In this document: in pieces, positions 1 to 64,000 of the stretch
How positions within the stretch are numbered: position 1 is the stretch's first letter
Layout: every line of letters starts with the position of its first letter
Assembly (NCBI RefSeq): GCF_026616205.1
Contig: NZ_JANHGR010000001.1
Span: 62,001-126,000 of the forward strand
Length of the DNA: 64,000 bases
Source of the DNA: Halolamina litorea
GTDB lineage: Archaea > Halobacteriota > Halobacteria > Halobacteriales > Haloferacaceae
Direction: 5' to 3'
Notes under the pieces: model-generated
The model's input: only the letters and a program-made list of their open reading frames with translations
Told to the model about the DNA's origin: nothing
Database searches by the model: none
Translations under genes and position numbers: made by a program

Positions 1-368
1 GCGGCCTGTGCCGGGTAGACCAACTGGTTGCACAGCGCCAGCAGCGGCATCACCGTCAGCACGACGCCGACGGTCAGAGCGTCGACGGCCCACGCCGCCG
101 GCACCGCGAGCACCAAGACGGCCTGCACGACCTGCGTGCCAACCAAGACTCGCCCGAGCGGCCAGCGATCCACCAGCGGGCCGGCGAACAGTTGGAGGAC
201 GGTCGGCAGTCGGGTGAGGAAGCCGGCGACGGCGGTGACCCCCGGCGAGGCGCTGAGTTCCCAGACGAGCCACATCGCGGCGACGCTGTAGAGGCTGTCG
301 CCGGCGTTGGTGACCAGCCGCCCCACGAGGAGCGACCGGAACGATCGGTTCGAACGAGCGACGTGCAT
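1..368 (-). CDS. MFS transporter, N-terminal part (runs off the window)
   Basis: The reading frame begins at an ATG at 366-368 and stays open to the left edge, so only about 122 residues are visible. They start MHVARSNRSFRSLLVGRLV and contain three to four hydrophobic segments. The pattern GRLVTNAGDSLYSVAAMWLV, followed by a loop with GPLVDRWPLGRV, matches the first helices and the loop 2-3 signature (GxxxDRxGxR type) of major facilitator proteins. The substrate cannot be read from this part. It is transcribed away from the glycosyltransferase gene on the same strand. A macrolide/drug-efflux type MFS is plausible but is only inference. Confidence 0.8.
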   Translation of the reverse strand, partial: MHVARSNRSFRSLLVGRLVTNAGDSLYSVAAMWLVWELSASPGVTAVAGFLTRLPTVLQLFAGPLVDRWPLGRVLVGTQVVQAVLVLAVPAAWAVDALTVGVVLTVMPLLALCNQLVYPAQA

Positions 369-474
369 AGCCGATACTGGCCGCATCGGGGAATAAGCGC
401 GCGCAGAACCCGCTTTCGGCCCGTTCCCGAACAGAAATACCCTTCTGTCGCTGGCGTCCTCCCCGGCCCGATGC

Positions 475-1587
475 TCAGCCCAGCCGCGCGTCGACCAACT
501 CCCGAACCCGGCGGTGGAACCGATCCGCACCGAACCGATCCGGGGAGAGCCGCGGCGTCGCCCCGCTGTCGACGGCCGCCGCGATTCGGTCGACGGCCGT
601 CGGCACCGAGTCGAACAGCCGATCGGCCGCGCCGTCGACCACGTCCCGCTGCCCGCCCGAATCGTGCGCGAACGCCACCATCCCCGCCGCGACGTACTCC
701 GCCAGGGCCATCCCGAAGTGCTCGCCGTGTTTGGTGTTGAGGCCGTAGCGGTGCCCACCCAGTAGTTCCTCCAGCCGGGCTCTGGACACGTCGGTGTGCA
801 GCGTGACGTACTCCCGGGCCGCGACGGCGTCCTCGACCCGCTCGCAGTACGAACGGTACGCTGCAGCCGTCGACCCGACGAGATGCAGGTGGAGGTCGAC
901 CCCGCGCTCCCGGACGCCGTCGACGACCCGGACGGCGTCGAGCGTGCGGTTGTCGGGTGCGATCCGGCCGACGGTCACGACCCCGGGCTCGCGCTCCCCC
1001 CACGGCTTCCCCGGGATCGGATCGACTGGCGGATGGAGGACCTCCGGCTCCCGGCCGTACCGAGCATCGACGTGTGCGGCGGTGTAGCTGCTGTTCGCGA
1101 TCAGCGCCGCGTCAGCCGGGAGCTCCCGGTTGGCCAGTCCGGCGACCCGGGTCCAGAGGCCGTTCAGCGGCTCGTCGTGGGCGCCGTCCGGGCCCGGAAC
1201 GTCGGTGTTGAACTGCGGGAAGTGGACGTACTGCACCGACGGCAGCGGGAGGTCGAACTCGTTTGCGGTGCTGACCGCAACGTCGAACGGTCCGGCGTGT
1301 CGGCGGAACCACCGCGTCAGCAGCGCGCTCCGGAGTGGAAGCTGTGGGCCGAACCGGTCGTCGGCCCGGGAGAACAGTCGAGCGAGGCGCTCCCCGGCCG
1401 GCGGCTGCCGGACGGGAACGGCCGCGTCCGTGCCGAACATCTCGTTCAGCGTCGACAGCGGCGTCGCCGAAATCGTGAACAGCGTCACCTCGTGGTGCTC
1501 CTGCAGCGCCGAACAGACGTGGGCACAGACGGCGTCGGCGCCGCCGCGGAAGTCGAGCGTGTTGTGGAGCACTGCGACGCGAGCCAT
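475..1587 (-). CDS. GT4-type glycosyltransferase
   Basis: The product is 370 residues with two Rossmann-like halves (GT-B fold). The N-terminal glycine loop is FRGGADAV (residues 13-20) and the C-terminal half carries the EX7E signature EHFGMALAE (E289 and E297), which in the GT4 family contacts the donor nucleotide sugar. The ATG at 1585-1587 is preferred over an in-frame start 24 codons upstream, because MARVAVLHN begins the first beta strand and a TATA-like TTTAG lies about 22-26 bases upstream. The gene is divergent from the CDP-alcohol phosphatidyltransferase/pterin operon and shares its 143-base control region, so it probably works on the same product. Donor and acceptor are unknown. 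Confidence 0.85.
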   Translation of the reverse strand: MARVAVLHNTLDFRGGADAVCAHVCSALQEHHEVTLFTISATPLSTLNEMFGTDAAVPVRQPPAGERLARLFSRADDRFGPQLPLRSALLTRWFRRHAGPFDVAVSTANEFDLPLPSVQYVHFPQFNTDVPGPDGAHDEPLNGLWTRVAGLANRELPADAALIANSSYTAAHVDARYGREPEVLHPPVDPIPGKPWGEREPGVVTVGRIAPDNRTLDAVRVVDGVRERGVDLHLHLVGSTAAAYRSYCERVEDAVAAREYVTLHTDVSRARLEELLGGHRYGLNTKHGEHFGMALAEYVAAGMVAFAHDSGGQRDVVDGAADRLFDSVPTAVDRIAAAVDSGATPRLSPDRFGADRFHRRVRELVDARLG

Positions 1588-1605
1588 GCCCGTCGGTCCG
1601 CCCGC

Positions 1606-1650
1606 GGGGACTAAAGCCCACCCTCCAGCAACTCCGTACTTTTGTACCAG
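1606..1650. promoter_or_regulatory. Divergent promoter region between glycosyltransferase and pterin operon
   Basis: Two AT-rich cores lie in an otherwise GC-rich gap. TTTAG, read on the minus strand near 1606-1613, faces the glycosyltransferase. ACTTTTGTA on the plus strand near 1638-1646 faces the operon, with an ATG at 1669 at the distance expected of a leaderless transcript start. Assignment is by position and composition only. Confidence 0.45.
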
Positions 1651-1668
1651 TGGGCGCAACCGAGGGGC

Positions 1669-1734
1669 ATGGATTCACCGAGTCGAGCGGGCGCCGACAG
1701 CCGCCGCGGGGGCGACCGGAGGTCCGGTGGGTGA
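1669..1734 (+). CDS. Possible 21-residue leader peptide
   Basis: An ATG sits about 26 bases after the TATA-like core at 1638-1646, where a leaderless transcript would begin. It opens 21 codons (MDSPSRAGADSRRGGDRRSG, then G) and ends with a TGA that overlaps the GTG of the phosphatidyltransferase in the arrangement GTGA. The peptide is Arg/Gly rich and resembles nothing I know. It may be a translated leader that couples initiation downstream, or it may be chance; another reading is that the phosphatidyltransferase starts further upstream in its own frame at GTG 1650. Confidence 0.25.
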   Translation: MDSPSRAGADSRRGGDRRSGG

Positions 1735-2504
1735 GCAACGACGCCACCGATCGTCTCCTGCCCCGTCGGCTCGCCGTCGAGAGCGTCGCCCTCGGCGCCA
1801 CGGCACTCTGTGTGCTGGCCGCAGGCTACTGGCTGTTCACGGTGCTCGCTGGCCGGCCGCTCGCGATCCGCTGGCTCGCTCCGACAGGCGCTCTGACGGC
1901 GTTCGTCGCCGGCTACGCGTGGACACACCGGGGGACGCTTCGCGGGCTCGACGGCACTCGCCTCGACTCGCTCGGCCTCGCCAACGGCATCACGCTCGCT
2001 CGGGCCGTCCTGATCGCGGCGGTCGCGGGGTTCGTCGTCGTCGACGTGGAGGGAGCGCTCCTGTGGGCCCCCGCGGTCGGCTACGGGACGGCCGTGCTCC
2101 TCGACGGCGTCGACGGCGCCGTCGCCCGCACGCTCGGCACCGAGACGCGGCTCGGCCAACGCCTCGACATGGCCGTCGACACCACCGGCTTCGTCGTCGC
2201 ACCGGCGGTGGCCGTCGCGTGGGACCTGCTCCCCGTCTGGTACCTCTTGCTTTCGGCCGCGCGCTACTGCTACCGCGGGGGGCTGTTCCTCTGGCGCCGC
2301 GCCGGCGGGAGCGTGGGCACGCTGCCGCCCAGCCGACTCCGGCGACCGTTGGCGGCGCTCCAGATGGCCTTCCTCACTGTCGCGCTCCTCCCGCCGGCGC
2401 CGACGCCACTGATCCGGACCGTCGCGCCGGTCGTGTTGCTCCCCTCTCTCGTCGTGTTCGCCCGGGACTGGCTCGCCGTGACGGTGTCACCGTCGAAATA
2501 CTGA
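1731..2504 (+). CDS. CDP-alcohol phosphatidyltransferase family membrane enzyme
   Basis: From GTG 1731 the product is 257 residues with about six hydrophobic segments. The family motif DxxDGxxAR(8)GxxxDxxxD is complete: D125, D128, G129, A132-R133, G142, D146 and D150. These enzymes transfer a phosphoalcohol from a CDP-activated lipid or alcohol and bind metal through the aspartates; the acceptor here is unknown. GTG 1731 is chosen because GGAGGT lies 7 bases before it. The gene leads a tight operon (25 bases to the GTP cyclohydrolase), so it may act on a product of that pathway instead of being the general archaetidyl-alcohol synthase. An in-frame GTG at 1650 would add 27 residues. Confidence 0.85.
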   Translation: MSNDATDRLLPRRLAVESVALGATALCVLAAGYWLFTVLAGRPLAIRWLAPTGALTAFVAGYAWTHRGTLRGLDGTRLDSLGLANGITLARAVLIAAVAGFVVVDVEGALLWAPAVGYGTAVLLDGVDGAVARTLGTETRLGQRLDMAVDTTGFVVAPAVAVAWDLLPVWYLLLSAARYCYRGGLFLWRRAGGSVGTLPPSRLRRPLAALQMAFLTVALLPPAPTPLIRTVAPVVLLPSLVVFARDWLAVTVSPSKY

Positions 2505-2529
2505 TGCGTTCGCGAACCAACAGTCTCCC

Positions 2530-3309
2530 GTGACAAACACCGACGACACCGTCCAGTTCTCACTGGTCCAACTGGACGACTACGGCCCGTGGACGGTGAC
2601 CCCCGAGCCCCGCCCCGAGCCGTCGCTTCAGGCCCTACAGGCCCGTATTTACGCCGACCTCGCTGACTTCGTCGGCAGCCGTGACGGCTACGTCTTCCCG
2701 GGTCGATACGACAACATGATCGCGGTGACCAACCAGATTACGCCGGCGGAGCACCAGCGCTTTCAGGAGCTCGTCCGGCATCGCTATCCCGTCACGGCGA
2801 GCATCGGCGTCGGTACCGGCACGACCCCCATCGACGCACTCGGCGCCGCGACCGAGGCCCTCCAGTCGACCGGGAGCGCACAGGACGCCGCCCGATCCGA
2901 GCGCCTCGCCACCGCTCGCGACGCCGACCCCAACGGGCCACTCACCGTCGCCCACTTCGACGTGGTGGACGCGACCGGTCGGTACACGGACGCGGAACAC
3001 GCCTTCGACGCCGAGCGCCGCATCAGGCGGGCGTTCGTGGAGCTGAGCGACCGGATGCGCGAACACGGTGCCGTCACGTCGTTCGTCGGCGGCGACAACG
3101 CCATCGCGGTCACACCTGACCTCGACGACGCGACGTACGACGATGTGCTCGAAGCGGTCCGCGACGCCGTCGGTGTCGAGATCCGCGTCGGCGTCGGCCG
3201 CGGCGAGACGGCGCATTCAGCGGGTCAGGGGGCGAAACACGCACTGGAGACCGGCCGTAACACCGGCGACTGGGTGGTGACGGCCGCTCCGGCGAGTACG
3301 GATGACTGA
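2530..3309 (+). CDS. gch3: GTP cyclohydrolase III (archaeal, ArfA type)
   Basis: The product of 259 residues has the two-repeat layout of archaeal GTP cyclohydrolase III, each half a palm-like nucleotide-binding domain. Visible signatures are FSLVQLDDYGPWTVTP near the N-terminus, GRYDNMI and TASIGVGTG in the first half, and VGGDNAIAV and RVGVGRG in the second. The enzyme opens GTP to the formylamino-pyrimidine FAPy, the start of archaeal riboflavin and F420 synthesis. It starts with GTG 2530, overlaps the next gene by 8 bases and sits in an operon with a PTPS-like gene. It may therefore serve an additional pterin-like pathway or supply both. Function is confident; the pathway role here is inference. 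Confidence 0.9.
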   Translation: MTNTDDTVQFSLVQLDDYGPWTVTPEPRPEPSLQALQARIYADLADFVGSRDGYVFPGRYDNMIAVTNQITPAEHQRFQELVRHRYPVTASIGVGTGTTPIDALGAATEALQSTGSAQDAARSERLATARDADPNGPLTVAHFDVVDATGRYTDAEHAFDAERRIRRAFVELSDRMREHGAVTSFVGGDNAIAVTPDLDDATYDDVLEAVRDAVGVEIRVGVGRGETAHSAGQGAKHALETGRNTGDWVVTAAPASTDD

Positions 3310-4315
3310 CGCGGCGCGAGCGCTCTACTTTCAGGGCCCCCGTTCGGTCACCGTCTCCGAGGAGCCGCGGCCGTCGCCCGACACGGACGAGGTGTTGCTC
3401 GAGACGGTCGTCTCCGGGGTCAGCCCCGGCACCGAACTGTTGGTTTACGAGGGGAAGGTCCCTGAGGAGTTGGCCGTCGACGAGACCATCGACACTCTGG
3501 AGGGGACGTTCGACTACCCGGTCCAGTACGGCTACGCCGCCGTCGGCCGGGTGATGGCGACGGGCGCGAACGTCGACGACAGCTGGCTCGACGAACTCGC
3601 GTTCGCGTTCAACCCCCACGAGAGCCACTTCACCGCGAACCCGGCGGCACTCGAACCCGTCCCCGACGGCATCGACCCCGAGACGGCGACGCTGTTTCCG
3701 ACCGCCGAGACCGCGGTCAATTTCGTCCTCGACGCGGCGCCGCGGATCGGCGAGCGTGTCGTCGTCTTCGGCGCCGGCCCGATCGGACTGACGACGACGG
3801 CGCTGCTCTCGACGTTCCCGCTCGACTCGCTGACGGTCGTCGATCCGGTCGCCGACCGCCGGTCGCTCGCGGAATCGTTCGGTGCAACGGCCACGACGAC
3901 GCCCGAGGGGCTTCGGGGGATCGACTGGGGCGACCCGGCCGGCGCCGACTGCTGTGTCGAGGTTTCGGGGAACCCCAACGCGCTCGACGACGCCATCCGG
4001 ACCGTCGGCTACGACGGCCGCGTCGTGATCGGCTCGTGGTACGGTACCAAGTCAGCAGAGTTGGATCTCGGCGGGCGGTTCCACCGCGAACGCATCGACC
4101 TGCGCTCGAGTCAGGTCAGCACCATCGCCCCCGCCGACCGCGGCCGCTGGACGAAGGACCGCCGGATGGACCGCGCCGTCGACGCCGTCCGGGAGCACGA
4201 CCTCGGCCGGCTCGTGACCCACCGCATCCCGTTCGGCGACGCCTCGGCCGCCTACGAACTGCTCGCCAGCGAAGACGACGCGCTCACCACCGTCTTCACC
4301 TACGACGACGCCTGA
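3302..4315 (+). CDS. Zinc-free medium-chain dehydrogenase/reductase (BchC-like)
   Basis: The product has 337 residues. The N-terminal GroES-like domain carries SGVSPGTELLVYEG at the place where zinc alcohol dehydrogenases have GxCGTD, so the first catalytic zinc ligand is absent, and no structural four-cysteine lobe is visible. The Rossmann domain has VVFGAGPIGLTTTALL (GxGxxG) at about residues 157-172. This resembles the MDR branch that includes BchC. The start overlaps the cyclohydrolase by 8 bases and the PTPS gene follows after 3 bases, so translational coupling is likely. I infer an NAD(P)-linked redox step on a pterin or pyrimidine intermediate or its side chain; the substrate is not known. 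Confidence 0.8.
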   Translation: MTDAARALYFQGPRSVTVSEEPRPSPDTDEVLLETVVSGVSPGTELLVYEGKVPEELAVDETIDTLEGTFDYPVQYGYAAVGRVMATGANVDDSWLDELAFAFNPHESHFTANPAALEPVPDGIDPETATLFPTAETAVNFVLDAAPRIGERVVVFGAGPIGLTTTALLSTFPLDSLTVVDPVADRRSLAESFGATATTTPEGLRGIDWGDPAGADCCVEVSGNPNALDDAIRTVGYDGRVVIGSWYGTKSAELDLGGRFHRERIDLRSSQVSTIAPADRGRWTKDRRMDRAVDAVREHDLGRLVTHRIPFGDASAAYELLASEDDALTTVFTYDDA

Positions 4316-4318
4316 CCC

Positions 4319-4696
4319 ATGTACGAACTCTCCGTCTCCCGCGACTTCGTCGCACAGCACTACCTCACCGTCCCCGAGCCCGGTCCCGTCGAGGGTGAGC
4401 CACACAGCCATCACTACGAGGTCGACGTGCGCTTTTCGGGTCCCGACCTGAACGAGTACGGCTACCTCGTCGATATCGACGCCGTCGAGGCGGCGCTGGA
4501 CGACCTGACCGCCCGATACCGCGACGAACTCCTGAACGACCTGCCGGCGTTCGAGGGCAACCCCAGCGTCGAGCGCTTCGCCCGAATCTTCGCCGATGCG
4601 GTCGCCGAGCGCCTCGACGCCCCGGCGCCCGACCGGCTCAGCGTCCGAATGTGGGAGGACGATATCGCGTGGGCCAGCTACGAGCGGTCGCTCTGA
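4319..4696 (+). CDS. PTPS/QueD-family protein with Glu replacing catalytic Cys
   Basis: The product has 125 residues, normal for the COG0720 family (6-pyruvoyl-tetrahydropterin and 6-carboxytetrahydropterin synthases). Zinc ligands are H14, H29 and H31 (motif EGEPHSHHYEV). The residue four before H29, normally Cys in QueD and PTPS-II, is E25. That substitution is known in the PTPS-III type, which cleaves the dihydroneopterin side chain, but here HSH also replaces HGH. It therefore probably does not carry out the QueD step of archaeosine synthesis. The C-terminal Glu of the fold is present in RMWEDDIAW. The gene is third of four tightly packed genes after the phosphatidyltransferase. Confidence 0.85.
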   Translation: MYELSVSRDFVAQHYLTVPEPGPVEGEPHSHHYEVDVRFSGPDLNEYGYLVDIDAVEAALDDLTARYRDELLNDLPAFEGNPSVERFARIFADAVAERLDAPAPDRLSVRMWEDDIAWASYERSL

Positions 4697-4699
4697 GCC

Positions 4700-5536
4700 A
4701 TGGAGCACGCTCACGTCAGGTATCTGGAGTCGAAACGGAGCGTCGACGCCCGCGCGCTGAACCGCCGGGTCCGGGATCGACTCCTCGAAACGCTCCCCCC
4801 TGAGCCCGAAATCGTCGAGTTCGCCGCCGGCACCGGCGTCACGGTCCCCCGACTGATCGAGTGGGGCGTCACCGACTTCGACTACCGGGGGATCGAACAG
4901 GACCCCGACCTCGTTCGCGACGCTCGCCGCCGGCGAGTCGATGACCTCGCTGACTCCCCCGGCGGGGTCACGTCCACCGAACGCGGCTTCCGGATTGACG
5001 AAGCCACCGTCGAGTTCCACGCCGGCGACGCGCTGGCCGTCGACGACGGCGACGCCGACCTCGTCGTCGCGCAGGCGTTCGCCGACCTCGTCCCCCTCGA
5101 CGACCTCATCGACGCGCTCAACCGTGTCCTCGGCCCCGACGGGGTCGCGTACCTCCCGATCACGTTCGACGGCAGCACGCTGTTCCAGCCCGACCACCCC
5201 GCCGACGACCGGGTCGAGACAGCGTATCACGACTGGATCGCCGCGAAACCGGGCCGTGACCCCCGCGCGGGCCGACATCTGCTCGACCGCTTCCGTACCG
5301 CCGACGGCGACCTGCTCGCGGCGGGGGCGTCGGACTGGATCGTGCGGCCTAGCGGGAGCGAGTACCCCGCCGACGAGGCGTTCTTCCTCTCACGGATTCT
5401 CGCCTTCGTCGCCGACGCGCTGGACGGGGCGGGGGTCGACGGGGCCGACGACTGGATCGAGACGCGCCGGGAGCAACTCGCTGCGGGCGAACTCACCTAC
5501 GTCGCCCACCAGTACGACCTGCTGTACGCGCCCTGA
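4700..5536 (+). CDS. Class I SAM-dependent methyltransferase-like protein
   Basis: The 278-residue product has a Rossmann methyltransferase core. Motif I is VEFAAGTGVTVPRL (about residues 38-51), followed by an acidic end of strand 2 (GIEQDPDLV) and a later DADLVVAQAFADL at motif IV. AAGTG replaces the usual GxGxG, so cofactor binding should be checked. The gene starts 3 bases after the PTPS-like gene and closes the operon. It may methylate the pathway product. The C-terminal third (after residue 200) has no motif I can name. Confidence 0.7.
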   Translation: MEHAHVRYLESKRSVDARALNRRVRDRLLETLPPEPEIVEFAAGTGVTVPRLIEWGVTDFDYRGIEQDPDLVRDARRRRVDDLADSPGGVTSTERGFRIDEATVEFHAGDALAVDDGDADLVVAQAFADLVPLDDLIDALNRVLGPDGVAYLPITFDGSTLFQPDHPADDRVETAYHDWIAAKPGRDPRAGRHLLDRFRTADGDLLAAGASDWIVRPSGSEYPADEAFFLSRILAFVADALDGAGVDGADDWIETRREQLAAGELTYVAHQYDLLYAP

Positions 5537-5548
5537 GCTGTTTCCGGC

Positions 5549-5935
5549 CTACTCCCGCTGGAGCAGGAGGACCAGCACGACGAGCAGCCCCACCTGTGCG
5601 ACCTTGTCGACGGCGCCGATGGCGCCCACGTCGGTGGGGAACGACTTCGTGCCCGCCGCGAAGTTGAGGTAGTACCAGAGCACGATCTGGCCGGCGGTGA
5701 ACGGGAGGCCGAGGCCGTAGAGCAGCCGTCGCCGGTAGTTCTGGAGAACGCCCGCCGCCGCTAGCAGGAACACCACGCCCGCGAAGAGGAAGGACAGCCC
5801 GAGCGGCTCCGGCGCGTAGCTCACGCCGAGGAAGAGGTGGATCACGCCGCTGACCGCGGCCAGCGCGATTCCGAGGTAGTGGAGCGTCCCGAGCCCGTCG
5901 GTGTCGAGGAAGCCGGTGTCTGTGGCGGTGCTCAT
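5549..5935 (-). CDS. Four-helix membrane protein, unknown function
   Basis: The product has 128 residues with four hydrophobic segments (about 18-37, 46-65, 74-92 and 106-125) and short loops, ending LLVVLVLLLQRE. It resembles a family of small haloarchaeal integral membrane proteins with no known role. Although GGAGGT directly abuts the ATG, it is too close to serve as a ribosome site. The TATA-like TTATTTATTAA on this strand ends about 21 bases upstream, fitting a leaderless start. The gene is convergent with the pterin operon. Confidence 0.75.
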   Translation of the reverse strand: MSTATDTGFLDTDGLGTLHYLGIALAAVSGVIHLFLGVSYAPEPLGLSFLFAGVVFLLAAAGVLQNYRRRLLYGLGLPFTAGQIVLWYYLNFAAGTKSFPTDVGAIGAVDKVAQVGLLVVLVLLLQRE

Positions 5936-5955
5936 ACCTCCTTTTCGCCTATGTG

Positions 5956-5967
5956 TTAATAAATAAG
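5956..5967 (-). promoter_or_regulatory. TATA element for the four-helix membrane protein
   Basis: CTTATTTATTAA on the minus strand is the most AT-rich stretch of the neighbourhood and lies 21-32 bases before the ATG at 5935, the spacing seen for leaderless haloarchaeal transcripts. Confidence 0.6.
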
Positions 5968-6032
5968 CACCCCGGAAACGACCGGTCTCGGCCGACGGAA
6001 CGTAGAAACCCCTGACACACGTACCCTCGTGG

Positions 6033-6488
6033 GTGCTGTTCCCGACCCATCTCGCCATCGCCGTCCTACTCGGGCGGCGGTTCCGGCTGTCGACGGCGTG
6101 GCTCCTCGTCGGGGCGACGCTGCCCGACGCCGTCGACAAGCCGCTGGCGAGCCTCGGCGTCGTCGACCTGTTTCACACGGTCGGTCACTCCGCGCTGCTG
6201 GTAGTCCTGGCCGTGCCCGTCGCCTACCACAGCCGCGCCGGCCTCGCGCTGGCGGTCGGCTGGGGGACGCATCTGTTCGCCGACGCGTTCCAGATCATCG
6301 TCAACGGCCGGCTGACGGACGCGCTCTTCCTCGGCTGGCCGCTGGTCACCCCACCGACGCCGCTCGCGCTCCCGCCCGTGGAGTTCTTCTGGTACTACCT
6401 CTGGTCGCCGTCGTTCTTCGTCGAGGTTGGCATCTGGCTGACGCTCGCGGCCGTCGTCGTCGCCGACCGACGCCGGGGCACCGAGTAG
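6033..6488 (+). CDS. YdjM-like membrane-bound metal-dependent hydrolase
   Basis: The product has 151 residues starting at GTG 6033. It has the pattern of the YdjM/LexA-regulated membrane hydrolase family: FPTHLAIAVLLG at the N-terminus, LPDAVDKP, FHTVGHSALL and GWGTHLFADAF, giving conserved His and Asp residues on the membrane face. Three to four transmembrane helices are visible. Substrate is unknown; the hydrolase label rests on the family name. It is followed after 71 bases by the oxidoreductase fusion gene on the same strand. Confidence 0.75.
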   Translation: MLFPTHLAIAVLLGRRFRLSTAWLLVGATLPDAVDKPLASLGVVDLFHTVGHSALLVVLAVPVAYHSRAGLALAVGWGTHLFADAFQIIVNGRLTDALFLGWPLVTPPTPLALPPVEFFWYYLWSPSFFVEVGIWLTLAAVVVADRRRGTE

Positions 6489-6559
6489 CCCCGGGAGTGC
6501 CACTAACCGCATCGCCACCGCCACCCGGGTTTATGCGGCGACGGCGCCAGACGGCTGAC

Positions 6560-8545
6560 GTGAACTGTCTCTTCGTCGGCGCCGGGGCGGTCGCCGACCA
6601 GTACGCCGCCGCGCTGTCGAGGGGCCCGCTGACCCTCGTCGCCGTCTGTGACACCGACGCCGACCGCGCCGCGGGCTTCGCCGAGCAACACGACTGCGCT
6701 GCGTACACCGATCTCGCGACGGCGCTCGCGGAGTCCGACGCGCCGGTCGCGCTGAACCTCACCAGCCACGCCGCACACGCGCCGGTGACTCGGGAATGTC
6801 TCGACGCCGGCGTCCACGTCTACAGCGAGAAGCCCCTCGCGCTCGATACTGAGACGGCTCGGGACCTGCTTGCCCGTGCCGAAGACGCCGGCCTCGGGCT
6901 TGCCTGCGCGCCGATCACGCCGGACTGCGACGCCCAGCGCATCGCCGGCCGGACGCTCGCCGACGGCCGACTGGGCCGCGTCGGCATCGCCACCGCCACC
7001 GCCCACGTCGGCCGCGTCACCGAGTGGCACGACCGGCCGGACTCCTTCCTCGAAGTGGGGCCGCTGTACGACGGCGGGGTCTACCCGCTCTCGCTGCTGG
7101 TCGCGTGGTTCGGCCCGGCCGCCGAGGTCCGGGTCGCCGACGCGCTCGATACGTGGCCTGACCGCGAGGACCGGGCGCCGTCGGCGCCGAGCCACGTCGA
7201 AGCGACCATCGAGTTCGAGACTGGGCCCGTTGCCCGCCTCACGGCGAGCTTCTACGTCCCGCACCGGGCGCGGGAGTTCTACGGCCTCGAACTCCACGGC
7301 GACGATGGCTCGCTCTACCTCGCCGACGCCGGCGCCATGACCGCCGAGCGGGACTCTGTCTCGTTCGGCCGGTCGGGGCGCGACTACACCCCGATGCCGC
7401 CGGAACACCCCACCCGAGAGTCGACGCACCTCGACGGCGTGGAGCGGTTTGCGGCCGCGCTCGCCGAGGGGCGACGCCCCCGCGGCACCGCCCGCCGTGG
7501 GGCACACGTCGTCGCGATCTGTGGCGCCATCGAGGAGGCTGCCGCCGAAGGTGGGTCCGTCCCGATCCCCGACTGTGGAGCGACTGCCGCTCCGGCCGCG
7601 GCGCCGGTCGTCAGGCCCGAGGCCGACGAGCGCCGGGAACCGTCGACGGCCGGAACGGCCCGAAACAGCGCGATCAGGCTGCCAGCCGTGGGCTTCGGCT
7701 GTTCGCGCTACCGCGGCGGCGAGTACGTCGACCGAACCGAGAGTATCGAGACGGCCCTCGACGCGGGCTATCGCCTCCTCGACTCGGCGGAGCTGTACGG
7801 CAACGAACACCGGATCGGCGACCTGCTCGCCGCCCCGGGGGCGCCCGACCGGGAGACGCTGTTCCTCCTCGGGAAAGTCTGGAACACGAACCACGAGCAC
7901 GTCGTGGAGGCCTGTACCGGCAGCCTCGACGAACTCGGCGTCGACGCGTTCGACTGCTACGCGCTCCACTGGCCGGACTCGTGGGCGTATCAAGGTCCCC
8001 TCGGTCGACTGGCGGCACAGCCACCCGAAGAGGTCGAGCCGTCGACGTTTCCCGAGGACGAGTCCGGCGAGCGCGCCACGGCCGCCCTCTCGCTCGCCGA
8101 CTCCTGGCGGAACCTCGAAACGGCCCACGATCGGGGGTTGACCCGCACGCTCGGCATCTGCAACGTCGGCCGCGAGCAGTTAGAGACGGTGCTCGACGTT
8201 GCGACCGTGCCGCCGGCGGTCGTGCAGGTCGAACGCCACCCCTACCAGCCACAGGCTGATCTCGTCGAGTTCTGCCACGAACAGGGGATCCGCGTGCTGG
8301 CGCACTCGCCGCTGTCGGCGCCGGGGCTGCTCTCCGAGCCGGTACTGCAGGAGATCGCCGAAGAACGACGCTGCTCGCCCGCCGAGGTCGTCGTCGCGTG
8401 GAACGTCACCGAGGGCGTGGTGCCGATCCCGTCCTCGAACGACCCCGAGCACATCGTGGCCAACCGCCACGCGGGACGGCTACGGCTCGACGCCGACGAG
8501 AACGCGCGGATCGCGACGCTCGCGGACCCTGATTTCGAGCGGTAA
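6560..8545 (+). CDS. Fusion of Gfo/Idh/MocA oxidoreductase and aldo/keto reductase
   Basis: A single frame of 661 residues holds two oxidoreductases. Residues 1-340 are Gfo/Idh/MocA-like: the nucleotide loop VGAGAVADQY (6-15), EKPLAL (90-95) and a C-terminal sheet domain containing VGPLYDGGVYPLSLLV. After a linker of about 25 residues, residues 370-661 form an aldo/keto reductase with the full tetrad D408, Y413, K439 and H470 (LDSAELYGNE, LLGKVWN, YALHWPD). Sugars or polyols are typical substrates of both. GTG 6560 is chosen because it directly precedes the first beta strand and lies 26 bases after TTTATG at 6530-6535; ATG 6533 in the same frame would add nine residues. Confidence 0.85.
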   Translation: MNCLFVGAGAVADQYAAALSRGPLTLVAVCDTDADRAAGFAEQHDCAAYTDLATALAESDAPVALNLTSHAAHAPVTRECLDAGVHVYSEKPLALDTETARDLLARAEDAGLGLACAPITPDCDAQRIAGRTLADGRLGRVGIATATAHVGRVTEWHDRPDSFLEVGPLYDGGVYPLSLLVAWFGPAAEVRVADALDTWPDREDRAPSAPSHVEATIEFETGPVARLTASFYVPHRAREFYGLELHGDDGSLYLADAGAMTAERDSVSFGRSGRDYTPMPPEHPTRESTHLDGVERFAAALAEGRRPRGTARRGAHVVAICGAIEEAAAEGGSVPIPDCGATAAPAAAPVVRPEADERREPSTAGTARNSAIRLPAVGFGCSRYRGGEYVDRTESIETALDAGYRLLDSAELYGNEHRIGDLLAAPGAPDRETLFLLGKVWNTNHEHVVEACTGSLDELGVDAFDCYALHWPDSWAYQGPLGRLAAQPPEEVEPSTFPEDESGERATAALSLADSWRNLETAHDRGLTRTLGICNVGREQLETVLDVATVPPAVVQVERHPYQPQADLVEFCHEQGIRVLAHSPLSAPGLLSEPVLQEIAEERRCSPAEVVVAWNVTEGVVPIPSSNDPEHIVANRHAGRLRLDADENARIATLADPDFER

Positions 8546-8556
8546 GCTGCCGACGC

Positions 8557-9423
8557 TCAGGGCTCGCCGGACGGGTCGGCGTCGGCCTCGGTGACGTACG
8601 CCTCCAACTCCTCGCCGGTCACGTCGAGCCCTTGCCGCGAGAAGAACGCCGCGACGTTCTCACAGTCCCGCGTGAGGAACTCCCCCGAGTTCGGGTGGTG
8701 GACCGTCACCGCTTGGCCCATGTCGATGATCACCAGTTCGCCCTCGTGGACGATCATGTTGTACTCAGAGAGGTCGCCGTGGACCAACCCCGCCGCGTGG
8801 AGCCGGCGCATGTACTCCCGGACGACCTCGTAGGCCTGTTGGGGGTTCTCGATGGTGACCTCCGCCAGCCGGGGGGCGCGGCGCTCGTCGGCCTGGCCCA
8901 CCAACTCCATCACGAGGACGTTCCGCTGGACCGCGATCGGCGTCGGCACGCGGACGCCGGCCTTCCGGGCGCGTTCGAGGTTGGCGAACTCCTTGCGAGT
9001 CCACGCGAGCACGGTCGCCTTCTTGTTGTTCTCCAGTCCCTCGAAGCGGGGGTCGCCTTCGAGGTACTCCCGCATGTGCCGGAAGTCGGAGGCGTTGATC
9101 CGGTATATCTTGACGGCGACGTTGCCCGACTCCCCGCGGGCCTCGTAGACGTTGGCCTCCTTGCCCGTCGACAGCGGGCCGCCGAAGGCACCGACGTGGC
9201 CGTCCTGTACGAGCTTGTACAGCGCGCCCAGCGTGGCGTCGTCGAAGACGCTCTGTTCGACCTTGAACCGCTCCGTGTTCTTCAGGCGCTTGCGGAACTC
9301 GTCGAACTCGCGGTCCTGCCGGCGGGCGGTGCTGTCCTCCTCGGTGTCGGCGACCTCGATCTCCTCGAACTCGTCGCCGGGCTTCGCCATCTCCTCGTCG
9401 ACGAAGCCGTAGTCCTCGCTCAT
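8557..9423 (-). CDS. rio1: RIO1-type serine protein kinase
   Basis: The 288-residue product has all RIO1 marks: phosphate loop STGKEANVY (85-93), K105 in VAVKIYR, catalytic HGDLSEYN (H215, D217, N222) and the metal-binding IDMGQAV (D234). RIO kinases act in maturation of the small ribosomal subunit. The N-terminal 60 residues are acidic and variable. The gene is followed downstream by the convergent oxidoreductase fusion and preceded, 65 bases upstream on the same strand, by eIF1A. The two are often neighbours in archaea, which fits a common role around the 30S subunit. Confidence 0.95.
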   Translation of the reverse strand: MSEDYGFVDEEMAKPGDEFEEIEVADTEEDSTARRQDREFDEFRKRLKNTERFKVEQSVFDDATLGALYKLVQDGHVGAFGGPLSTGKEANVYEARGESGNVAVKIYRINASDFRHMREYLEGDPRFEGLENNKKATVLAWTRKEFANLERARKAGVRVPTPIAVQRNVLVMELVGQADERRAPRLAEVTIENPQQAYEVVREYMRRLHAAGLVHGDLSEYNMIVHEGELVIIDMGQAVTVHHPNSGEFLTRDCENVAAFFSRQGLDVTGEELEAYVTEADADPSGEP

Positions 9424-9488
9424 TCACCCGGGCTTGGGGGTCGTCGCGTAAAAGGGTGGTCCGACGTAGTTTCGCGGGCTGGGGGCGG

Positions 9489-9782
9489 TCAGACCCCTTC
9501 AGCCACGTACCCGCCCTCCCGCAACTGCTCGGCGTCGCGGTTGTCGTAGCGGTACTCCACGTCGGCTTTCTCCTCCTGCCAGTCCCACGGGCTGATGAGC
9601 ACCAGATCACCCTCGCGGATCCAGTCGCGCTTGCGCATCCGTCCGGGGATGCGGGCGGTGCGCTCCTGCCCGTCGGCACAGCGCACTTTGATCCGGTTCG
9701 CGCCGAGCATCTCGACTACCTCGGCGAACTGCTCGTCGTCCTCGGGGGCCCGGACACCCTCGGGGAGGTCGTCGTCGCTCAT
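9489..9782 (-). CDS. eif1A: Translation initiation factor aIF1A
   Basis: The 97-residue product is an OB-fold protein of normal length for aIF1A. Diagnostic stretches are [38 protein letters not shown] and [14 protein letters not shown]. It binds the A site of the small subunit during initiation. ATG 9782 is supported by the acidic N-terminus [10 protein letters not shown] that is common in haloarchaeal homologues. It lies directly upstream of rio1 on the same strand, probably in one transcript. Confidence 0.95.
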
Positions 9783-9926
9783 GGTCGCCGGCTTGGGCGC
9801 TATCGGGGTTAAGGGCTGTGGGAACGCGCCCGCCGAGCTATCGACCCGCGATCGCTCGTGCTCCCATTCTGCCCCCGGAAAAGTCGGACCGTCGTCGTTT
9901 TCACGTCGCCCCCCGGAGCCGGGGCC

Positions 9927-10106
9927 ATGTACGACCGACTCGGAATCGGCGGTATCGTCGGCCTGCTGTTGACGCTCGGCGGCATCGCGCTGGTCGCGTG
10001 GCAGGAACCCATCGTCGCCGCCGGCCTCGCGTTCGTCCTCGCGGGAATCGGGCTGGTGGTCCGCGCGCTCGTCGGGAACGTGATGCGGCAGTTCGGGATG
10101 GTCTGA
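9927..10106 (+). CDS. Small two-helix membrane protein
   Basis: The product of 59 residues begins [18 protein letters not shown] and has two hydrophobic helices separated by a short loop (WQEPIVAAG), ending NVMRQFGMV. Frames of this type are widespread in haloarchaea without known function. ATG 9927 is used; the open frame extends upstream to 9858, but those residues look like non-coding sequence (poor acidic bias, no hydrophobic pattern). Confidence 0.65.
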
Positions 10107-10160
10107 GCTATATAGCGCTACTAGCACGGGTTAAGTGATCGCCGGACAACAGCTGTGTCG

Positions 10161-10583
10161 ATGCAGCGACGTGCCCTCCTCGCCTCCACGAGCCTCGCTT
10201 TCGCCGGCTTCGCCGGCTGTACCGGCTTCGGGCCGGACACCGCACCGGCCCACACGGTCACCGTCTACAACGTCGACTCCGAGGTCACCCGCGAGGTGAC
10301 CGTCCGGATCGAGAACGACGGTGGCGAGACGGTGTTCGAGCGGACCGCGACCTTCGACGCCGAGAACGAGGCCGACGAGAACGTCCCGTTCCCCGAATCG
10401 GCCGAACCGGAGACGGTGTTCGTGACGGTGAACGGGACCGACTTCGAGCGTGACTGGCCGATGACCGACTGCGACGGCGAGAACTGGGCCGGGATCGAGG
10501 TCCGGATCCGCGGCGGCGCCGGCTCGGCGCCATCGGTCGAACTGGGAACGCGGTGCCAGCACGTCGCGACGACGCCGACGTAG
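10161..10583 (+). CDS. Predicted secreted lipoprotein
   Basis: The product has about 140 residues. It starts with MQRRALLASTSLAFAGFAGC, a short Tat-like/lipoprotein signal with a lipobox ending at the Cys, so it is probably lipid-anchored outside the membrane. The mature part is acidic, beta-rich, and has two further Cys residues (MTDCDG and GTRCQH) that could form a disulfide. No domain was recognised. ATG 10161 lies 26 bases after GGTTAAG (10129-10135), fitting a leaderless start; GTG 10155 would add two residues. Confidence 0.7.
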   Translation: MQRRALLASTSLAFAGFAGCTGFGPDTAPAHTVTVYNVDSEVTREVTVRIENDGGETVFERTATFDAENEADENVPFPESAEPETVFVTVNGTDFERDWPMTDCDGENWAGIEVRIRGGAGSAPSVELGTRCQHVATTPT

Positions 10584-10599
10584 GGGTTCACTCGTGCAC

Positions 10600-10660
10600 A
10601 GCCACGGCACCGGCTCCGTGCGGCCGACTCGGAGTCGGCCGCCAGTCACGCGCCGTGGCT
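10600..10660. terminator. Nested inverted repeats between convergent genes
   Basis: A perfect 10-base inverted repeat (GCGGCCGACT, loop CGG, AGTCGGCCGC; 10620-10642) sits inside an outer 9-base pair of arms, AGCCACGGC at 10600-10608 and GCCGTGGCT at 10652-10660. It lies between the stop of the lipoprotein gene and the stop of tyrS, so a two-way terminator is the simplest reading. No T-run accompanies it. Confidence 0.5.
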
Positions 10661-10662
10661 GG

Positions 10663-11661
10663 CTATGCCCGCTGTTTCTGCAGCATCTCCCGCCCCGGCT
10701 CCACGAGTTCGTCGAGGTACGTCGCCAGCGTCGGCTTCGCGTCGGCGGGGTGGAGTTCGCCCGAGGCGAAGTCGGCCTCCAGTTCCTCGTAACTCCCGTA
10801 GGTCAGGTCGCCGCCGTACTCCTCGGGGCGCTCGACGACGACGGTGTCGAAGCGCGGGAACACGTGGTACTCGAAGATTTCGAGCACGGGGTTGTTGCGC
10901 TCCTCACCGTCCTCGGTCGGCTCGGGGTCGACCTCGCCGGCCGGGCAGTAGGCGCCGTTGACCTTCTCCTGGATCTCCTCGGTCGAGTCCTCCATCGAGA
11001 TGGTGACGCCGGAACTGCTCGACATCTTGCCGATCCCCGTCGAGAGCTCCGAGATCAGCGGCGTGTGCAGGCAGGTCGGGGAGTCGTAGCCGATGCTCGG
11101 GAGCGTGTCCCGGGCGAGCATGTGGACCTTGCGCTGCTCCATCCCGCCGACCGCGAGGTCGATGTCGAGGTACTCGATGTCGAGCGCCTGCATCAGCGGG
11201 TAGACCGCCTGCGAAACCGTCACGGAGTCGCCCGAACCGATCTCGGACATCGCCCGCTCGGCCCGCGAGAGCGTGGTCTCCAGTTCGAGCGCGTGGAGGT
11301 CAAGCGTGTACTCCTCGTCGAACTGGAACTCCGAGCCGAGCACGAACTCGGTGTTCTCCTCGTCGAGGCCGTAGGCGACGAACTGCTCCTGCATCCGGGT
11401 CGCCGTCTCGCGGATCTCGTCGAAGGTCCCCTTCCCATTGAGGTAGGCGTGTACGTCCGCGAGCAGGATCACGACCTCCATCCCCGCCTCCTGCAGGTCG
11501 ATCAGCTTGTTCGCGCCGAGCATGTGGCCGATGTGGAGGACGCCGGAGGGCTCGTAGCCGACGTAGGCGCGCTTGCCGTCGGGATCGGCTGCCAGCTCCT
11601 CGACCTCCTCCTCGGTGACGACCTCCGCGGCGTAGCGGGTGATCAGGTCGTGTGCGTCCAT
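10663..11661 (-). CDS. tyrS: Tyrosyl-tRNA synthetase
   Basis: The 332-residue product is a class I synthetase of the archaeal/eukaryotic TyrRS type. Signature HIGH is at 43-46 (VLHIGHMLG) and the second signature KMSSS begins at K212 (GIGKMSSSSG). AYVGYEPSG before HIGH and the tRNA/tyrosine-pocket stretch SQAVYPLMQALDIEYL are typical. It charges tRNA-Tyr. Length is normal for archaeal forms, which lack the bacterial S4 domain. It follows the sensor kinase gene on the same strand after 57 bases, but the two functions seem unrelated. Confidence 0.97.
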   Translation of the reverse strand: MDAHDLITRYAAEVVTEEEVEELAADPDGKRAYVGYEPSGVLHIGHMLGANKLIDLQEAGMEVVILLADVHAYLNGKGTFDEIRETATRMQEQFVAYGLDEENTEFVLGSEFQFDEEYTLDLHALELETTLSRAERAMSEIGSGDSVTVSQAVYPLMQALDIEYLDIDLAVGGMEQRKVHMLARDTLPSIGYDSPTCLHTPLISELSTGIGKMSSSSGVTISMEDSTEEIQEKVNGAYCPAGEVDPEPTEDGEERNNPVLEIFEYHVFPRFDTVVVERPEEYGGDLTYGSYEELEADFASGELHPADAKPTLATYLDELVEPGREMLQKQRA

Positions 11662-11718
11662 ACCCGGACTGCCCGCGGCGAGCGGTTAGGCTTTCTGGAT
11701 GCGTGCGGACGGCGCCGC

Positions 11719-13668
11719 TTACCTGAACAGCACCGTCGGCTTCGTCTCCACGTCCGCGACCGACTGGTCGGCGGCGATGGCGGGCACGCGAACGATTGCC
11801 GCCGTCCCGTCGCCGTCACCCCGTGGCGAAATCTGGAAGGAGCCGCCGTAGCGGGTGACGGTCCAGTTGACGAGCCAGAGCCCCAGCCCGGAGCCGTGTT
11901 CGAGCGCCGTCTCGGAGCCGCTCGTGACGACCCGGCGCTCCATCTCGCCGATCCCCGGCCCGTCGTCGGTGATGACGACCTCGACCCACTCCCCGTCGTC
12001 CCGGACCGTCACGTCGGCGGTCGGCGCCGACGAGGGGTTGTGCTTGACAGCGTTCTCAAGCAACTCCGTCAGCGCGCCCGACAGTTCGGTGCCGGCACAG
12101 ACGGCCCGCTCACTCCCGATATCGACGGCGAACGTCGCGCCCGGGTACCGCTGTCGGGGCCCTTCCAGGGCCTCTCGGAGAAGTTCCTCCGGGTCGAGCC
12201 GCGTCGGCTCCCGGTCGCGCTGGATGTACTGCTCTAACTCCCTTGCGTGCTCGCCCAAGTCCACCAGGGAACTGGCGATCCGTTCGATCCGCTCGCTCGC
12301 GTCCCGCACCCCCTCCGAGTCGGCGCTCTGGATCGCCTTCGCCCAGCCGGCGACCGCGTTCATGTCGTTGCGGAGGTTGTGCCGGAGCACGCGGTTGAGC
12401 AACTGGATCAGCTTCTCGGTGCGCCGCCGTTCGGTCACGTCGGTCTGGAAGCCGAGGTAGTGGCGCAGCCGCCCCTCCTCGTCGAAGACGGGGTTGACTT
12501 GGACGCGGTTCCAGAACGGCGTCCCGTCGCGGCGGTAGTTGATGAGTTCGACCGTCGTCGGCTCCTCGGCCTGGATGGCCTCCCGTAGCTCGCCGACGGG
12601 GTCGGGGTCGGTCGCCTCGCCCTGCAGCATCCGACAGTTCCGACCGAGTAGCTCACTCTCGTCGTACCCCGTGATTCGCTCGAACCCCCTGTTGACGTAG
12701 ATGAGCGGCTGTCCCGGCTCGTGGGGGTCGACGATCACCACGCCGACCTCCGCCTCGTCGAAGGCACGGTTCTTGATTCGCAGTTCCCGCTCGCGCTCCT
12801 TCCGGTCGGTGATGTCGCGGCCGACGCCCTGTACCCCGACGACCTCGCCGTCGTCGCTGATCGGCGTCGCGTTGACTTCCAGCACGACGACCTCGCCGGA
12901 CTGGTCGAGGAAATCGAGTTCCAGCCCCTCGACCTGTTCGCCGTTCAGGGCCTCCGCGTACTGGGGCAGCGCCGTCGCGGCGGCGTCCTCGGTGACGAAC
13001 TCGTAGAACGGCTCGTCGACGAGATCAGCCGGCTCGTACCCCAGTATCGGTTCGACGGCCGACGAGACGTAGGTGAACGTCGAGCCGGGGCCGAGCCGGA
13101 ACAGGATGTCGAAGCTGTTCTCGGCGATCCCCTCGAAGCGCTGTTTCTCCTGCTGGAGGCGTGCGTTCTGGGCCTCGATGTCGCGCTCGTAGCGCCGCCG
13201 TTCGAGCGCCGTACTGATGAGCCGCGCCAGCAGTTCGAGGAACAGCTCCCCCGCCTCCGAGAACTGCCTGTCGCGTACCTCCTCCTTGGCGAAACAGACG
13301 GTCCCGTACACCTCCCCGTTGACGGTGACTTTCGTGCCGATGTACGTCCCGAGGTCGAACACGTCGATGGCCCGCTGGTCGATCACCGAGTCGTCCGCGT
13401 TCCGAACCGCCAGCACGCCCTCCGCCTCGACCGTCCGCCGACAGTACGCCGACTTGAGCGGGCAGCTTTCGCCGGGTTGGATCAGGTCGTGGTCGCCGAC
13501 CGAACGGACGATCTCCTGTCGCTCGTCGCTGACGCGGGTGAAAAAGCCGATCGGCAGGTCGAAGTAGTCGCTCCCGACCCGCAGCGCCTCGTCGATCTGC
13601 GCTTCGACGCCCACATCGGTTCCCGAAAAAACTTCGTAGAGCCGCTCACGCGGCGAAACCGATTCCAT
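11719..13668 (-). CDS. GAF-PAS-LOV sensor histidine kinase
   Basis: The product has 649 residues: GAF-like domain (about 20-165), a PAS domain (about 180-295), a second PAS domain (about 300-415) with the LOV signature GRNCRMLQG including C345, then a kinase core with the H-box VLRHNLRNDM (H430), N-box ELLENAVKHN and glycine boxes DDGPGIG and GSGLGLWLVNW. No transmembrane helix is evident, so it is cytoplasmic. In LOV domains the Cys forms a light-driven adduct with FMN; a blue-light sensing role is therefore plausible. No response regulator is adjacent; a REC-GAF-HisKA gene is 3.4 kb away. A TATA-like TTATTTAAC lies about 23-32 bases before the ATG. Confidence 0.88.
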   Translation of the reverse strand: MESVSPRERLYEVFSGTDVGVEAQIDEALRVGSDYFDLPIGFFTRVSDERQEIVRSVGDHDLIQPGESCPLKSAYCRRTVEAEGVLAVRNADDSVIDQRAIDVFDLGTYIGTKVTVNGEVYGTVCFAKEEVRDRQFSEAGELFLELLARLISTALERRRYERDIEAQNARLQQEKQRFEGIAENSFDILFRLGPGSTFTYVSSAVEPILGYEPADLVDEPFYEFVTEDAAATALPQYAEALNGEQVEGLELDFLDQSGEVVVLEVNATPISDDGEVVGVQGVGRDITDRKERERELRIKNRAFDEAEVGVVIVDPHEPGQPLIYVNRGFERITGYDESELLGRNCRMLQGEATDPDPVGELREAIQAEEPTTVELINYRRDGTPFWNRVQVNPVFDEEGRLRHYLGFQTDVTERRRTEKLIQLLNRVLRHNLRNDMNAVAGWAKAIQSADSEGVRDASERIERIASSLVDLGEHARELEQYIQRDREPTRLDPEELLREALEGPRQRYPGATFAVDIGSERAVCAGTELSGALTELLENAVKHNPSSAPTADVTVRDDGEWVEVVITDDGPGIGEMERRVVTSGSETALEHGSGLGLWLVNWTVTRYGGSFQISPRGDGDGTAAIVRVPAIAADQSVADVETKPTVLFR

Positions 13669-13690
13669 AGGCGGACCTTACGTCGAGACG

Positions 13691-13700
13691 GTTAAATAAC
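13691..13700 (-). promoter_or_regulatory. TATA element for the LOV kinase gene
   Basis: GTTATTTAAC on the minus strand lies 23-32 bases before the ATG at 13668 in a GC-rich setting, suggesting a leaderless transcript. Confidence 0.55.
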
Positions 13701-13743
13701 CTGCCCGTGGCCGAAGGTGCCGCCGGGGACCGATCGGCGCACA

Positions 13744-13752
13744 GGGTTTACC
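13744..13752 (+). promoter_or_regulatory. TATA element for mscS
   Basis: GGGTTTACC lies 24-32 bases before ATG 13776, supporting that start over the longer open frame beginning at 13707. Confidence 0.5.
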
Positions 13753-13775
13753 AGTCGGCGTACCAACAGCCGGAC

Positions 13776-14657
13776 ATGATCGGCCAAGGACCGCTGCCGG
13801 AGTGGCTGCGGGAGGTGCTCTCGGTGTACGACCCGGTGCTCTCGGAGCTGTTCTGGTTCACCGTCGGGTTCGGCGTCGTCTATCTCGTCGGAACGGTCGC
13901 TGTCGCCCCCATCGTCTCCCGCGTCGTCAGGGCGCGAAACCGGAACAACCCAACCATCCAGACCGCGACGAACACCTACCTCCGGGTGCTGGTGGTCGCC
14001 TTCGCCACGCTGACGGGGACCATCGCCGCCGGCTACGGCAACGTCCTCTCTGAGTCGGCGGTCATCATCGCGGCGATCACGTTCGTCCTCGGCATCGCCG
14101 GCCAGCAGGTATTCGGGTCGCTGATCAGCGGCATGTTCCTCGTTGCCGACCCCGACTTCAACGTCGGCGACTGGATCGCGTGGCCGGGCGGCGAGGGGAC
14201 CGTCGAGGCCGTCGACTTCCGTGTCACCCGCGTTCGAACGCCGGACAACGAAACCATCGCGGTGCCGAACACCGAACTCACGAGCAACGCGCTCACCCGG
14301 CCCTACGGCCGGGACCAGTACCGCATCACCGAACAGGTGTACGTCGCCTACGAGGACGACGCCGAGCGGGCGCTGATGGAACTCCAAGCGACCGCCGCCG
14401 AACTCGAGGCGGTTCTCGAGGAGCCGTCCCCGAACGCGCGCATCCTCGAACTCGGGGAGAACGCGATCACCGTGCAGGCCGAACTGTGGACCCAGGACCC
14501 GCTCAACTCCGACATCCAGACCGTTCGATCGGACTTCCGGCGACTGGTGAAACGCCGCTTCGACGAGGCGGGGATCACGATCGCGCCGCCGTCGGCGCAG
14601 TCGCTCACGGGGGAAGTCGCGGTGACGGAGCGACAGAGCGAGGGGTCGGGTCGGTAG
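13776..14657 (+). CDS. mscS: MscS-family mechanosensitive channel
   Basis: The 293-residue product has three hydrophobic helices in the first 130 residues. The third is the pore-lining type with Ala/Gly spacing (AAITFVLGIAGQQVFGSLISG), followed by the beta domain FNVGDWIAWPGGEGTVEAVDFRVTRVRTPDNETIAVPNTEL, which is the classical MscS cytoplasmic signature region (split here by description). The C-terminal part ends in a mixed alpha/beta domain. It would release solutes under hypo-osmotic shock, an obvious need for a halophile. It is divergent from the LOV kinase gene. Confidence 0.92.
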   Translation: MIGQGPLPEWLREVLSVYDPVLSELFWFTVGFGVVYLVGTVAVAPIVSRVVRARNRNNPTIQTATNTYLRVLVVAFATLTGTIAAGYGNVLSESAVIIAAITFVLGIAGQQVFGSLISGMFLVADPDFNVGDWIAWPGGEGTVEAVDFRVTRVRTPDNETIAVPNTELTSNALTRPYGRDQYRITEQVYVAYEDDAERALMELQATAAELEAVLEEPSPNARILELGENAITVQAELWTQDPLNSDIQTVRSDFRRLVKRRFDEAGITIAPPSAQSLTGEVAVTERQSEGSGR

Positions 14658-14661
14658 GCGC

Positions 14662-14886
14662 CTATCCGGACGCCGCCAGCACCGTCAGCCACGACCCGAG
14701 GACGACCACCAGTGGCCCACCGAGGTACCGGATCTGTTTCTGCAGCATCGGCGTCGGCTCCGGGTCGGCCGCACCCCTGTTCCGGAACCGGCCGAGCCGA
14801 CGGGGGTACGCGATCATCAGGAGTCCGACGACGACGAAGCCGATTCCCAGCGCGACGTAGCCCTCCCTCATCGTTCGCTTCTTCAC
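14662..14886 (-). CDS. Small two-helix membrane protein
   Basis: The product of 74 residues has two hydrophobic helices (about 9-26 and 55-72) joined by a charged loop with YPRRLGRFRNRG. No family was recognised. GTG 14886 is chosen because a TATA-like GGTTTTTTG is about 26 bases upstream; ATG 14871 in frame gives a protein five residues shorter. It is tail to tail with mscS (4 bases apart). Confidence 0.55.
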   Translation of the reverse strand: MKKRTMREGYVALGIGFVVVGLLMIAYPRRLGRFRNRGAADPEPTPMLQKQIRYLGGPLVVVLGSWLTVLAASG

Positions 14887-14950
14887 CAGATGGTGTCAAA
14901 AAACCATACGGAAGTCTGGCGTCCCACCAGTCACGTGGTGGCCCCTGTGG

Positions 14951-16960
14951 CTACGCCCCCTCGCCGCCAAGCCGCTCGTCGGCGCGGTGTTCGGAGATCA
15001 CCCGGTCCATCATGCTCTCGGTCTGCTCGCGCCGTCGGTCCGCCGCCCGGTCCTCCCAGTCGTCGATGGCCTCCTCCACCTCGCTCTCGCGGGCGACGGC
15101 GAGTTCGTCGATCTCCTGGATCGTCACTGGGTCGGCGGGCGCGACCGGGATCTCGTGGTCGAACAGCACCTCGTCGGCGGCGTCCGAGAGGGTGCCGTTC
15201 TTCAGGACGAGCCGTGGTTTCGTCTCCGCCAGCGCCTCCGCGGTCGACGTGCCGGCGCCGCTGGCGTCCCGGAGGTAGACCACGTCGCCGGCGGCGAGGC
15301 CGAACTCCTCGTCGGCGCGCTCGATGGCGTCGCGGGTGAACTGCGGGAGGATCTTGACGGCGACCAGATCGCGGTCGGCCGCCACGTCGCTGAAGTTCGA
15401 GTGGTCGATCTTCCAGAGCGTCTTCAGGCGCGCGAGCTTGTCGTGGAGCGCCTCGTTCTCGTCGATGGCCTCGTCGCGCTCGTGTTCGAGCCGTTTCGCC
15501 CGTCGTTCGAGCCGGTTCACTTCGCGACGCTCTCGGGCCTCCCGGCGCTCGCGCTTGCGGGTGTCGCTGAGCTCCCGCTTGTACTCCAGGATCTCGTGTT
15601 CCTTCTCCTCCAGTTCGGCCTCCAGCTCATCGGCGTGTTCCTTGAGCCGGCCGACCTGCGCTTCGAGGTCGCGGATGCGCCGCTCCTCCTCGCTGAGTTC
15701 GCGCTCCTCGTGTTCCTCCTCGTCCTCGTCCTCGCCGTCGTCGTCGGTCAGCTCCCGGATCACCGCCTCGACGGACTCCTCGCCGGAGACGACGCGGGCG
15801 ATGACCTCCTCGCGGTCGAACTTCGGGGGGACCTTCGCGGCGATCCGTTCGAACTGATCCATGTGGTCGTCGACGGCGTACAGCGCCGCCGCGAGAGCGT
15901 CGCGCTCGTGGTCGTTCTCGTAGGGGTGCTCCCGCGTCCGGTGGAGCTTCTCGTCGACCGGGAGGTCCGACTCGGGGACCCAGCCCGCCGCGTCGAAGCT
16001 GCGGCGGAACTTCTCGACGGTCTCGGGCATCGGCGTCACGTCGGCGGCGACCAACATCGGCCGGCCGCGCTCGATCAGCCACTCGGTGAGTTCGGCGGTG
16101 TCGCCGGTCCGCGAGGAGTAGAGGTCGTGGACGGTGCCGTCGATGCCGACCACGGCGGCGGCCGTCGTCGTCCCCGGGTCGATCCCGACGAGCACGTGGT
16201 CGCGGCGCTTGACCAGCGGCTCGAACTCGATGCCGTCGCGGCGCTCGCGCTCGACCTCGATCCGAACGTCGCCGTTCCGGGTCTTCGAGACCGGGATGTC
16301 CTCGGGCCGGGCCTCGACGGTGAACACCGCGTTCGAGAGGCCGCCGTACTTCTCGGTGGCCTCTCGCTCGTAGTCGAGGTTGGCGTCGTCGAGGTCGGAC
16401 TCCACCTCGCGGGCGGCCTTCCGGACGTTGCCGTGGATGCGGCGGGTGAACCGGTCCTCGCTCCACCCGCCGCCCCCGCCCGTGGAGCGGCCCCGCGAGA
16501 CTTTCACGGTCGTCGTGTCGGAGAACGCGGTGACGCGCTGGCCGACGTTGCCCAGCGCGAGGCGCGCGGCGGCCTCGGCTTCCTTCATCGGCTTCTTGCC
16601 GTAGGGAACGCCGTGACGCTTGGCGACCCGCGAGAGCGGTTCGGGGCGGTTCGCCCCGGTCACCTGCACCAGATCGGTGCCTGCGGGGAGGGTTCCCAGA
16701 AAGCCCACGAGGGCGTTCTTGTCGGCCGCGAGTTCGTACATGTTGTCGACGGCCAGCCGGGTGGGCTCCTCCTCCTCGATGAGTCGGCGGAGCTTCCGGC
16801 GCGAGACGGCGTCGCGTTCGATGGCGCCCTCGCCGTCCTCGCCCTCGTCGGGGCGCAGGATCACGAGCGCGTACGTCGGCGAGTCCCCGCGGATGTCGCC
16901 GCTCTGGATGTCGACGCCGAACACCGGCCCGTCGGTGGGGCTCGGGGCGTGCACGCGCAT
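14951..16960 (-). CDS. DUF460 protein (RNase H-like domain plus coiled coil)
   Basis: The product has 669 residues. The first part (about 12-180) contains FGVDIQSGDIRG and a strand with VDNMYELAADKNAL; the second (about 250-360) contains VLVGIDPGTTTAAAVVGIDG, HDLYSSRTGD and a terminal HERDALAAALYA, which together look like a RuvC/RNase H-like fold with acidic residues in place. An acidic stretch and a charged coiled coil (about 400-520) follow. This matches the archaeal DUF460 (COG2433) family, whose role is unknown; a nucleic-acid-linked function is suggested by the fold. TATA-like ATATTTAG lies just upstream of ATG 16960. Confidence 0.82.
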   Translation of the reverse strand: MRVHAPSPTDGPVFGVDIQSGDIRGDSPTYALVILRPDEGEDGEGAIERDAVSRRKLRRLIEEEEPTRLAVDNMYELAADKNALVGFLGTLPAGTDLVQVTGANRPEPLSRVAKRHGVPYGKKPMKEAEAAARLALGNVGQRVTAFSDTTTVKVSRGRSTGGGGGWSEDRFTRRIHGNVRKAAREVESDLDDANLDYEREATEKYGGLSNAVFTVEARPEDIPVSKTRNGDVRIEVERERRDGIEFEPLVKRRDHVLVGIDPGTTTAAAVVGIDGTVHDLYSSRTGDTAELTEWLIERGRPMLVAADVTPMPETVEKFRRSFDAAGWVPESDLPVDEKLHRTREHPYENDHERDALAAALYAVDDHMDQFERIAAKVPPKFDREEVIARVVSGEESVEAVIRELTDDDGEDEDEEEHEERELSEEERRIRDLEAQVGRLKEHADELEAELEEKEHEILEYKRELSDTRKRERREARERREVNRLERRAKRLEHERDEAIDENEALHDKLARLKTLWKIDHSNFSDVAADRDLVAVKILPQFTRDAIERADEEFGLAAGDVVYLRDASGAGTSTAEALAETKPRLVLKNGTLSDAADEVLFDHEIPVAPADPVTIQEIDELAVARESEVEEAIDDWEDRAADRRREQTESMMDRVISEHRADERLGGEGA

Positions 16961-17076
16961 CGATTGGCGCTTGTGAGCTAAATATCCGACGCCGGTTGCG
17001 GGTTCGCGTGGTGTCTATCTGGAGGAACACGACCTCCGAGACGGCGTCGGTCGTGCCCTTAGATCGTGCTAAACGG

Positions 17077-18216
17077 CTACTGATCGGCGGCTTTCTGTGC
17101 AGTTCCGTCGGCCGAGCCGTCGGCCAACTGAATCTCCTCGTGGGGCCCCACGGTGCCCTCCCAGCGGGTGAACGTCAGCCGGTCGTCGACCAGCGCCTCC
17201 ATCCGCGCGGTCGCGTGCTCGGCAGTCGTGAGGTGCTCGGCGACGGCGTCGTCGGTGCACTCCTCGGTGGCCAGTGCGATAGCCCCGCTGACGACGTTCA
17301 GCGGGCTCTGGAGGTCGTGGGAGACGACGCCCGCCACCTCCTCCAACCGGTCGCGCTCGCGTTCGAGGGCGCGCTCGCGCTCGACCCGGTCCAGCGCCGT
17401 CGCGGCGTGGCCGGCGAGAGTCTCCGCGAACTGCACGTCCTGCGGGTCGAACGGCTCGTCGCCGGTCTTCCCGAAGCTGACGACGCCGTGGTCGCCGAGC
17501 GGGACGTACATCGTTCGACCGAACGGGGCAGCGTCGTAGGGATCCTTAGCGTCCGCCTCGGGCACGTCGTAGGTGATGGTCTCCCCGGCTCGGAACGCCT
17601 GCCCGTGGTGGGTGCCTTCGATCGGAAACGGCGGGCGGTCGTCGATGGCGTCGTCGCTCTGCCCGCCGACGGAAGCCGCTACGAGCGCCTCCCGGTCCGG
17701 ATCGTAAAAGCGCACTCCGGTCCCGGGGAAGCCGAGCACCTCTTCGGCAGTCTCCACGGTCGCGTCGGCGACGGAATCGCGGTCCCCGGCGCGCATCAGC
17801 GCCTCCGTGGCCCCGTGAAGGGCAGTGAGGGTCTGCTCCGTGCGGGCGGCCTGTGTCGCGTCGTGAACGGCTTCGCGGACGCCGTCGACGGCGCCGGTCC
17901 CCTTCCGGACGAACGCCGTCGCCTCGGCGGTGGCCTCTGGGGGGATATCGCCGGAGTTCGAACCCGAGACGAGAACGAACGGTACGTTGACGCCGGCCGC
18001 CCGGAGGCCCTCGTGGAACTCCCGCCCGGTGAGGCCGGGCATCTGGAAATCACTGATCACGCAGTCCACCGCGCTCCGGTTCGATGCCGCCCACGTGAGC
18101 GCCGCTTCCGGATCACCGAACGACTCGATCGCGAGGTCCTCGCGCAGCGCGGCGGCGAGGAGACTCCGGTAGGCGTCGTTGTCGTCGACCAGTAGCACCT
18201 GAACGGTCCCGAGCAT
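17077..18216 (-). CDS. REC-GAF-HisKA protein lacking an ATPase domain
   Basis: The product has 379 residues. Residues 1-120 are a response-regulator receiver domain (VLLVDDND, acceptor Asp in CVISDFQMPG, SGSNSGD, FVRKG). Residues about 140-285 are a GAF domain. Residues about 288-350 are a HisKA dimerisation helix pair with the phospho-His box VVSHDLQSPLNVVSG (H300). Only about 30 residues follow, ending GTAQKAADQ, so the HATPase_c domain expected next is missing, and the 116 bases to the following gene cannot hold it. It could accept phosphate from, or dimerise with, another kinase, or be a deletion remnant. Neighbouring DUF460 and rnz genes give no functional clue. Confidence 0.82.
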   Translation of the reverse strand: MLGTVQVLLVDDNDAYRSLLAAALREDLAIESFGDPEAALTWAASNRSAVDCVISDFQMPGLTGREFHEGLRAAGVNVPFVLVSGSNSGDIPPEATAEATAFVRKGTGAVDGVREAVHDATQAARTEQTLTALHGATEALMRAGDRDSVADATVETAEEVLGFPGTGVRFYDPDREALVAASVGGQSDDAIDDRPPFPIEGTHHGQAFRAGETITYDVPEADAKDPYDAAPFGRTMYVPLGDHGVVSFGKTGDEPFDPQDVQFAETLAGHAATALDRVERERALERERDRLEEVAGVVSHDLQSPLNVVSGAIALATEECTDDAVAEHLTTAEHATARMEALVDDRLTFTRWEGTVGPHEEIQLADGSADGTAQKAADQ

Positions 18217-18290
18217 ACGCGAAGCCACCGGGTGACCGCGTAAGAAATCTCGTAATAGTGATATATAGCGCTCGCGTGGGAGGCCGTGAC

Positions 18291-19223
18291 TTACGCGGCG
18301 TCCGGGAACGGTATCTCCACCGTCTGGCCGTCCTCGGCGACGAAACACTCGCCGTCGAACGCGGCCGCCGCCTCGCGCTGGTGGCCCCGAGCGTCGCCGG
18401 GGTAGCGCGAGGAGATGTGGGTCAGCGCGAGTCGCTTGGCGCCGGCGCGCTCGGCGATCTCGCCGGCCTCGCGGGCCGTCGAGTGCCCGGTCGAGCGGGC
18501 GCGGCCGGCCATGTCGTTCTCGAAGGTGGCGTCGTGGATCAGCAGGTCCGGTTCCTCGGCGGCGTCGACGGTCGCGTCGACGGGCCGGGTGTCGCCGGTG
18601 TAGACCAGCGAGCGGCCGGGGCGGGGCGGGCCGACGACCCGTTCGGGGTCGATCACGCGGCCGTCCTCCAGTTCGACCGTCTCGCCGGCGTGGAGCTTCC
18701 CGTAGGCCGGTCCGGGCGGGATGCCCAGTTCCTCCTCGGCCTTCTCACGCATGAAGCGGCCCTTGCGGTCCTCCTCGATCAGCGCGTAGCCCTGCGAGGT
18801 GGTGCGGTGTTCGGTCTCGAAGGCGCGGATCTCGAACTCGTCGCCGTCGATGGCGACGCTGCCGGGCGAGACCTCGTTGATCCGGACCGGGAACGCCGTG
18901 TCGTGGCCGCCGGCGCCGATCAGGTCCCGGATCGTCCGCCGGGAGCCGGGCGGGCAGTGGATCGCCAGCGAGTCGGTGCGGTCCTGGAAGTCCCACGTCT
19001 GGAGCAGGCCCGGGAGCCCGAGGACGTGGTCACCGTGGAGGTGCGTGAGGAAGACGTGGCGCACGTCGAAGCCGGTGTTGAACCGCATCATCTGGCGCTG
19101 GGTGCCCTCGCCGCAGTCGAAGAGGAACCGCTCGCCCTCGCGGTGGACCATCACGGCGCTGGGCGCCCGACGGGTCGTCGGGACGGCGCCGCCGGTACCG
19201 AGGAACGTCGTCCGGAGAGTCAT
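18291..19223 (-). CDS. rnz: Ribonuclease Z (tRNA 3' processing endonuclease)
   Basis: The 310-residue product is a metallo-beta-lactamase fold enzyme with the zinc motif THLHGDH (H61, H63, D65, H66), N-terminal LGTGGAVPT, and later HDATFEND and LTHISSRY motifs, all standard for RNase Z. It removes the 3' trailer from tRNA precursors. Length and motif order are normal for the short form. ATG 19223 is preceded by a TATA-like CCGTAAAC about 23-31 bases upstream on this strand. Confidence 0.96.
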   Translation of the reverse strand: MTLRTTFLGTGGAVPTTRRAPSAVMVHREGERFLFDCGEGTQRQMMRFNTGFDVRHVFLTHLHGDHVLGLPGLLQTWDFQDRTDSLAIHCPPGSRRTIRDLIGAGGHDTAFPVRINEVSPGSVAIDGDEFEIRAFETEHRTTSQGYALIEEDRKGRFMREKAEEELGIPPGPAYGKLHAGETVELEDGRVIDPERVVGPPRPGRSLVYTGDTRPVDATVDAAEEPDLLIHDATFENDMAGRARSTGHSTAREAGEIAERAGAKRLALTHISSRYPGDARGHQREAAAAFDGECFVAEDGQTVEIPFPDAA

Positions 19224-19245
19224 GGCCGCAACTGCTCGCGGCGGG

Positions 19246-19254
19246 GGTTTACGG
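19246..19254 (-). promoter_or_regulatory. TATA-like element for rnz
   Basis: CCGTAAACC on the minus strand at the expected distance from ATG 19223. Confidence 0.4.
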
Positions 19255-19328
19255 CTGTCGACTCCGCGGCTGGGGGAGTCGAGCGGCCGACCGAGCGCCT
19301 CGTTTCAACGCACATTTGTTTCTTGTGC

Positions 19329-19339
19329 CTAATTTACCC
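19329..19339 (+). promoter_or_regulatory. TATA-like element for the DUF4382 lipoprotein gene
   Basis: CTAATTTACCC in an AT-richer stretch, 41-51 bases before ATG 19380; this predicts a short leader of about 15-20 bases. Confidence 0.45.
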
Positions 19340-19379
19340 ATGAACGTTATCCGTCTCCCCCGAGAACGTCGAGGAACGC

Positions 19380-20891
19380 ATGGAACGAAAGGCGATAGTC
19401 ACGGCGCTCGTGGTCGCGATGGTCGCGATCGCCGGCTGTGGGGGATCGGTGTCGCCGGGCGGCGACGACGCCGGCGAGGGGACGGTGAACATGTACATCA
19501 GCGATCAGCCGAGCGCGATCGACGACTTCGAGCACCTCAACGTGACGGTGACCTCGATCGCGGCCCACCGCGTCGACGACAACGGCACGGAGGGCAACGA
19601 GTCCGGCTGGGTCGAACAGGACATCGACAACGTCACCGTCGACCTGACGGAGCTACAGGGGGCAAACGCCAGCGAACTCGGCGCCATCCCGGCACCGAAC
19701 GGCACCTACGACAAGACGTTCATCCACGTCGACGACGACATCGAGGGCGTCCTCACCGACGGCTCGACGACGGACGTGATGCTGCCGAGCAGCAAGCTCC
19801 ACATCAACGAGAACTTCACCGTCGGTAACGGCGAGGAGATCGACTTCGTCTTCGACATCACCGTCGTCAAGCGCGGGAACTCGGGCAGCTACAACATCCA
19901 GCCGGTCGCCGGCGAGTCCGGGACGGACCAGGAGATCGAGGAGCGACCCGAAGCGCGAGTCGACAACGACGAGGAGGAGTCCGCCGAGAACGGCACGTCG
20001 ACGCCGACCGAGGCGCCGACGACCGACTCCGGGAACACGACCGACTCCGAGAACGCCGGTAGCCTGAACTTCTACGTCAGCGACCAGCAGAACGCGATCG
20101 ACGACTTCCGGCACCTCAACGTCACCATCGAGCGCGTCGGCGTCCACCGCGCGAACGCCAGCGAGAACGAGAGCGCGTGGGTCGAACAGGACGTCGACAA
20201 CGCCACCGTCGATCTGACGGAACTGCAGGGCGCCAACGCGACCAGCCTCGGGACGATGTTCGTCCCCAACGGCAGCTACGACAAGACGTTCGTCTACGTC
20301 AACGAGGTCAACGGCACCCTCACCAACGGCGAGAGCACGGACGTGAAGCTGCCCAGCAGCAAGCTCCAACTCAACAGCGAGTTCACCGTCGGCAACGGCG
20401 AGGAGATCGACTACGTCTTCGACATCACCGTCGTCAAGCGCGGGAACTCGGGCAGCTACAACATCCAGCCAGTCGCCAGCGAGTCCGGCACGGGCGATCA
20501 GGTCGAGATCGAGGAGAAGGACGAGGAGACCGAGGACGAAGAGGAGGAGACTGAAACGGAGACCGAAACTGAGGCACCGGAGAACGAGACCGAGGCCGCC
20601 GCGGCACTCGACCTCTCGCTCGACGGCAACGCGACGGCCGGCGAGAACGTCACCGTCACGGTTACCCAGAACGGCAGCGCCGCCGCCAACGCGACGGTCA
20701 GCCTCGACGGCGAGGTCGTCGGCGAGACCGGCGAGAACGGAACCGTCGTGGTCGCCGTTCCGGCCGACGCCGAGGAACTCGAACTGGAAGCGGAACTCGA
20801 CGGCGCGGAGGGTGAGGCAGCCTTCCCCGTCGAGGGCAACGCGAGCACCGACACCGAGGCGTTCGTCGCCCCGGCCTTGGCGGCGCTCTAA
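19380..20891 (+). CDS. Lipoprotein with two tandem DUF4382 domains
   Basis: The 503-residue product starts with a signal and lipobox (VVAMVAIAGC). Two DUF4382-type domains follow, about residues 36-180 and 230-370, each with the order YISDQ/YVSDQ, AIDDF, HLNVT, WVEQD, VDLTELQGAN, DKTF, LPSSKL, NGEEIDFVFDITVV and SGSYNIQPVA. The repeats are so alike that a recent duplication is likely. An acidic/Thr-rich segment leads to an Ig-like domain (about 405-485). More than 20 N-X-S/T sites suggest heavy N-glycosylation at the cell surface. Function unknown. The C-terminus APALAAL is hydrophobic but shorter than an anchor. Confidence 0.85.
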   Translation: MERKAIVTALVVAMVAIAGCGGSVSPGGDDAGEGTVNMYISDQPSAIDDFEHLNVTVTSIAAHRVDDNGTEGNESGWVEQDIDNVTVDLTELQGANASELGAIPAPNGTYDKTFIHVDDDIEGVLTDGSTTDVMLPSSKLHINENFTVGNGEEIDFVFDITVVKRGNSGSYNIQPVAGESGTDQEIEERPEARVDNDEEESAENGTSTPTEAPTTDSGNTTDSENAGSLNFYVSDQQNAIDDFRHLNVTIERVGVHRANASENESAWVEQDVDNATVDLTELQGANATSLGTMFVPNGSYDKTFVYVNEVNGTLTNGESTDVKLPSSKLQLNSEFTVGNGEEIDYVFDITVVKRGNSGSYNIQPVASESGTGDQVEIEEKDEETEDEEEETETETETEAPENETEAAAALDLSLDGNATAGENVTVTVTQNGSAAANATVSLDGEVVGETGENGTVVVAVPADAEELELEAELDGAEGEAAFPVEGNASTDTEAFVAPALAAL

Positions 20892-20971
20892 GCCGGCCGC
20901 GACCCGATTTTCGAACCGGCCGGAACGCCCGACCGCGACCTTCTTACCACCCGCGCGGCTACGTTCCGGTA

Positions 20972-21994
20972 ATGGACGAACCGCTCTGGACCGAGCGCTA
21001 CGCCCCCGATATCGGGGACCTCCCGCAGGCAGAAACTCGGGAGCGCCTGCGCCGGGCCGTCGACGAGCCGATGAACCTCGTCGTACAGGGCCCCCCGGGG
21101 GCGGGCAAGACCGCCGCCGTGCGGGCGCTCGCCCGCGAGGCCCACGAGGACGACGAGAACGACCTCGTGGAGATCAACGTCGCGGACTTCTTCGACCGCA
21201 CGAAAAAGGAGATCCGGGAGGATCCCCGGTTCGCGCAGTTCCTGGAGGGCCGCAGCCGGATGGCCAAGCGGGACATGATCAACCGCGTGCTCAAGGAGTC
21301 CGCGAGCTACGCGCCCGTCTCGGGGGAGTTCAAAACGATCCTGCTGGACAACGCCGAAGCGATCCGTGAGGACTTCCAGCAGGCGCTGCGCCGGGTGATG
21401 GAGCAACACCACCGCACCACGCAGTTCGTGATCGCCACGCGCCAGCCCTCGAAGCTGATCGCGCCGATCCGCTCGCGCTGTTTCCCCGTCCCCGTTCGGG
21501 CGCCGACGGCCGACGAGATCGAGGGCGTGTTGGCCGATATCCTCGACGCCGAAGCCGTCGAGTACGACGACGACGGGCTGGAGTTCCTCGCGGGCTACGC
21601 CGACGGCGACCTCCGGACGGCCGTGTTGAGCGCCCAGACGACCGCCGCCCAACACGACGAGGTGACGATGACGGCGGCCTACGAGGTGCTCGACGGCGTC
21701 GGCCACGACGACGAACTCTCGGGGGCGCTCACCGCTGCCACCGAGGGCGACTTCTCGACGGCCCGCTCGACCGTCGACGACCTGCTCGACGAGGGGTACG
21801 ACGGCGAGGAACTGCTTCAAGAGCTCCTGCGGGTCGCTCGCAGCGACTACTCCGGCGAGAAGCTCGCCCGGCTCCACCAGCTCGCCGGCGAGGCCGACCT
21901 CGATCTGACCGAGGGCTCCGACGACAAGATCCACCTCACCCACCTGCTGAGCGCGTGGGCTGCGGGCCACGAGTCGCTCCGGGGTGAGGCCTGA
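20972..21994 (+). CDS. rfcC: Replication factor C small-subunit paralogue (RfcC type)
   Basis: The 340-residue AAA+ protein has Walker A GPPGAGKT (40-47), an RFC box-like SRC (168-170, IRSRCFPV) and a C-terminal clamp-loader collar domain. The Walker B segment reads LLDNAEAI (D126, N127, A128, E129) where RFC has LDEAD, so the catalytic Glu is replaced by Asn. It is therefore likely a paralogue that binds but hydrolyses ATP poorly, or that depends on partner subunits. Haloarchaea typically have a third RFC gene (rfcC) in addition to rfcA and rfcB; this matches. The next gene starts immediately after its stop. Confidence 0.88.
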   Translation: MDEPLWTERYAPDIGDLPQAETRERLRRAVDEPMNLVVQGPPGAGKTAAVRALAREAHEDDENDLVEINVADFFDRTKKEIREDPRFAQFLEGRSRMAKRDMINRVLKESASYAPVSGEFKTILLDNAEAIREDFQQALRRVMEQHHRTTQFVIATRQPSKLIAPIRSRCFPVPVRAPTADEIEGVLADILDAEAVEYDDDGLEFLAGYADGDLRTAVLSAQTTAAQHDEVTMTAAYEVLDGVGHDDELSGALTAATEGDFSTARSTVDDLLDEGYDGEELLQELLRVARSDYSGEKLARLHQLAGEADLDLTEGSDDKIHLTHLLSAWAAGHESLRGEA

Positions 21995-22597
21995 ATGGTC
22001 CGCGGTATCTCCCCCGGAGCGATCCGATACGGCGTCCCGCCGCTGCTCGCGGGCTTCCTGCTCACCCCCGTCTCGGGCCCGGTCGGCCTCGGCCTCGTGG
22101 CGCTGGGGATGGCCGCGGTTCTGTTCCACCGCGACCCCGAGCGCGAGCCGCCCGAATCGGGCTTCGTCACCCCAGCTGACGGCAGCGTCTCGGTGATCCG
22201 CGAGGAGGAGGGCCGCATCCGCGTCGGCGTGTTCATGAACGTCACCGACGTGCACGTCAACCGTGCGCCCACGGGGGGCACCGTCGAGTCGGTCACCCAC
22301 CGCCCCGGCGCGAACAAGCCGGCGTTCTCGAAGGACTCCGACCGGAACGAGCGCGTGGACATCGATTGCGGCGACTACGAGGTGTCGCTGATCGCGGGCT
22401 GGTTCGCCCGGCGCATCCACCCCTACGTCGAGGCAGGCGACGACCTCGCTCGCGGGGACAGGATCGGCCACATCAGCTTCGGCAGCCGCGCCGACGTGCT
22501 CCTGCCCGAGCGCGTCGAGTACGCCGACATCCGGGTCCGTGAGGGCGAGGACGTGACCGCCGGCGAGACCGTCGTCGCCGCCGACCCCGCGGAGTAG
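21995..22597 (+). CDS. asd: Archaetidylserine (phosphatidylserine) decarboxylase
   Basis: The 200-residue product is a short PSD-family proenzyme. The self-cleavage site that makes the pyruvoyl group is in HISFGSRADVLLP, with G163-S164. VTPADGSV and MNVTDVHVNRAPTGG are also typical. A hydrophobic N-terminal helix (about 12-44) anchors it in the membrane. It would convert archaetidylserine to archaetidylethanolamine. The ATG begins directly after the rfcC stop (no gap), suggesting one transcript. Lipid assignment follows from the archaeal origin. Confidence 0.9.
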   Translation: MVRGISPGAIRYGVPPLLAGFLLTPVSGPVGLGLVALGMAAVLFHRDPEREPPESGFVTPADGSVSVIREEEGRIRVGVFMNVTDVHVNRAPTGGTVESVTHRPGANKPAFSKDSDRNERVDIDCGDYEVSLIAGWFARRIHPYVEAGDDLARGDRIGHISFGSRADVLLPERVEYADIRVREGEDVTAGETVVAADPAE

Positions 22598-22608
22598 CCG
22601 TTACCGAC

Positions 22609-23667
22609 TCAGCGCGACTTTTCCAGCACGTGCACGTAGCGTGTGAGCGACCGGTGGACCGGCCGTTCGAAGCGGTCGGTGAGGTGCCAGTCGGTCGGCG
22701 CGATGGCCGACTCCCAGCCCCGGTCGGCCATCAGCACACAGACCGCGTCGTCGCCGCTGACGCGAGCGACTTCCTCCAAGGCACCTTCGACTAAGTCCTC
22801 CAGTCGATGGGTGGCGATCTTCGACTGCCGGCCGTAGGGGGCGTCGAAGACGACGCCGTCGACGGCACCGTCGCGGAGCGGCAGCCGGGTCGCGTCGGCG
22901 CGGGCGACGGCTGTATCGACCCCCGCCACGAGCGCGTCGAGGTTTTCCTTGGTTCCGCGGACCATCTTCCACTGCGCGTCGGTGCCCACGAGGTCGGCGC
23001 CGAGCAGGCCCGCCTCGATCAGCGTGCCGCCGGTGCCACACATCGGGTCGAGGATTCGCCGGCCGGGCGCCGCGCCGGCGATGTTGACCAGCGCGCGGGC
23101 GTCCATCGGCGCCATGCTGCCGGGTTGGAAGAACGGTCGATCGGTGGGCCGGCGCTCGGTGAAGCTCCGGTCGGATTCGGTGTCCAGCCAGCCGAGGACG
23201 CAGACGCCGTCGCTCGCGGGGATCCGCCCGGGGGCGTCGGCGCCCTCCGAGCCGTCCGGGTCGGCCAGTCCGTCGGCCGAGGAGAACAGCGCCCGGAGTT
23301 CGTGGTCGGGGTCGTCCAGATCGACCTCGTAGCCGGCGTCGACGAGCACGCCGCCAAGCCGGCGCTCGGCCTCGGTCGTGCTCACGCCCGTCAGCCCGCG
23401 AACGTCGCGGGCCCGGACGGCGACAGTCCCCTCGCGGTCGAACGGGCCGGCGGCTTCGAGGGCGATCTCGGCGGCGTCGACGCCCGCCTCGGTCCGGGCG
23501 AGCAGTTCGTCGGCGGCGTGGGTGTACGCCAGCCCACGGACGCGCTCGCGGTCGACGTGGCCCGCGAGTGCGAGCCCCGGCGCGAGGACGTCGACGCCCG
23601 CCGCCGCGGCCTCGGCCTCCCGAGCCGCGAAGGCGTCGTCTTCGCCGGCCAGTTCGAGACAGTACAC
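22609..23667 (-). CDS. tRNA (guanine-N2) G10 dimethyltransferase, Trm-G10 type
   Basis: The 352-residue product has an N-terminal THUMP-like part (to about 150) and a C-terminal methyltransferase with LDPMCGTGGTLIEAGLLG and the catalytic motif FDAPYGRQSK. In characterised Trm-G10 enzymes this motif is DPPYG; here the first Pro is Ala. The enzyme modifies G10 of tRNA. The start is GTG 23667. It is convergent with asd. Confidence 0.88.
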   Translation of the reverse strand: MYCLELAGEDDAFAAREAEAAAAGVDVLAPGLALAGHVDRERVRGLAYTHAADELLARTEAGVDAAEIALEAAGPFDREGTVAVRARDVRGLTGVSTTEAERRLGGVLVDAGYEVDLDDPDHELRALFSSADGLADPDGSEGADAPGRIPASDGVCVLGWLDTESDRSFTERRPTDRPFFQPGSMAPMDARALVNIAGAAPGRRILDPMCGTGGTLIEAGLLGADLVGTDAQWKMVRGTKENLDALVAGVDTAVARADATRLPLRDGAVDGVVFDAPYGRQSKIATHRLEDLVEGALEEVARVSGDDAVCVLMADRGWESAIAPTDWHLTDRFERPVHRSLTRYVHVLEKSR

Positions 23668-23817
23668 GCCCGAGGGTGCGCGGGGTGTCGGAAAGAGGCT
23701 GGCGTTCCGTCTCGGGCCGCCCCAGCGGCACCCTCGTCGGCCACCCTATCGGCGCCGTTCGGGTGCCCCGTCGACGCCGCTCCGGCCATCGGTTCGCGCC
23801 TGCCGGACCCACCAACC

Positions 23818-23825
23818 TATTTAAA
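23818..23825 (+). promoter_or_regulatory. TATA box of the tbp gene
   Basis: TATTTAAA with a purine/pyrimidine BRE-like stretch before it lies 24-31 bases before ATG 23849, an ideal leaderless promoter. The gene for TBP carries a strong TATA, consistent with possible self-control. Confidence 0.7.
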
Positions 23826-23848
23826 CCTCACAGTCAACCCTTAAGTCG

Positions 23849-24409
23849 ATGACCGATCCCAAGGAGACGATCAGCATCGAGAACGTCGTTGCCTCGACGG
23901 GCATCGGACAGGAACTCGACCTGCAGAGCGTCGCGATGGACCTCGAGGGCGCCGACTACGACCCTGAGCAGTTCCCGGGGCTGGTCTACCGCACCGAGGA
24001 GCCCAAATCCGCCGCGCTGATCTTCCGCTCGGGGAAGATCGTCTGTACCGGCGCGAAGTCCACCGACGACGTTCACGAGAGCCTCCACATCGTCTTCGAG
24101 AAGCTCCGGGACCTGAGCATCCCCATCGCTGACGACCCGGAGATCACGGTCCAGAACATCGTCACCAGCGCCGACCTCGGCCAGAGTCTGAACCTCAACG
24201 CCATCGCCATCGGGCTCGGGCTGGAGAGCATCGAGTACGAGCCCGAGCAGTTCCCGGGACTGGTCTACCGACTCGACGAGCCCGACGTGGTCGCGCTCCT
24301 GTTCGGCTCCGGGAAGCTGGTGATCACCGGCGGCAAGGAGCCCGCCGACGCCGAGGCCGCCGTCGACGTGATCGCTGAGCGCCTCTCGGAGTTGGGCCTG
24401 CTCGACTGA
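23849..24409 (+). CDS. tbp: TATA-binding protein
   Basis: The 186-residue product consists of two direct repeats of the TBP saddle. Repeat one has ENVVASTGIGQELDLQSVAM and EQFPGLVYR; repeat two has QNIVTSADLGQSLNLNAIAI and EQFPGLVYR. Phe and Leu residues that intercalate in the minor groove are kept (SAALIFRSGKIV and VALLFGSGKLV). The C-terminus is short. It recruits TFB and RNA polymerase to TATA promoters such as those listed here. The next small membrane-protein gene is 7 bases downstream and likely cotranscribed. Confidence 0.98.
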   Translation: MTDPKETISIENVVASTGIGQELDLQSVAMDLEGADYDPEQFPGLVYRTEEPKSAALIFRSGKIVCTGAKSTDDVHESLHIVFEKLRDLSIPIADDPEITVQNIVTSADLGQSLNLNAIAIGLGLESIEYEPEQFPGLVYRLDEPDVVALLFGSGKLVITGGKEPADAEAAVDVIAERLSELGLLD

Positions 24410-24416
24410 CTCGCGG

Positions 24417-24815
24417 ATGCTCGCACTCTCCTTGGCCGCCGTTTCCGCCGCGCCCGCGACACCCCTCCAGTCGGCGACGGTGTCGGTGCTCGCCACCTAC
24501 GCGCTGTTCGCCGTCTTCCTCTCCTTTACGGCGTTCCTCGCCGCACGCAACCTGCTGGGCGACGTGTCGCTGCGCCGGCACGCACTCGTCGGCCCGCCGT
24601 TGGCAGCGATCGCCTTTCTCGCCGCCACCTTCGAGTTCCCGCCGTTCCTCGCGCTGGCGGCCGCGCTCGCCGTCGACGCCGCCGCCTTCCGCTACCTCCA
24701 CGACCTCGATCGTCGGCTGCTCGCGGGCGTCGTGTTGATCCACTTCGTGGTGAGCGTGATCCTCGGCGCGGTGCTGTTCAGCCTCGTCGCGCTGATCAGT
24801 TCGGCGCCGGGGTAG
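24417..24815 (+). CDS. Integral membrane protein, unknown function
   Basis: The 132-residue product is hydrophobic with four predicted helices (about 18-42, 56-72, 74-92 and 103-127), one charged cytoplasmic loop DLDRRL. No family recognised. It starts 7 bases after the tbp stop, so it is probably in the same transcript, although a link with transcription is not apparent. Confidence 0.65.
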   Translation: MLALSLAAVSAAPATPLQSATVSVLATYALFAVFLSFTAFLAARNLLGDVSLRRHALVGPPLAAIAFLAATFEFPPFLALAAALAVDAAAFRYLHDLDRRLLAGVVLIHFVVSVILGAVLFSLVALISSAPG

Positions 24816-24890
24816 TTCTGGGGCGCGCCGCCCCACCTCGGCTCATCCGGGAACGACGGCTTAACGCCGACGGGGTGAGCAGTCCCGCCC

Positions 24891-26231
24891 ATGACTACGC
24901 TCCACGTCGTGAACGGCCGCGTGCTTCACCCCGACCACTCGATCACCGAGTCCGACCTGCTGATCGACCAAGCGAGCGGGACGATCGAGGAGATCGGCGC
25001 TGTCGACGCCGAGGACGCTGACGAGCGAAGCTCGTCTGCCAATCGGACGCAGTCCGATGACGCCGACGAGACCCTCGACGCCGAGGGCGGCCTCGTCATC
25101 CCCGGCCTGATCAACGCCCACGGCCACGCCGCGATGACCCTCCTGCGGGGCTACGCCGACGACAAGCCCCTCGAGGCGTGGCTGCAGGAGGACATCTGGC
25201 CCGCCGAGGGCGAACTCACCGCCGAGGACATCCGCGTCGGCACCGAACTGGCGGCGGTGGAGATGATCCGCTCGGGCACGACCGGCTTCGCGGACATGTA
25301 CTTCGAGGAGCCACACGTCGCCGGCGTCGTCGACGAGTCCGGCCTGCGTGCGTTGCTCGGCCACGGCTTCGTCTCCGTCGGCAAGCCCGAGGCCGACGCC
25401 CGTGCGGACATGGAGACGAGCGTCAACTTCGCCGCGCAGTACGACAAGGTCGGCGGCGACCGCATCTCGACTGCCGTGATGCCCCACTCGCTGACGACCG
25501 TGAACGAGGCGCTGCTGCGCGAGGCCGTCGAGCGCGCCCGCGAGGCAGACGTGCCGGTCCACATCCACGCCAACGAGACCGAAGACGAGGTCGACCCCAT
25601 CGTCGCCGAGCGGGGCGTCCGACCCATGGAGTACGCCGAGGACGTGGGCCTGCTGGCGGACGGCGACTTCCTCGCCCACTGTGTGCACGTCGACGACGAC
25701 GAGATCGAACGCCTCGCCGACAGCGACGCCGCGGCGATCCACTGCCCGGCCTCGAACGCGAAGCTGGCGTCCGGAATCGCGCCCGTCCAAGCGATGCTCG
25801 ATGCCGGTGTTTCGGTCGGCCTCGGCACCGACGGCGCCGCCTCGAACAACGACCTCGACATGTTCGACGAGATTCGCGACGCCGCGATGCTGGGCAAACT
25901 CGGCGCCGACGACGCCGCCGCGGTCCCGGCGAGCGCGGCGGTCCGCATGGCCACCGAGGGCTCGGCGGCCGCGCTGGGCTTCGACGCCGGCCGGATCGAG
26001 GTGGGCGCGAAGGCCGACCTCGCGGTTGTCGACCTCGACGCCGCTCACCTGACGCCGGGCCACGACCTGGTGAGCCACCTCGCCTACGCCGCCTCGGGGA
26101 GCGACGTGCGCCACACGGTCTGTGACGGCGATGTGCTCATGGAGGACCGCGAGATCCTGACGCTGGACGAGGCGGCCGTGACCGAGCGTGCCGAGGAACA
26201 GGCCGCCGACCTGATCGACCGGGTGGCCTGA
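24891..26231 (+). CDS. Amidohydrolase: MTA/SAH deaminase type
   Basis: The 446-residue product is an amidohydrolase of the 5-methylthioadenosine/S-adenosylhomocysteine deaminase group: INAHGHAAMTLLRG (metal HxH), SGTTGFADMYF, PVHIHANETEDEVD, FLAHCVHV, and LGTDGAASNNDLDMF near the end. It would deaminate MTA, SAH or a related adenosine to the inosyl form. Residues about 44-56 (ERSSSANRTQSDD) are an unusual insert in the small N-terminal beta domain and are encoded by two palindromes (separate entry). It lies 8 bases before an MFS gene and 1.8 kb from ahcY. Guanine/cytosine deaminase activity is less likely but possible. Confidence 0.85.
   Translation: MTTLHVVNGRVLHPDHSITESDLLIDQASGTIEEIGAVDAEDADERSSSANRTQSDDADETLDAEGGLVIPGLINAHGHAAMTLLRGYADDKPLEAWLQEDIWPAEGELTAEDIRVGTELAAVEMIRSGTTGFADMYFEEPHVAGVVDESGLRALLGHGFVSVGKPEADARADMETSVNFAAQYDKVGGDRISTAVMPHSLTTVNEALLREAVERAREADVPVHIHANETEDEVDPIVAERGVRPMEYAEDVGLLADGDFLAHCVHVDDDEIERLADSDAAAIHCPASNAKLASGIAPVQAMLDAGVSVGLGTDGAASNNDLDMFDEIRDAAMLGKLGADDAAAVPASAAVRMATEGSAAALGFDAGRIEVGAKADLAVVDLDAAHLTPGHDLVSHLAYAASGSDVRHTVCDGDVLMEDREILTLDEAAVTERAEEQAADLIDRVA
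25020..25058 (+). repeat. In-frame double palindrome inside the deaminase gene
   Basis: Two hairpins sit in tandem: GACGAGC-GAA-GCTCGTC (25020-25036) and ATCGGAC-GCA-GTCCGAT (25042-25058), each 7-base arms with a 3-base loop, separated by TGCCA. They encode a low-complexity Ser/Arg/Asp stretch that looks inserted. The same plan is seen in intergenic DNA at 42184-42234. Confidence 0.6.
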
Positions 26232-26238
26232 CGGGCCG

Positions 26239-27459
26239 ATGGACCGCATCGACCGCCGCGAACTCCGGTTCTCGGGCTGGGAGTTGGTCGTCGTCGCCGC
26301 CCTCGCGATGGGCGCGGCGGGCATCTACCAGTTCGGCTGGTCGTCGATCCGCCTCCCGCTCGGGGAGCGACTGGGCGCGCCGGAGTCGGCACTCGGCACC
26401 GTGTTCACGCTGTTCGTCGTCTTCCAGACGCTCGGGCAGTTCCCCGCGGGCTGGGTGCGCGACCGCTACGGCCCGCGGCTTCCGCTGCTGGCGGGGGCGC
26501 TCTGTCTCACCGGCGGGTTCGCGGCGCTCGCCGTCGCACGGTCGCTCCCGGCAGCCTACCTCGGCTACGCGCTCGGCGGCGTCGGCGTCAGCGCGATATA
26601 CACCGTCGCGGTCAACACGCCCGTCAAGTGGTTCACCGACCGCCGGGGGCTCGCCACCGGCATCGTCGGGATGTCCTTCCCCGGGCTTAGCTTCTTGCTG
26701 ATCCCGGGGCTCCGGAGCGGCGTGGCTGCCGACTTCGAGCGGACACTGCTGGTGGTTGCGGCGGCGATCGGCGGCGTCGCACTCGTGGCCGCGGCCGTGC
26801 TCCGGGACCCCGCCGAATCGACCACCGGCGACGGTGAGAGCCCGGCCGTCGACGCCACGGAGGAGCACGCCGTCGGCTGGCGCGGCGTGGTCCGCACGTG
26901 GCAGTTCTGGCTGCTCTACCTCGTGTTCGTCGCCGTCAACGGCGTCGGGCTGATGGTCATCGGCAAGATCGTCTCGTACGCGTCGGCGCTCTCGCTGCCC
27001 GCGGCGGCCGGCACCGCGGCGGCATCGGCGGTCGCGCTCTCGGAGGCCGGCGGGACGGTCGTCGGTGGGAGCCTCTCCGACCGGTTCGGTCGCCGACGCA
27101 CGGTCGCGGTCTCGCTCGTGCTCTGTGGCGTGGCGCTCGCGGGCGCCGTCGCCGCCGGGGAGGCCGGCTTCGGTGCCGGATTCGTCGCGCTGGTGGGTGC
27201 TGCCGCGCTGTTCCGCGCGCCCGTCTTCGCGGTGTTCCCCAACCTCGTCGCCGACTACTACGGCCGGGCGTACTCCTCTGAGAACTACGCGGCGCTCTAC
27301 ACCGGGAAGCTGTTCGGCGGCGTGCTGGGCGGCACGGTGGCGAGCGGGCTGGTGATCGCCATCGGCTGGTCGACCTCGTTCGTGATCGGCGCGGCGCTGG
27401 CCGTGCTGGCGGGGCTGGCGATGGTGTTCCTGCGGCCGGTCGACACCGGGGCGGCGTGA
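26239..27459 (+). CDS. MFS transporter
   Basis: The 406-residue product has about 12 transmembrane helices in two six-helix halves. The loop 2-3 motif is GWVRDRYGPRLPLL and its counterpart in the second half is GSLSDRFGRRRTVA. Overall pattern (GIYQFGWSSIRLPLGERLG; NTPVKWFTDRRGLATGIVG) resembles the OFA/monocarboxylate branch. The substrate is unknown. It starts 8 bases after the deaminase gene; cotranscription suggests a nucleoside-, sulfur- or deamination-linked solute, but this is only inference. Confidence 0.85.
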   Translation: MDRIDRRELRFSGWELVVVAALAMGAAGIYQFGWSSIRLPLGERLGAPESALGTVFTLFVVFQTLGQFPAGWVRDRYGPRLPLLAGALCLTGGFAALAVARSLPAAYLGYALGGVGVSAIYTVAVNTPVKWFTDRRGLATGIVGMSFPGLSFLLIPGLRSGVAADFERTLLVVAAAIGGVALVAAAVLRDPAESTTGDGESPAVDATEEHAVGWRGVVRTWQFWLLYLVFVAVNGVGLMVIGKIVSYASALSLPAAAGTAAASAVALSEAGGTVVGGSLSDRFGRRRTVAVSLVLCGVALAGAVAAGEAGFGAGFVALVGAAALFRAPVFAVFPNLVADYYGRAYSSENYAALYTGKLFGGVLGGTVASGLVIAIGWSTSFVIGAALAVLAGLAMVFLRPVDTGAA

Positions 27460-27490
27460 GTCGAGGGCCTGCCCCGCGATTACCCGTGCG

Positions 27491-27916
27491 TCACTCGCCG
27501 GGGTGCTCAACGACGCCCAACTGCTGCATAAGCCCGAGGCTGTCCGGCAGTACCCACCACTCGGCGACACGACCGTCCTCGAAGCGCATGAAGGCCATTG
27601 TCTGGTGTTCGAACTCCTTTCCGGTGGGGTCGATTCCCATCATCGCGCCGTCGTGGGTTCCGCGTTCCGTCAGCCGGACGGCGACGGTGTCGCCCTCCGC
27701 GATCATCTCCTCGACGGTCACCGTGTAGTCCGAGAAGGCGTCGCGGTTCCGTCTGAAGCTCTCCCTGATCCCCTCGTGGCCGCTGATGTCCCCCATCGGC
27801 GTGTGCTCCACGGCGTCCTCGGTGTAGATATCGTCGACGGCGTCGAGGTCCTCCTGGCCGATGACTTCCTCTAAAACCCGGCGGGCGGTGCGTTTGTTCT
27901 CTGCTGTCGTCGTCAT
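27491..27916 (-). CDS. SnoaL-like/ester cyclase family protein
   Basis: The 141-residue product is a small cone-like alpha+beta barrel of the SnoaL/NTF2 group: RRVLEEVIGQEDLDAVDDIY, EHTPMGDISGHEGIRE, AVRLTERGTHDGAMMGIDPTG and a Trp-rich FEDGRVAEWWVLPD. Such proteins are often annotated as ester cyclases, but many have other roles. Catalytic residues cannot be assigned safely. A TATA-like CCAATAACTG lies about 26-35 bases before ATG 27916. It is convergent with the MFS gene. Confidence 0.75.
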   Translation of the reverse strand: MTTTAENKRTARRVLEEVIGQEDLDAVDDIYTEDAVEHTPMGDISGHEGIRESFRRNRDAFSDYTVTVEEMIAEGDTVAVRLTERGTHDGAMMGIDPTGKEFEHQTMAFMRFEDGRVAEWWVLPDSLGLMQQLGVVEHPGE

Positions 27917-28075
27917 CTCGTTTCACTTGCCGTGTTGGCCTCTCAGTTATTGGCCGGTTACTACCCGGATACGGCGCGGCTGACAGTTGCTACCTGTACC
28001 TTCGGACCGGCGCGGCTGGCCGTTGCCGCGCTGCCGTTCGACACCGTTTTGCGCCCGCTCTCGGAACCCACACTC

Positions 28076-29359
28076 ATGAGTTCCTACGAGCGCGTCACCG
28101 CGCACTTCGAGGACGCCGATAGCCTCCGCGAGGAGGGCCGCCGGAAGATGGACTGGGCGCTCCAGCACATGCCCATCTGCCAGTCGCTCCGCGAGGAGTT
28201 CGCCGACGAGAAACCGTTCGACGGCGAGACGATCGGGATGGCGATGCACGTCGAGGCCAAGACGGCCATCCTCGTCGAGACGCTCGCCATCGGCGGTGCC
28301 GAGGTCGCGGTCACCGGCTGCAACCCGCTCTCGACGCACGACGACGTGTCCGTCGCGCTGGACGCCGTCGACAACGTCACCTCCTACGCCGTCCGCGGCG
28401 TCGACGACGATGACTACTACGCCGCCATCGAGTCCGTCATCGACCACGAGCCGACGATCACCGTCGACGACGGCGCCGACATGGTGTTCCGCATCCACCA
28501 GGAACACCCCGAACTGATCGACTCCATCGTCGGCGGCGCCGAGGAGACGACCACCGGCGTCCACCGACTGCGCGCGATGGACGAGGACGGCGAACTGCAG
28601 TACCCGATGTTCGCGGTGAACGACACGCCGATGAAGCGCCTGTTCGACAACGTCCACGGCACGGGCGAGTCGGCGCTCTCCGCCATCGCCATGACCACGA
28701 ACCTCTCGTGGGCCGGCAAGACCGTCGTCGTCGCCGGCTACGGCTACTGTGGGAAGGGAGTCGCCTCGAAGGCCGCCGGCCAGAACGCCAACGTCGTCGT
28801 CTGTGAGGTCGAACCCCGCAAGGCGCTCGAAGCCCACATGGAGGGCTACGACGTGCTCCCGATGGCCGAGGCCGCCGCCGAGGGCGACGTGTTCATCACG
28901 ACCACCGGCAACCGCGACGTGATCACCCGCGAGCACTTCGAGGACATGGGCGACGGTGCGGTCCTCGCCAACGCCGGCCACTTCGACGTGGAGATCAACC
29001 TCGACGACCTCGACGACCTCGCGGTCGACCGCTACGAGGCCCGCGACGGCGTCGAAGCGTTCGAGATGGACGACGGTCGCCGACTGAACGTCCTCGCCGA
29101 GGGCCGCCTCGTCAACCTCGCGGCCCCCGTCGGACTGGGCCACCCCGTCGAAGTGATGGACCAGTCCTTCGGCGTGCAGGCGGTCTGTGTCCGGGAGTTG
29201 GTCGAGAACGGCGACGCCTACGACGCGGGTGTCCACGACGTCCCCGACGAACTCGACAAGGAGGTCGCGGAGATCAAACTCGCCGCCGACGGCGTCGAGT
29301 ACGACGGCCTCACCGACGAGCAGATCGAGTACATGTCCTCGTGGCAGCACGGGACCTGA
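28076..29359 (+). CDS. ahcY: S-adenosylhomocysteine (or S-inosylhomocysteine) hydrolase
   Basis: The 427-residue product has the NAD loop GYGYCGKGVASKA, the family stretch MHVEAKTAILVETL, substrate/catalytic residues in EETTTGVHRL and VNDTPMKRLFDN, and TTTGNRDVITREHF. It lacks the approx. 40-residue insert of plant/bacterial forms, as usual in archaea. It would split SAH to homocysteine and adenosine. In some methanogens the corresponding enzyme acts on S-inosylhomocysteine after deamination, and a deaminase gene is 1.8 kb away. ATG 28076 is chosen from homology; the frame is open 48 codons further upstream without similarity. Confidence 0.93.
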   Translation: MSSYERVTAHFEDADSLREEGRRKMDWALQHMPICQSLREEFADEKPFDGETIGMAMHVEAKTAILVETLAIGGAEVAVTGCNPLSTHDDVSVALDAVDNVTSYAVRGVDDDDYYAAIESVIDHEPTITVDDGADMVFRIHQEHPELIDSIVGGAEETTTGVHRLRAMDEDGELQYPMFAVNDTPMKRLFDNVHGTGESALSAIAMTTNLSWAGKTVVVAGYGYCGKGVASKAAGQNANVVVCEVEPRKALEAHMEGYDVLPMAEAAAEGDVFITTTGNRDVITREHFEDMGDGAVLANAGHFDVEINLDDLDDLAVDRYEARDGVEAFEMDDGRRLNVLAEGRLVNLAAPVGLGHPVEVMDQSFGVQAVCVRELVENGDAYDAGVHDVPDELDKEVAEIKLAADGVEYDGLTDEQIEYMSSWQHGT

Positions 29360-29421
29360 TCGGGGAGTACGGACCTGCTCGGCGGGTAAGCCTTTTTCGC
29401 GCGGCCACACAACTCCGAGCG

Positions 29422-30723
29422 ATGCCCTCCAATAGACGCGCGTTCCTCCGTGGGGTCGGCGCAGTCGCGCTCGCGTCCCCCGCCGCAGCGACCCAATCAG
29501 CAGCGGCAACCCAGACCGGGACGGCGACGGCCCCCGGACTCGCGTGGTCACACCGCTACGACGCCGCCGGATCGGCGACGCTCGGTGACCTCGTCCCCTT
29601 CGACGACGGCTACGCGCTCGTCGGCACAGTCGGCACGGGCAGCGCCGACGCCGCCGCTCGGGGGTGGATCGGCCGCGCCGGTCCGGAGGGGGGCCTCCGG
29701 AGCGACCGGACCCTCGGTGAGACGGGCACTCGACTGGTCACCGCGGTCCCCGCCCAGGACGGTCTGCTCGCCGTCGGCCGAACGAACGTCGGCGGCAACG
29801 ACGCCAGCCACCGAAACCCGTACGCCGCTCGGGTCGGCGTCGACGGCGAGGGCGGACCCGAAGTGCGGTGGGCCCGAACGTACCAGCCGACCGAGACTGA
29901 CGGTATCGCCACCGCGGCCACCGCCGCCGAAGACGGCTACGTCCTCGCGGGCGCCGTCGACACCGGATCAGGCGTACGGCCGTGGGCGACAGCCATCGAC
30001 GACGCGGGCACGGTCCGTTGGTCGTGGCGCGGGGACGGTGACCTCGTGGCGCTGGGCGACGCCGTTGCCACCGACGACGGCGTGGTGCTCGTTGGCTCCG
30101 TCGGCGACCCCGAGACGCCGTGGGCGGTCAGTCTGGACGCGGCCGGGACCCGTCGCTGGCGCTGGACCGCCGACACCGACGGCGGGAGCCGGCTGGAAGC
30201 AGCAACCCCGGCGCCCGACGGCGGCGCGGTGATCGTCGGACGCAGAGGGTTCGGCGCCGACGACGGCGACGGCTGGCTGCTCTCGCTCGACGCCGCGGGC
30301 GACCTGCGGTGGGACCGAACCTACTCTCGGAACGTGTGGAACTGGCACCGCGATATCGCCGCCATCGACGGCGGCTACGCGCTCGCCGGGGCCATCGGCG
30401 ACGTGAACGGGGGTGCTCGCTCGGCGTGGGTGCTCGCCGTCGGTCCCGAGGGCGAGGAGCGCTGGGAGTACCGCGCCGACGCCGGCACGGGAGCGTTCGC
30501 CGCCCGGTCGGTGCCCGACGGCAGTCTGCTGCTCGCCGGCAGCGTCGATGCTGCGGACGGCTCCAAGCCGTGGTTCGCACGGCTCGGCGGCCCCGCGGCG
30601 ACCGGCGGCTTCGGCGTCCCGACGCTCCCCGAGGTGCCGTCCGGGGCCGCGCCCTTCGGCGCCGGCACCGTCGTCGGCGCGGCAGGGCTCGCGCTCGTCC
30701 GGCGACTCTCCGGGGACAGGTAA
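29422..30723 (+). CDS. Tat-secreted repeat protein (beta-propeller-like)
   Basis: The 433-residue product starts with [20 protein letters not shown], a Tat signal with RR. The mature part is made of repeated units ending in GYALVG, GYVLAG, GVVLVG, GGYALAG and SLLLAG, each followed by a Trp and a strand pair, the pattern of a PQQ/WD-like beta propeller. The C-terminus ([21 protein letters not shown]) is a short hydrophobic helix with basic residues that could be a degenerate PGF-CTERM anchor. No enzyme active site is visible. It resembles the protein encoded at 44367-45683 in plan. Confidence 0.75.
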
Positions 30724-30769
30724 CCCCGACACCGACCCCCTTTTCCCCGCCGGTCGCCCAGTTCGGGCC

Positions 30770-31318
30770 ATGCCGACGAACCGGAAAGGCGACCGTCGGG
30801 AACGCGAGCTGGTCAACAGGCTCGACGACGCCGGCTTCGCCGTCATGCGTGCGCCGGCGAGCGGCGGCGCGACCCAGCGGGAACTCCCCGACGTGCTCGC
30901 GGGCAACGGCGACGACTTCTACGCCATCGAGGCGAAGTCCTCCGCGGGCGACCCCATCTACCTCACCGGCGAGGAGGTCGAGGCGCTCGTCTACTTCGCC
31001 CAGAACTTCGGCGCCAAACCCCGCATCGGCGTCCGATTCGACCGCGAGGACTGGTACTTCTTCCACCCCGGGGACTGCTACACGACCGACGGCGGCAACT
31101 ACCGCGTGAAAAAGGAGACCGCACTCGCGGACGGGACCGACCTCGCGGAGTTGGCCGGCGACACCGAGAAGGTGACCCTCGAGGAGGCGACCGAGCGGGG
31201 CCACGCCAACCCCGACACCGGCGGCGACGACGACGCCGACGAGGCGGTTCGACAGCTACTCCAAGCGGTCGCCGACGGCACGCTGAGCGTCGAGGAAGCG
31301 GCCGACGCCCTCGCGTGA
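30770..31318 (+). CDS. hjc: Holliday junction resolvase Hjc with C-terminal extension
   Basis: The 182-residue product begins [20 protein letters not shown] and carries the nuclease core [18 protein letters not shown] and [10 protein letters not shown], which contribute the acidic and lysine residues of the archaeal Hjc active site. Residues about 120-182 are an extra acidic tail with a helix ([15 protein letters not shown]). It resolves four-way DNA junctions in recombination and fork repair. ATG 30770 gives a normal N-terminus. Confidence 0.9.
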
Positions 31319-31361
31319 GCCGCATCGAAGTGTTTTAGGGTACTCCCCGGCCAGTCGCTGT

Positions 31362-31568
31362 ATGGAAATCGAGGAGGGCATGGGGCGGAAGATCGTGCTC
31401 TCGATCGTCGCCGTCGTCCTGTTCATCGTCTCGTTCGTCTTCGTCGGCATGACGTACAACGTCGACGGCGCACTCACCTCGACCGGCGGGCTCGCGCTCC
31501 TGGGCACGCTGGTCGGCTTCATCCTCTTGATGGGCGCGCTGGGGGTCTACTTCGCGTCCCGGGACTGA
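31362..31568 (+). CDS. Small two-helix membrane protein
   Basis: The 68-residue product has helices at about 10-30 and 42-63 with a short loop, ending GALGVYFASRD. No family recognised. It overlaps the 3' end of priL by 22 bases on the opposite strand. Confidence 0.6.
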   Translation: MEIEEGMGRKIVLSIVAVVLFIVSFVFVGMTYNVDGALTSTGGLALLGTLVGFILLMGALGVYFASRD

Positions 31569-32698
31569 GCGAGTTCCCGTTCGCGCCAGTCGACCCGTTC
31601 GTCCGGGTCAGTTCCCCGGACCCGCTCCCGATACAGCACCAGCGGGTGGTCCGACCGCTCGCGGTGTCCGTTCTGGTTCGTACAGATCCCGTACGCTTCC
31701 AAGGTCTCACACGACGGCGTCGGGTACTGTGCACCCCGTTTCTCGCCGAGTCGCTCGACCGCGTAGCGAACCTGCCGCGGGTCGAGAGTGAGGTCCGCAC
31801 AGAACGCGACGGCCTCCTCGGCGTCGAGGCCGATCGCTGCGAGGAAGGAGAGCAGCGCGAACGCCTCGGTGTCGTCCAGTTCCTCGGTCCCCGCCCGCTG
31901 GCGGAGTTCGTCGATACACTCGGGGAACAGGTCGGGCAGCACCACGTCGATGTCGCGGACGACGACGCGCTCGCCGAGGAGGTCCCGGAGCGAGGAGAGC
32001 GGCTCCGCGAGCGCGTCCTCCAGCCCCTCGCGCCGGTCGTCGCCGAGGTCGAAGGGGAGGCCCTCGGAGACGCGGCGGCCGACCGCCTCGACGAGCAGGC
32101 CCTCGCCGTCGGCGCCGTAGAGTTCGCCCCGGCGGGTCCGGACCTCCCCGCCGGCGAGTTCCCGGTTGACGAGGCGCCAGTCCTCGCCCCAGTCGTCGGT
32201 GAGGAGGAGGAACTGTTCGACCGCCACGCGGTACCAGTCGCGGTCGGTCGCGCCCGCGCTTCGGTTCTGGCTCTCGCCGGCGAGGCGTTCCTCCCGGACC
32301 GAACCGTCCAGGTCGAACTCACGCAGGATGCGGGGCAGGGACACCGAGGCGTCAGTCGTGCTCCGGAGGCCGTCGTCGCCCCCGCTCACGTCGTCGGCGA
32401 AGCGGGTCGCGGCCGTCGCGGCCTCGGCGGCGGCGTACTTCTCCACGGCCTTCCCCTCGGCGAGCAGCGAGACGAGCACGCGGGCGACGGGGTAGGAGAG
32501 CAGTTCGGCCTCGTCGCTCCAGCGGTTCGGGTCCTCGGGGGCGGTGGTCCCCTCCGTCAGCGCGCGCTCGACGCGCTCGCGGCCGCGCTCGACGGCTGGA
32601 TCGCCCGACGCGGCCAGTTCGGGCACGGACGCGCCCAGCTCCCCGACGGCTTCGCGGGCATCGTCGAAGAAGGGATAGCGGGCGTGAAGCGGCTGCAT
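31547..32698 (-). CDS. priL: DNA primase large subunit
   Basis: The 383-residue product has an alpha-helical N-terminal domain and a C-terminal domain with the conserved cysteines of PriL, seen in PECIDELR, AFCADLTL and PSCETLEAYGICTNQNG, which bind a 4Fe-4S cluster in this family. It works with the catalytic small subunit (not in this window) to make RNA primers. ATG 32698 begins MQPLHARYPFFDDA, a typical PriL start, with a TATA-like GCTTATTCG 23-32 bases upstream. It is downstream of rfcA on the same strand, separated by a repeat-bearing gap. Confidence 0.93.
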   Translation of the reverse strand: MQPLHARYPFFDDAREAVGELGASVPELAASGDPAVERGRERVERALTEGTTAPEDPNRWSDEAELLSYPVARVLVSLLAEGKAVEKYAAAEAATAATRFADDVSGGDDGLRSTTDASVSLPRILREFDLDGSVREERLAGESQNRSAGATDRDWYRVAVEQFLLLTDDWGEDWRLVNRELAGGEVRTRRGELYGADGEGLLVEAVGRRVSEGLPFDLGDDRREGLEDALAEPLSSLRDLLGERVVVRDIDVVLPDLFPECIDELRQRAGTEELDDTEAFALLSFLAAIGLDAEEAVAFCADLTLDPRQVRYAVERLGEKRGAQYPTPSCETLEAYGICTNQNGHRERSDHPLVLYRERVRGTDPDERVDWRERELAQSRDAK

Positions 32699-32720
32699 GC
32701 CTCCGGCTTCCGGAGCGCGG

Positions 32721-32730
32721 CGAATAAGCA
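32721..32730 (-). promoter_or_regulatory. TATA-like element for priL
   Basis: TGCTTATTCG on the minus strand at the spacing of a leaderless promoter before ATG 32698. Confidence 0.5.
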
Positions 32731-32757
32731 CTTCGGACCCGACCTTTTTCTTCCTCG

Positions 32758-32821
32758 GGTGCGCCGGAGGCGCACCGCTCCTCGAAAAAGCTCGAGCAAA
32801 AAGGCCGCTCGCTCGCGTTGA
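32758..32821 (-). repeat. Hairpin and A/T-tract element between rfcA and priL
   Basis: GGTGCGCC-GGA-GGCGCACC (32758-32776) is followed by two A5 runs set in CTCGAAAAAGCTCGAG and CAAAAAGGCC, then GCTCGCTCGCG repeats. Read on the minus strand it gives two T5 runs and a hairpin, so it may end rfcA transcripts. Its mosaic look resembles dispersed intergenic repeats known in haloarchaea. Confidence 0.45.
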
Positions 32822-32862
32822 TCGCTCGCGGTGGGTGTTCGGTGTCCGCTGCCGCGACGCAA

Positions 32863-33849
32863 CTACTCGTCGTCGTTCAGCGCCAGCGCCGCCAGCAGTG
32901 CTTCGAGCTGCACCTGCTCGTTCGCGCCCTCGGCGATGCGGTAGTCGGCCTCGCCGAGGCGTTCGAGCAGTCGCACGACCGCGCGGTCGTCGAGGTCGAA
33001 CTCCCACGCCGAGCGGTGGAGTTGGTCGATGATGTCGCCGCCGGCCATCCCCACGTCGGTCAGGAGCGTATCGAGGGTGGCGCGGGCCTTCGGGAAGTCG
33101 CCGGCGACGGCGGCGGCGACCATCTCCTCGACCTCCTCGGGTCGGGCGGTGGCGGTGACGGTGTAGACGGCCTCCTCGTCGACGACGCCGCCGGTCGTCG
33201 CGGCGGCTTGGAGGTTGTTGATCGCGCGCCGCATGTCGCCGTTGGCGGCGTAGACCAGGGCGTCGAGGCCCTCCTCGGTGACCTCGATCCCCTCGGCGTC
33301 GGCGATCTCCCGGACCTGCCCGGCGATGGCGTCGTCCGAGAGCGGCGAGTAGCGGAACACCGCACACCGGGACTGAATCGGGTCGATGATCTTCGAGGAG
33401 TAGTTACACGAGAGGATGAAGCGAGTGTTGTCCGAGAACTGCTCCATCGTCCGGCGGAGCGCCGACTGGGCGTCGGAGGTCAGGGAGTCGGCCTCGTCGA
33501 GGAAGATGATCCGGTAGTCGTGGCCGCCAAAGGCCGAGCGCGCGAAGTTCTTGATCCGGTCCCGGACCACGTCGATCCCACGCTCGTCGGAGGCGTTGAG
33601 TTCGAGGAAGTTCCCGCGCCAGTCGTCGCCGTATATCTCGCGGGCGATGGCTGTCGCCGTCGTCGTCTTGCCGACGCCCGCGGGGCCAGTAAAGAGCATG
33701 TGGGGCAGCTCGCCGCCCTCGACGTAGCTCTTTACACGCTCGATGGTCTCCTCTTGCCCGTGGATGTCGTCGAGGGTCTGGGGTCGGTACTTCTCGATCC
33801 AGATCTCCCGACCCGTGCTTTCGGTCTCCTCGGCGTCGGCCTCGCTCAT
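32863..33849 (-). CDS. rfcA: Replication factor C small subunit
   Basis: The 328-residue clamp-loader subunit has every RFC box: [16 protein letters not shown], Walker [10 protein letters not shown], Walker [13 protein letters not shown] in [11 protein letters not shown], and sensor-2 region MRRAINNLQ. It loads PCNA on primed DNA. It is the fully active form, in contrast to the Walker-B-altered paralogue at 20972-21994. ATG 33849 starts [13 protein letters not shown], an acidic tail typical of halophiles. It is divergent from the SAMP2 gene. Confidence 0.97.
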
Positions 33850-33961
33850 ACCCGATTACGCGCGCGGGCCGGGCATAAACGGACCGGGACACGGTCGCAG
33901 CCCCGCGGCGGCGCCGCCCGCGAAGGGAATCCTCAAACCCACGGCCCGTCCACGCCGACGT

Positions 33962-34162
33962 ATGGAGATCACCGTCGAGATCGTCGGGGAGGGCGAGCAG
34001 GTCGTCACGGTCCCCGAGGACGCCGACTACGCCGCGGTGGTCCGCGAGACCGGCTACAGCCCCCACGAGGTGACCGTGCTCGTCGACGGCTCCCCGGTGC
34101 CCGAGGACGCCCCCGTCGCCGTCGATTCAGTCCGGATCCTGCGGCTGATCGCCGGCGGCTGA
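33962..34162 (+). CDS. samp2: Ubiquitin-like small modifier protein, SAMP2 type
   Basis: The 66-residue beta-grasp protein matches SAMP2 in length and sequence plan: MEITVEIVGEGEQ, SPHEVTVLVDGSPVPED and the C-terminal LRLIAGG. The free diglycine is adenylated by UbaA and then either linked to protein lysines or used to carry sulfur for tRNA thiolation. ATG 33962 gives exactly the family length. A redoxin-acetyltransferase fusion starts 40 bases downstream on the same strand. Confidence 0.92.
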   Translation: MEITVEIVGEGEQVVTVPEDADYAAVVRETGYSPHEVTVLVDGSPVPEDAPVAVDSVRILRLIAGG

Positions 34163-34202
34163 CCGGCGTCGCCGTTTTGTACTCCCGGCTCTTCGTCGGA
34201 GT

Positions 34203-35342
34203 ATGAACAGCGGGTTCGTGCTGCCGAACGTCGGGCCCGGCCCCGACCCGCTCACCTTCGGCGATCTGGAGGCGGAGTTCGCGGTGTTGCTGTTACACCG
34301 CGATTTCTACTGCAGCGAGTGCCGACAGCAGGTCCGACGCGTGAAGAAACGCTACGACGAGTTCGAGGCCCGGAACGCCGAGGTGCTCTCGGTGCTTCCC
34401 GAGGACCGCGAGACCGCCGCCGAGTGGCAGAAACAGTACCACCTGCCGTTCCCGGTCATCGCCGACGCCGAGACCGAACTGGGCGACCACTTCGAGCAGC
34501 CGACCCGGTTCGGCCTGCTGGGCCGGCTCCACGACGTGATCGGCCGGATGCCCGCCGCCATCGTCCTCGACCTCCGCTGGTCGGACCCCATCGAGACGTT
34601 CGCCCACCGTGGGGACTCCCGAACCGATCGCCCACGGGTCGACGAGATCCTCGACGCGCTCGCCCACGCGGCGACTCTCGACGCCGGCGAGGACGCCGGA
34701 CCGAGCCCACAGATCGACCGCGTCGCGCCGCGCTCGGAGAGCAAGCGAGCCGTCGACGACGCGGACGCCCCCGAGGACACAGCGGATAGCGCTGCAGGCG
34801 ACGCTGGTGGGGAAGGGACTGACGACACGACGCCCGACGACGCCGAACCGGCGGCGGCCGACGCCGGCCCCGACGCCGACCCCGACGAGGGTGCGGAGGT
34901 GCTCGAACGCACACACCCGCCCAAGCCACAGCGCCCGCTCGCGACCCCGGACCACGTCGAACTCCCCGAGGGCATCGAACTCCGGCGCGGCGGCAACGGC
35001 GACGTGGTCGACGCGATGCGAGTGCTACAGGGGGCGCTACTTGACGTCGACGGCTCCACGGTCCGGGACGCCGCCCCGGACGGCGAAGTGCTACTGGCCG
35101 AGGACGGCGACTGGGTCGTCGGCGCGCTGGTGATGCGCGAGGGCCACATCGAGGGTGTCGCCATCCGCCGGGAGTACCGCGGCCGGGGGATCGGCGCCGC
35201 GCTCGTCGAGGCCGCCGTCGAGGACGAGGGTGGCACCGTCACCGCCGACTTCCGCGCCGGCGTCAGGGGGTTCTGGGCCGATCTTGGGTTCGAGATCGAC
35301 CGCGAAGGGAGCCGGTTCTGGGGCCGCCGAACCGTCGACTGA
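34203..35342 (+). CDS. Fusion of thioredoxin-fold (redoxin) domain and GNAT acetyltransferase
   Basis: The 379-residue product has an N-terminal redoxin-like domain (about 1-160) with the dithiol FYCSEC (C37, C40) after a hydrophobic strand (AVLLLHRDF). An acidic linker rich in Asp/Glu/Ala follows (about 165-245). Residues about 255-379 form a GNAT fold with the acetyl-CoA loop EYRGRGIGAALVEAAV. I know no characterised protein with this arrangement. Thiol chemistry plus acetylation downstream of SAMP2 suggests, without proof, a link to sulfur transfer or protein modification. Confidence 0.8.
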   Translation: MNSGFVLPNVGPGPDPLTFGDLEAEFAVLLLHRDFYCSECRQQVRRVKKRYDEFEARNAEVLSVLPEDRETAAEWQKQYHLPFPVIADAETELGDHFEQPTRFGLLGRLHDVIGRMPAAIVLDLRWSDPIETFAHRGDSRTDRPRVDEILDALAHAATLDAGEDAGPSPQIDRVAPRSESKRAVDDADAPEDTADSAAGDAGGEGTDDTTPDDAEPAAADAGPDADPDEGAEVLERTHPPKPQRPLATPDHVELPEGIELRRGGNGDVVDAMRVLQGALLDVDGSTVRDAAPDGEVLLAEDGDWVVGALVMREGHIEGVAIRREYRGRGIGAALVEAAVEDEGGTVTADFRAGVRGFWADLGFEIDREGSRFWGRRTVD

Positions 35343-35395
35343 CTGCCGCTCCGGACCTGAAAGGCTTCATGTGCCTGCCGTCTGTCAGGACCTGT

Positions 35396-35584
35396 ATGCC
35401 CCGCGATAGCTTCGTCTCGTTCCGGACGCTCGCCCTCTTCGTCCTCGTGCCGCCGCTGGCTGTCGTTGCCCTCCTCCTGCTCCCGTTGACGCTGCTCGTG
35501 CTCGCGGTCCTCTACTCCCGCGGCGCCCACGAGGCGCGACTGGAGTCCGCGACCGAACGGTCCCGCGGACCCACCGAGAACTGA
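35396..35584 (+). CDS. Short membrane protein
   Basis: The 62-residue product starts MPRDSFVSFRTLALFVLV and has one long or two close hydrophobic helices (about 9-46), then a charged tail ESATERSRGPTEN. No family recognised. It ends one base before the stop of the convergent mutase gene. Confidence 0.5.
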   Translation: MPRDSFVSFRTLALFVLVPPLAVVALLLLPLTLLVLAVLYSRGAHEARLESATERSRGPTEN

Positions 35585-35585
35585 C

Positions 35586-37004
35586 TCAGACCAGCGGCGC
35601 GACGAGCTCGCGGCCGGCGTCGAGCACCGCCTCCACCCGGGCCTGCGTCGACGCCTCGGCGTAGACCCGGAGCTTGGGCTCGGTGCCGGAGGGCCGGACG
35701 AGCAGCCACGAGCCGTCCGCACAGAGCAGTTTGAAGCCGTCGACGGTGACGGTACGCTCGACTTCCACGCCGGCCACGTCGTCGGGGATCACGTCTTCGA
35801 GTTCGTCGATGACGCGGGCTTTCTCGGAGTCGGGGCAGTCGACGCTGAGCTTGTCGGCAACGATGCCGCCGTGTTCGGCCTCGATGCGCTCGATGCGCTC
35901 GTCGTAGGGTTCGGCGGCTTCGACGGCGCAGGCGAGCAGCGCCATCAGGACGCCGTCCTTCTCCCGGACGTGCCCGCGGATCGAGAAGCCGCCGGACTCC
36001 TCGCCGCCCATCAGCGCGTCGTGCTCGCCCATCGCGTCGGCGACCCACTTGAAGCCGACCGCGGTCTCGATCACGCGCTCGCCGTGGGCCTCGGCGATGC
36101 GGTCGATCAGGAACGTCGTCGAGACGGTCCGGACGGCCGGCCCCGAGTCACCCTCCAGCAGCGCGTCGTAGGTCGCGGCGAAAAAGCGGTTCTCGCCGAG
36201 GTAGCCCGCCGGTGTCGCCACCGCGATCCGGTCGGCGTCGCCGTCGTTGGCGACCCCGATGTCGGCGTCGCCGGCGACGACGCGGTCGGTCATCGCGTGG
36301 AGGTTCGACTCGCTGGGCTCGGGGGCGCCGCCGCCGAACTCGGGGTCGTCCGCACAGCGCAGGCGAACGACGTCGGCGCCCGCGGCTTCGAGTGCGGCGT
36401 CGGTCACGCCCCGGCCAGAGCCGTGCATCGCGTCGTAGGCGACCGTCACGCCCGAGAGGTCGAGGGTCCCGTCGGCGTCGGTCGGCGCGAACCCCAGCGA
36501 GGCGACGAGGTCGGTCACGGCCTCTGTGTGGGGGGTGACGAGGTCGTCCCGGACGACGACGCCGTGTTCACCCTCCGGGAGCGACGTGGGCTCCGCGAGG
36601 TTCGCCTCGATCCGGTCGGTGACCTCCGGCATCGCCGGCGCGCCGTCGCCGGGGAAGTACTTGATGCCGTTGTACTCCGGGGGGTTGTGGGAGGCAGAGA
36701 GCACGACGGCGCCGGCACAGTCCCGGTCGACGACGGACCAGACGGCGACGGGGGTCGGGCAGTCCCGCTCGGGGAGGATGGCGTCGAAGCCGTTGGCCGT
36801 GAGCACGTCGGCGACGCTCTCGGCGAAGCCGGGGGAGGAGGCGCGGGCGTCGTAGCCGACGACCACGGGGGCGTCGGCACCGATCTCGCGCAGGTAGTCG
36901 GCGACGCCCTGGGCGACGATGCGGACGCGCTCGTCGGTGAACGTATCGAGGGTGGCCCGCCAGCCGTCGGTGCCGAAGTGGATGGCCTCGGTGGGATCGG
37001 TCAT
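35586..37004 (-). CDS. Phosphoglucomutase/phosphomannomutase family
   Basis: The 472-residue product has the four family motifs in order: phosphoserine loop VLSASHNPPEYNGIKYF, metal loop NDGDADRIAV, sugar loop GGEESGGFSIRGH and phosphate-binding RPSGTEPKLRVY. It interconverts hexose 1- and 6-phosphates (glucose, mannose or glucosamine cannot be separated by eye). ATG 37004 begins MTDPTEAIHFGTDGWR; an upstream in-frame extension of 27 codons has no similarity. Confidence 0.92.
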   Translation of the reverse strand: MTDPTEAIHFGTDGWRATLDTFTDERVRIVAQGVADYLREIGADAPVVVGYDARASSPGFAESVADVLTANGFDAILPERDCPTPVAVWSVVDRDCAGAVVLSASHNPPEYNGIKYFPGDGAPAMPEVTDRIEANLAEPTSLPEGEHGVVVRDDLVTPHTEAVTDLVASLGFAPTDADGTLDLSGVTVAYDAMHGSGRGVTDAALEAAGADVVRLRCADDPEFGGGAPEPSESNLHAMTDRVVAGDADIGVANDGDADRIAVATPAGYLGENRFFAATYDALLEGDSGPAVRTVSTTFLIDRIAEAHGERVIETAVGFKWVADAMGEHDALMGGEESGGFSIRGHVREKDGVLMALLACAVEAAEPYDERIERIEAEHGGIVADKLSVDCPDSEKARVIDELEDVIPDDVAGVEVERTVTVDGFKLLCADGSWLLVRPSGTEPKLRVYAEASTQARVEAVLDAGRELVAPLV

Positions 37005-37088
37005 GGGCGTGGGTTCGCGGGTGGGGCCCAAAAATGGGGCTGTCGCGTTCCGACCCCCTTTTGCCTGCGAGTGGCGAACGCTCACGGC

Positions 37089-37700
37089 ATGACCCGAGTC
37101 GTCGCCGTCAGCGGCAGCCTCCGCGACGGCAGCTACACGAAAGCCGCCCTCCGCTACGCCCTCGACGCCGCCGAGACCGCGGGCGTCGAGACGGAACTCC
37201 TCGACCTCGCGGCCGCCGACCTGCCGCTGTACAACCCCGACCGCGCGACCGAGGACGCCGGCGACGCCGAGGAGCTGCTCGAAACGGTCCGCGAGGCCGA
37301 CGGGGTGCTACTGGGCTCACCGGTCTACCACAGCTCCTACTCCGCCGGCCTGCGGAACTTCCACGACTACTGCGGGTTCGACGAGTACGAGGAGACGGTC
37401 GTCGGCCTGCTTGTCTCCGCCGGCGGCGGCACCATCGCGGGCACGCTCGACGACATGCGCCGGACGGTTCGCGGGGTCCACGGCTGGGTGCTTCCCACGC
37501 AGGTGGGCATGCGGGACGCTCGGGACCGCTTCGCCGACCGGGACCGCGAACCGGACCCCGACGAGATCGGGTCCGACTCCCAGTACGCGTTCGTCGACGA
37601 GGACCTGCGGGCCCGAACGTGTAAGCTCGGCTACCGGCTGGGTACGTACGCCCAGCGCGCCCCGGAGTTCATCCGGATCGACGACGAACCGGACTGGTAG
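37089..37700 (+). CDS. NAD(P)H-dependent FMN reductase family protein
   Basis: The 203-residue flavodoxin-like product has the FMN-phosphate loop SGSLRDGSYTKAAL near the N-terminus and LLGSPVYHSSYSAGLRNFHDY at the isoalloxazine site, followed by VSAGGGTIAGTLDDMR. These enzymes reduce free or bound FMN or quinones. ATG 37089 is preceded by a TTTTGCC stretch at promoter distance. It is divergent from the mutase gene. Confidence 0.88.
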   Translation: MTRVVAVSGSLRDGSYTKAALRYALDAAETAGVETELLDLAAADLPLYNPDRATEDAGDAEELLETVREADGVLLGSPVYHSSYSAGLRNFHDYCGFDEYEETVVGLLVSAGGGTIAGTLDDMRRTVRGVHGWVLPTQVGMRDARDRFADRDREPDPDEIGSDSQYAFVDEDLRARTCKLGYRLGTYAQRAPEFIRIDDEPDW

Positions 37701-37786
37701 GCGGCGGACGCCCCGGCGACGTTCGCCCCGTCAGCCCCGAGCGATCGGGTCTCCCTTTTTAGGCGGATGCCGTCGTTGGGCCGGCC

Positions 37787-38449
37787 ATGCTGCTGCAGAC
37801 CGTCTCCCGGGGCTGGAAGCTCGGCCTCCTGCTGTTCGTCCTCGTGGGCGTCGGTCTGGTGAGCTACTGGGTGTACCGCGACGCCGACGCCCGCGGGATG
37901 GCGGACGCCCCCTACTGGGGCGCTGCCGTCGGTGTGGCGTCGGTCATCGGCGTCATCGTCGGCGGCGTCGTCGCCGTCGGCGTCTACCTCTCTGCCCGCC
38001 CCGACGAGTACGTCGGCGGCGAACGACCCTTCGACGCGTTCGGGGACGCGACCGGCGCCGGCGACCAGTCGGGGGCCGATCCCGCTCACGACGACCTGCC
38101 GCCGGTCCCGGAACTCTCGACTGAGCGCGTCGAGAACGCCAGCGAGACGACCCTTCGGGGCTACGCCCGGCGGTACGACCGTCTCGACGCGACGGGCGAC
38201 CCCGAGACGATCCGAGCGGCGCTTTCGGCCCTCGTCGCGGCCGGTGCGACCGACGAACTCGGGGAGACGGTCGAGGAGGCAGACGCGAGCGAGCGACCCA
38301 CTGGTGGTCCCGGTCCCGCCGGCGTCGACAGGTGGCACCACGCGGGCCGACCGCCGGTCAGGAGCGACAGCGCCGGCGCGGACACGGACGCGGACGCGGC
38401 CGCCGGCGATGGACCCGCACGGGAGTTCGAGTGGGTTGAAGAGGCTTAG
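37787..38449 (+). CDS. Membrane protein with two helices and acidic tail
   Basis: The 220-residue product has helices at about 11-30 and 43-68, then a soluble acidic part with [27 protein letters not shown], which looks helical. No family known. Its last 4 bases overlap the stop of the opposite GIY-YIG gene. Confidence 0.6.
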
Positions 38450-38712
38450 TCCAACTCCGGCGTCGGCGACGACGCCACCAGTCGCTCCTTCTGTGTCCGT
38501 GACAGCTGTTTGATCGCGTACTCCCGGGACATGGCGGCGGACTTGCTCTCGAAGGACTCGACGTGGACCAGTTCGACCGGCGTGCGGCCGCGGGTGTACT
38601 TCGCACCTTCGCCGGCGTCGTGTTCGGCGACGCGCCGAGCCACGTCAGTCGTGTAGCCGGTGTACAGCGTGTCGTCGGCACACGACAGGACGTAGACGTA
38701 GTGCACGACCAC
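38446..38712 (-). CDS. GIY-YIG superfamily nuclease-like protein (UPF0213 type)
   Basis: The 88-residue product has the compact GIY-YIG fold: [42 protein letters not shown] and [18 protein letters not shown]. Tyr, Arg and Glu of the catalytic set are present (YTGYT, ARRV, REYAIK). It is of the short stand-alone type whose function is not settled. It overlaps the previous gene by 4 bases, tail to tail. Confidence 0.88.
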
Positions 38713-38780
38713 CAGCGGGCGCGGCCACGCCTAAACGGTCACGGTCGGCTTCGGGAAGGGCTGAAGAACGTGGGTCGGGG

Positions 38781-38805
38781 CCGGTGTGGCTGTGGGCCAC
38801 ACCGG
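38781..38805. repeat. Strong inverted repeat
   Basis: CCGGTGTGGC-TGTGG-GCCACACCGG has 10-base perfect arms. It lies between the start of the GIY-YIG gene and the end of the zinc-ribbon gene, both on the minus strand, so it may be the terminator of the latter. Confidence 0.5.
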
Positions 38806-38834
38806 ACACGAAGCGGTCGTGTGGCGATACCCCG

Positions 38835-38990
38835 TCAGTGGGTTTCGGTACGGGTCCGGTCCCGTGCGACTTCCGCGATACCGGCGTTCGCAGCGCACGA
38901 GGGGCAGGCGTCGAGCCGACCGTTCTCGTCCGCGAACACGCGGGCGAAGCGCTCCGAGACGTGTGACCCGCAGTGGTCACAACGTGACAT
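38835..38990 (-). CDS. Small zinc-ribbon protein
   Basis: The 51-residue product MSRCDHCGSHVSERFARVFA continues to DACPSCAANAG and has two CxxC pairs (C4, C7, and a second in CPSC) suited to one zinc. It ends with basic/acidic tail RDRTRTETH. It resembles a conserved small haloarchaeal protein of unknown role. The frame is open upstream to 39122 but only this part has the conserved pattern; the ATG at 38990 is favoured. Confidence 0.65.
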   Translation of the reverse strand: MSRCDHCGSHVSERFARVFADENGRLDACPSCAANAGIAEVARDRTRTETH

Positions 38991-38999
38991 CGGTTCGCC

Positions 39000-39240
39000 G
39001 GTTTCGACCGGCACCGGCAGGGAGGCATACGCCACCCACGGGTCAATAGGCTTGCGGACATTTACCGTGGTAAGGCTGAAACTAACCGTTCCGAGAGTGG
39101 TAATACGTTTCGTTCGGAACATACGGCGGAGAACGGAACGGCACTGTCGTCACCCGGTGCGCGCGGCTGGTGTCAGGGGGACCCCGGGTAGCTCCGGATT
39201 GGAAAACCCCTCGATTCGGGGCCGTGGAGTGGTCCCTTCG
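39000..39240. other. Gap of about 300 bases with short palindromes
   Basis: From 38991 to 39289 I see no gene. It holds TTACC-GT-GGTAA (39062-39073), a second GTGGTAA at 39098-39104, and GTTCCGA...TCGGAAC arms (39088-39094 and 39114-39120), all less GC rich than the surroundings. These could be operator or RNA elements for the zinc-ribbon gene or the histone-fold gene. Confidence 0.35.
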
Positions 39241-39255
39241 GTTGATTTGGGAAAT

Positions 39256-39264
39256 CTTATTAAG
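39256..39264 (+). promoter_or_regulatory. TATA box of the histone-fold gene
   Basis: CTTATTAAG 26-34 bases before ATG 39290; a GGAG at 39280-39283 sits 6 bases before the start, so the short leader has a usable ribosome site. Confidence 0.65.
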
Positions 39265-39289
39265 TGGCGTCGAGTAGCAGGAGACGCAT

Positions 39290-39457
39290 ATGTCGAACCT
39301 TATCGTCAAGGCCGCCGTCAAGGAGTACCTCGATGAGAAGAACGTCGCTTCGGACTTCTACGACGCCCTGGACGAGGAAGTCGAGGAGCTGCTCGACGAC
39401 GCCGCCCGACGAGCGGAGGAGAACGACCGGAAGACGGTCCAGCCGCGCGACCTTTAA
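39290..39457 (+). CDS. DUF1931-type single histone-fold protein
   Basis: A 55-residue gene, MSNLIVKAAVKEYLDEKNVA to TVQPRDL. The pattern helix - VASDFYDALDEEVEELLDDAARRAEENDRKTVQ (given here only as a description of its middle helix) - PRDL is a histone-fold helix set with the conserved RKTV-x-PRDL end seen in DUF1931 proteins. It is acidic as expected for a halophile. It may bind DNA or partner proteins; its role is not established. The promoter and ribosome site are well placed. Confidence 0.82.
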   Translation: MSNLIVKAAVKEYLDEKNVASDFYDALDEEVEELLDDAARRAEENDRKTVQPRDL

Positions 39458-39515
39458 ATCCGGTTTCTACCGTTCCCGCTTTTTGCGTAGCTGACCCCGT
39501 AGCGCCCGCTCTACG

Positions 39516-40202
39516 CTAGTATCGCGTGATCTCGACCCCGTCGGCGTCGCCGACGTGGAGTTCGTCCGCCAGCCCGACGAACAGTCCGTGTTCGACGACG
39601 CCGGGCGTGACCGAGAGCGTCCGGGCCAGCGCGTTCGGGGCGTCGATCTCGCCGAACGCACAGTCGAGCACGAGGTTGCCGTTGTCGGTCACCACCGGCC
39701 CGTCCTTGCGCTCGGCGGCCCGGAGTTCCGGGTCGCCGCCGGCCGACCGAACGGCGTCGGCAACGGGGACCCGCGCGTCGGGGAGCACCTCGATCGGAAC
39801 GGCGTGTGAGAGCGCATCGGCCTCCTTCGAGGGGTCGGCGACGACGACGAACCGCTCGGCGGCGCTGTCGACCAGCTTTTCGCGGGCGTGGGCTGCCCCG
39901 CCGCCCTTTATCAGTGCCCCGTCGGGGGCCACCTCGTCGGCGCCGTCGATGGCCACGTCGGGGTCGGCCTCGTCGAGGCTCGTCAGCGGGATACCCGCCT
40001 CGCGGGCCACCTGGCGGGACTGGAACGAGGTGGGGATCCCCCGAACGTCGAGGCCGGCGTCCACGCGCTCGCCCAGCGACCGGATCGCGTGGGCCGCCGT
40101 GCTGCCCGTGCCGAGGCCGACCACGTCGCCGTCCTCGGGGATCTCCGCCGCCGACTCACCGGCCCGCCGTTTCGCCTCGTCGCTACCGCCGCGCTGCTTC
40201 AT
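39516..40202 (-). CDS. rpiA: Ribose-5-phosphate isomerase A
   Basis: The 228-residue product from ATG 40202 (MKQRGGSDEAKRRAGESAAE) has the RpiA motifs GDVVGLGTGSTAAHAIRSLG, AIDGADEVAPDGALIKGGGAAH and VLPDARVPVADAV. It interconverts ribulose and ribose 5-phosphate. No stop codon separates it from the VOC-domain frame upstream, so the longer fused product is also possible (next entry). The normal RpiA start at 40202 and a T-rich gap just before it suggest an independent start. Confidence 0.85.
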   Translation of the reverse strand: MKQRGGSDEAKRRAGESAAEIPEDGDVVGLGTGSTAAHAIRSLGERVDAGLDVRGIPTSFQSRQVAREAGIPLTSLDEADPDVAIDGADEVAPDGALIKGGGAAHAREKLVDSAAERFVVVADPSKEADALSHAVPIEVLPDARVPVADAVRSAGGDPELRAAERKDGPVVTDNGNLVLDCAFGEIDAPNALARTLSVTPGVVEHGLFVGLADELHVGDADGVEITRY

Positions 40203-40922
40203 GACCCGGGCTTCGATTCGGGGGGAAAAAGACCCGTCGGCGCGCCCGCGACACCCCGACCAGCCGTCGATCCCGGCGACGGCGACCCGACCGCCGTCGA
40301 CGGAGACGGCTCCCTCGCCGCCCTCGGCGACGACGGTCAGCGGCGCGGCGGTCGCTGGCTGGTCGGTCGGGAACCACGAGCGGCCGGGGGCCGCGAGGAC
40401 GAACGCACCGGCCTCGTCGCCGAGGTACGCGAACCCCGGCGAGGGCGAGCCTGCTACGTCGAACGCCGCCGATAGCGACGCCGCGGCCGCCGGCACGTCC
40501 TCGACGACGATGCCGACCTCCCCGATGTCGAGCAGCGAATCTGGGCCGAACGGGTCGGTGGGTCCCGTCCGGCCGTCCCGCGCGAGGAGTTCGAGGACGT
40601 TCCCCGCGGGATCGGCGGCGTAGAGGGCCGTCGCGTCGAGGAACTCGTAGCGAAAGCGCGTCCGGCCGTCGTCGGCCAGCAGGTCGGTGCGGGCGCTCAG
40701 CCATTCGGCAGCCGCGTCGACGGTCCCGCCCGGAACCGAGAAGGCGAGGTGGTAGGTCGGTTCGTCGCCGCTCGGTGCCCGCCGGAACGAAAGCGCCGAG
40801 GCGCCGACGGCGACGAGGAACCCGTCGGCGGTGTCACAGACGGGGAGCCCGAGGCTGTCGGCGTAGAACGGTCGGAGGGATGCGGGATCGGCCGTCTCGA
40901 GTGCCACGTGACGGGGCCGCAT
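39516..40922 (-). CDS. VOC (glyoxalase-like) domain in one frame with RpiA
   Basis: The same frame reads from ATG 40922 through to the rpiA stop (468 residues). Residues 1-230 are two betaalphabetabetabeta modules of the vicinal-oxygen-chelate type (RHVALETADPASLRPFYADSL, ALYAADPAGNVLELL, DIGEVGIVVEDVPAAA). Between them and RpiA lies a segment (WSGCRGRADGSFSPRIEARV) that looks like non-coding spacer. Either this is a true fusion or the VOC gene has lost its stop. Its ATG overlaps the Cdc6 stop as TGATG, so translation is coupled to cdc6. Confidence 0.5.
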   Translation of the reverse strand: MRPRHVALETADPASLRPFYADSLGLPVCDTADGFLVAVGASALSFRRAPSGDEPTYHLAFSVPGGTVDAAAEWLSARTDLLADDGRTRFRYEFLDATALYAADPAGNVLELLARDGRTGPTDPFGPDSLLDIGEVGIVVEDVPAAAASLSAAFDVAGSPSPGFAYLGDEAGAFVLAAPGRSWFPTDQPATAAPLTVVAEGGEGAVSVDGGRVAVAGIDGWSGCRGRADGSFSPRIEARVMKQRGGSDEAKRRAGESAAEIPEDGDVVGLGTGSTAAHAIRSLGERVDAGLDVRGIPTSFQSRQVAREAGIPLTSLDEADPDVAIDGADEVAPDGALIKGGGAAHAREKLVDSAAERFVVVADPSKEADALSHAVPIEVLPDARVPVADAVRSAGGDPELRAAERKDGPVVTDNGNLVLDCAFGEIDAPNALARTLSVTPGVVEHGLFVGLADELHVGDADGVEITRY

Positions 40923-42049
40923 CACTCCAGCCGGTCGAGGACCGCGTCAGGCTCGTACGCGAGCGCGAGCGAGCGCGACCGCCCGCGCCCCTCGACGTCG
41001 GCGTACTCGGTCTCGATCACGCCCAACTGTTCGAGCTTCTTCACGATCTCCGAGTAGCGGGTGTAGCCCAAGTCGGTCTCCTCGTGGAAGGCCTCGTACA
41101 CCTCGCCGGCCTGTTCGCCGCCGTGTTCGGCGAGCACGCGGACCAGCGCGCGCTCGGAATCCGACAGCTCCCGCAGGCTACGCGCGAGGTGGACGTACTT
41201 CGAGCGCTCGTAGGCCTCCTCGATGTCCGCCTCGGAGACGGTCCGGGAGCCACGCATCTCGGCGTTGAGGCCGGCCCGGCGCAGGAGGTCGATGCCGACC
41301 CGGAGGTCGCCGCTCTCGGCGGTGAGGTCGGCGACGCGGTCGAGTTCGGGCGCGCCCAGCACGCCCTCGTGGAAGCCGCGTTCGACCCGCTCGCGCAGGA
41401 TGTCGACGATTTCGGGGGCGTCGTAGGTCGGGAAGTAGATGTCCTCGGGGCGGAACACGCTCTGGACCCGCGAGTCCAACTCCTCCATCACCGACAGCGA
41501 GAGGTCCGAGGAGACGACGACGACGCCGATGCGCGCGCCGGCGTGGGTCTCGTGGGCCCGCAGCAGCGAGTAGAGCGTGTCGGAGGCCTCGTTCTCGTAG
41601 AAGAGGTAGTTCACGTCGTCGAGCGCGACGATGAGTACCTCCTCGGACTCGACGAGTCGGTCGCTCACCTGCTCGAAGAGCTTCTTGAACGAGACGCCCG
41701 AGGAGGGGGGTTCGTAGTCGAAGACGCTCTGGAACAGCCGCGAGAACACCGCGTAGCGCGTCGAGTCCACCTGACAGTTGACGCGGACGGTGCGGACGTT
41801 CGGCGCTTCGACGCCGAGTTCGCCGAACAGCTTCTGGACCGCGGTGGTCTTTCCCGTTCCCGGTGGCCCGCGGATCACGGTGTTGAGCGGGCGCGAGCCA
41901 CGGACTGCGGGCCGGAGCGCGTACTTCAGGCTCTCGAGTTGGCTCTCACGATGTTTGAACGTCTCGGGGACGTAGTCGACCTCGAAGACGGACTCGTCGC
42001 GGAACACCGACTCGTCCCACGAGAGCATGCCGCCGGAGTCCCCGGTCAT
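40922..42049 (-). CDS. cdc6: Orc1/Cdc6-family replication initiator
   Basis: The 375-residue AAA+ protein has Walker A GPPGTGKTT (61-69), Walker B-like LIVALDDVNYLF, sensor region and a C-terminal winged helix (TRYSEIVKKLEQLGVIETEY). DD replaces the usual DE in Walker B. Haloarchaea carry many Orc1 paralogues, some next to origins. Here a 273-base gap with strong palindromes lies at its 5' side, but I saw no clear ORB repeat, so origin function is unproven. The start at 42049 is supported by TTAAG at about 26 bases upstream. Confidence 0.9.
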   Translation of the reverse strand: MTGDSGGMLSWDESVFRDESVFEVDYVPETFKHRESQLESLKYALRPAVRGSRPLNTVIRGPPGTGKTTAVQKLFGELGVEAPNVRTVRVNCQVDSTRYAVFSRLFQSVFDYEPPSSGVSFKKLFEQVSDRLVESEEVLIVALDDVNYLFYENEASDTLYSLLRAHETHAGARIGVVVVSSDLSLSVMEELDSRVQSVFRPEDIYFPTYDAPEIVDILRERVERGFHEGVLGAPELDRVADLTAESGDLRVGIDLLRRAGLNAEMRGSRTVSEADIEEAYERSKYVHLARSLRELSDSERALVRVLAEHGGEQAGEVYEAFHEETDLGYTRYSEIVKKLEQLGVIETEYADVEGRGRSRSLALAYEPDAVLDRLE

Positions 42050-42073
42050 ACCCCTCACTGTCGGCGGTGACCA

Positions 42074-42088
42074 CTTAACGGTTTACGA
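42074..42088 (-). promoter_or_regulatory. Promoter region of cdc6
   Basis: CGTAAACCGTTAAGT on the minus strand is the AT-rich core of the gap; TTAAG is at leaderless distance from ATG 42049. Confidence 0.45.
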
Positions 42089-42131
42089 GCGATTGGTAGA
42101 CTGTGTGGGGTTTGTACACCGACCTTTCTAC

Positions 42132-42178
42132 TCGACCTTTTGCTGCGGGCCCCCAGAGGGGCCCTGGCAAAAGCTCGA
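42132..42178. repeat. Long cruciform-forming inverted repeat
   Basis: TCGACCTTTTGC (42132-42143) pairs with GCAAAAGCTCGA (42167-42178) at 11 of 12 positions, and inside it GGGCCCC pairs with GGGGCCC around a CAGA loop. It flanks the end of the radical SAM gene and the cdc6 promoter. Confidence 0.55.
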
Positions 42179-42183
42179 TCATC

Positions 42184-42234
42184 ACCAGAAGCCTTCGGCT
42201 TCTGGTTAGCAGCCAGAAATCTCCGATTTCTGGC
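42184..42234. repeat. Double palindrome beside cdc6
   Basis: ACCAGAAGCC-TTC-GGCTTCTGGT (42184-42206), a 5-base spacer TAGCA, and GCCAGAAATC-TCC-GATTTCTGGC (42212-42234), all with perfect 10-base arms and 3-base loops. The layout is the same as the in-frame double palindrome at 25020-25058 though the arms differ. Confidence 0.65.
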
Positions 42235-42322
42235 GACAAAAGCGCTCGTCGCTGCCGGTGGTCGCTCCTCGCGGTTCAGAATCGGGGTTGCAAGCTCCAG
42301 CACCGCTCCGCGAAACGGCCAG

Positions 42323-43318
42323 TCAGGCCAGCGGCGTCCGCTCGACGACGGTTCCGTCGTAGTTGGGGTACTGTTCCACGATTTCGCCGTCCTCGACGTC
42401 GCCGTCGTCGATCATCTCCTCCAGCAGCCACCACGCGACCTCGACGTGGTTCGACTTCACGGTGTAGAACTCCTCGGGCACGCCGAGTTCCTCGAAGCGC
42501 GCGGGGTCGGCGTAGCTCTTGCCGTAGACGAGCGTCCCGTCGTCGGTCACGTCGTCGAACTCCCGGCGGACGTTCCGAGCCATCCGCTTCAGGCGGCGAC
42601 GGTGCTGGGCGGCGTCCTTGAACACCGAGGTACAGAAGTAGACCTTCTCGTGATCGCCCATCACGTCGAGGATGTCGCCGCGACCGCCCTCGACGGCGGA
42701 CATGTGGCCCTCCTTGCGCTCGAAGCCCTCCTCCTGCATCCGGCGGTAGTTCCCGTCGGACATCTCGAACTCGTTGATGTTACAGAAGTCGGCGGCGCCC
42801 TCGTCGATGAACTCCATGAACTCCGGTTCGGGCCGGATACCCGGAATCTCGAAGGCGGGGGTGAGGCCCTCCTCGCGGGCGATGTAGAGGATCTCCTCCC
42901 ACTCGGTGCCGTGCATGTCGCCCCAGAGCTCCAGCGGCGGGTGGAAGCGAATCTCGTCCAGGCCGGCCTCGGCCAGCCGGCGCATGTTCTCCCGGCCGCC
43001 CGGGATGCCGGTGTAGAGGTGGATGTGGTGGTCCTCGCCGAACTCGTCTTTGAGCAGGGAGATGTAGTGGCAGGTCCGTTCGAGCACTTCCTGGGGCTCG
43101 CCGCCGGTGATCGAGGAGCCGAGCGCGTCCATGCGCTTTGCCTCGGTGATCACGTCCTCGTCGCTCTCGACGGGCCGTTCGTTGGCGTACACCTGCTCGA
43201 CGTTCTTGCGGTTCTCGCCGAGGGGACAGTAGAAACAGTCCCGCTGGTCGCAGTAGCCGTAGACGAACATCACCATCTTGCCGCCCTTGGCACACTGTTC
43301 ACAGCCCTTCGAGATCAT
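42323..43318 (-). CDS. Radical SAM protein (COG2108-like)
   Basis: The 331-residue product has a cysteine-rich start: CEQCAKGGKMVMFVYGYCDQRDCFYC, with C23-x4-C28-x2-C31 as an altered radical SAM cluster motif and C6/C9 as a second pair. SSITGGEPQEV supplies the GGE motif for SAM binding. Later EIPGIRPEPEF and FCNINEFEMSDGNY are characteristic of an archaeal uncharacterised group related to pyruvate formate-lyase activating enzymes. The substrate is unknown. The ATG 43318 is conventional. Confidence 0.8.
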   Translation of the reverse strand: MISKGCEQCAKGGKMVMFVYGYCDQRDCFYCPLGENRKNVEQVYANERPVESDEDVITEAKRMDALGSSITGGEPQEVLERTCHYISLLKDEFGEDHHIHLYTGIPGGRENMRRLAEAGLDEIRFHPPLELWGDMHGTEWEEILYIAREEGLTPAFEIPGIRPEPEFMEFIDEGAADFCNINEFEMSDGNYRRMQEEGFERKEGHMSAVEGGRGDILDVMGDHEKVYFCTSVFKDAAQHRRRLKRMARNVRREFDDVTDDGTLVYGKSYADPARFEELGVPEEFYTVKSNHVEVAWWLLEEMIDDGDVEDGEIVEQYPNYDGTVVERTPLA

Positions 43319-43410
43319 CAGTTACCCGAGCTACCCCGCCGAGCCCCAAAAACCGCACGATCGGGAGTGTGAGCGTGTCTCACGCCTTCGGCGCCCGCCG
43401 ACGCGACCGT

Positions 43411-44289
43411 TCATCCCTTCCACGCGTACCAGAACATCGGCCCGGCGAACACGAGCGACATCGCCGCCGGGTAGACGAGCACCACGGCCTCGTCCGCCCC
43501 GGCGTCGCCGACGAGCAGCCACAGCGCGGGCCCCGTCGCCAACACGCCGAGGCCGACGAGGCCGACGACGACCCGCTCCGTGCGACCGATCGGGTCGGCG
43601 CCCGAATCGGCGTCGACGCCGGCGTCGAGGGCCTCGCGCACCTCGGCCGCCCGGTCGTGTGGCACCGAAAGCACGCGCGGGTTCCGGAAGCTGTCGGCGC
43701 CGCGCGCGTAGGAGAGCCAGAACGCCGTCACCCCGAAGAGGTCGACCGAGCGGACACGCGAAAGCGTCCGCAGGTCCACCGCTGTGGCCTGCTGTTTCTG
43801 CAGGCGCCCCTCGGCGTCGATGCTCGCGTCGGTGTGGAGCGTGATGGCGAGCAGTCCGGCGGCGAAGCTCACGACGCCGACGCTCACAGTCGCCACCCGC
43901 GAGTGGAGCGACGCGAGGAGCATCGCGCCGCCACAGAGCACCGATGCCGTGAGTAGCCCGACCCGGCTCGGCTGCCAGCCCTCGTAGCCGAACGATGCGC
44001 TGGTCTCGTCGCTCCTGATCGCTGCCAGCACCGGTGGGCGCGAGAACGCCACCGCCACCGCGAGGGCGAGCAAGAACACCGGCCCCCACGATCCCTCCAG
44101 CGCCAGCGCGACCACGGCGATCACGCCGCCGACGGCGAGTCCGGTCGCGACTGCCCCTACCGGGGCTAGAAGGCCGTAGGCGAGCAGGTGGAGCCACCGG
44201 TTCCCTTCGGGGCTGACTCGCCACGTGAGTGACACCGGCTGGTCGGTGTCGTCGACCGGTTCGGTACCCTCGACCGTCTCGATGGCCAT
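43411..44289 (-). CDS. Multi-helix membrane protein
   Basis: The 292-residue product has about eight hydrophobic segments in pairs, with a soluble strand-rich domain between the fourth and the last pairs (about 165-220: LHTDASIDAEGRLQKQQATA...). It has no known family. The last segment is VLVYPAAMSLVFAGPMFWYAW. It is divergent from the Tat-secreted propeller gene at 44367. Confidence 0.65.
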   Translation of the reverse strand: MAIETVEGTEPVDDTDQPVSLTWRVSPEGNRWLHLLAYGLLAPVGAVATGLAVGGVIAVVALALEGSWGPVFLLALAVAVAFSRPPVLAAIRSDETSASFGYEGWQPSRVGLLTASVLCGGAMLLASLHSRVATVSVGVVSFAAGLLAITLHTDASIDAEGRLQKQQATAVDLRTLSRVRSVDLFGVTAFWLSYARGADSFRNPRVLSVPHDRAAEVREALDAGVDADSGADPIGRTERVVVGLVGLGVLATGPALWLLVGDAGADEAVVLVYPAAMSLVFAGPMFWYAWKG

Positions 44290-44366
44290 CCCTTCCGGCT
44301 TCGGACGCCCTCGTGATGAACACGTCGCCGGGGCACTTTTCCCGGTCCGGGAGGCATCACCCCACC

Positions 44367-45683
44367 ATGGTTCGACGGCCCTCCACCGAACCGGCGCGAC
44401 CCGCTCTGAGCAGACGACGCTACCTCGCCCTCGCGGGCGTCGCCGGCGCCGCGGGGACGGTCGGCGTCGGTACCGCTACCGGCGCCGAGCAGGACTCCCC
44501 GTCGCCGCCGGGCGTGGCCGCACAGGCCGAGTACGAACAGCTCCGGATAACCGGCACGGCGCCGGCTCACGACACCGACCGGCTCCTGGTCGGCCGGCGG
44601 GGAAGCCGCCCCGAGCCGGACGACCCCGTCCGAATCGCCGCCGTCGACGCCGACGGAACGGTCCGCCGGCGCAGGTCGATCACGCCCGACCTCCCTCGCG
44701 AGGCACACGCGACCCCCGACGTGGTCAGAACCGCGGAGGGCTACGCCATCGCCGCCGGGGCGTGGCTCGCCCGACTCACGCCCGACCTCTCGGTTCTGTC
44801 CATCGGGAAGCGCGGCGAGATCCCGGCGACCGAACGCACCACGCTGCTCCCGGTCGACGGCGGCTTCGTCGTCGGCTTCACCGAGTGGTTGCCCAACGCC
44901 TTCTGGACGTGGCTGGTCGGCTTCGACGCGGACGGCGCCTACGCGTGGCACCACCAGCACAACGTCAACGGCTCGCAGGCGCTTGCGTTCCTGGTCCCCG
45001 ACGGCGAGGGCGGCGCCGTCGCGGGCGGGACGTTCCCGTGGCTCGCGTCCGTCGGCGCCGACGGCTCCTTCGAGCGGGTGACCCTCCCCGACGGGCTCCC
45101 GGACGGCGTGTTGCAGACCGGCGCCCGCGACGGCGACGGGCTCGTGCTCTCCCGTGGGGACGCGATGGCTCGGCTCGATGCCGACTTCGAACTCGACTGG
45201 ACCAGCCAGCACGACGCACTGAGTGACCGAGCGGTCAGGGAACTCGTCCCGGTCGACGACGGCTTCCTCGTCCGAACGACGGCGGGCGAGTCGGGCGATC
45301 TCACGCTCGGGAAGGTCGACTCGGGGGGCGAACTCCGGTGGCATCGCGCCTATCGGATCGACGCGGAGCGTCAGGTGGAGCCGCTGACGCTCACAGCCAC
45401 CGGCGAGGGGGAGTACCTCGTCGCCGGCGGCTACCACCTCTCGCCCCGGGGCTGGATACTCCGGCTGTCCGATACGGTGGCGCCGGAATCCACGGCCACG
45501 CCGACGCCGACCACGCCCGCCACGACGGCCACAGCCGACACGACACCGACCCCGTCCCGGACCGCGACGTCGACGCCGACGGCCGAGGACCCGACGACGA
45601 CAACGGGGGCCGGGTTCCGCGTCACCGCTGCCTGCGCGGGCGTCGCAGCGGCGCTCGCCAGACTGCTCGAGCGTTCGGAGTAG
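44367..45683 (+). CDS. Tat-secreted repeat protein, second copy-like
   Basis: The 438-residue product has the Tat signal LSRRRYLALAGVAGAAGTVG. Repeats such as GYAIAAG, GFVVGF, GGAVAGG and GEYLVAGGYH give a propeller-like pattern as in the gene at 29422-30723. A Thr/Pro-rich stalk (PTPTTPATTATADTTPTPSR) precedes a C-terminal hydrophobic helix, GFRVTAACAGVAAAL followed by basic residues. This looks like a weakened PGF-CTERM surface anchor. ATG 44367 is chosen over a longer frame because the signal starts there. Confidence 0.75.
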   Translation: MVRRPSTEPARPALSRRRYLALAGVAGAAGTVGVGTATGAEQDSPSPPGVAAQAEYEQLRITGTAPAHDTDRLLVGRRGSRPEPDDPVRIAAVDADGTVRRRRSITPDLPREAHATPDVVRTAEGYAIAAGAWLARLTPDLSVLSIGKRGEIPATERTTLLPVDGGFVVGFTEWLPNAFWTWLVGFDADGAYAWHHQHNVNGSQALAFLVPDGEGGAVAGGTFPWLASVGADGSFERVTLPDGLPDGVLQTGARDGDGLVLSRGDAMARLDADFELDWTSQHDALSDRAVRELVPVDDGFLVRTTAGESGDLTLGKVDSGGELRWHRAYRIDAERQVEPLTLTATGEGEYLVAGGYHLSPRGWILRLSDTVAPESTATPTPTTPATTATADTTPTPSRTATSTPTAEDPTTTTGAGFRVTAACAGVAAALARLLERSE

Positions 45684-45729
45684 TGCCCCTCCCGAAAGCA
45701 GATATGCGCGCGTTCCCTACGTACCGCTG

Positions 45730-46821
45730 ATGCTGTTGGTCCTCGCTGTCGACCTCGACGACGACCTCGGACGGAAGACGGGGATCGAGACCCCCGTGCT
45801 CGGCCGGGAGAACGTCGAGGAGGCCGCCACCAAGCTGGCGACCGCCGACCCCGAGGACTCCGACGTGAACGTGCTGTTTCAGGCGATTCACACGCGCGAC
45901 GAACTCGAACGCGAGGGCGAGGAGGTCGCCGTCGCCGCCGTCACGGGCGTCGACGCCAGCGACGTGAAGGCCAACCGCGCGGTCGGTGAGGAGGTCGACA
46001 CCGTCCTCGCGGCGCTCTCGACCGGCGAGAACGTCCGTGCGATCGTCATCACCGACGGCGCACAGGACGAGTCGGTGCTCCCGGTGATCCGTTCGCGGGT
46101 GCCCATCGACGGCCTCCGACGCGTCGTCGTCCGCCAGGCACAGGACTTGGAGTCGATCTACTACACGATCAAGCAGGTCCTGGGCGACAAGGAGACCCGC
46201 GGGACCCTGCTGGTGCCGCTGGGGGTGCTCCTGTTGGTCTACCCGCTCGTGCTCGTCGCCAACGCGTTCGACGTGGCGGGGTTCTCGGTACTGGGCGTTC
46301 TATCGGGGCTGCTGGGCCTCTACACGCTGTTCCGGGGGCTGGGCCTCGAGGACGCCATCGACGAGACTGCCGAGGAGGTGCGTCAACTGCTGTACGCCGG
46401 CCGGGTGACCCTGATCACCTACGTCGTCGCCATCGCGCTGGTCGCCATCGGCGGCTGGCAGGGCTACCAGTCGATACTGACCAACGCACCCACCGTCCCG
46501 TTGCCGACGCAGGCGGCGGTGTTCGTCCACGCCGCGGTCGGCTGGTTCGCGGCCGCGGGGGTCACCTCCAGCCTGGGCCAAGTCACCGACGAGTACCTCG
46601 ACGGCGAGTTCCGCTGGCGCTACCTCAACGCCCCGTTCTACGTGCTGGCGATCAGCGTCGTGCTCAACGCCGTCTCCGGCTTCTTCCTGCCGGGCGATGA
46701 CGCGATGTTGATCACCGACCTCGCGCTGGCGCTGACGGCGGGGACGCTGCTCGGAGTGCTCAGTACGCTCACGTTCGCCATCGCGGAGAACCGCTTCCCG
46801 GCCGCCCCGGAGACGGCCTGA
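45730..46821 (+). CDS. DUF373 family membrane protein
   Basis: The 363-residue product has a soluble N-terminal part (about 1-150: LLVLAVDLDDDLGRKTGIET, DSDVNVLFQAIH, AIVITDGAQDESVLPVI) and a membrane part with about six helices. This matches archaeal DUF373, of unknown function. The first acidic cluster VDLDDDLG may bind metal. ATG 45730 is standard. Confidence 0.85.
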   Translation: MLLVLAVDLDDDLGRKTGIETPVLGRENVEEAATKLATADPEDSDVNVLFQAIHTRDELEREGEEVAVAAVTGVDASDVKANRAVGEEVDTVLAALSTGENVRAIVITDGAQDESVLPVIRSRVPIDGLRRVVVRQAQDLESIYYTIKQVLGDKETRGTLLVPLGVLLLVYPLVLVANAFDVAGFSVLGVLSGLLGLYTLFRGLGLEDAIDETAEEVRQLLYAGRVTLITYVVAIALVAIGGWQGYQSILTNAPTVPLPTQAAVFVHAAVGWFAAAGVTSSLGQVTDEYLDGEFRWRYLNAPFYVLAISVVLNAVSGFFLPGDDAMLITDLALALTAGTLLGVLSTLTFAIAENRFPAAPETA

Positions 46822-46842
46822 CCCGTCCGGCGGCGCGAGGGC

Positions 46843-47685
46843 CTACCGCTCCCGGCTGACGACGTACTCCGCCAACTGTTCGAGGTACTCCCGCGCCTCG
46901 CCGTCGTCGACGGTCGCCGTCGCCAGCGCGTCGAGCGCGCGGTCGGCCTCCGCCCGCGCCCGCTCGTCGGCCTCCTCGGCGGAGAGGTCGGTGACCTGTA
47001 TCAGCGACGGGCGCTCCATCTCGGCGTCCTGTCCCGCAGGCTTGCCCAGTTCCTCGGCGTCACCGGTCGCGTCGAGCACGTCGTCACGCATCTGGAAGGC
47101 GACGCCGACGCCCTCGGCGTACTTCCCCATCGACTCGACGGTGAACCCGTCGGCGCCCGCTGCGACGGCGCCGACCTCCGCGGCCGCCCGGAACAGCGCG
47201 CCGGTCTTGCGCCGGGCCAACTCCATGTACTCGGCCTCGTTTTCGGGTTCGGCGACCAGTTCGGTGGCCTCCCCCTCGCCGAGTTCGACCATCGCCTCGG
47301 CGACGATGCCCATCGCGTGTTCGTCGGTCGAGAACAGCGCGAACGCCTCGCCGAGCAGGCCGTCGCTGGCGACGATGGCCGGGCCGTAGCCGTACTCCGC
47401 CCACGCGCTCGGGGTCCCGCGGCGCAGTTCGGAGCGGTCGATGATGTCGTCGACGACCAGCGAGGCGTTGTGGACCAGTTCGATCCCGACGGCGAAGTCG
47501 ACGGCGTCGGCCGGGTCGCCCCCGGCGGCTTCACAGGCCAGCAGCGTGACGGCGGGCCGGACCCGTTTCCCTCCCGAGAGCGTGACGTGTGACAGCCGCT
47601 CGGCCAGCTCGGGTGGCTCGACGGACTCGACGAGCGCGGACAGTCGCTCGTCGACGATGGCGACCCGACGGTCGAGCGTCTCCAT
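46843..47685 (-). CDS. idsA: Isoprenyl diphosphate synthase (GGPP/farnesylgeranyl type)
   Basis: The 280-residue product has both Asp-rich motifs: DDIIDRSELRRG (DDxxD, 79-83) and DDVLDATGD near residue 205, with GGKRVRPAV at 38-46. Residues -5 and -4 before the first motif are Ala and Ser, small, which favours longer chains such as C20 or C25. The enzyme would make the C20 (or C25) diphosphate for membrane lipids. ATG 47685 starts METLDRRVAIVDERL. Confidence 0.92.
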   Translation of the reverse strand: METLDRRVAIVDERLSALVESVEPPELAERLSHVTLSGGKRVRPAVTLLACEAAGGDPADAVDFAVGIELVHNASLVVDDIIDRSELRRGTPSAWAEYGYGPAIVASDGLLGEAFALFSTDEHAMGIVAEAMVELGEGEATELVAEPENEAEYMELARRKTGALFRAAAEVGAVAAGADGFTVESMGKYAEGVGVAFQMRDDVLDATGDAEELGKPAGQDAEMERPSLIQVTDLSAEEADERARAEADRALDALATATVDDGEAREYLEQLAEYVVSRER

Positions 47686-47787
47686 TACCCTTGTTTCGGG
47701 GCGGTTCGCCCAAGTACGTGACGGTAGCCGCCGATCGCCCCCTCCGAAAACCGCAGCATTATGGCACGCCCGCTCCAAGCGGCGCCA

Positions 47788-48408
47788 ATGGGAGTCCTCG
47801 AGAACAAATCGCGGGCACGCACCTTCTACAAGTACCTCTCGCAGGTGTACGACACCGTGAACCCGCTGGTCTGGAACGAGGAGATGCGCGACGAGGCGCT
47901 CTCGCGGACCGGGATCGAGCAGGGTGACCGTGTGCTCGACGTGGGCTGTGGTACCGGGTTCGGCACCGAGGGGCTGCTCCAGCACACCGACGACGTCCAC
48001 GGCCTCGACCAGAGCGTCCACCAACTGGAGAAGGCGTGGGCGAAGTTCGGCAAGACCGACCAGGTGAAGTTCTACCGCGGCGACGCCGAGCGCCTCCCCT
48101 TCGCCGACGACAGCTTCGACCACTACTGGTCCTCGGGTTCGATCGAGTACTGGCCCAACCCCGTCGACGCCATCGAGGAGGCCCGCCGGGTGACCAAACC
48201 CGGCGGCACCGTCCTGATCGTCGGCCCCGACGAGCCGAGCAGCGGCCTGTTCACCAAACTCGCCGACGCGATCATGCTGTTCTACGACGCCGACGAGGCC
48301 GATCGGATGTTCAGCGAGGCCGGCTTCCCCGAACGGGAACACGTCGTGATGCAGGCCAACCCCGGCAGCCCGCGAGCCATCGTCACCATCGCCACCGTCC
48401 CCGAGTAG
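47788..48408 (+). CDS. SAM methyltransferase, MPBQ/quinone-type
   Basis: The 206-residue product starts MGVLENKSRARTFYKYLSQV and has motif I LDVGCGTGFGTEGLL, an acidic HGLDQSVHQLEKA after strand 2 and YWPNPVDAIEEARRVTKPGG. The N-terminal YDTVNPLVWNEEMR pattern is like plant MPBQ/MSBQ methyltransferases, which come from an archaeal-type ancestor, so menaquinone methylation is possible. ATG 47788 fits CATTATG at about 26-33 bases upstream; the earlier ATG 47761 is in frame. Confidence 0.82.
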   Translation: MGVLENKSRARTFYKYLSQVYDTVNPLVWNEEMRDEALSRTGIEQGDRVLDVGCGTGFGTEGLLQHTDDVHGLDQSVHQLEKAWAKFGKTDQVKFYRGDAERLPFADDSFDHYWSSGSIEYWPNPVDAIEEARRVTKPGGTVLIVGPDEPSSGLFTKLADAIMLFYDADEADRMFSEAGFPEREHVVMQANPGSPRAIVTIATVPE

Positions 48409-48434
48409 CCGCCGTTCTTCCGGTGTCTTCGTCA

Positions 48435-48917
48435 TCACGTGACCCGCGCCGACAGCGACGCGAACAGCTGGTTTCCGTCGAACAGGTCGACGGTGAGCCG
48501 AGCACCCGGCGCCAACGTTGGGTCGTTCGTGCCCGCGACCCGGAACGACGCCGTCTCACCCACGACCCACCCCGGGTCGGTTTCGGGGTTGAACGGCCCG
48601 GTCGGGCCGCCGTGGAACCCCGGGCTGGCGAAAAACGGGACCGGCGGCTGGTGTGTGAGTGGCTCGCCGTCGACGGCGACCTCGATCCGGAGCGCCCGCA
48701 CGTCGACGGCGTCACCGCCCGCGTGGCTGATACTGACTCGATCGCCCTGCGCTTCGATCTCGAACGACGCCGTCGGCGGCGGCTCGGTCAGTGCCGTGGC
48801 CTGCCCGAGTACGGCAGTCCCCAGTACCGCGGCGGCCGCGACGGTGACGCCGACGAGGAGGACGACGCCGAGCGCCGGCGAGACGGCCCGGTCGGTGTCG
48901 GTCGGGGCGGGGAGCAC
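48435..48917 (-). CDS. Archaeal type IV pilin-like protein
   Basis: The 160-residue product has a short charged leader (MLPAPTDTDRAVSPALG) followed by a hydrophobic helix VVLLVGVTVAAAAVLGT, the type of signal cut by the prepilin peptidase PibD just before the helix. The rest is beta-rich (DUF1628-like). It would be part of a pilus or surface assembly. It is on the same strand and 37 bases downstream of the secreted protein gene at 48955. Confidence 0.8.
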   Translation of the reverse strand: MLPAPTDTDRAVSPALGVVLLVGVTVAAAAVLGTAVLGQATALTEPPPTASFEIEAQGDRVSISHAGGDAVDVRALRIEVAVDGEPLTHQPPVPFFASPGFHGGPTGPFNPETDPGWVVGETASFRVAGTNDPTLAPGARLTVDLFDGNQLFASLSARVT

Positions 48918-48954
48918 GGGGGACCTGCTCGCGGCTTCCTACTTCAACGCCGGG

Positions 48955-50232
48955 TCAGTCGTCGATGGAGGGGGCGTCGGTGCTGCTGGTTTCGAGATAG
49001 GCCGCGGTGGTCTCGTCGCCCACCGCAAGCACGGTGTAGCTCCCGCGCGGGGAGACCGTCCAGAGCGTGCCGTCGTCGCCGGTCCGGCCGACCGTGGTGC
49101 GCTCGGACTGACCCTGGCTCAGCGTGACGGCGAGGTCGATCGGCTCGCCGGAGTTGGCGTTCTCGACGTGGATCCGGAGCGGGCCGCCGGGGTAGGTTCG
49201 GTTGACCGAGACGGTGATCCCGTTGATCGTGTTCGAGGCAGCCGAGGGGGACCGATACTGTGCCAGGCCGAACCGCTGGTACTCCTTGAACACGCGCCCG
49301 GTGCCGCTGTCGACGAACGCGGTGAGGCTACGGCCCGGTGCGGTGACGCGGACGATGTTGGTCGACCCGGAGGTCGTCGCCGAGGAGTCGCCCAACCGGA
49401 ACAGTTCGGGGTAGCTCTCCCGGGTCACGTTGATCGCCTCGGTCGGGCTGAGTGTCGCCGTCGAGTCGCCCGAGCGAACCGCGCCTCGGAACGCCTCACG
49501 GTGGTAGGACCCGTCGTAGATCGTCGCGAGCTCGTAGCCGTCGGTCCCCGTGGTGACGAAAAACTGGGTGGCGTTCTCGGTGCCCCGGATGGCGTCGACC
49601 GCACGGTCACGCACGGGGCCGCCGAACGTGCGGAGTTCGTAGCGGATCTCGGCCGGTCGGGAGAGGCTGAAGCCGTCGACGTCGTCGGCGAGTTCGGTCA
49701 GCCGGACGATCCGTTGCTCCAGCGCGTCGGCTCTCGCGGCGACCGTCGCCAGTTCGATCACGAACGTCTCGGCGTCGATCCGGCCACTCGAGTAGGCCTC
49801 GATGGCCGCCTGCTGTCGGTCCCGGAGCGTGATGATCTCCGTCTCGACGGTGGAGGAGGCTTGGATGATCCGCCGGCTTCGCTCGCTGTCGTCCTCCGCC
49901 GCGAGGACGTGTTCGACGACTGCGGCGGTCTCGACTTCGACCGCGGTGAGGTTGCCGTTGAACTCCGCGGCCGGGCCGAGGTTCAGCGTCGCCCGGTCAA
50001 CGCCGCTGCGCTGTACGGCACCTTCGGGGATGACGAGCACGTTCGTCTCGTTGACTGCGCTCCCGTTGAGTCCGTCCTGCTGGGCGGGCCCGAGCGGGGT
50101 CACGATGCCGTCGGCGGCGTCGACCGGCGCGGGGTCGACTGGCCCCGTCGGCGCGCCGACGGCGCCCACACCGACCGGCGCCACGAGCGAGAGGGAGAGG
50201 GCAGCGGCGACGATGAGTACGAGAGACCGCAT
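48955..50232 (-). CDS. Secreted protein of unknown function
   Basis: The 425-residue product has a Sec-type signal (MRSLVLIVAAALSLSLVAPV), then a mixed domain with a long helical, coiled-coil part (about 95-200), and C-terminal beta strands (VTLSQGQSERTTVG). No transmembrane anchor is visible at the C-terminus. It looks like a family of haloarchaeal surface proteins with unknown role. It is divergent from the membrane-anchored regulator at 50330. Confidence 0.65.
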   Translation of the reverse strand: MRSLVLIVAAALSLSLVAPVGVGAVGAPTGPVDPAPVDAADGIVTPLGPAQQDGLNGSAVNETNVLVIPEGAVQRSGVDRATLNLGPAAEFNGNLTAVEVETAAVVEHVLAAEDDSERSRRIIQASSTVETEIITLRDRQQAAIEAYSSGRIDAETFVIELATVAARADALEQRIVRLTELADDVDGFSLSRPAEIRYELRTFGGPVRDRAVDAIRGTENATQFFVTTGTDGYELATIYDGSYHREAFRGAVRSGDSTATLSPTEAINVTRESYPELFRLGDSSATTSGSTNIVRVTAPGRSLTAFVDSGTGRVFKEYQRFGLAQYRSPSAASNTINGITVSVNRTYPGGPLRIHVENANSGEPIDLAVTLSQGQSERTTVGRTGDDGTLWTVSPRGSYTVLAVGDETTAAYLETSSTDAPSIDD

Positions 50233-50329
50233 CGACGGTGACTATCGCGGCATCCACCATAAAACACGCCGGAGCGGGGCAGTGAACTGATAGAAAGCGT
50301 TTTGCCCGGCCGCTGTCACGCTTCGACTC

Positions 50330-51385
50330 ATGCGGAACGTCGTCGTCGTCGCCCTCCTGCTAGTCGCTGCGATCTCCGGTGTAGCGGGTGCACAGGAGGC
50401 TCCGTCCGTCGCCAACGCGACGACCACGTTCGACGCGGAACTCCGGGCCAACGGCGACGCCGACTGGACCGTCACCACCGTGGTCCCCATCGACACGGCC
50501 GAAGAACGCGACGCCTTCCGGGACTACGGCGAGCGCTTCGTCGCCGGTGACGGCGCCGCGGGGCCGGGGATCGCGTTCTTCGAGCGGGCCGCCGAACTGG
50601 CGTCGACGGCCGCCGGCCGTGAGATGACGATCACCGGCGTGGAGCGTGACTACACCGTCGGCACCGACGCGGGCCGCCTCGAACTCCGCTTCCGGTGGAC
50701 GAGCTTCCTCGCCGCGTCCGGCGACGGCTACGAGCTTTCCGATGCACTGCTGACGAGTGACGGCACGTGGCTCCGCTCGCTCGAGGCCGGACAGGAGATC
50801 CGGATCCACACGCCGCCGGGCTACGACATCCAGCGGAGCATCGAGGCTCGACAGGAGAACGACTCGCTCGTGGTCGCCGGCCCCGAGTCGTTCGAGCCGA
50901 CGGAGTTTGCGGTCGTCTACCGGCCCGCCGACCCCGCCAGCCCGCCGACGGACACGGCCTCCCCGACCCCGGTGGCGCCGACGCCCGACGAGGGCATCGA
51001 CGGCGCGGTCGTCGGCCTGGTCGGCCTGCTCGCGCTCGCCGTCGCCGTGCTCGCGGTGTGGCGCTGGCGCGGCGGCGAATCGATCGCTGGGATCGAGGAC
51101 GGTGGCTCGCCGGACGGGGACGCGGCGGCCGAGCCGGCACCCGAGGAGCCCGAACCGGACCCCGCGATCGACCCGGAACTCCTCTCAGACGAGGAGCGCG
51201 TCGAGGCGCTGCTCGAACAGAACGGGGGCCGGATGCGGCAGGCCGCCATCGTCGAGGAGACTGACTGGTCGGACGCCAAGGTCTCTCAGCTGCTCTCCCG
51301 GATGGCCGACGACGGGGAGATCGAGAAACTCCGCCTCGGCCGCGAGAACGTCATCTCGTTGCCCAACGGCGAGGACGAACCGTAG
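50330..51385 (+). CDS. Membrane-anchored winged-helix regulator with extracellular domain
   Basis: The 351-residue product has an N-terminal signal (MRNVVVVALLLVAAISGVAG), an outside beta-sandwich-like domain (about 25-200), a Thr/Pro linker, a transmembrane helix (about 222-243: GAVVGLVGLLALAVAVLAVW), an acidic linker and a C-terminal winged helix (about 275-345: DEERVEALLEQNGGRMRQAA, SDAKVSQLLSRM). The topology puts the DNA-binding part inside, so it could sense an extracellular state and control transcription in one component. It faces the secreted protein gene across a 97-base shared promoter gap. Confidence 0.8.
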   Translation: MRNVVVVALLLVAAISGVAGAQEAPSVANATTTFDAELRANGDADWTVTTVVPIDTAEERDAFRDYGERFVAGDGAAGPGIAFFERAAELASTAAGREMTITGVERDYTVGTDAGRLELRFRWTSFLAASGDGYELSDALLTSDGTWLRSLEAGQEIRIHTPPGYDIQRSIEARQENDSLVVAGPESFEPTEFAVVYRPADPASPPTDTASPTPVAPTPDEGIDGAVVGLVGLLALAVAVLAVWRWRGGESIAGIEDGGSPDGDAAAEPAPEEPEPDPAIDPELLSDEERVEALLEQNGGRMRQAAIVEETDWSDAKVSQLLSRMADDGEIEKLRLGRENVISLPNGEDEP

Positions 51386-51447
51386 CCAACGGTCGCCGGC
51401 TTCGTCGTCCCGGCCAACGCTCCCCCTCCCGCCCGCGTGGGCATAGC

Positions 51448-51460
51448 GAAAGGATTTACC
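51448..51460 (+). promoter_or_regulatory. Promoter of the etfBA operon
   Basis: CGAAAGG (BRE-like) and TTTACC lie 25-37 bases before ATG 51485. Confidence 0.5.
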
Positions 51461-51484
51461 CCCATCCACGGGAATCCGAGGGCG

Positions 51485-52282
51485 ATGAAGATTCTGGTGA
51501 CCGTCAAGGAGGTGGCGGCCGTCGAGGACGACTTCGAGATCGACGGACTGGCCATCGACGAGCGGTACCTCGAGTACGACCTCAACGAGTGGGACGACTA
51601 CGCCGTCGAGGCGGCCGTACAGATCGCCGAAGCGGCCGACGAGGACGTGGAGGTCGTCGCCGCCACGATCGGCCCCGAGCGAAGCGAGGAGACCATCCGG
51701 ATGGCGCTGGCGAAGGGCGCCGACCGCGCGGTCCGTGTCTGGGACGACGCCATCGCCGAGCAGTCGCTGCTCGACGTGGACGCGAAGGTCAGCGTGTTCG
51801 AGCAGGTCGTCGCCGAGGAGGACCCCGACCTCGTCCTGACGGGCGTGCAGGCCGCCGACGACGCCTTCGGGGCGACCGGCGTCGCGCTGGCCAACCGCGT
51901 GGGCTACCAGTGGGCGGCGGTCGTCAACGACCTCGACTACGCCGCCGGCGACGAGACGGCGACGGTTCGACGGGAACTGGAGGGCGGCGTCGAGGAGATC
52001 ACCGAGATCGACCTCCCGGCCGTGCTCTCGATCCAGACCGGCATCAACGAGCCCCGCTACGCGAGCCTCCGCGGTATCCGACAGGCCCAACAGAAGGAGA
52101 TCGCGCCGCGTGACCTGAGCGACCTCGGCCTCGACGCCGAGAGCGTTGACGGCGCGCTGGAACTGGTCGACATGTACGAACCCGAGAGCGAGTCCGACGC
52201 GACCCTCTTCGAGGGGAGCGCCGAGGACACCGCCGCGGAGTTGGCTTCCGTGCTGCGGGACAAGGGGGTGGTCGGCGAATGA
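51485..52282 (+). CDS. etfB: Electron transfer flavoprotein beta subunit
   Basis: The 265-residue product has the EtfB signature ILVTVKEV at the start, LNEWDDYAVEAAVQIAE, ATIGPERSEETIRMALAKGADRAV and DLVLTGVQAADDAFGATGVALAN. With EtfA it carries electrons from acyl-CoA or other dehydrogenases to the quinone pool. ATG 51485 fits the first beta strand and TATA spacing. EtfA overlaps by 4 bases (ATGA). No adjacent Etf-quinone oxidoreductase (FixCX) gene is seen. Confidence 0.93.
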   Translation: MKILVTVKEVAAVEDDFEIDGLAIDERYLEYDLNEWDDYAVEAAVQIAEAADEDVEVVAATIGPERSEETIRMALAKGADRAVRVWDDAIAEQSLLDVDAKVSVFEQVVAEEDPDLVLTGVQAADDAFGATGVALANRVGYQWAAVVNDLDYAAGDETATVRRELEGGVEEITEIDLPAVLSIQTGINEPRYASLRGIRQAQQKEIAPRDLSDLGLDAESVDGALELVDMYEPESESDATLFEGSAEDTAAELASVLRDKGVVGE

Positions 52283-53232
52283 GCGACGTTCTGTTCGTCG
52301 CCGAACACCGCCGCGGCGAACTCCGTGACGTGAGCTACGAGGGGATCACCGCCGGCCGCGAACTGGCCGACGAACTCGGTGGCGACTTCCACGTCGCCGT
52401 GGTCTCCGGCGGCGTCGAGGCGTTCGCCGAGTCCCTCAACACGCCGGAAGTGGACGCCATCCACACCGTCGACGCCGGCGAGGAGTTCGATCACGACACC
52501 TACACGGCAGCGACCGAGGCGCTCCACGCCGAGATCGACCCGGCCGCGCTGGTGCTGCCGAACTCGGTCAACGGCCTCGACTACGCCCCGGCGGTCGCCG
52601 ACGAACTCGGCCTGCCGTACGCCACCGACGCGGTGGGGATCGAGTACGACGGCGGCCTGACCGTCACCCGCGAGATGTACGGCTCGAAGGTCGAGACGAC
52701 CGTCGACGTGGCCGGCGACCAGTTCGTCGTCAGCATCCGCGGCGGCGAGTGGGCCGCCGCGAGCGGCGCCGGCGACGCCGAGGTCTCGGCGTTCGACTTC
52801 GACGAGTCCGGCGTGGCCGACGGCTCCCGCGTGCAGGGGTTCGAGGAGGTCGGCGGCGGCGACGTGGACATCGGCGACGCGGAGTTCCTGGTCTCCATCG
52901 GCCGCGGAATCGAGGAGGAGGAGAACCTCGACCTGATCCGCGACCTGTGTGACGCCACCGGCGCGACGCTCTCCTCGTCCCGGCCCATCGTCGACAACGG
53001 CTGGCTCCCCAAGAACCGACAGGTCGGCCAGTCCGGCAAGCAGGTGACGCCGAAGGTCTACCTCGCCATCGGTATCTCCGGGGCGGTCCAGCACGTCGCC
53101 GGGATGAAGGGCGCCGAGACGATCATCGCGATCAACAGCGACCCGAACGCGCCGATCTTCGACATCGCCGACTACGGGATCGTCGGCGACCTGTTCGACG
53201 TGGTGCCGGCCCTGATCGAGCAGTTCGACTGA
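52279..53232 (+). CDS. etfA: Electron transfer flavoprotein alpha subunit
   Basis: The 317-residue product has the FAD domain SIGRGIEEEENLDLI, SRPIVDNGWLPKNRQVGQSG, KVYLAIGISGAVQHVAGM and AINSDPNAPIFDIADYG, all classic for EtfA. The start overlaps the etfB stop as ATGA, so translation is coupled. The ATP synthase promoter follows 70 bases after its stop. Confidence 0.95.
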   Translation: MSDVLFVAEHRRGELRDVSYEGITAGRELADELGGDFHVAVVSGGVEAFAESLNTPEVDAIHTVDAGEEFDHDTYTAATEALHAEIDPAALVLPNSVNGLDYAPAVADELGLPYATDAVGIEYDGGLTVTREMYGSKVETTVDVAGDQFVVSIRGGEWAAASGAGDAEVSAFDFDESGVADGSRVQGFEEVGGGDVDIGDAEFLVSIGRGIEEEENLDLIRDLCDATGATLSSSRPIVDNGWLPKNRQVGQSGKQVTPKVYLAIGISGAVQHVAGMKGAETIIAINSDPNAPIFDIADYGIVGDLFDVVPALIEQFD

Positions 53233-53309
53233 GTCGGCCCGACGCCGTTTTCTTGCGGTTCGAGAAGTCGGTCTGTACCGGGAGAGGAGCCGCTCGCTTT
53301 CGCAAACAC

Positions 53310-53316
53310 CTTATAC
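53310..53316 (+). promoter_or_regulatory. TATA box of the ATP synthase operon
   Basis: CTTATAC, preceded by CGCAAACAC as BRE-like, lies 31-37 bases before ATG 53347, giving a very short leader. Confidence 0.6.
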
Positions 53317-53346
53317 GGCCCGCGGAAACCACGAACCGATCAGCTA

Positions 53347-53679
53347 ATGCCCAGACCGGAAGTTCTTGACCGGATCAAGGAGGCGGAGGCGGACGCCGAC
53401 GAGATCCTCGAGGAGGCTCGCCGGGAGAAAGAGGAGACCATCGCCGACGCCCGCGAGCGGGCGACCGAAATCCGGCGGGAGGCCGAAGAGGAAGCAGCCG
53501 AACTCGAGGAGGAGCGCCTCGAGGAGGCCCGCGCGGAGATCGAACGCGAGAAGGAGGAGATCATCCGCGACGGCGAGGACGAGCGGGAGGCGCTCGTCGA
53601 ACAGGCCGAAGGCAACATCGAGGAGGCCGTCGACTACGCGGTCGACCAGTTCGAGGAGGCGGTGCATGCTCAGACCTAA
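53347..53679 (+). CDS. atpH: A-type ATP synthase subunit H
   Basis: The 110-residue product is a single long charged coiled coil (MPRPEVLDRIKEAEADADEI, then AREKEEIIRDGEDE-type heptads), the peripheral stalk subunit that pairs with subunit E. It is the first gene of the ATP synthase operon and overlaps atpI by 14 bases. Confidence 0.9.
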   Translation: MPRPEVLDRIKEAEADADEILEEARREKEETIADARERATEIRREAEEEAAELEEERLEEARAEIEREKEEIIRDGEDEREALVEQAEGNIEEAVDYAVDQFEEAVHAQT

Positions 53680-55834
53680 GCAGATGAGCAAGCTCTCGGT
53701 GACTGGCTCCAAGCAGGTCATGGGGTCGGTCGTCGAGCTCGTCCACGATCGCAACGTCGTCGACGTCTCCGAGTACGACGGCTCGTGGGACGGCTTCCAG
53801 CCCGGGAACCCCGAGGCGGAAGCCGAGGAAGCGTCCGAACAACTCGTGACGATCCGCTCGATCAAGAGTATCCTCGGCGTCGACGACGACGACGCGGACG
53901 GGAGCCGGTCGGTGTCCGACGCGGACATCGACGCCGAACTCCCCGAGATCCGTCAGCGGGTCAACGAACTCGACGATCGGCGTGACGAACTCCGCGAGGA
54001 GCTTCGTGGGGTCGAGGAGCGCCTCGACGCCGTCGAGCCGTTCGTCGACCTCGGGATCGACCTGAACCTGCTCTCGGGCTACGACAGCCTCGAAGTCGCC
54101 GTCGGCTACGGCGACGAGCGATCCGTCGAACGCGAACTGCTGGACGCCGACGGCATCCGGCAGTACGAGATCTTCACCGGCGACGACGTGATGGCGGTGT
54201 TCGTCTACCCGAGCAAGCACGCCGAGGGCGTCCTCGACGACGCGCTCGTCGGTGCGGCGTTCACGAGCCTCGACGTGCCCGACTCGGAGGTCGCTCCGGA
54301 GTCCTACGTCCGGGAACTCGAGAGCGAGAAACAGCGCATCGAGTCCGACATCGAGGAGATCGAGTCGACGTTCGCCGACCTCGAACGGGACCACGCCCCG
54401 TTCCTGCTCGCCGCCGAGGAGCAGTTGATGATCGAGGTCCAGAAGGCCGAAGCGCCGCTCTCCTTTGCGACGACGAAAAGCGCGTTCGTCGCCGAAGGCT
54501 GGGTCCCCACCGAGGAGTACGAGGGGATCGCGGCGGCGCTGAAGGACGAACTGGGCGACCGTATCGAGGTCGAGGAGGTCGAGCGCGCACAGTTCAAGTC
54601 CGACGGTGACGCGGTCCACGAGCACGGCGAGGCCGTCGCCGACGGCGGGACGACGATCGGTCGGGACGACCCCCCGGTCGTGCAGGACAACAACGGGCTG
54701 GTCCGTCCCTTCGAGGTGCTGGTGAACGCGATCGGTCGACCCAACTACAGCGAGTTCGACCCGACCGCGCTGGTGTTCCTCACCTTCCCGCTGCTGTTCG
54801 GGTTCATGATCGGCGACCTCGGATACGGCCTGATCTACACCGCGATCGGTGGGGCCCTCTACACGCAGTTCGACAGTCCGGCGTTCAAGAGCATGGGCGG
54901 CGTGACGATCGCCGCGGGGCTCTCGACGGCGGTGTTCGGCGTGCTGTACGGCGAAGTGTTCGGGCTGCACATCCTGGGCGACATGCTGTTCGGTCACAGC
55001 GGCCCGCCGCTGCGGAAGGGGCTCCAGCCGGCCTACAGCTACTGGGTTCCCGCGTGGATCGTCGTTAGCGCGCTCGCCGCGCTGGTCCACCTGAACATCG
55101 GCTACGTGCTCGGCTTCATCGAGGAACTGCAGTTCCACGGCATCAAGGAAGCAGTCTACGAGAAGGGTTCGTGGATCCTCGCGATGAACGGCCTCTGGCT
55201 GTTCATCCTCAGCACGTGGTTCCAGGGCTCGAAGCCCGACTTCCTGTTCACGGCGTTCGACAGCGGTTCCGAGGCGGCGTTCGCGCTCGGCTTCACCGGG
55301 CTGCCGGTCGTCGTCGGACAGGCCGGTATCGGCCTGTTCCTGCTCGGGTTCCTGCTCCTGTTCATCGGGGCGCCCGGCGAGGCAGTCGAGATCTTCGACG
55401 CGCTGGTGAACGTGCTCTCGTACGCCCGACTCGCGGCGGTGCTGCTGGCGAAGGCGGGGATGGCCTTTGCGGTCAACCTCTTCTTCTTCGGCGTCTACGT
55501 CGACGAGAAGGGTGGCTACCACTATGGGGTCGGCGGCATGCCCGACGCACAGGCGGTCGCGAACCTCGCACAGGGTGAGACGCTCAGCTACCACGGCTAC
55601 GAAGTGACCAGCATCATGTTCGGCGGGCTCTACCACGGTGAGGCGGCCTCGCTGATCCTCGGGATCGTCGTTCTGGTGCTCGGCCACCTGCTCGTGCTCG
55701 CGCTGGGTGTGACCAGCGCTGGCCTGCAGGCGGTCCGTCTGGAGTACTACGAGTTCTTCTCGAAGTTCTTCGACGGCGGCGGGCGTGCCTACGAACCGTT
55801 CGGCTACGAACGGAAACACAGCCGACAGGAGTAG
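53666..55834 (+). CDS. atpI: A-type ATP synthase subunit I (a)
   Basis: The 722-residue product has a cytoplasmic N-terminal half with coiled coils (about 1-370) and a C-terminal membrane half with about eight helices. The proton-path Arg is in LSYARLAAVLLAKAG. ATG 53666 is chosen inside atpH so that the genes overlap by 14 bases. With the K ring it forms the ion channel. Confidence 0.92.
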   Translation: MLRPKQMSKLSVTGSKQVMGSVVELVHDRNVVDVSEYDGSWDGFQPGNPEAEAEEASEQLVTIRSIKSILGVDDDDADGSRSVSDADIDAELPEIRQRVNELDDRRDELREELRGVEERLDAVEPFVDLGIDLNLLSGYDSLEVAVGYGDERSVERELLDADGIRQYEIFTGDDVMAVFVYPSKHAEGVLDDALVGAAFTSLDVPDSEVAPESYVRELESEKQRIESDIEEIESTFADLERDHAPFLLAAEEQLMIEVQKAEAPLSFATTKSAFVAEGWVPTEEYEGIAAALKDELGDRIEVEEVERAQFKSDGDAVHEHGEAVADGGTTIGRDDPPVVQDNNGLVRPFEVLVNAIGRPNYSEFDPTALVFLTFPLLFGFMIGDLGYGLIYTAIGGALYTQFDSPAFKSMGGVTIAAGLSTAVFGVLYGEVFGLHILGDMLFGHSGPPLRKGLQPAYSYWVPAWIVVSALAALVHLNIGYVLGFIEELQFHGIKEAVYEKGSWILAMNGLWLFILSTWFQGSKPDFLFTAFDSGSEAAFALGFTGLPVVVGQAGIGLFLLGFLLLFIGAPGEAVEIFDALVNVLSYARLAAVLLAKAGMAFAVNLFFFGVYVDEKGGYHYGVGGMPDAQAVANLAQGETLSYHGYEVTSIMFGGLYHGEAASLILGIVVLVLGHLLVLALGVTSAGLQAVRLEYYEFFSKFFDGGGRAYEPFGYERKHSRQE

Positions 55835-55926
55835 GCTTCCACCCCCGCCGATCGGTCTTTCATGTGGCAGTATCACATACGAACAGCGGCGGCTCGGACC
55901 CGAGCGCGGCCGATTTCTTTGGGAAG

Positions 55927-55983
55927 GTTTATGACCGTCGTGGAGCCAACTACGCGTGTTCGGAGACGACCGAGTAAATACTC
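55927..55983 (+). promoter_or_regulatory. Possible internal promoter and hairpin before atpK
   Basis: The 152-base gap between atpI and atpK is unusual for this operon. It holds GGTTTATG (55927-55934) and GAGT-AAAT-ACTC (55972-55983) directly before ATG 55987. An extra start could raise subunit K, which is needed in many copies; the hairpin may affect translation. Confidence 0.4.
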
Positions 55984-55986
55984 ACT

Positions 55987-56238
55987 ATGTTCGAAATCAC
56001 ACCCCAACTCGCAAGCCTCGCACTGCAGGAAAACGCGATCCTCACCGGTACTGGCGCAGCCGCCATCGGTGTCGGCCTCGCCGCGCTCGGCGCCGGCTAC
56101 GCCGAGCGAGGTATCGGTTCTGCCGCCGTCGGCGCCGTCGCTGAGGACGACAGCCTCTTCGTGCAGGCACTCATCCTGACTGTCCTGCCGGAGACGATCC
56201 TCATCTTCGCGCTGGTCGCCATGATCCTGGCAGCGTAA
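55987..56238 (+). CDS. atpK: A-type ATP synthase subunit K (rotor ring c)
   Basis: The 83-residue proteolipid has a hydrophobic N-terminus, two helices with GxGxG-type packing (GTGAAAIGVGLAALGAGYAERG) and the ion-binding Glu in VLPETILIF in helix 2. The rotor ring turns as protons pass to subunit I. Confidence 0.93.
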   Translation: MFEITPQLASLALQENAILTGTGAAAIGVGLAALGAGYAERGIGSAAVGAVAEDDSLFVQALILTVLPETILIFALVAMILAA

Positions 56239-56260
56239 ACTTTCCTCCCCCTTTCCGCTC

Positions 56261-56842
56261 ATGAGCTTGGAAACCGTCGTTGAGGACGTTCGAGACGAAG
56301 CCCGCGCGCGTGCCGAGGAGATACGCGAAGAGGGCGAGAGCCGGGCCGACGAGATCATCTCGGAGGCGGAGGCAGACGCCGAAGAGATCGTCCAACAACG
56401 CGAGGAGGAAGTCGAAGCACAGATCGACGAGGAGCGCGAGCAGGCGCTCTCGAGTGCGAAACTCACGGCAAAGCAGAAGCGCCTCGAAGCACGTCGTGAC
56501 GTGCTGGAACAGGTCCGCGACGGCCTCGAGGACCGCGTCGCCGAGGTCGACGGCGAGCGCCGCGAGGAGCTGACCCGTTCGCTGATCGACGCCGCGGCCG
56601 AGGAGTTCGACGACGACGCGACCGTCGAGGTCTACGGCCGCGAATCCGACGAGGAGCTGCTGACCGACCTGCTCGCCGACTACGAGGGCTGGTCGTTCGC
56701 CGGCACCGAGGACTGCCTCGGTGGCGTCGTCGTCGAGAGCGAGAGCTCCCGAGTCAGCGTGGACAACACCTTCGACTCCGTGATCGCGGAGGTCTGGGAC
56801 GACGAACTCAAACACATCAGCGAACGCCTCTTCGAAGAATGA
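56261..56842 (+). CDS. atpE: A-type ATP synthase subunit E
   Basis: The 193-residue product is a charged coiled coil in its N-terminal half and a globular C-terminal domain (VEVYGRESDEELLTDLLADY, GGVVVESESSRVSVDNTF), the peripheral stalk subunit partner of H. Its stop overlaps the atpC ATG by 4 bases. Confidence 0.92.
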   Translation: MSLETVVEDVRDEARARAEEIREEGESRADEIISEAEADAEEIVQQREEEVEAQIDEEREQALSSAKLTAKQKRLEARRDVLEQVRDGLEDRVAEVDGERREELTRSLIDAAAEEFDDDATVEVYGRESDEELLTDLLADYEGWSFAGTEDCLGGVVVESESSRVSVDNTFDSVIAEVWDDELKHISERLFEE

Positions 56843-57891
56843 GCGCAACCGGCAGTTCCAACCCGGAGTACGTCAACGCTCGCGTGAGCGCCCGGCGTGC
56901 GAAGCTGTTCGACGAGGAGGACTACCGGAAGCTGCTGCGGATGCGCCCAGACGAGATCTCCCGCTACATGGAGGAGTCGACCTACCAGGGGCCGATCAAC
57001 CGACTGGGTTCGCGGTTCTCGGGCGTCGACCTGATCGAGTACGCCCTGAACGCGGGGCTGGCAGAGACGTTCGACGAGATGCTCGCGTGGGCCGACGGTA
57101 CCCTGTACGAGCAGATCGCTCGCTACCTGCGGAAGTTCGACGCGTGGAACGTCAAGACGGCCGTGCGTGGCGTCTACGCGGACACCGACCCGGAGGCGAT
57201 CGACGACGACCTGATCCGCGCCGGGGAGTTCGACGACGACCTCCTCGACCGCCTCGTCGACGCCGAGAGCATCGACGCCATCGTCGACCTGCTCGAGGGC
57301 ACGATGTTCGGCGAGCCGCTGGCGGCAGCGGCCGACGAGTACGAGGAGTCCGGGACGCTGGTGGCCCTCGAGAACGCGATCGACCGCGCGTACTACGAGA
57401 ACCTCTTCGAGGGCGTGACCACGGCGGGCGCCGGCCCGGGGTCGGCGTACGCGGAGTTCCTGCAGGCCGAGATCGACTTCCGGAACGCCCGGAACGCACT
57501 CCGTCTCGCACGCAGCGGCGCCGAGATCGATCCGGCGGAGTACTTCATCGAGGGTGGCACGCTGTTCACCCCCGAGCAGCTCTCCACGCTCTCGCGGAAC
57601 CGCGACCAGCTGGTCGACGTCATCCGCGAGAGCCGGTACGGTGACGAGCTCTCGGCCGCACTCGACGAGTTGGCCGAGGTCGACAGCCTCATCGGCTTCG
57701 AGCAGGCCCTGGAAGGCGCGCTGCTGGAACACTCCCGCAACGCGGCCCACGCCCACCCGATGTCGGTCTGTCCGGTCATCGCCTTCGTGCTCGCGAAGGA
57801 GCGCGAGGCAGACAACATCCGTGCCATCGCCCGGGGCACCGAGGCGGGGCTCGACCCCGACGAGATCCGGGCGGAACTGGTGGTACGATGA
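56839..57891 (+). CDS. atpC: A-type ATP synthase subunit C
   Basis: The 350-residue helical protein (NARVSARRAKLFDEEDYRKL, HAHPMSVCPVIAFVLAKERE) is the C/d-type connector that links the central stalk to the K ring. It overlaps atpE and atpF by 4 bases on each side. Confidence 0.92.
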   Translation: MSATGSSNPEYVNARVSARRAKLFDEEDYRKLLRMRPDEISRYMEESTYQGPINRLGSRFSGVDLIEYALNAGLAETFDEMLAWADGTLYEQIARYLRKFDAWNVKTAVRGVYADTDPEAIDDDLIRAGEFDDDLLDRLVDAESIDAIVDLLEGTMFGEPLAAAADEYEESGTLVALENAIDRAYYENLFEGVTTAGAGPGSAYAEFLQAEIDFRNARNALRLARSGAEIDPAEYFIEGGTLFTPEQLSTLSRNRDQLVDVIRESRYGDELSAALDELAEVDSLIGFEQALEGALLEHSRNAAHAHPMSVCPVIAFVLAKEREADNIRAIARGTEAGLDPDEIRAELVVR

Positions 57892-58211
57892 GCACTGAGA
57901 TAGCCGTTATCGGTAGCCCGGAGTTCACGACCGGGTTCCGTCTCGCCGGCGTCCGGAAGTTCGAGGACGTTCCCGAGGCGGAGAAGGACGAGCGACTCGA
58001 CGACGCCGTCGAGACGACGCTCGAAGACGAGGGAGTCGGCATCATCGTGATGCACGACGACGACCTCGACCACCTCTCGCGGGGGACCCGCGAGGCAGTC
58101 GAGACGAGCGTCGAACCGACGCTCGTGACACTCGGCGGTGGCGCTGGCAGCGGCGGGCTGCGCGACCAGATCAAACGAGCCATCGGGATCGACCTGATGG
58201 ATGAGGACTAA
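57888..58211 (+). CDS. atpF: A-type ATP synthase subunit F
   Basis: The 107-residue product has a Rossmann-like alpha/beta fold (EIAVIGSPEFTTGFRLAGV, GVGIIVMHDDDLDHL) of central stalk subunit F. It overlaps atpC by 4 bases and is 3 bases before atpA. Confidence 0.92.
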   Translation: MSTEIAVIGSPEFTTGFRLAGVRKFEDVPEAEKDERLDDAVETTLEDEGVGIIVMHDDDLDHLSRGTREAVETSVEPTLVTLGGGAGSGGLRDQIKRAIGIDLMDED

Positions 58212-58214
58212 CCA

Positions 58215-59981
58215 ATGAGTCAGGCAACAGACGTCGCCGCGGAAGAACGCGGCCAGATCGAGAGCGTGAGCGGTCCGGTCGTGACCGCCGTCGACCTCGA
58301 CGCCCGAATGAACGACGTCGTCTACGTGGGCGACGAAGGGCTGATGGGCGAGGTTATCGAGATCGAAGGCAACGTCACGACGGTCCAAGTGTACGAAGAG
58401 ACCTCCGGGGTCGGCCCCGGCGAACCCGTCGTCAACACGGGCGAGCCGCTGACGGTCGATCTGGGTCCGGGGATGCTCGACTCCATCTACGACGGCGTCC
58501 AGCGTCCGCTGGACGTCCTCGAGGAGAAGATGGGGTCGGCGTTCCTCGACCGCGGGGTCGACGCGCCGGGTATCGACATGGAGCAGACCTGGGCGTTCGA
58601 GCCCGAGGTCGAGGCAGGTGACGAGGTCGAGGCCGGCGACATCGTCGGCACCGTCCCCGAAACCCAGACCATCGACCACAAGGTCATGGTCCCGCCGGAC
58701 TACGAGGGTGGCGAGGTCGCCGAGGCCGAATCCGGCGACTTCACCGTCCAGGAGCCGGTCGTTACGCTGGAGAACGGCGAGGAGATCCAGATGCACCAGG
58801 AGTGGCCGGTGCGTGAGGCCCGTCCGGTGCACGAGAAGCAGACGCCGACCGAGCCGCTGATCTCCGGTCAGCGTATCCTCGACGGCCTGTTCCCGCTCGC
58901 GAAGGGCGGGACGGCGGCCATCCCGGGTCCCTTCGGCTCCGGGAAGACCGTCACCCAGCAGAGCCTCGCGAAGTTCGCCGACGCCGACATCGTCGTCTAC
59001 ATCGGCTGTGGCGAGCGGGGCAACGAGATGACCGAAGTGATCGAGGACTTCCCGGAACTGCCCGACCCGCAGACCGGGAACCCGCTGATGGAGCGGACGA
59101 CCCTGATCGCGAACACCTCGAACATGCCCGTGGCCGCACGCGAGTCGTGTGTGTACACCGGGATCACCATCGGGGAGTTCTACCGCGACATGGGCTACGA
59201 CGTGGCGCTGATGGCCGACTCCACCTCCCGGTGGGCCGAGGCCATGCGCGAGATCTCCTCCCGACTGGAGGAGATGCCCGGCGAGGAGGGCTACCCCGCC
59301 TACCTCGCCGCGCGCCTCTCGCAGTTCTACGAGCGGGCCGGCTACTTCGAGAACGTCAACGGCAGCGAGGGCTCGATCTCCGTGATCGGCGCCGTCTCGC
59401 CGCCGGGCGGTGACTTCTCCGAGCCGGTCACGCAGAACACCCTGCGTATCGTCAAGACGTTCTGGGCGCTGGATTCGGACCTCGCGGAACGCCGGCACTT
59501 CCCGGCGATCAACTGGGACGAGTCCTACTCGCTCTACAAGGACCAGCTCGACGAGTGGTTCGAGGAGAACGTCGCCGCCGACTGGCCCGAGCGTCGCCAG
59601 TGGGCCGTCGACGTGCTCGACGAGGAGAGCGAACTGCAGGAGATCGTTCAGCTCGTCGGGGAGGACGCCCTGCCCGACGACCAGCGGCTGACCCTCGAGG
59701 TCGCCCGCTACATCCGTGAGGGCTGGCTCCAGCAGAACGCCTTCATCGAGGTGGACCAGTACTGTCCGCCCGAGAAGACGTTCATGATGCTCGGCGCCAT
59801 CCGAACCTTCAACGAGGAGGCCTTCGAGGCGCTCGAAGCCGGCGTCCCGATCGACGAGATCACGTCCATCGACGCCGCGCCCAAGCTCAACCGCATCGCA
59901 ACCACTCCCGACGACGAGGTCGAAGAACACGTCGAGGAGCTGACCGAGCAGATCGAAACCCAACTGCGGGAGCTCTACTGA
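58215..59981 (+). CDS. atpA: A-type ATP synthase catalytic subunit A
   Basis: The 588-residue product has the P-loop GPFGSGKTV (about 237-245), the insert (non-homologous) region typical of A/V types between about 130 and 190, and Walker B with catalytic residues in [26 protein letters not shown]. It hydrolyses or makes ATP at the A/B interface. Its TGA overlaps the atpB ATG by one base. Confidence 0.97.
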
Positions 59982-61420
59982 TGAAAGAGTACCAAACCAT
60001 CACCGAGATTTCGGGCCCGCTCGTCTTCGCGGAGGTCGACGAGTCCATCGGGTACGACGAGATGGTGGAGATCGAGACCGCCAACGGGGACACGCTCCGT
60101 GGCCAGGTCCTCGAGTCCGCCGACGACATCGTCGCTATCCAGGTGTTCGAGGGCACCAGCGGTATCGACCGCAACGCGTCCGTGCGCTTCACGGGCGAGA
60201 CGCTGAAGATGCCCGTCACCGAGGACCTCCTCGGGCGGGTGCTCGACGGCTCGGGCTCGCCGATCGACGGCGGCCCCGACATCGTCCCGGACGAGCGCCA
60301 CGACATCGTCGGCGAGGCGATCAACCCCGTCTCGCGTGAGTACCCCGAGGAGTTCATCCAGACGGGCGTCTCGGCGATCGACGGCATGAACACGCTGGTT
60401 CGCGGCCAGAAGCTGCCGATCTTCTCGGCTTCGGGGCTCCCCCACAGCGACCTCGCGCTCCAGATCGCCCGACAGGCGACGGTGCCCGAGGAGGACGAGC
60501 AGAGCGACGACGGCGAGGGATCGGAGTTCGCCGTGGTCTTCGGCGCGATGGGGATCACCCAGGAGGAGGCAAACGAGTTCATGGACGACTTCGAGCGCAC
60601 CGGCGCGCTGGAGCGCTCCGTCGTCTTCATGAACCTCGCCGACGACCCGGCGGTCGAGCGGACGGTCACGCCGCGGATGGCGCTGACCACCGCTGAGTAT
60701 CTCGCCTTCGAGAAGGGCTACCACGTCCTGACGATCCTGACGGACATGACCAACTACTGCGAGGCGCTCCGAGAGATCGGCGCCGCGCGTGAGGAGGTCC
60801 CCGGCCGGCGTGGCTACCCCGGCTACATGTACACCGACCTGGCCCAGCTCTACGAGCGGGCCGGCCGTATCGACGGCCGCGAGGGCTCGGTGACGCAGAT
60901 CCCGATCCTCACCATGCCCGGCGAGGACGACACCCACCCGATCCCGGACCTGACCGGCTACATCACCGAGGGGCAGATCGTGATGGACCGGAACCTCGAC
61001 AGCAAGGGGATGGAACCGCCCGTCAACGTCCTGCCCAGCCTCTCCCGGCTGATGGACGACGGGATCGGCGAGGGCCTGACCCGTGGCGACCACGGGGACG
61101 TGAAGGACCAGCTGTTCGCGGCGTACGCGGAGGGTGAGGACCTGCGCGACCTCGTGAACATCGTCGGCCGCGAGGCACTGTCCGAGACCGACAACAAGTA
61201 CCTCGACTTCGCCGACCGCTTCGAGACGGAGTTCGTCGATCAGGGCTACCGCACCAACCGAGAGATCGACGAGACGCTCGACATCGGCTGGGAACTCCTC
61301 TCGATCCTCCCGAAGACGGAACTCAACCGTATCGGCGAGGACCTCATCGAGGAGTACTACGTCGAGGACGCCGGCGTCGACGCCGACGACGGCTCCGAGG
61401 AAGCGCCCGCGGACGACTAA
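59981..61420 (+). CDS. atpB: A-type ATP synthase non-catalytic subunit B
   Basis: The 479-residue product lacks a P-loop ([21 protein letters not shown] is in its place) as usual for subunit B, and has [33 protein letters not shown] (Arg finger region nearby). The C-terminus is acidic. No atpD gene follows within this window: the next gene is the thermosome. Confidence 0.96.
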
Positions 61421-61440
61421 GCCAGATCACGGCTTGGATC

Positions 61441-61464
61441 GAGAGTGACTCCGGCGTCGCTCTC
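61441..61464 (+). terminator. Possible terminator of the ATP synthase operon
   Basis: GAGAGTGAC-TCCGGC-GTCGCTCTC forms a 9-base stem (one G-U pair) 20 bases after the atpB stop; a T-rich stretch follows further down (CCCCGTTTTTC at about 61509-61519). Confidence 0.4.
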
Positions 61465-61588
61465 CGGGCCTCTGTTGGCGTGACCGTGTGATGCCATCCG
61501 CCGTTTTCCCCGTTTTTCACTACGCCGCCAGCCCGTGCTCGCGCGCGTACGTGAGACGTTCTCCGCTCTCGGCGACGACCACCCTGAA

Positions 61589-61598
61589 ACGGGTATTT
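61589..61598 (+). promoter_or_regulatory. Upstream TATA-like box without an assigned gene
   Basis: GTATTTATAC in the gap before the thermosome gene. It is about 80 bases upstream of the main TATA and could drive a longer transcript or a small RNA. Confidence 0.35.
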
Positions 61599-61642
61599 AT
61601 ACTCTCGCTTGATACACGTTAGCAAACCCTCCTAGCGCCCCT

Positions 61643-61668
61643 GTGTGGCCTTTTCACACGGTGTGGCC
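61643..61668 (+). promoter_or_regulatory. Direct repeat upstream of the thermosome TATA box
   Basis: GTGTGGCC occurs at 61643-61650 and 61661-61668 (18-base period) with CACAC between them that is complementary to both; it sits right before the BRE/TATA region and could be an operator for heat-shock control. Confidence 0.4.
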
Positions 61669-61674
61669 AAAGGA

Positions 61675-61683
61675 TTTATATAG
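61675..61683 (+). promoter_or_regulatory. TATA box of the thermosome gene
   Basis: TTTATATAG, a near-ideal box preceded by CCAAAGGA (BRE-like), ends 26 bases before ATG 61709. Confidence 0.75.
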
Positions 61684-61708
61684 AACCACGGACAATCCAT
61701 CGGTGAAC

Positions 61709-63391
61709 ATGAGTCAGCGACAGCGCATGGGCAATCAGCCCATGATCGTACTCTCCGAGGACAGCCAGCGAACCTCCGGGAAGGACGCCCAGGAGATGAA
61801 CATCACGGCCGGGAAGGCCGTCGCCGAGTCGGTCCGAACCACGCTCGGGCCCAAAGGCATGGACAAGATGCTCGTCGACTCCTCGGGCGGCGTCGTCGTC
61901 ACGAACGACGGCGTGACCATCCTCAAGGAGATGGACATCGATCACCCCGCGGCCAACATGATCGTCGAAGTCTCCGAGACCCAGGAGGAGGAGGTCGGCG
62001 ACGGCACCACGACCGCCGTCGTCGTCGGTGGCGAACTCCTCGACCAGGCCGAGGAGCTCGTCGAGGCCGACGTGCACCCGACAACGATCGCACAGGGCTA
62101 CCGCGCGGCCGCCGAGAAGGCAAAGGAGATCCTCACCGAGGAGGCCATCGAGGTCACTGCCGACGACTACGACACCCTGACCAAGATCGCCGAGACGGCG
62201 ATGACCGGTAAGGGCGCCGAGACCGCCAAGGACACGCTCGCGGAACTGGTCGTCGACGCGCTGCTCGCCGTCCAAGACGAGTCGGGGATCGACGCCGACA
62301 ACGTCTCCATCGAGAAGGTCGTCGGTGGTTCCATCGAGAACTCCGAGCTGATCGAGGGCGTCATCGTCGACAAGGAGCGCGTCGACGAGAACATGCCCTA
62401 CGCGGTCGAGGACGCCGACGTCGCGCTGTTCGACGGCGCCATCGAGGTCAAGGAGACCGAGATCGACGCCGAGGTCAACGTCACCGACCCCGACCAGCTC
62501 CAGCAGTTCATGGAGCAAGAAGAGAAGCAGCTCCGCGAGATGGTCGACCAGCTCGTCGACGTGGGCGCCGACGTGGTGTTCGTCGGTGACGGCATCGACG
62601 ACATCGCCCAGCACTACCTCGCCCAGCAGGGCATCCTCGCGGTCCGCCGCGCGAAGAGTGACGACCTGAAGGCGCTGGCCCGATCCACCGGCGCGACCGT
62701 CGTCTCCTCGCTCGACGACATCGAGGCCGACGACCTCGGCTTCGCCGGCTCCGTCGCCCAGAAGGACATCGGCGGCGACGAGCGCATCTTCGTCGAGGAC
62801 GTCGAGGAGGCCCGCTCGGTCACGCTCGTCCTCCGGGGCGGCACCGACCACGTGGTCGACGAACTTGAGCGCGCCATCGACGACTCCATCGGCGTCGTTC
62901 GAACGACGCTGCTCGACGGGCAGGTGCTGCCCGGCGGCGGCGCTCCCGAGACCGAACTCGCACTCCAGCTCCGCGCGTTCGCCGACTCCGTCGGGGGCCG
63001 CGAACAGCTGGCCGTCGAGGCGTTCGCCGACGCGCTGGAGGTCATCCCGCGCACCCTCGCCGAGAACGCCGGGCTCGACCCGATCGACTCGCTGGTCGAC
63101 CTGCGCGCCACCCACGACGGCGGCGCGTTCACCTCCGGCCTCGACGCCTACACGGGCGACATCATCGACATGGAGGAGGAGGGCGTCGTCGAGCCCCTCC
63201 GAGTGAAGACGCAGGCAATCGAGTCCGCCACCGAGGCGGCGACGATGATCCTCCGCATCGACGACGTCATCGCCGCCGGCGACCTCGCGGGCGGTCAGGT
63301 CGGCGACGACGACGGCGGGGACGAGATGCCGCCGGGCGGCGGCGGCATGGGCGGCATGGGCGGCATGGGTGGCATGGGCGGCGCGATGTAA
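61709..63391 (+). CDS. ths: Thermosome (group II chaperonin) subunit
   Basis: The 560-residue product has the chaperonin ATP motifs [23 protein letters not shown] and [15 protein letters not shown], the equatorial C-terminal LPGGGAPE and a Gly/Met-rich tail of GGMGGM repeats. It folds proteins in an ATP-driven double ring and is heat-shock induced in halophiles. ATG 61709 is given by the promoter and the N-terminus [20 protein letters not shown]. Paralogues may lie elsewhere. Confidence 0.97.
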
Positions 63392-63512
63392 GCTCGGCCG
63401 GCGACTCACACTACCCCGTCCCACGCATCGACCGCCGACCGGGACACGGAACACCCCCGTTCGGCGTCTGACAACTCTCCACACGTTTTCGACGGCGTCG
63501 CTGATTCCTCCG

Positions 63513-63660
63513 GTATTTATTAGTGAGTCCCACGCGGGGATTCACACACCCGACTGGTCCGTCGGGTTGTCAGAGGCAGGCCGGCGGGACGTACTGCTCC
63601 CGCTATCGTTTGATCCTGGTGTGGTGCCCTCTCTGAGCACGGGGGCGCTCCCAGTTTCTC
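63513..63660 (+). ncRNA. Candidate small RNA or leader without a reading frame
   Basis: GGTATTTATTAG at 63513-63524 looks like a good promoter core. No convincing coding frame follows on this strand. The next 130 bases hold possible stems: CCCGAC-TGGTCC-GTCGGG near 63548-63565 and GCGGGA...TCCCGC near 63584-63603. It lies in the 273-base gap between the thermosome gene and the convergent creatininase gene. A chance promoter-like site is also possible. Confidence 0.25.
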
Positions 63661-63664
63661 GGGC

Positions 63665-64000
63665 CTACTCGCTGATTGCCACCAGCAGCGCCGCCAACTC
63701 GTCGACGAACCCTTCGAGCATCCGCTCGCCCTTCTCGGCGCTCACCCGGGAGACGTCGCCCATCGCCCCCGACTCCGACCACTCCTCCACGTCGAGCGTG
63801 ACGTTCAGCGGTCCCGGCCCCAGCAGGTCCGAGGGGGCCTGTTCGTACTCGGTCTCCCACTGGGTCGCCGCCATCAGTTCCTCGTCGACCAGTTCGGGGG
63901 TCAGATGCAACATCATGGAGGTCTCCAGTTCCCCGCCGTGGGCCATCCCGCCGAGGTCGCTCTCCCGGATCTCGTCCATGAAATAGGTCCCGAGTTCGAA
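63665..64000 (-). CDS. Creatininase family protein, C-terminal part
   Basis: The frame is open at the right edge and its C-terminal 111 residues are visible. GGMAHGGELETSMMLHL is the family stretch with the Glu (and nearby His) that bind the metal pair; the end is ELAALLVAISE. The N-terminal half with the other metal ligands is outside the window. Such amidohydrolases act on creatinine or pyrimidine/formamide intermediates (ArfB-like in riboflavin/F420 synthesis); which applies here is unknown. Confidence 0.8.
   Translation of the reverse strand, partial: FELGTYFMDEIRESDLGGMAHGGELETSMMLHLTPELVDEELMAATQWETEYEQAPSDLLGPGPLNVTLDVEEWSESGAMGDVSRVSAEKGERMLEGFVDELAALLVAISE

Follow-up and report, generated by a model that had tools for sequence, protein, structure and literature searches.

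Short double-hairpin inserts in a Halolamina deaminase gene and across Halobacteria: probable non-autonomous insertion elements carried in frame

The DNA analysed here (the window) is a stretch of 64,000 nucleotides from Halolamina litorea, and the question it raises is how codons 44-56 of a deaminase gene (DERSSSANRTQSD; ORF 24891-26231) came to be made of two adjacent palindromes, and whether these form a mobile element. The first-pass annotation had described positions 25020-25058 as two 7-base-arm hairpins with 3-base loops and a TGCCA spacer, set in frame in the host ORF, and arms, loops and codons were all found as claimed, both hairpins being perfect. The features of the locus are as follows.

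24891..26231, plus strand: host gene, amidohydrolase of the MTA/SAH-deaminase type, 446 aa (from Pfam PF01979 and the closest PDB chain)
25014..25022, plus strand: left target-duplication copy, GACGCTGAC (8 of 9 bases equal to the right copy)
25020..25036, plus strand: hairpin A, GACGAGC-GAA-GCTCGTC (perfect arms)
25037..25041, plus strand: spacer TGCCA (read from the sequence)
25042..25058, plus strand: hairpin B, ATCGGAC-GCA-GTCCGAT (perfect arms)
25059..25067, plus strand: right target-duplication copy, GACGCCGAC (8 of 9 bases equal to the left copy)

The closest PDB chain to the host protein is 4f0r, an MTA/SAH deaminase, and the PF01979 match covers residues 68-415, which places the insert N-terminal to the conserved catalytic domain. 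An AlphaFold model of the deaminase, obtained with 13 sequences, had a mean pLDDT of 46 and was not used as evidence. It had been proposed that relatives be compared for presence or absence of residues 44-56, and that an insert shared by all homologues in non-palindromic codons would refute a mobile element; the insert is missing from all six congeneric orthologues (83-85% identical), and this objection falls. By alignment the net gain at the deaminase is 39 bp, not 45 bp, and hairpin A shares its outer bases with the left duplication copy, of which they form the last three. Nor does the deaminase copy stand alone in sequence: near copies occur elsewhere in the same genome and genus, among them a second copy in the rhodanese gene of the same genome, in the same reading frame (DERRSSANRTQSDD).

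Searching 170 genomes of the same family with a 38-nt pattern (at most 3 mismatches) returned 18 close copies in eight genomes, most of them inside open frames of different proteins, and none with the reversed pattern as control. At a threshold of E<=1e-5, a covariance model matched 222 of 292 sampled Halobacteria genomes, representing 64 of 77 genera, with per-genome copy counts that are lower bounds. In a phylum-wide search, 23 of 33 genomes inside the class Halobacteria were matched and none of about 164 outside it, with the caveat that other classes may differ in G+C. The best class-wide matches share frame and peptide type (e.g. DEQSSSGSRTQSG), and the same core (GAGC-NNN-GCTC, TGSCA, CGGAC-GCA-GTCCG) recurs in unrelated genes and genera. 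No match was obtained for the class consensus among viral contigs and phage records, for the peptide consensus in the PDB, or for the window in a search of Rfam families.

Chance occurrence in GC-rich DNA had been named as a second ground for refutation. A count of perfect double hairpins (arms of at least 7, loop of 3) with a gap of 4-7 nt gave 72 across 800 kb of congeneric DNA and 0 in the third-order Markov control, with the maximum at a gap of 5 nt (39 against 0); all other gaps together gave 3 against 2 in the control. These stretches were picked to include model hits and the count is thereby enriched; the unbiased evidence of excess over chance is the 18-copy pattern search together with the absence of the insert from the six congeneric orthologues. 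With 72 against 0 in the enriched stretches and 18 against 0 in the pattern search, random expectation is not equally high.

Across copies, the element core consists of two adjacent perfect hairpins in the order A-TGSCA-B with stems of 7-10 bp and loops of 3 nt, and usually spans 39 bp; longer-armed forms measure 45 or 51 bp. The hairpin scans demanded 3-nt loops, and the 18 pattern-search copies show 3-nt loops too. In these 18 copies, which were selected by sequence and not by pairing, 100% of stem positions pair, all 17 variant stem cells are two-sided and none is one-sided, and sliding the partner lowers pairing to 18-34%; the stem changes are compensatory. For 49 distinct model hits the corresponding values were 98.2% pairing and 131 two-sided cells, in an alignment that had been fitted to the structure, and a set of 27 sequences was selected mostly for perfect arms and is not independent evidence. 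In a test for MITE-like ends, with only IS605 sought as parent transposon, each hairpin was self-complementary, and neither end of the element was an inverted copy of the other.

For 20 host genes, orthologues from sister genomes were aligned by codon to set filled sites against empty ones, and copies are present in one or a few species, with the same site empty in relatives. Mobility is inferred from these empty sites; no insertion event has been caught. The same comparison bears on the possibility that the inserts are a functional protein or mRNA motif under selection, inherited vertically and not mobile. One site is indeed filled in several genera (loci L235, L236, L238 and L250), and the constraint on the sense strand might in principle operate at the RNA level; against this, most sites are filled in only one or two species per genus and empty in the others, and copies in unrelated genes are near-identical in DNA, so that we consider vertical inheritance barely tenable. 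The site shared among four genera is a single position in a conserved protein (...PVAVLY-[insert]-LKRRM...), and in one case the arm sequences differ, which suggests a hot spot or arm replacement after insertion. A further copy, at 9297-9335 of L098, lies in a histidine kinase between repeated AVEHG / AVEHA residues (NAVEHGSTGSQTGSDDAVEHA); other haloarchaeal kinases presumably carry similar inserts.

Of 19 single copies with a 39-bp core, 17 showed a net gain of 45 bp, the exceptions being the deaminase and one gene in a poorly conserved region; a 45-bp core gave a net gain of 51 bp. Intergenic copies in genomes G098 and G006, which lie inside larger repeats, were left out of this boundary mapping; those of G098 include seven near-identical double hairpins (L288-L294) within a longer conserved repeat. 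The flanks carry an imperfect duplication of about 9 bp that resembles GACGTCGAC. When the 6 nt before hairpin A plus its first 3 were compared with the 9 nt after hairpin B, 164 of 216 positions matched, against 141 in permuted data (p=5e-5), and the three stem bases alone also matched the target in the Halolamina host-gene set (p=3.5e-4). Independent class-wide loci gave p=0.001 for the nine-base match and only a trend for the stem triple (p=0.075).

This duplication is hard to reconcile with a terminal-only PATE, in which two near-terminal palindromes left over from an IS605-type element have fused and are moved by TnpA. Terminal-only PATEs of 52 bp do occur in Haloquadratum (PMC3119063), and IS605-type genes are present in the genus Halolamina; PATEs and IS605 elements, however, give no target duplication, model hits fall in just 2 of 39 tnpA/tnpB loci without framing them, and the window's genome has no Y1 transposase. 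We judge such an origin very unlikely.

Many Halolamina copies have a hairpin A whose outermost stem bases are identical to the target, with the reverse complement of those bases in the far arm. Clear cases are the TyrRS gene (L101; target GATCCCGAG, stem GAG...CTC), L090 (target GGCACCGGG, stem GGG...CCC), L072 (target GACCGCGAG, stem GAG...CTC) and L094 (stem GTG...CAC). As the edges of hairpin A follow the target in these single cases, the GACGTC that usually precedes it is read as target and not as a fixed tag. Of 24 Halolamina copies, 10 have CGTC before hairpin A, where it tracks the target, and class-wide the sequence before hairpin A is mostly GACAGC. GACGTC also stands between units in intergenic arrays (A-TGCCA-B-GACGTC-A-TGCCA-B) and between the two units of a double insertion in one gene. 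In a TrmB-like regulator (L252, about 1410-1540, minus strand) the first part is made of three in-frame units in tandem, with a period of 45 bp (VERSSTSNRTQSDDT, AERSPTNDRTQSDDT, AERSPTSNRTQSDDA), which form a protein tail derived from the element.

Stem edges that often follow the target, and stems that are near-perfect, are also what would be predicted if there were no dedicated element and replication template switching at GNC-rich repeats made double palindromes and flanking duplications de novo, selection retaining the harmless ones; nor has any enzyme been found. A local process of this kind cannot explain why the same core recurs in unrelated genes and genera, and we regard it as an improbable account of the family.

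For the analysis of reading frame, coding scores were taken from the flanks only and orientation was assigned by loop sequence. Each of the 34 copies in clear genes sits in sense frame 0 and is 39 or 45 long, whereas among unclear or intergenic copies lengths of 41, 43, 47, 49 and 53 also occur. The element is stop-free in the sense frame, where it adds about 15 polar, acidic residues (GRAVY -2.1 and net charge -5, flanks included); read in the codon-aligned antisense direction it would be hydrophobic and basic (GRAVY +1.1, charge +2). A target weight matrix predicted mostly codon-aligned sites with about 36-40% in antisense orientation, and this matrix, being derived from coding targets, leans towards codon alignment. 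From these data we infer purifying selection on the inserted peptide. Bypassing elements (byp) of yeast mitochondria are a model for inserts that are skipped by the ribosome or removed from RNA, and the hairpins flanked by direct repeats inside genes share their general anatomy. Skipping or removal, on the other hand, would need neither lengths divisible by three, as in 34 of 34 coding copies, nor a single stop-free polar sense frame, and intergenic lengths vary; an untranslated insert thus seems to us highly unlikely. Annotated CDSs run unbroken through the copies in ppsA, cobN and an alkaline phosphatase family gene (public annotation). Without proteomics, we infer that the insert is translated as a tolerated linker, and claim no positive function for it.

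A second, intergenic double hairpin of the window had been described as similar in plan, and its 10-base arms, 3-base loops and spacer (TAGCA, or TGCTA on the other strand) were confirmed from the letters at 42184-42234.

42184..42206, minus strand: second hairpin in minus-strand order, 10-bp arms, GAA loop
42207..42211, minus strand: spacer TGCTA
42212..42234, minus strand: first hairpin in minus-strand order, CCAGAAATC core, a genus-wide repeat (weak match to model R2, E=0.035)

Halolamina genomes each contain 1-30 occurrences of the hairpin core of this pair (reversed control 0), and the covariance model links this core only weakly, at that E-value, to the deaminase element. The pair is a member of a related long-armed repeat or subfamily and not the same element as the deaminase copy. 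The earlier view that the arms differ completely and that structure, not sequence, is conserved holds for the arms of the two window pairs, but not for the rest: within subfamilies sequence is conserved as well. Another GC-rich inverted repeat (CTTTTGC...GGGCCCCCAGAGGGGCCCTGGCAAAAG) lies immediately ahead of the intergenic double hairpin, at 42136-42172, and at 58076-58126 two strong hairpins (8- and 10-bp arms) stand 9 nt apart, without the spacer of the deaminase-type family.

The window copy thus belongs, with a probability that we put at about 0.78, to a family of very short, non-autonomous insertion elements that extends across the class and for which the following way of moving is inferred. 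An unidentified recombinase or nuclease would recognise the element in its hairpin form and join it to GNC-rich target DNA at a staggered cut, the duplication of about 9 bp would be left by gap filling, and copying within the stem (template switching) would keep or restore the perfect palindrome, so that one stem edge comes to match the target. Arrays (A-TGCCA-B-GACGTC-A-...) may have arisen through further insertions into duplicated copies of the target or through unequal exchange between such copies, and the frame bias may reflect mostly codon-aligned targets combined with purging of the hydrophobic, basic antisense reading. No mobilising gene was identified among the Y1/RAYT and IS605 candidates examined: the former were rejected because, besides the missing Y1 gene, no model hit framed Y1 genes in relatives, and the latter on the 2 of 39 loci given above. 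Against our explanation count the imperfection of the duplication, the weak class-wide result for the stem triple and the 39 bp gained at the deaminase. The first-pass suggestion of a small non-autonomous palindromic element inside genes, comparable to those of Rickettsia, is nevertheless supported by the empty sites in 20 genes, the duplication, the compensatory stems, the in-frame copies and the class-wide spread. That it represents a new archaeal mechanism, in which hairpin DNA is joined at the target, one stem edge is rebuilt from the target, a duplication of about 9 bp is made and the palindrome spans the junction, yielding a class-wide generator of 15-residue polar linkers, we offer as a tentative idea that may well prove wrong.

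No description of archaeal in-frame palindromes or of the insert peptide strings was found in the open-access literature, subscription literature lying outside the search. The papers found report palindromes inserted in frame from bacteria alone (Rickettsia and REP carriers), without a known means of movement. The archaeal set occurs class-wide, its empty sites are precise, its duplication can be measured and one stem edge follows the target, which makes the question of movement directly testable. The set also shows one way in which proteins acquire new segments, and it matters for annotation and structure prediction, where such inserts look like unexplained species-specific loops.

Among known systems, the PATEs and SMRs of Haloquadratum are both transposase-free; PATEs carry palindromes and relate to IS605 ends, and SMRs are about 80-110 bp long with terminal inverted repeats, neither giving a target duplication (PMC3119063). 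The double-hairpin element is likewise a transposase-free mobile repeat of haloarchaea and differs in its duplication of about 9 bp (p=5e-5 and 0.001). With GTAG-REPs and BIMEs it shares dispersed palindromes in alternating arrays, but it lacks the GTAG tag and any RAYT association. CGTC-REPs, which include RPE-4, RPE-6 and Neisseria dRS3 and occur in five bacterial phyla, have stems of 8-9 bp, loops of 4-5 nt (PMC3733652), a fixed tag and a CCA tail. They too are paired short hairpins, some inside genes and without a dedicated transposase, and CGTC often stands ahead of hairpin A in Halolamina copies; the archaeal stems, in contrast, are 7-10 bp with 3-nt loops, and CGTC follows the target instead of being a fixed tag. 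The double-hairpin elements of Allomyces mitochondria, to the extent that PMC7218506 reports them (citing Paquin 2000), are two adjacent hairpins, seemingly mobile by presence/absence, and resemble the archaeal element in forming one mobile unit; they belong to fungal mitochondria, and the account given there reports neither in-frame coding inserts nor target-derived stems. Rickettsia palindromic elements (RPEs), reported at about 150 bp, are palindromic repeats lying in frame in unrelated protein genes without a transposase (PMC10969869, PMC3733652). The archaeal element is likewise inserted in frame in unrelated coding genes, and differs as a double hairpin of 39-51 bp with a target duplication of about 9 bp and a single fixed sense frame. 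It works like RPEs, resembles CGTC-REPs and double-hairpin elements and fits none of them, and stands as an archaeal equivalent of the palindromes that invade Rickettsia genes.

Follow-up and report, generated by a model that had tools for sequence, protein, structure and literature searches.

The samp2 locus of Halolamina litorea

The window analysed here is a stretch of 64,000 nucleotides from the haloarchaeon Halolamina litorea (contig NZ_JANHGR010000001.1, positions 62,001 to 126,000 of the forward strand), and all coordinates of this locus are counted from its first base. It carries a gene cluster for a ubiquitin-like (Ubl) protein, a redox enzyme and an acetyltransferase, an arrangement of which relatives show natural Ubl fusions. 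The locus is organised as follows.

32863-33849, minus strand: rfcA, replication factor C small subunit, the divergent neighbour of samp2; a synteny marker outside the claimed module
33962-34162, plus strand: samp2, encoding the 66 aa ubiquitin-like small archaeal modifier protein 2 (SAMP2), which has no lysine; Gly-Gly codons at 34154-34159
34163-34202, plus strand: gap of 40 bases, containing GGCGTCGCCGTTTTGTACTC at 34165-34184
34203-35342, plus strand: gene for the redoxin-GNAT fusion protein (379 aa); 40 bases separate it from the samp2 stop
34203-34676, plus strand: redoxin domain, approximately residues 1-158, of peroxiredoxin/AhpC-TSA fold (PF00578, Foldseek)
34311-34322, plus strand: CSEC motif (CxxC), C37-S-E-C40, residues 37-40
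34731-34910, plus strand: acidic linker predicted to be disordered, residues 177-236 (pLDDT <50 except at residue 227)
34968-35339, plus strand: GNAT acetyltransferase domain, approximately residues 256-379 (PF13508, PF00583), with the acetyl-CoA-loop motif RGRGIG
35586-37085, minus strand: phosphohexomutase-like gene, the convergent neighbour downstream; a synteny marker

An earlier note on this DNA had called a SAMP2 gene here, and for 33962-34162 the call is borne out by the profile scores (NCBIfam equivalog NF041919, 91.4 bits for a cut-off of 70; Pfam PF21965, 92.2 bits for a cut-off of 27) and by the diglycine end of the protein, which closes with ...RLIAGG before a TGA stop. SAMP2 is lysine-free in all six Halolamina genomes, where it ends in RLIAGG rather than RLIKGG, so that this genus cannot build SAMP2 chains through lysine as H. 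volcanii does.

The redoxin-GNAT fusion described in the same note is real. Residues 17-98 match AhpC-TSA (PF00578, E 3.7e-14, 53.2 bits, cut-off 26) and residues 293-364 match Acetyltransf_7 (PF13508, E 5e-8, 33.6 bits, cut-off 27), while the AlphaFold2 model of the protein has two confident domains separated by the low-confidence stretch 177-236. Since the same two-domain open reading frame (ORF) is found in five other Halolamina and the predicted model has two domains, a chance overlap is ruled out. Profile searches of the H. litorea genome place the gene far ahead of the runner-up for both domains (redoxin, 234 bits versus 42; GNAT, 141 versus 31); these profiles include the species' own sequence, and only the gap to the runner-up is informative. 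Past the fusion gene lies a 71-aa ORF (35369-35584) with no Pfam or NCBIfam match. At two Halolamina loci, a weaker second GNAT-like frame is found on the opposite strand just past the fusion gene (L298, 2617-2958; L305, 1761-2111; both minus strand).

The gap between the two genes contains a T-rich block, GGCGTCG(C/G)CGTTTTGTACTC, which is kept in all six Halolamina approximately 25-31 bases upstream of the second ATG. This block (GGCGTCGsCGTTTTGTACTC, loci L031-L036) persists although the gap varies in length from about 40 to 73 bases. It may be an internal or leaderless promoter or a T-run terminator, and samp2 and the fusion gene may thus be transcribed separately. At 34153-34174 a hairpin resembling a terminator was predicted, and a scan of the region for promoters of the sigma-70 type, a model ill-suited to archaea, found none.

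Gene order and pairwise fusions in haloarchaea

SAMP2 is present in 290 of the 292 genomes of the class Halobacteria. The two genomes with no match are G014 and G187, the first of which was also missed by the SAMP2 profile. One genome (G263) has two SAMP2 genes with equal scores, near both ends of a contig (C1, 3326-3541 and 3939603-3939818). To describe the neighbourhood, we built a census of 167 SAMP2 loci, one per genome, sampling 76 of 77 genera; the draw was not random, as 20 regions were picked mostly for coordinates suggesting that a redoxin or fusion was close by, 30 loci had the top SAMP2 scores, and the remainder were picked for genus coverage. From one set of 79 matching genomes, 77 were used (G004 and G230 were omitted), and three duplicate loci (L143, L278, L280) were removed ahead of counting. 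The genus outside the census (g10) was examined separately through its two genomes, G066 and G231.

This GNAT gene lies within 250 bases directly downstream of SAMP2 in 90 of the 167 loci, and the order SAMP2, redoxin, GNAT is found in 40. The order SAMP2-(redoxin)-GNAT thus holds in 130 loci, and a single locus has a redoxin alone downstream, which brings to 41 the loci with a redoxin directly after SAMP2. Neither gene is downstream in 36 loci, 25 of which belong to the family f4. The divergent rfcA is found in 126 of the 167 loci. The co-occurrence that the earlier note had proposed to check in other genomes is therefore widespread, with the redoxin and/or this GNAT directly downstream of SAMP2 in 131 of the 167 loci. 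That the arrangement of the window is a one-off is ruled out by its presence in six of six Halolamina and by the class-wide module. When 196 genomes of the phylum were searched with the fusion as query, strong redoxin matches were found only in Halobacteria, the matches elsewhere being weak Ubl or generic redoxin ones, and we rejected the idea of a module extending beyond haloarchaea.

The redoxin subfamily (E<=1e-40) gave 108 matches in 100 of the 292 genomes; being absent from the other 192, it is accessory to SAMP2. It lies directly after SAMP2 in at least 47 of the 100 redoxin-bearing genomes (the 41 of the census, plus G113, G066, G231, G098, G203 and G270), a lower bound because neighbours were checked for part of the remaining matches. 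By our own estimate, a target of about 250 bases on two strands of a 3-Mb genome leads one to expect well under one such adjacency by chance. Nine more loci have redoxin and GNAT adjacent to each other, yet not directly after SAMP2, which is found 1.2-1.8 kb from the pair in G166, G274 and G191, about 3-13 kb from it on the same contig in G181, G118, G144, G196 and G241, and far away in G045. Finally, 20 solo redoxin rows in the redoxin tree are away from both SAMP2 and GNAT.

All three possible pairs of SAMP2, redoxin and GNAT are fused somewhere, each type in different genera. The redoxin-GNAT fusion is found in the six Halolamina genomes and in none of the other census genomes, and the SAMP2-GNAT fusion in seven of seven genomes of the genus g13. 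The SAMP2-redoxin fusion occurs in nine of the 167 census genomes, from Halorussus (g30), g18, Haloparvum (g20) and Halopenitus (g4), as well as in G098; of the 80 named loci, 10 have it, five of them new to the count, which gives a total of 15 genomes representing four genera and one metagenome-assembled genome (MAG). A fusion was defined as a single stop-free frame, the redoxin end being incomplete in the MAG locus (L119). The redoxin tree has 75 rows, and the nine SAMP2-redoxin fusions of the census occupy three distinct, well-supported positions in it, as read from the tree itself; this requires either several gains or several splits. The predicted structure of a SAMP2-redoxin fusion has a mean pLDDT of 90.7, with confident domains and a junction (64-67) of low confidence.

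The earlier note derived a joint role from the 40-base spacing between SAMP2 and the fusion gene. The joint role itself is well supported by the 131 loci and the three pairwise fusions, but the spacing is weak evidence when taken alone, because the adjacency of rfcA is likewise conserved and the gap holds the T-rich block. More generally, conserved rfcA synteny means that adjacency by itself proves little, and the argument rests on the fusions, keeping in mind that fusions of neighbouring genes can arise accidentally more easily than fusions of distant ones. Taken together, gene order and fusions give good support to a shared function of SAMP2, redoxin and GNAT in haloarchaea.

Cysteine, diglycine and acetyltransferase motifs of the partners

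The structural matches listed for the fusion protein of H. litorea (Foldseek) include two ResA entries and are otherwise almost exclusively peroxiredoxins, and the 50 listed for the SAMP2-redoxin model are peroxiredoxins and their relatives, one being titled hypothetical only. When solved structures are compared by sequence profile, ResA and peroxiredoxins of the BCP type come closest; an NCBIfam SelL-related model matched the redoxin below its cut-off only. Cys40 is invariant in the 41 SAMP2-adjacent redoxins of the census, and Cys37 is kept in 36 of them, being replaced by Ala in three and by Ser in two. The peroxiredoxin motif PxxxTxxC has Thr where a CxxC has its first cysteine and the peroxidatic Cys where it has its second, and we take Cys40 to occupy the position of this peroxidatic cysteine. 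The motif is not present in the redoxin: the position of Pro is Arg (Arg33) in 40 of 41 sequences, and that of Thr is Cys, Ala or Ser. Because it lacks these two canonical residues, we call the protein peroxiredoxin-fold and not a proven peroxiredoxin. A redoxin that can lose Cys37 but must keep Cys40 would be compatible with chemistry like that of peroxiredoxins. A CxxC disulfide reductase of the ResA type, the best profile match, was considered and set aside, since Cys37 varies, Cys40 is kept and fold comparisons rank peroxiredoxins first. Two variants were seen among the Halorussus fusions: CRKS, with Ser at the position of Cys40, in H. salinisoli (L105, outside the 41 rows), and HSRTC, with the first Cys lost and the second kept, in L145 (G024)/L116.

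No conserved acceptor lysine accompanies this cysteine: 18 of the 41 adjacent redoxins lack a lysine in the 15 residues to either side of Cys40, and in six the domain is entirely devoid of lysine. Lysine-directed attachment of SAMP2 to the redoxin thus cannot be general, and the lysine-free redoxins weaken it as a candidate role.

Gly-Gly is kept in all 167 SAMP2 loci. The frame ends there in 121 and is extended in 46, of which 11 are domain fusions and 35 have 1-24 residues past Gly-Gly with no domain fusion (e.g., L053, L054, L058, L150). Such tails may often mark a precursor to be trimmed. In the SAMP2-redoxin and SAMP2-GNAT fusions, ...KGG is internal but retained and is followed by a linker of variable length and sequence. 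The fused genomes that were checked have one SAMP2 match each (E<=0.001), and since this sole copy is fused, SAMP2 could fulfil its normal function there only after cleavage of the fusion. A JAMM gene (Prok-JAB, PF14464) was found in 20 of 20 and eight of eight genomes searched, a set that took in all ten genomes with a G handle and a SAMP2-redoxin fusion and all seven of g13. In H. volcanii, HvJAMM1 is reported to cut a linear SAMP1-MoaE fusion in vivo, exactly after Gly-Gly according to mass spectrometry (PMC4443979). As their Gly-Gly is internal yet conserved and the genomes encode a candidate protease, the SAMP2 fusions seem to resemble a ubiquitin precursor; this resemblance concerns relatives only, SAMP2 of the window being unfused.

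The acetyl-CoA loop of GNATs has the motif R/QxxGxG/A, and in our alignment of the GNAT domain (A4) R78, G81 and G83 are invariant (R..G.G). The closest solved structures are diverse GNATs. SAMP2 is lysine-free in 17 of the 167 loci, including all six Halolamina, and GNAT is kept in all 17, which excludes the lysines of SAMP2 as its general substrate.

A possible SAMP2 module and its relation to known systems

SAMP2 is a Urm1-type protein reported to be needed in H. volcanii both for thiolation of tRNA-Lys and for isopeptide conjugation (PMC4048286). Several reports tie Urm1 to peroxiredoxins: conjugation of yeast Urm1 to Ahp1 depends on the peroxidatic cysteine of Ahp1 (PMC7016264), Sulfolobus Urm1 conjugates to Ahp1 when placed in yeast (PMC12645042), and the targets of Saccharolobus Urm1 include peroxiredoxins (PMC12625751). 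Conjugation of yeast Urm1 has also been reported to yield a cysteine persulfide via an acyl-disulfide, and Ser or Thr acceptors have been described for Urm1 (PMC12954526).

We propose, with a probability of roughly 0.4, that SAMP2, the peroxiredoxin-fold redoxin and GNAT form one functional module with the chemistry outlined here, the last two having been joined in Halolamina, and we infer that it serves tRNA thiolation or the modification of proteins. UbaA (E1) would convert the C-terminus of SAMP2 into a thiocarboxylate, and fused SAMP2 would first be cut after Gly-Gly by a JAMM protease. Under oxidation, Cys40 of the redoxin and the thiocarboxylate of SAMP2 would form an acyl-disulfide, from which SAMP2 would pass to a nearby amine or the sulfur would be retained as a persulfide, as for yeast Urm1 with Ahp1. 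By analogy with that pair, such a reaction of Cys40 under oxidation, followed by SAMP2 transfer or persulfide formation, is moderately likely; an encounter of the two through Cys40 is also the simplest interpretation. The redoxin would then be a dedicated redox switch or relay of SAMP2 rather than a general antioxidant, and as no conserved lysine lies by Cys40, it more probably acts in a relay or persulfide role than as a target to which SAMP2 is attached on lysine. For GNAT, our guess is that it acetylates amines (lysines or N-termini) of the same proteins, competing with or capping SAMP2 attachment.

A more specific version of this proposal, which we regard as unlikely, makes the redoxin a dedicated, peroxide-triggered E2-like factor: oxidised Cys40 would capture the thiocarboxylate of SAMP2 and hand SAMP2 to targets, leaving a persulfide, GNAT would cap competing amines, and the fusions of several genera would be JAMM-split precursors. 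Archaeal sampylation has, to our knowledge, no classical E2. If this version were true, JAMM would split a modifier-relay precursor in the way that eukaryotic ubiquitin is released from fusions.

The redoxin might instead act upstream of SAMP2 in tRNA thiolation, by feeding persulfide to SAMP2 at UbaA or reductively freeing it there, and have no part in conjugation. Conservation of one cysteine, Cys40, in all 41 sequences fits a persulfide carrier, the best profile matches among solved structures include the thiol-disulfide reductase ResA, and thiolation of tRNA-Lys in H. volcanii is reported to require SAMP2 together with NcsA (PMC4048286). But a redoxin absent from 192 of 292 genomes is not an obligatory sulfur donor, and the loss of Cys37 in five of 41 sequences ill suits a CxxC disulfide reductase; we therefore hold this reading to be somewhat improbable.

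It is less probable still that the neighbourhood has no common mechanism, with rfcA, samp2, GNAT and phosphohexomutase kept together by vertical descent, the redoxin being an ordinary thiol peroxidase and the fusions neutral read-throughs. This would account for the divergent rfcA of 126 of the 167 loci, a gene without any functional tie to SAMP2 that we are aware of, and it agrees with the patchy distribution of the redoxin and with the T-rich block between the genes in Halolamina. It does not explain why three distinct pairwise fusions are each maintained over several species of a genus, why redoxin and GNAT are still paired in nine loci where they do not directly follow SAMP2, or why Gly-Gly, which neutral read-through would let drift, is retained in every SAMP2 fusion seen. 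Lastly, GNAT could be the core partner, acetylating SAMP2 itself (on lysines or the N-terminus) to control chains or turnover, with the redoxin adding redox dependence, as might be read from SAMP2-GNAT being the most conserved adjacency (90 direct and 40 via the redoxin, of 167), from its fusion in seven of seven g13 genomes and from the chains that H. volcanii SAMP2 is reported to form via lysine 58 (PMC4048286), but with GNAT kept by all 17 of the 167 SAMP2 loci that are lysine-free, only N-terminal acetylation could be general, and we consider this very unlikely.

Should the proposed module exist, the link between Urm1 and peroxiredoxins would extend to a partnership at the level of genes. 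A peroxiredoxin-fold protein fused to SAMP2 or, in Halolamina, to the other partner of SAMP2 is a concrete candidate for tying sampylation to oxidative stress. Furthermore, Ubl frames with an internal diglycine exist in haloarchaea and provide natural fusion proteins for experiment.

Part of this neighbourhood was already published in 2010. The association of SAMP2 with GNAT in Halobacteria (arCOG00535-arCOG04721) is given by Makarova and Koonin in their Table 1 (PMC2948915); that line describes the same neighbourhood and names no redoxin. A search of the main text of the paper for words beginning with 'redoxin' or 'thioredoxin' found none, and its section 7 does not describe fusions of SAMP2 with GNAT or redoxin. 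The paper mentions another peroxiredoxin, of the OsmC type, beside Ubl genes in Thermococcales. We found no report in the open-access literature of the redoxin partner or of SAMP2-redoxin or SAMP2-GNAT fusions, which makes the redoxin and the fusions the new part.

How does this set of genes compare with known systems? The redoxin shares with BCP/PrxQ and AhpC peroxiredoxins the fold, the PF00578 domain and a cysteine at the peroxidatic position, and differs from them in having a CxxC and no PxxxTxxC. MsrA belongs to a different family from the redoxin. In Haloferax volcanii, MsrA, a thiol redox enzyme, is reported to drive sampylation with UbaA under mild oxidant (PMC5587910); this system likewise ties a thiol redox enzyme to Ubl conjugation, but the gene beside SAMP2 here is not MsrA. 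The artificial SAMP1-MoaE fusion and the natural Ubl-MoaE fusions (described in PMC4443979) also have a haloarchaeal Ubl with Gly-Gly inside the fusion. The fusions reported here are natural, their Ubl is SAMP2, the partner is a redoxin or GNAT, and their cleavage is putative. The closest functional parallel is Urm1-Ahp1, which similarly combines a Urm1-type thiocarboxylate Ubl with a peroxiredoxin-fold partner bearing a redox cysteine. In contrast to that pair, the link between SAMP2 and the redoxin is a genetic one (adjacency and fusions), the redoxin has neither PxxxTxxC nor a conserved lysine near its cysteine, and the set includes a GNAT.
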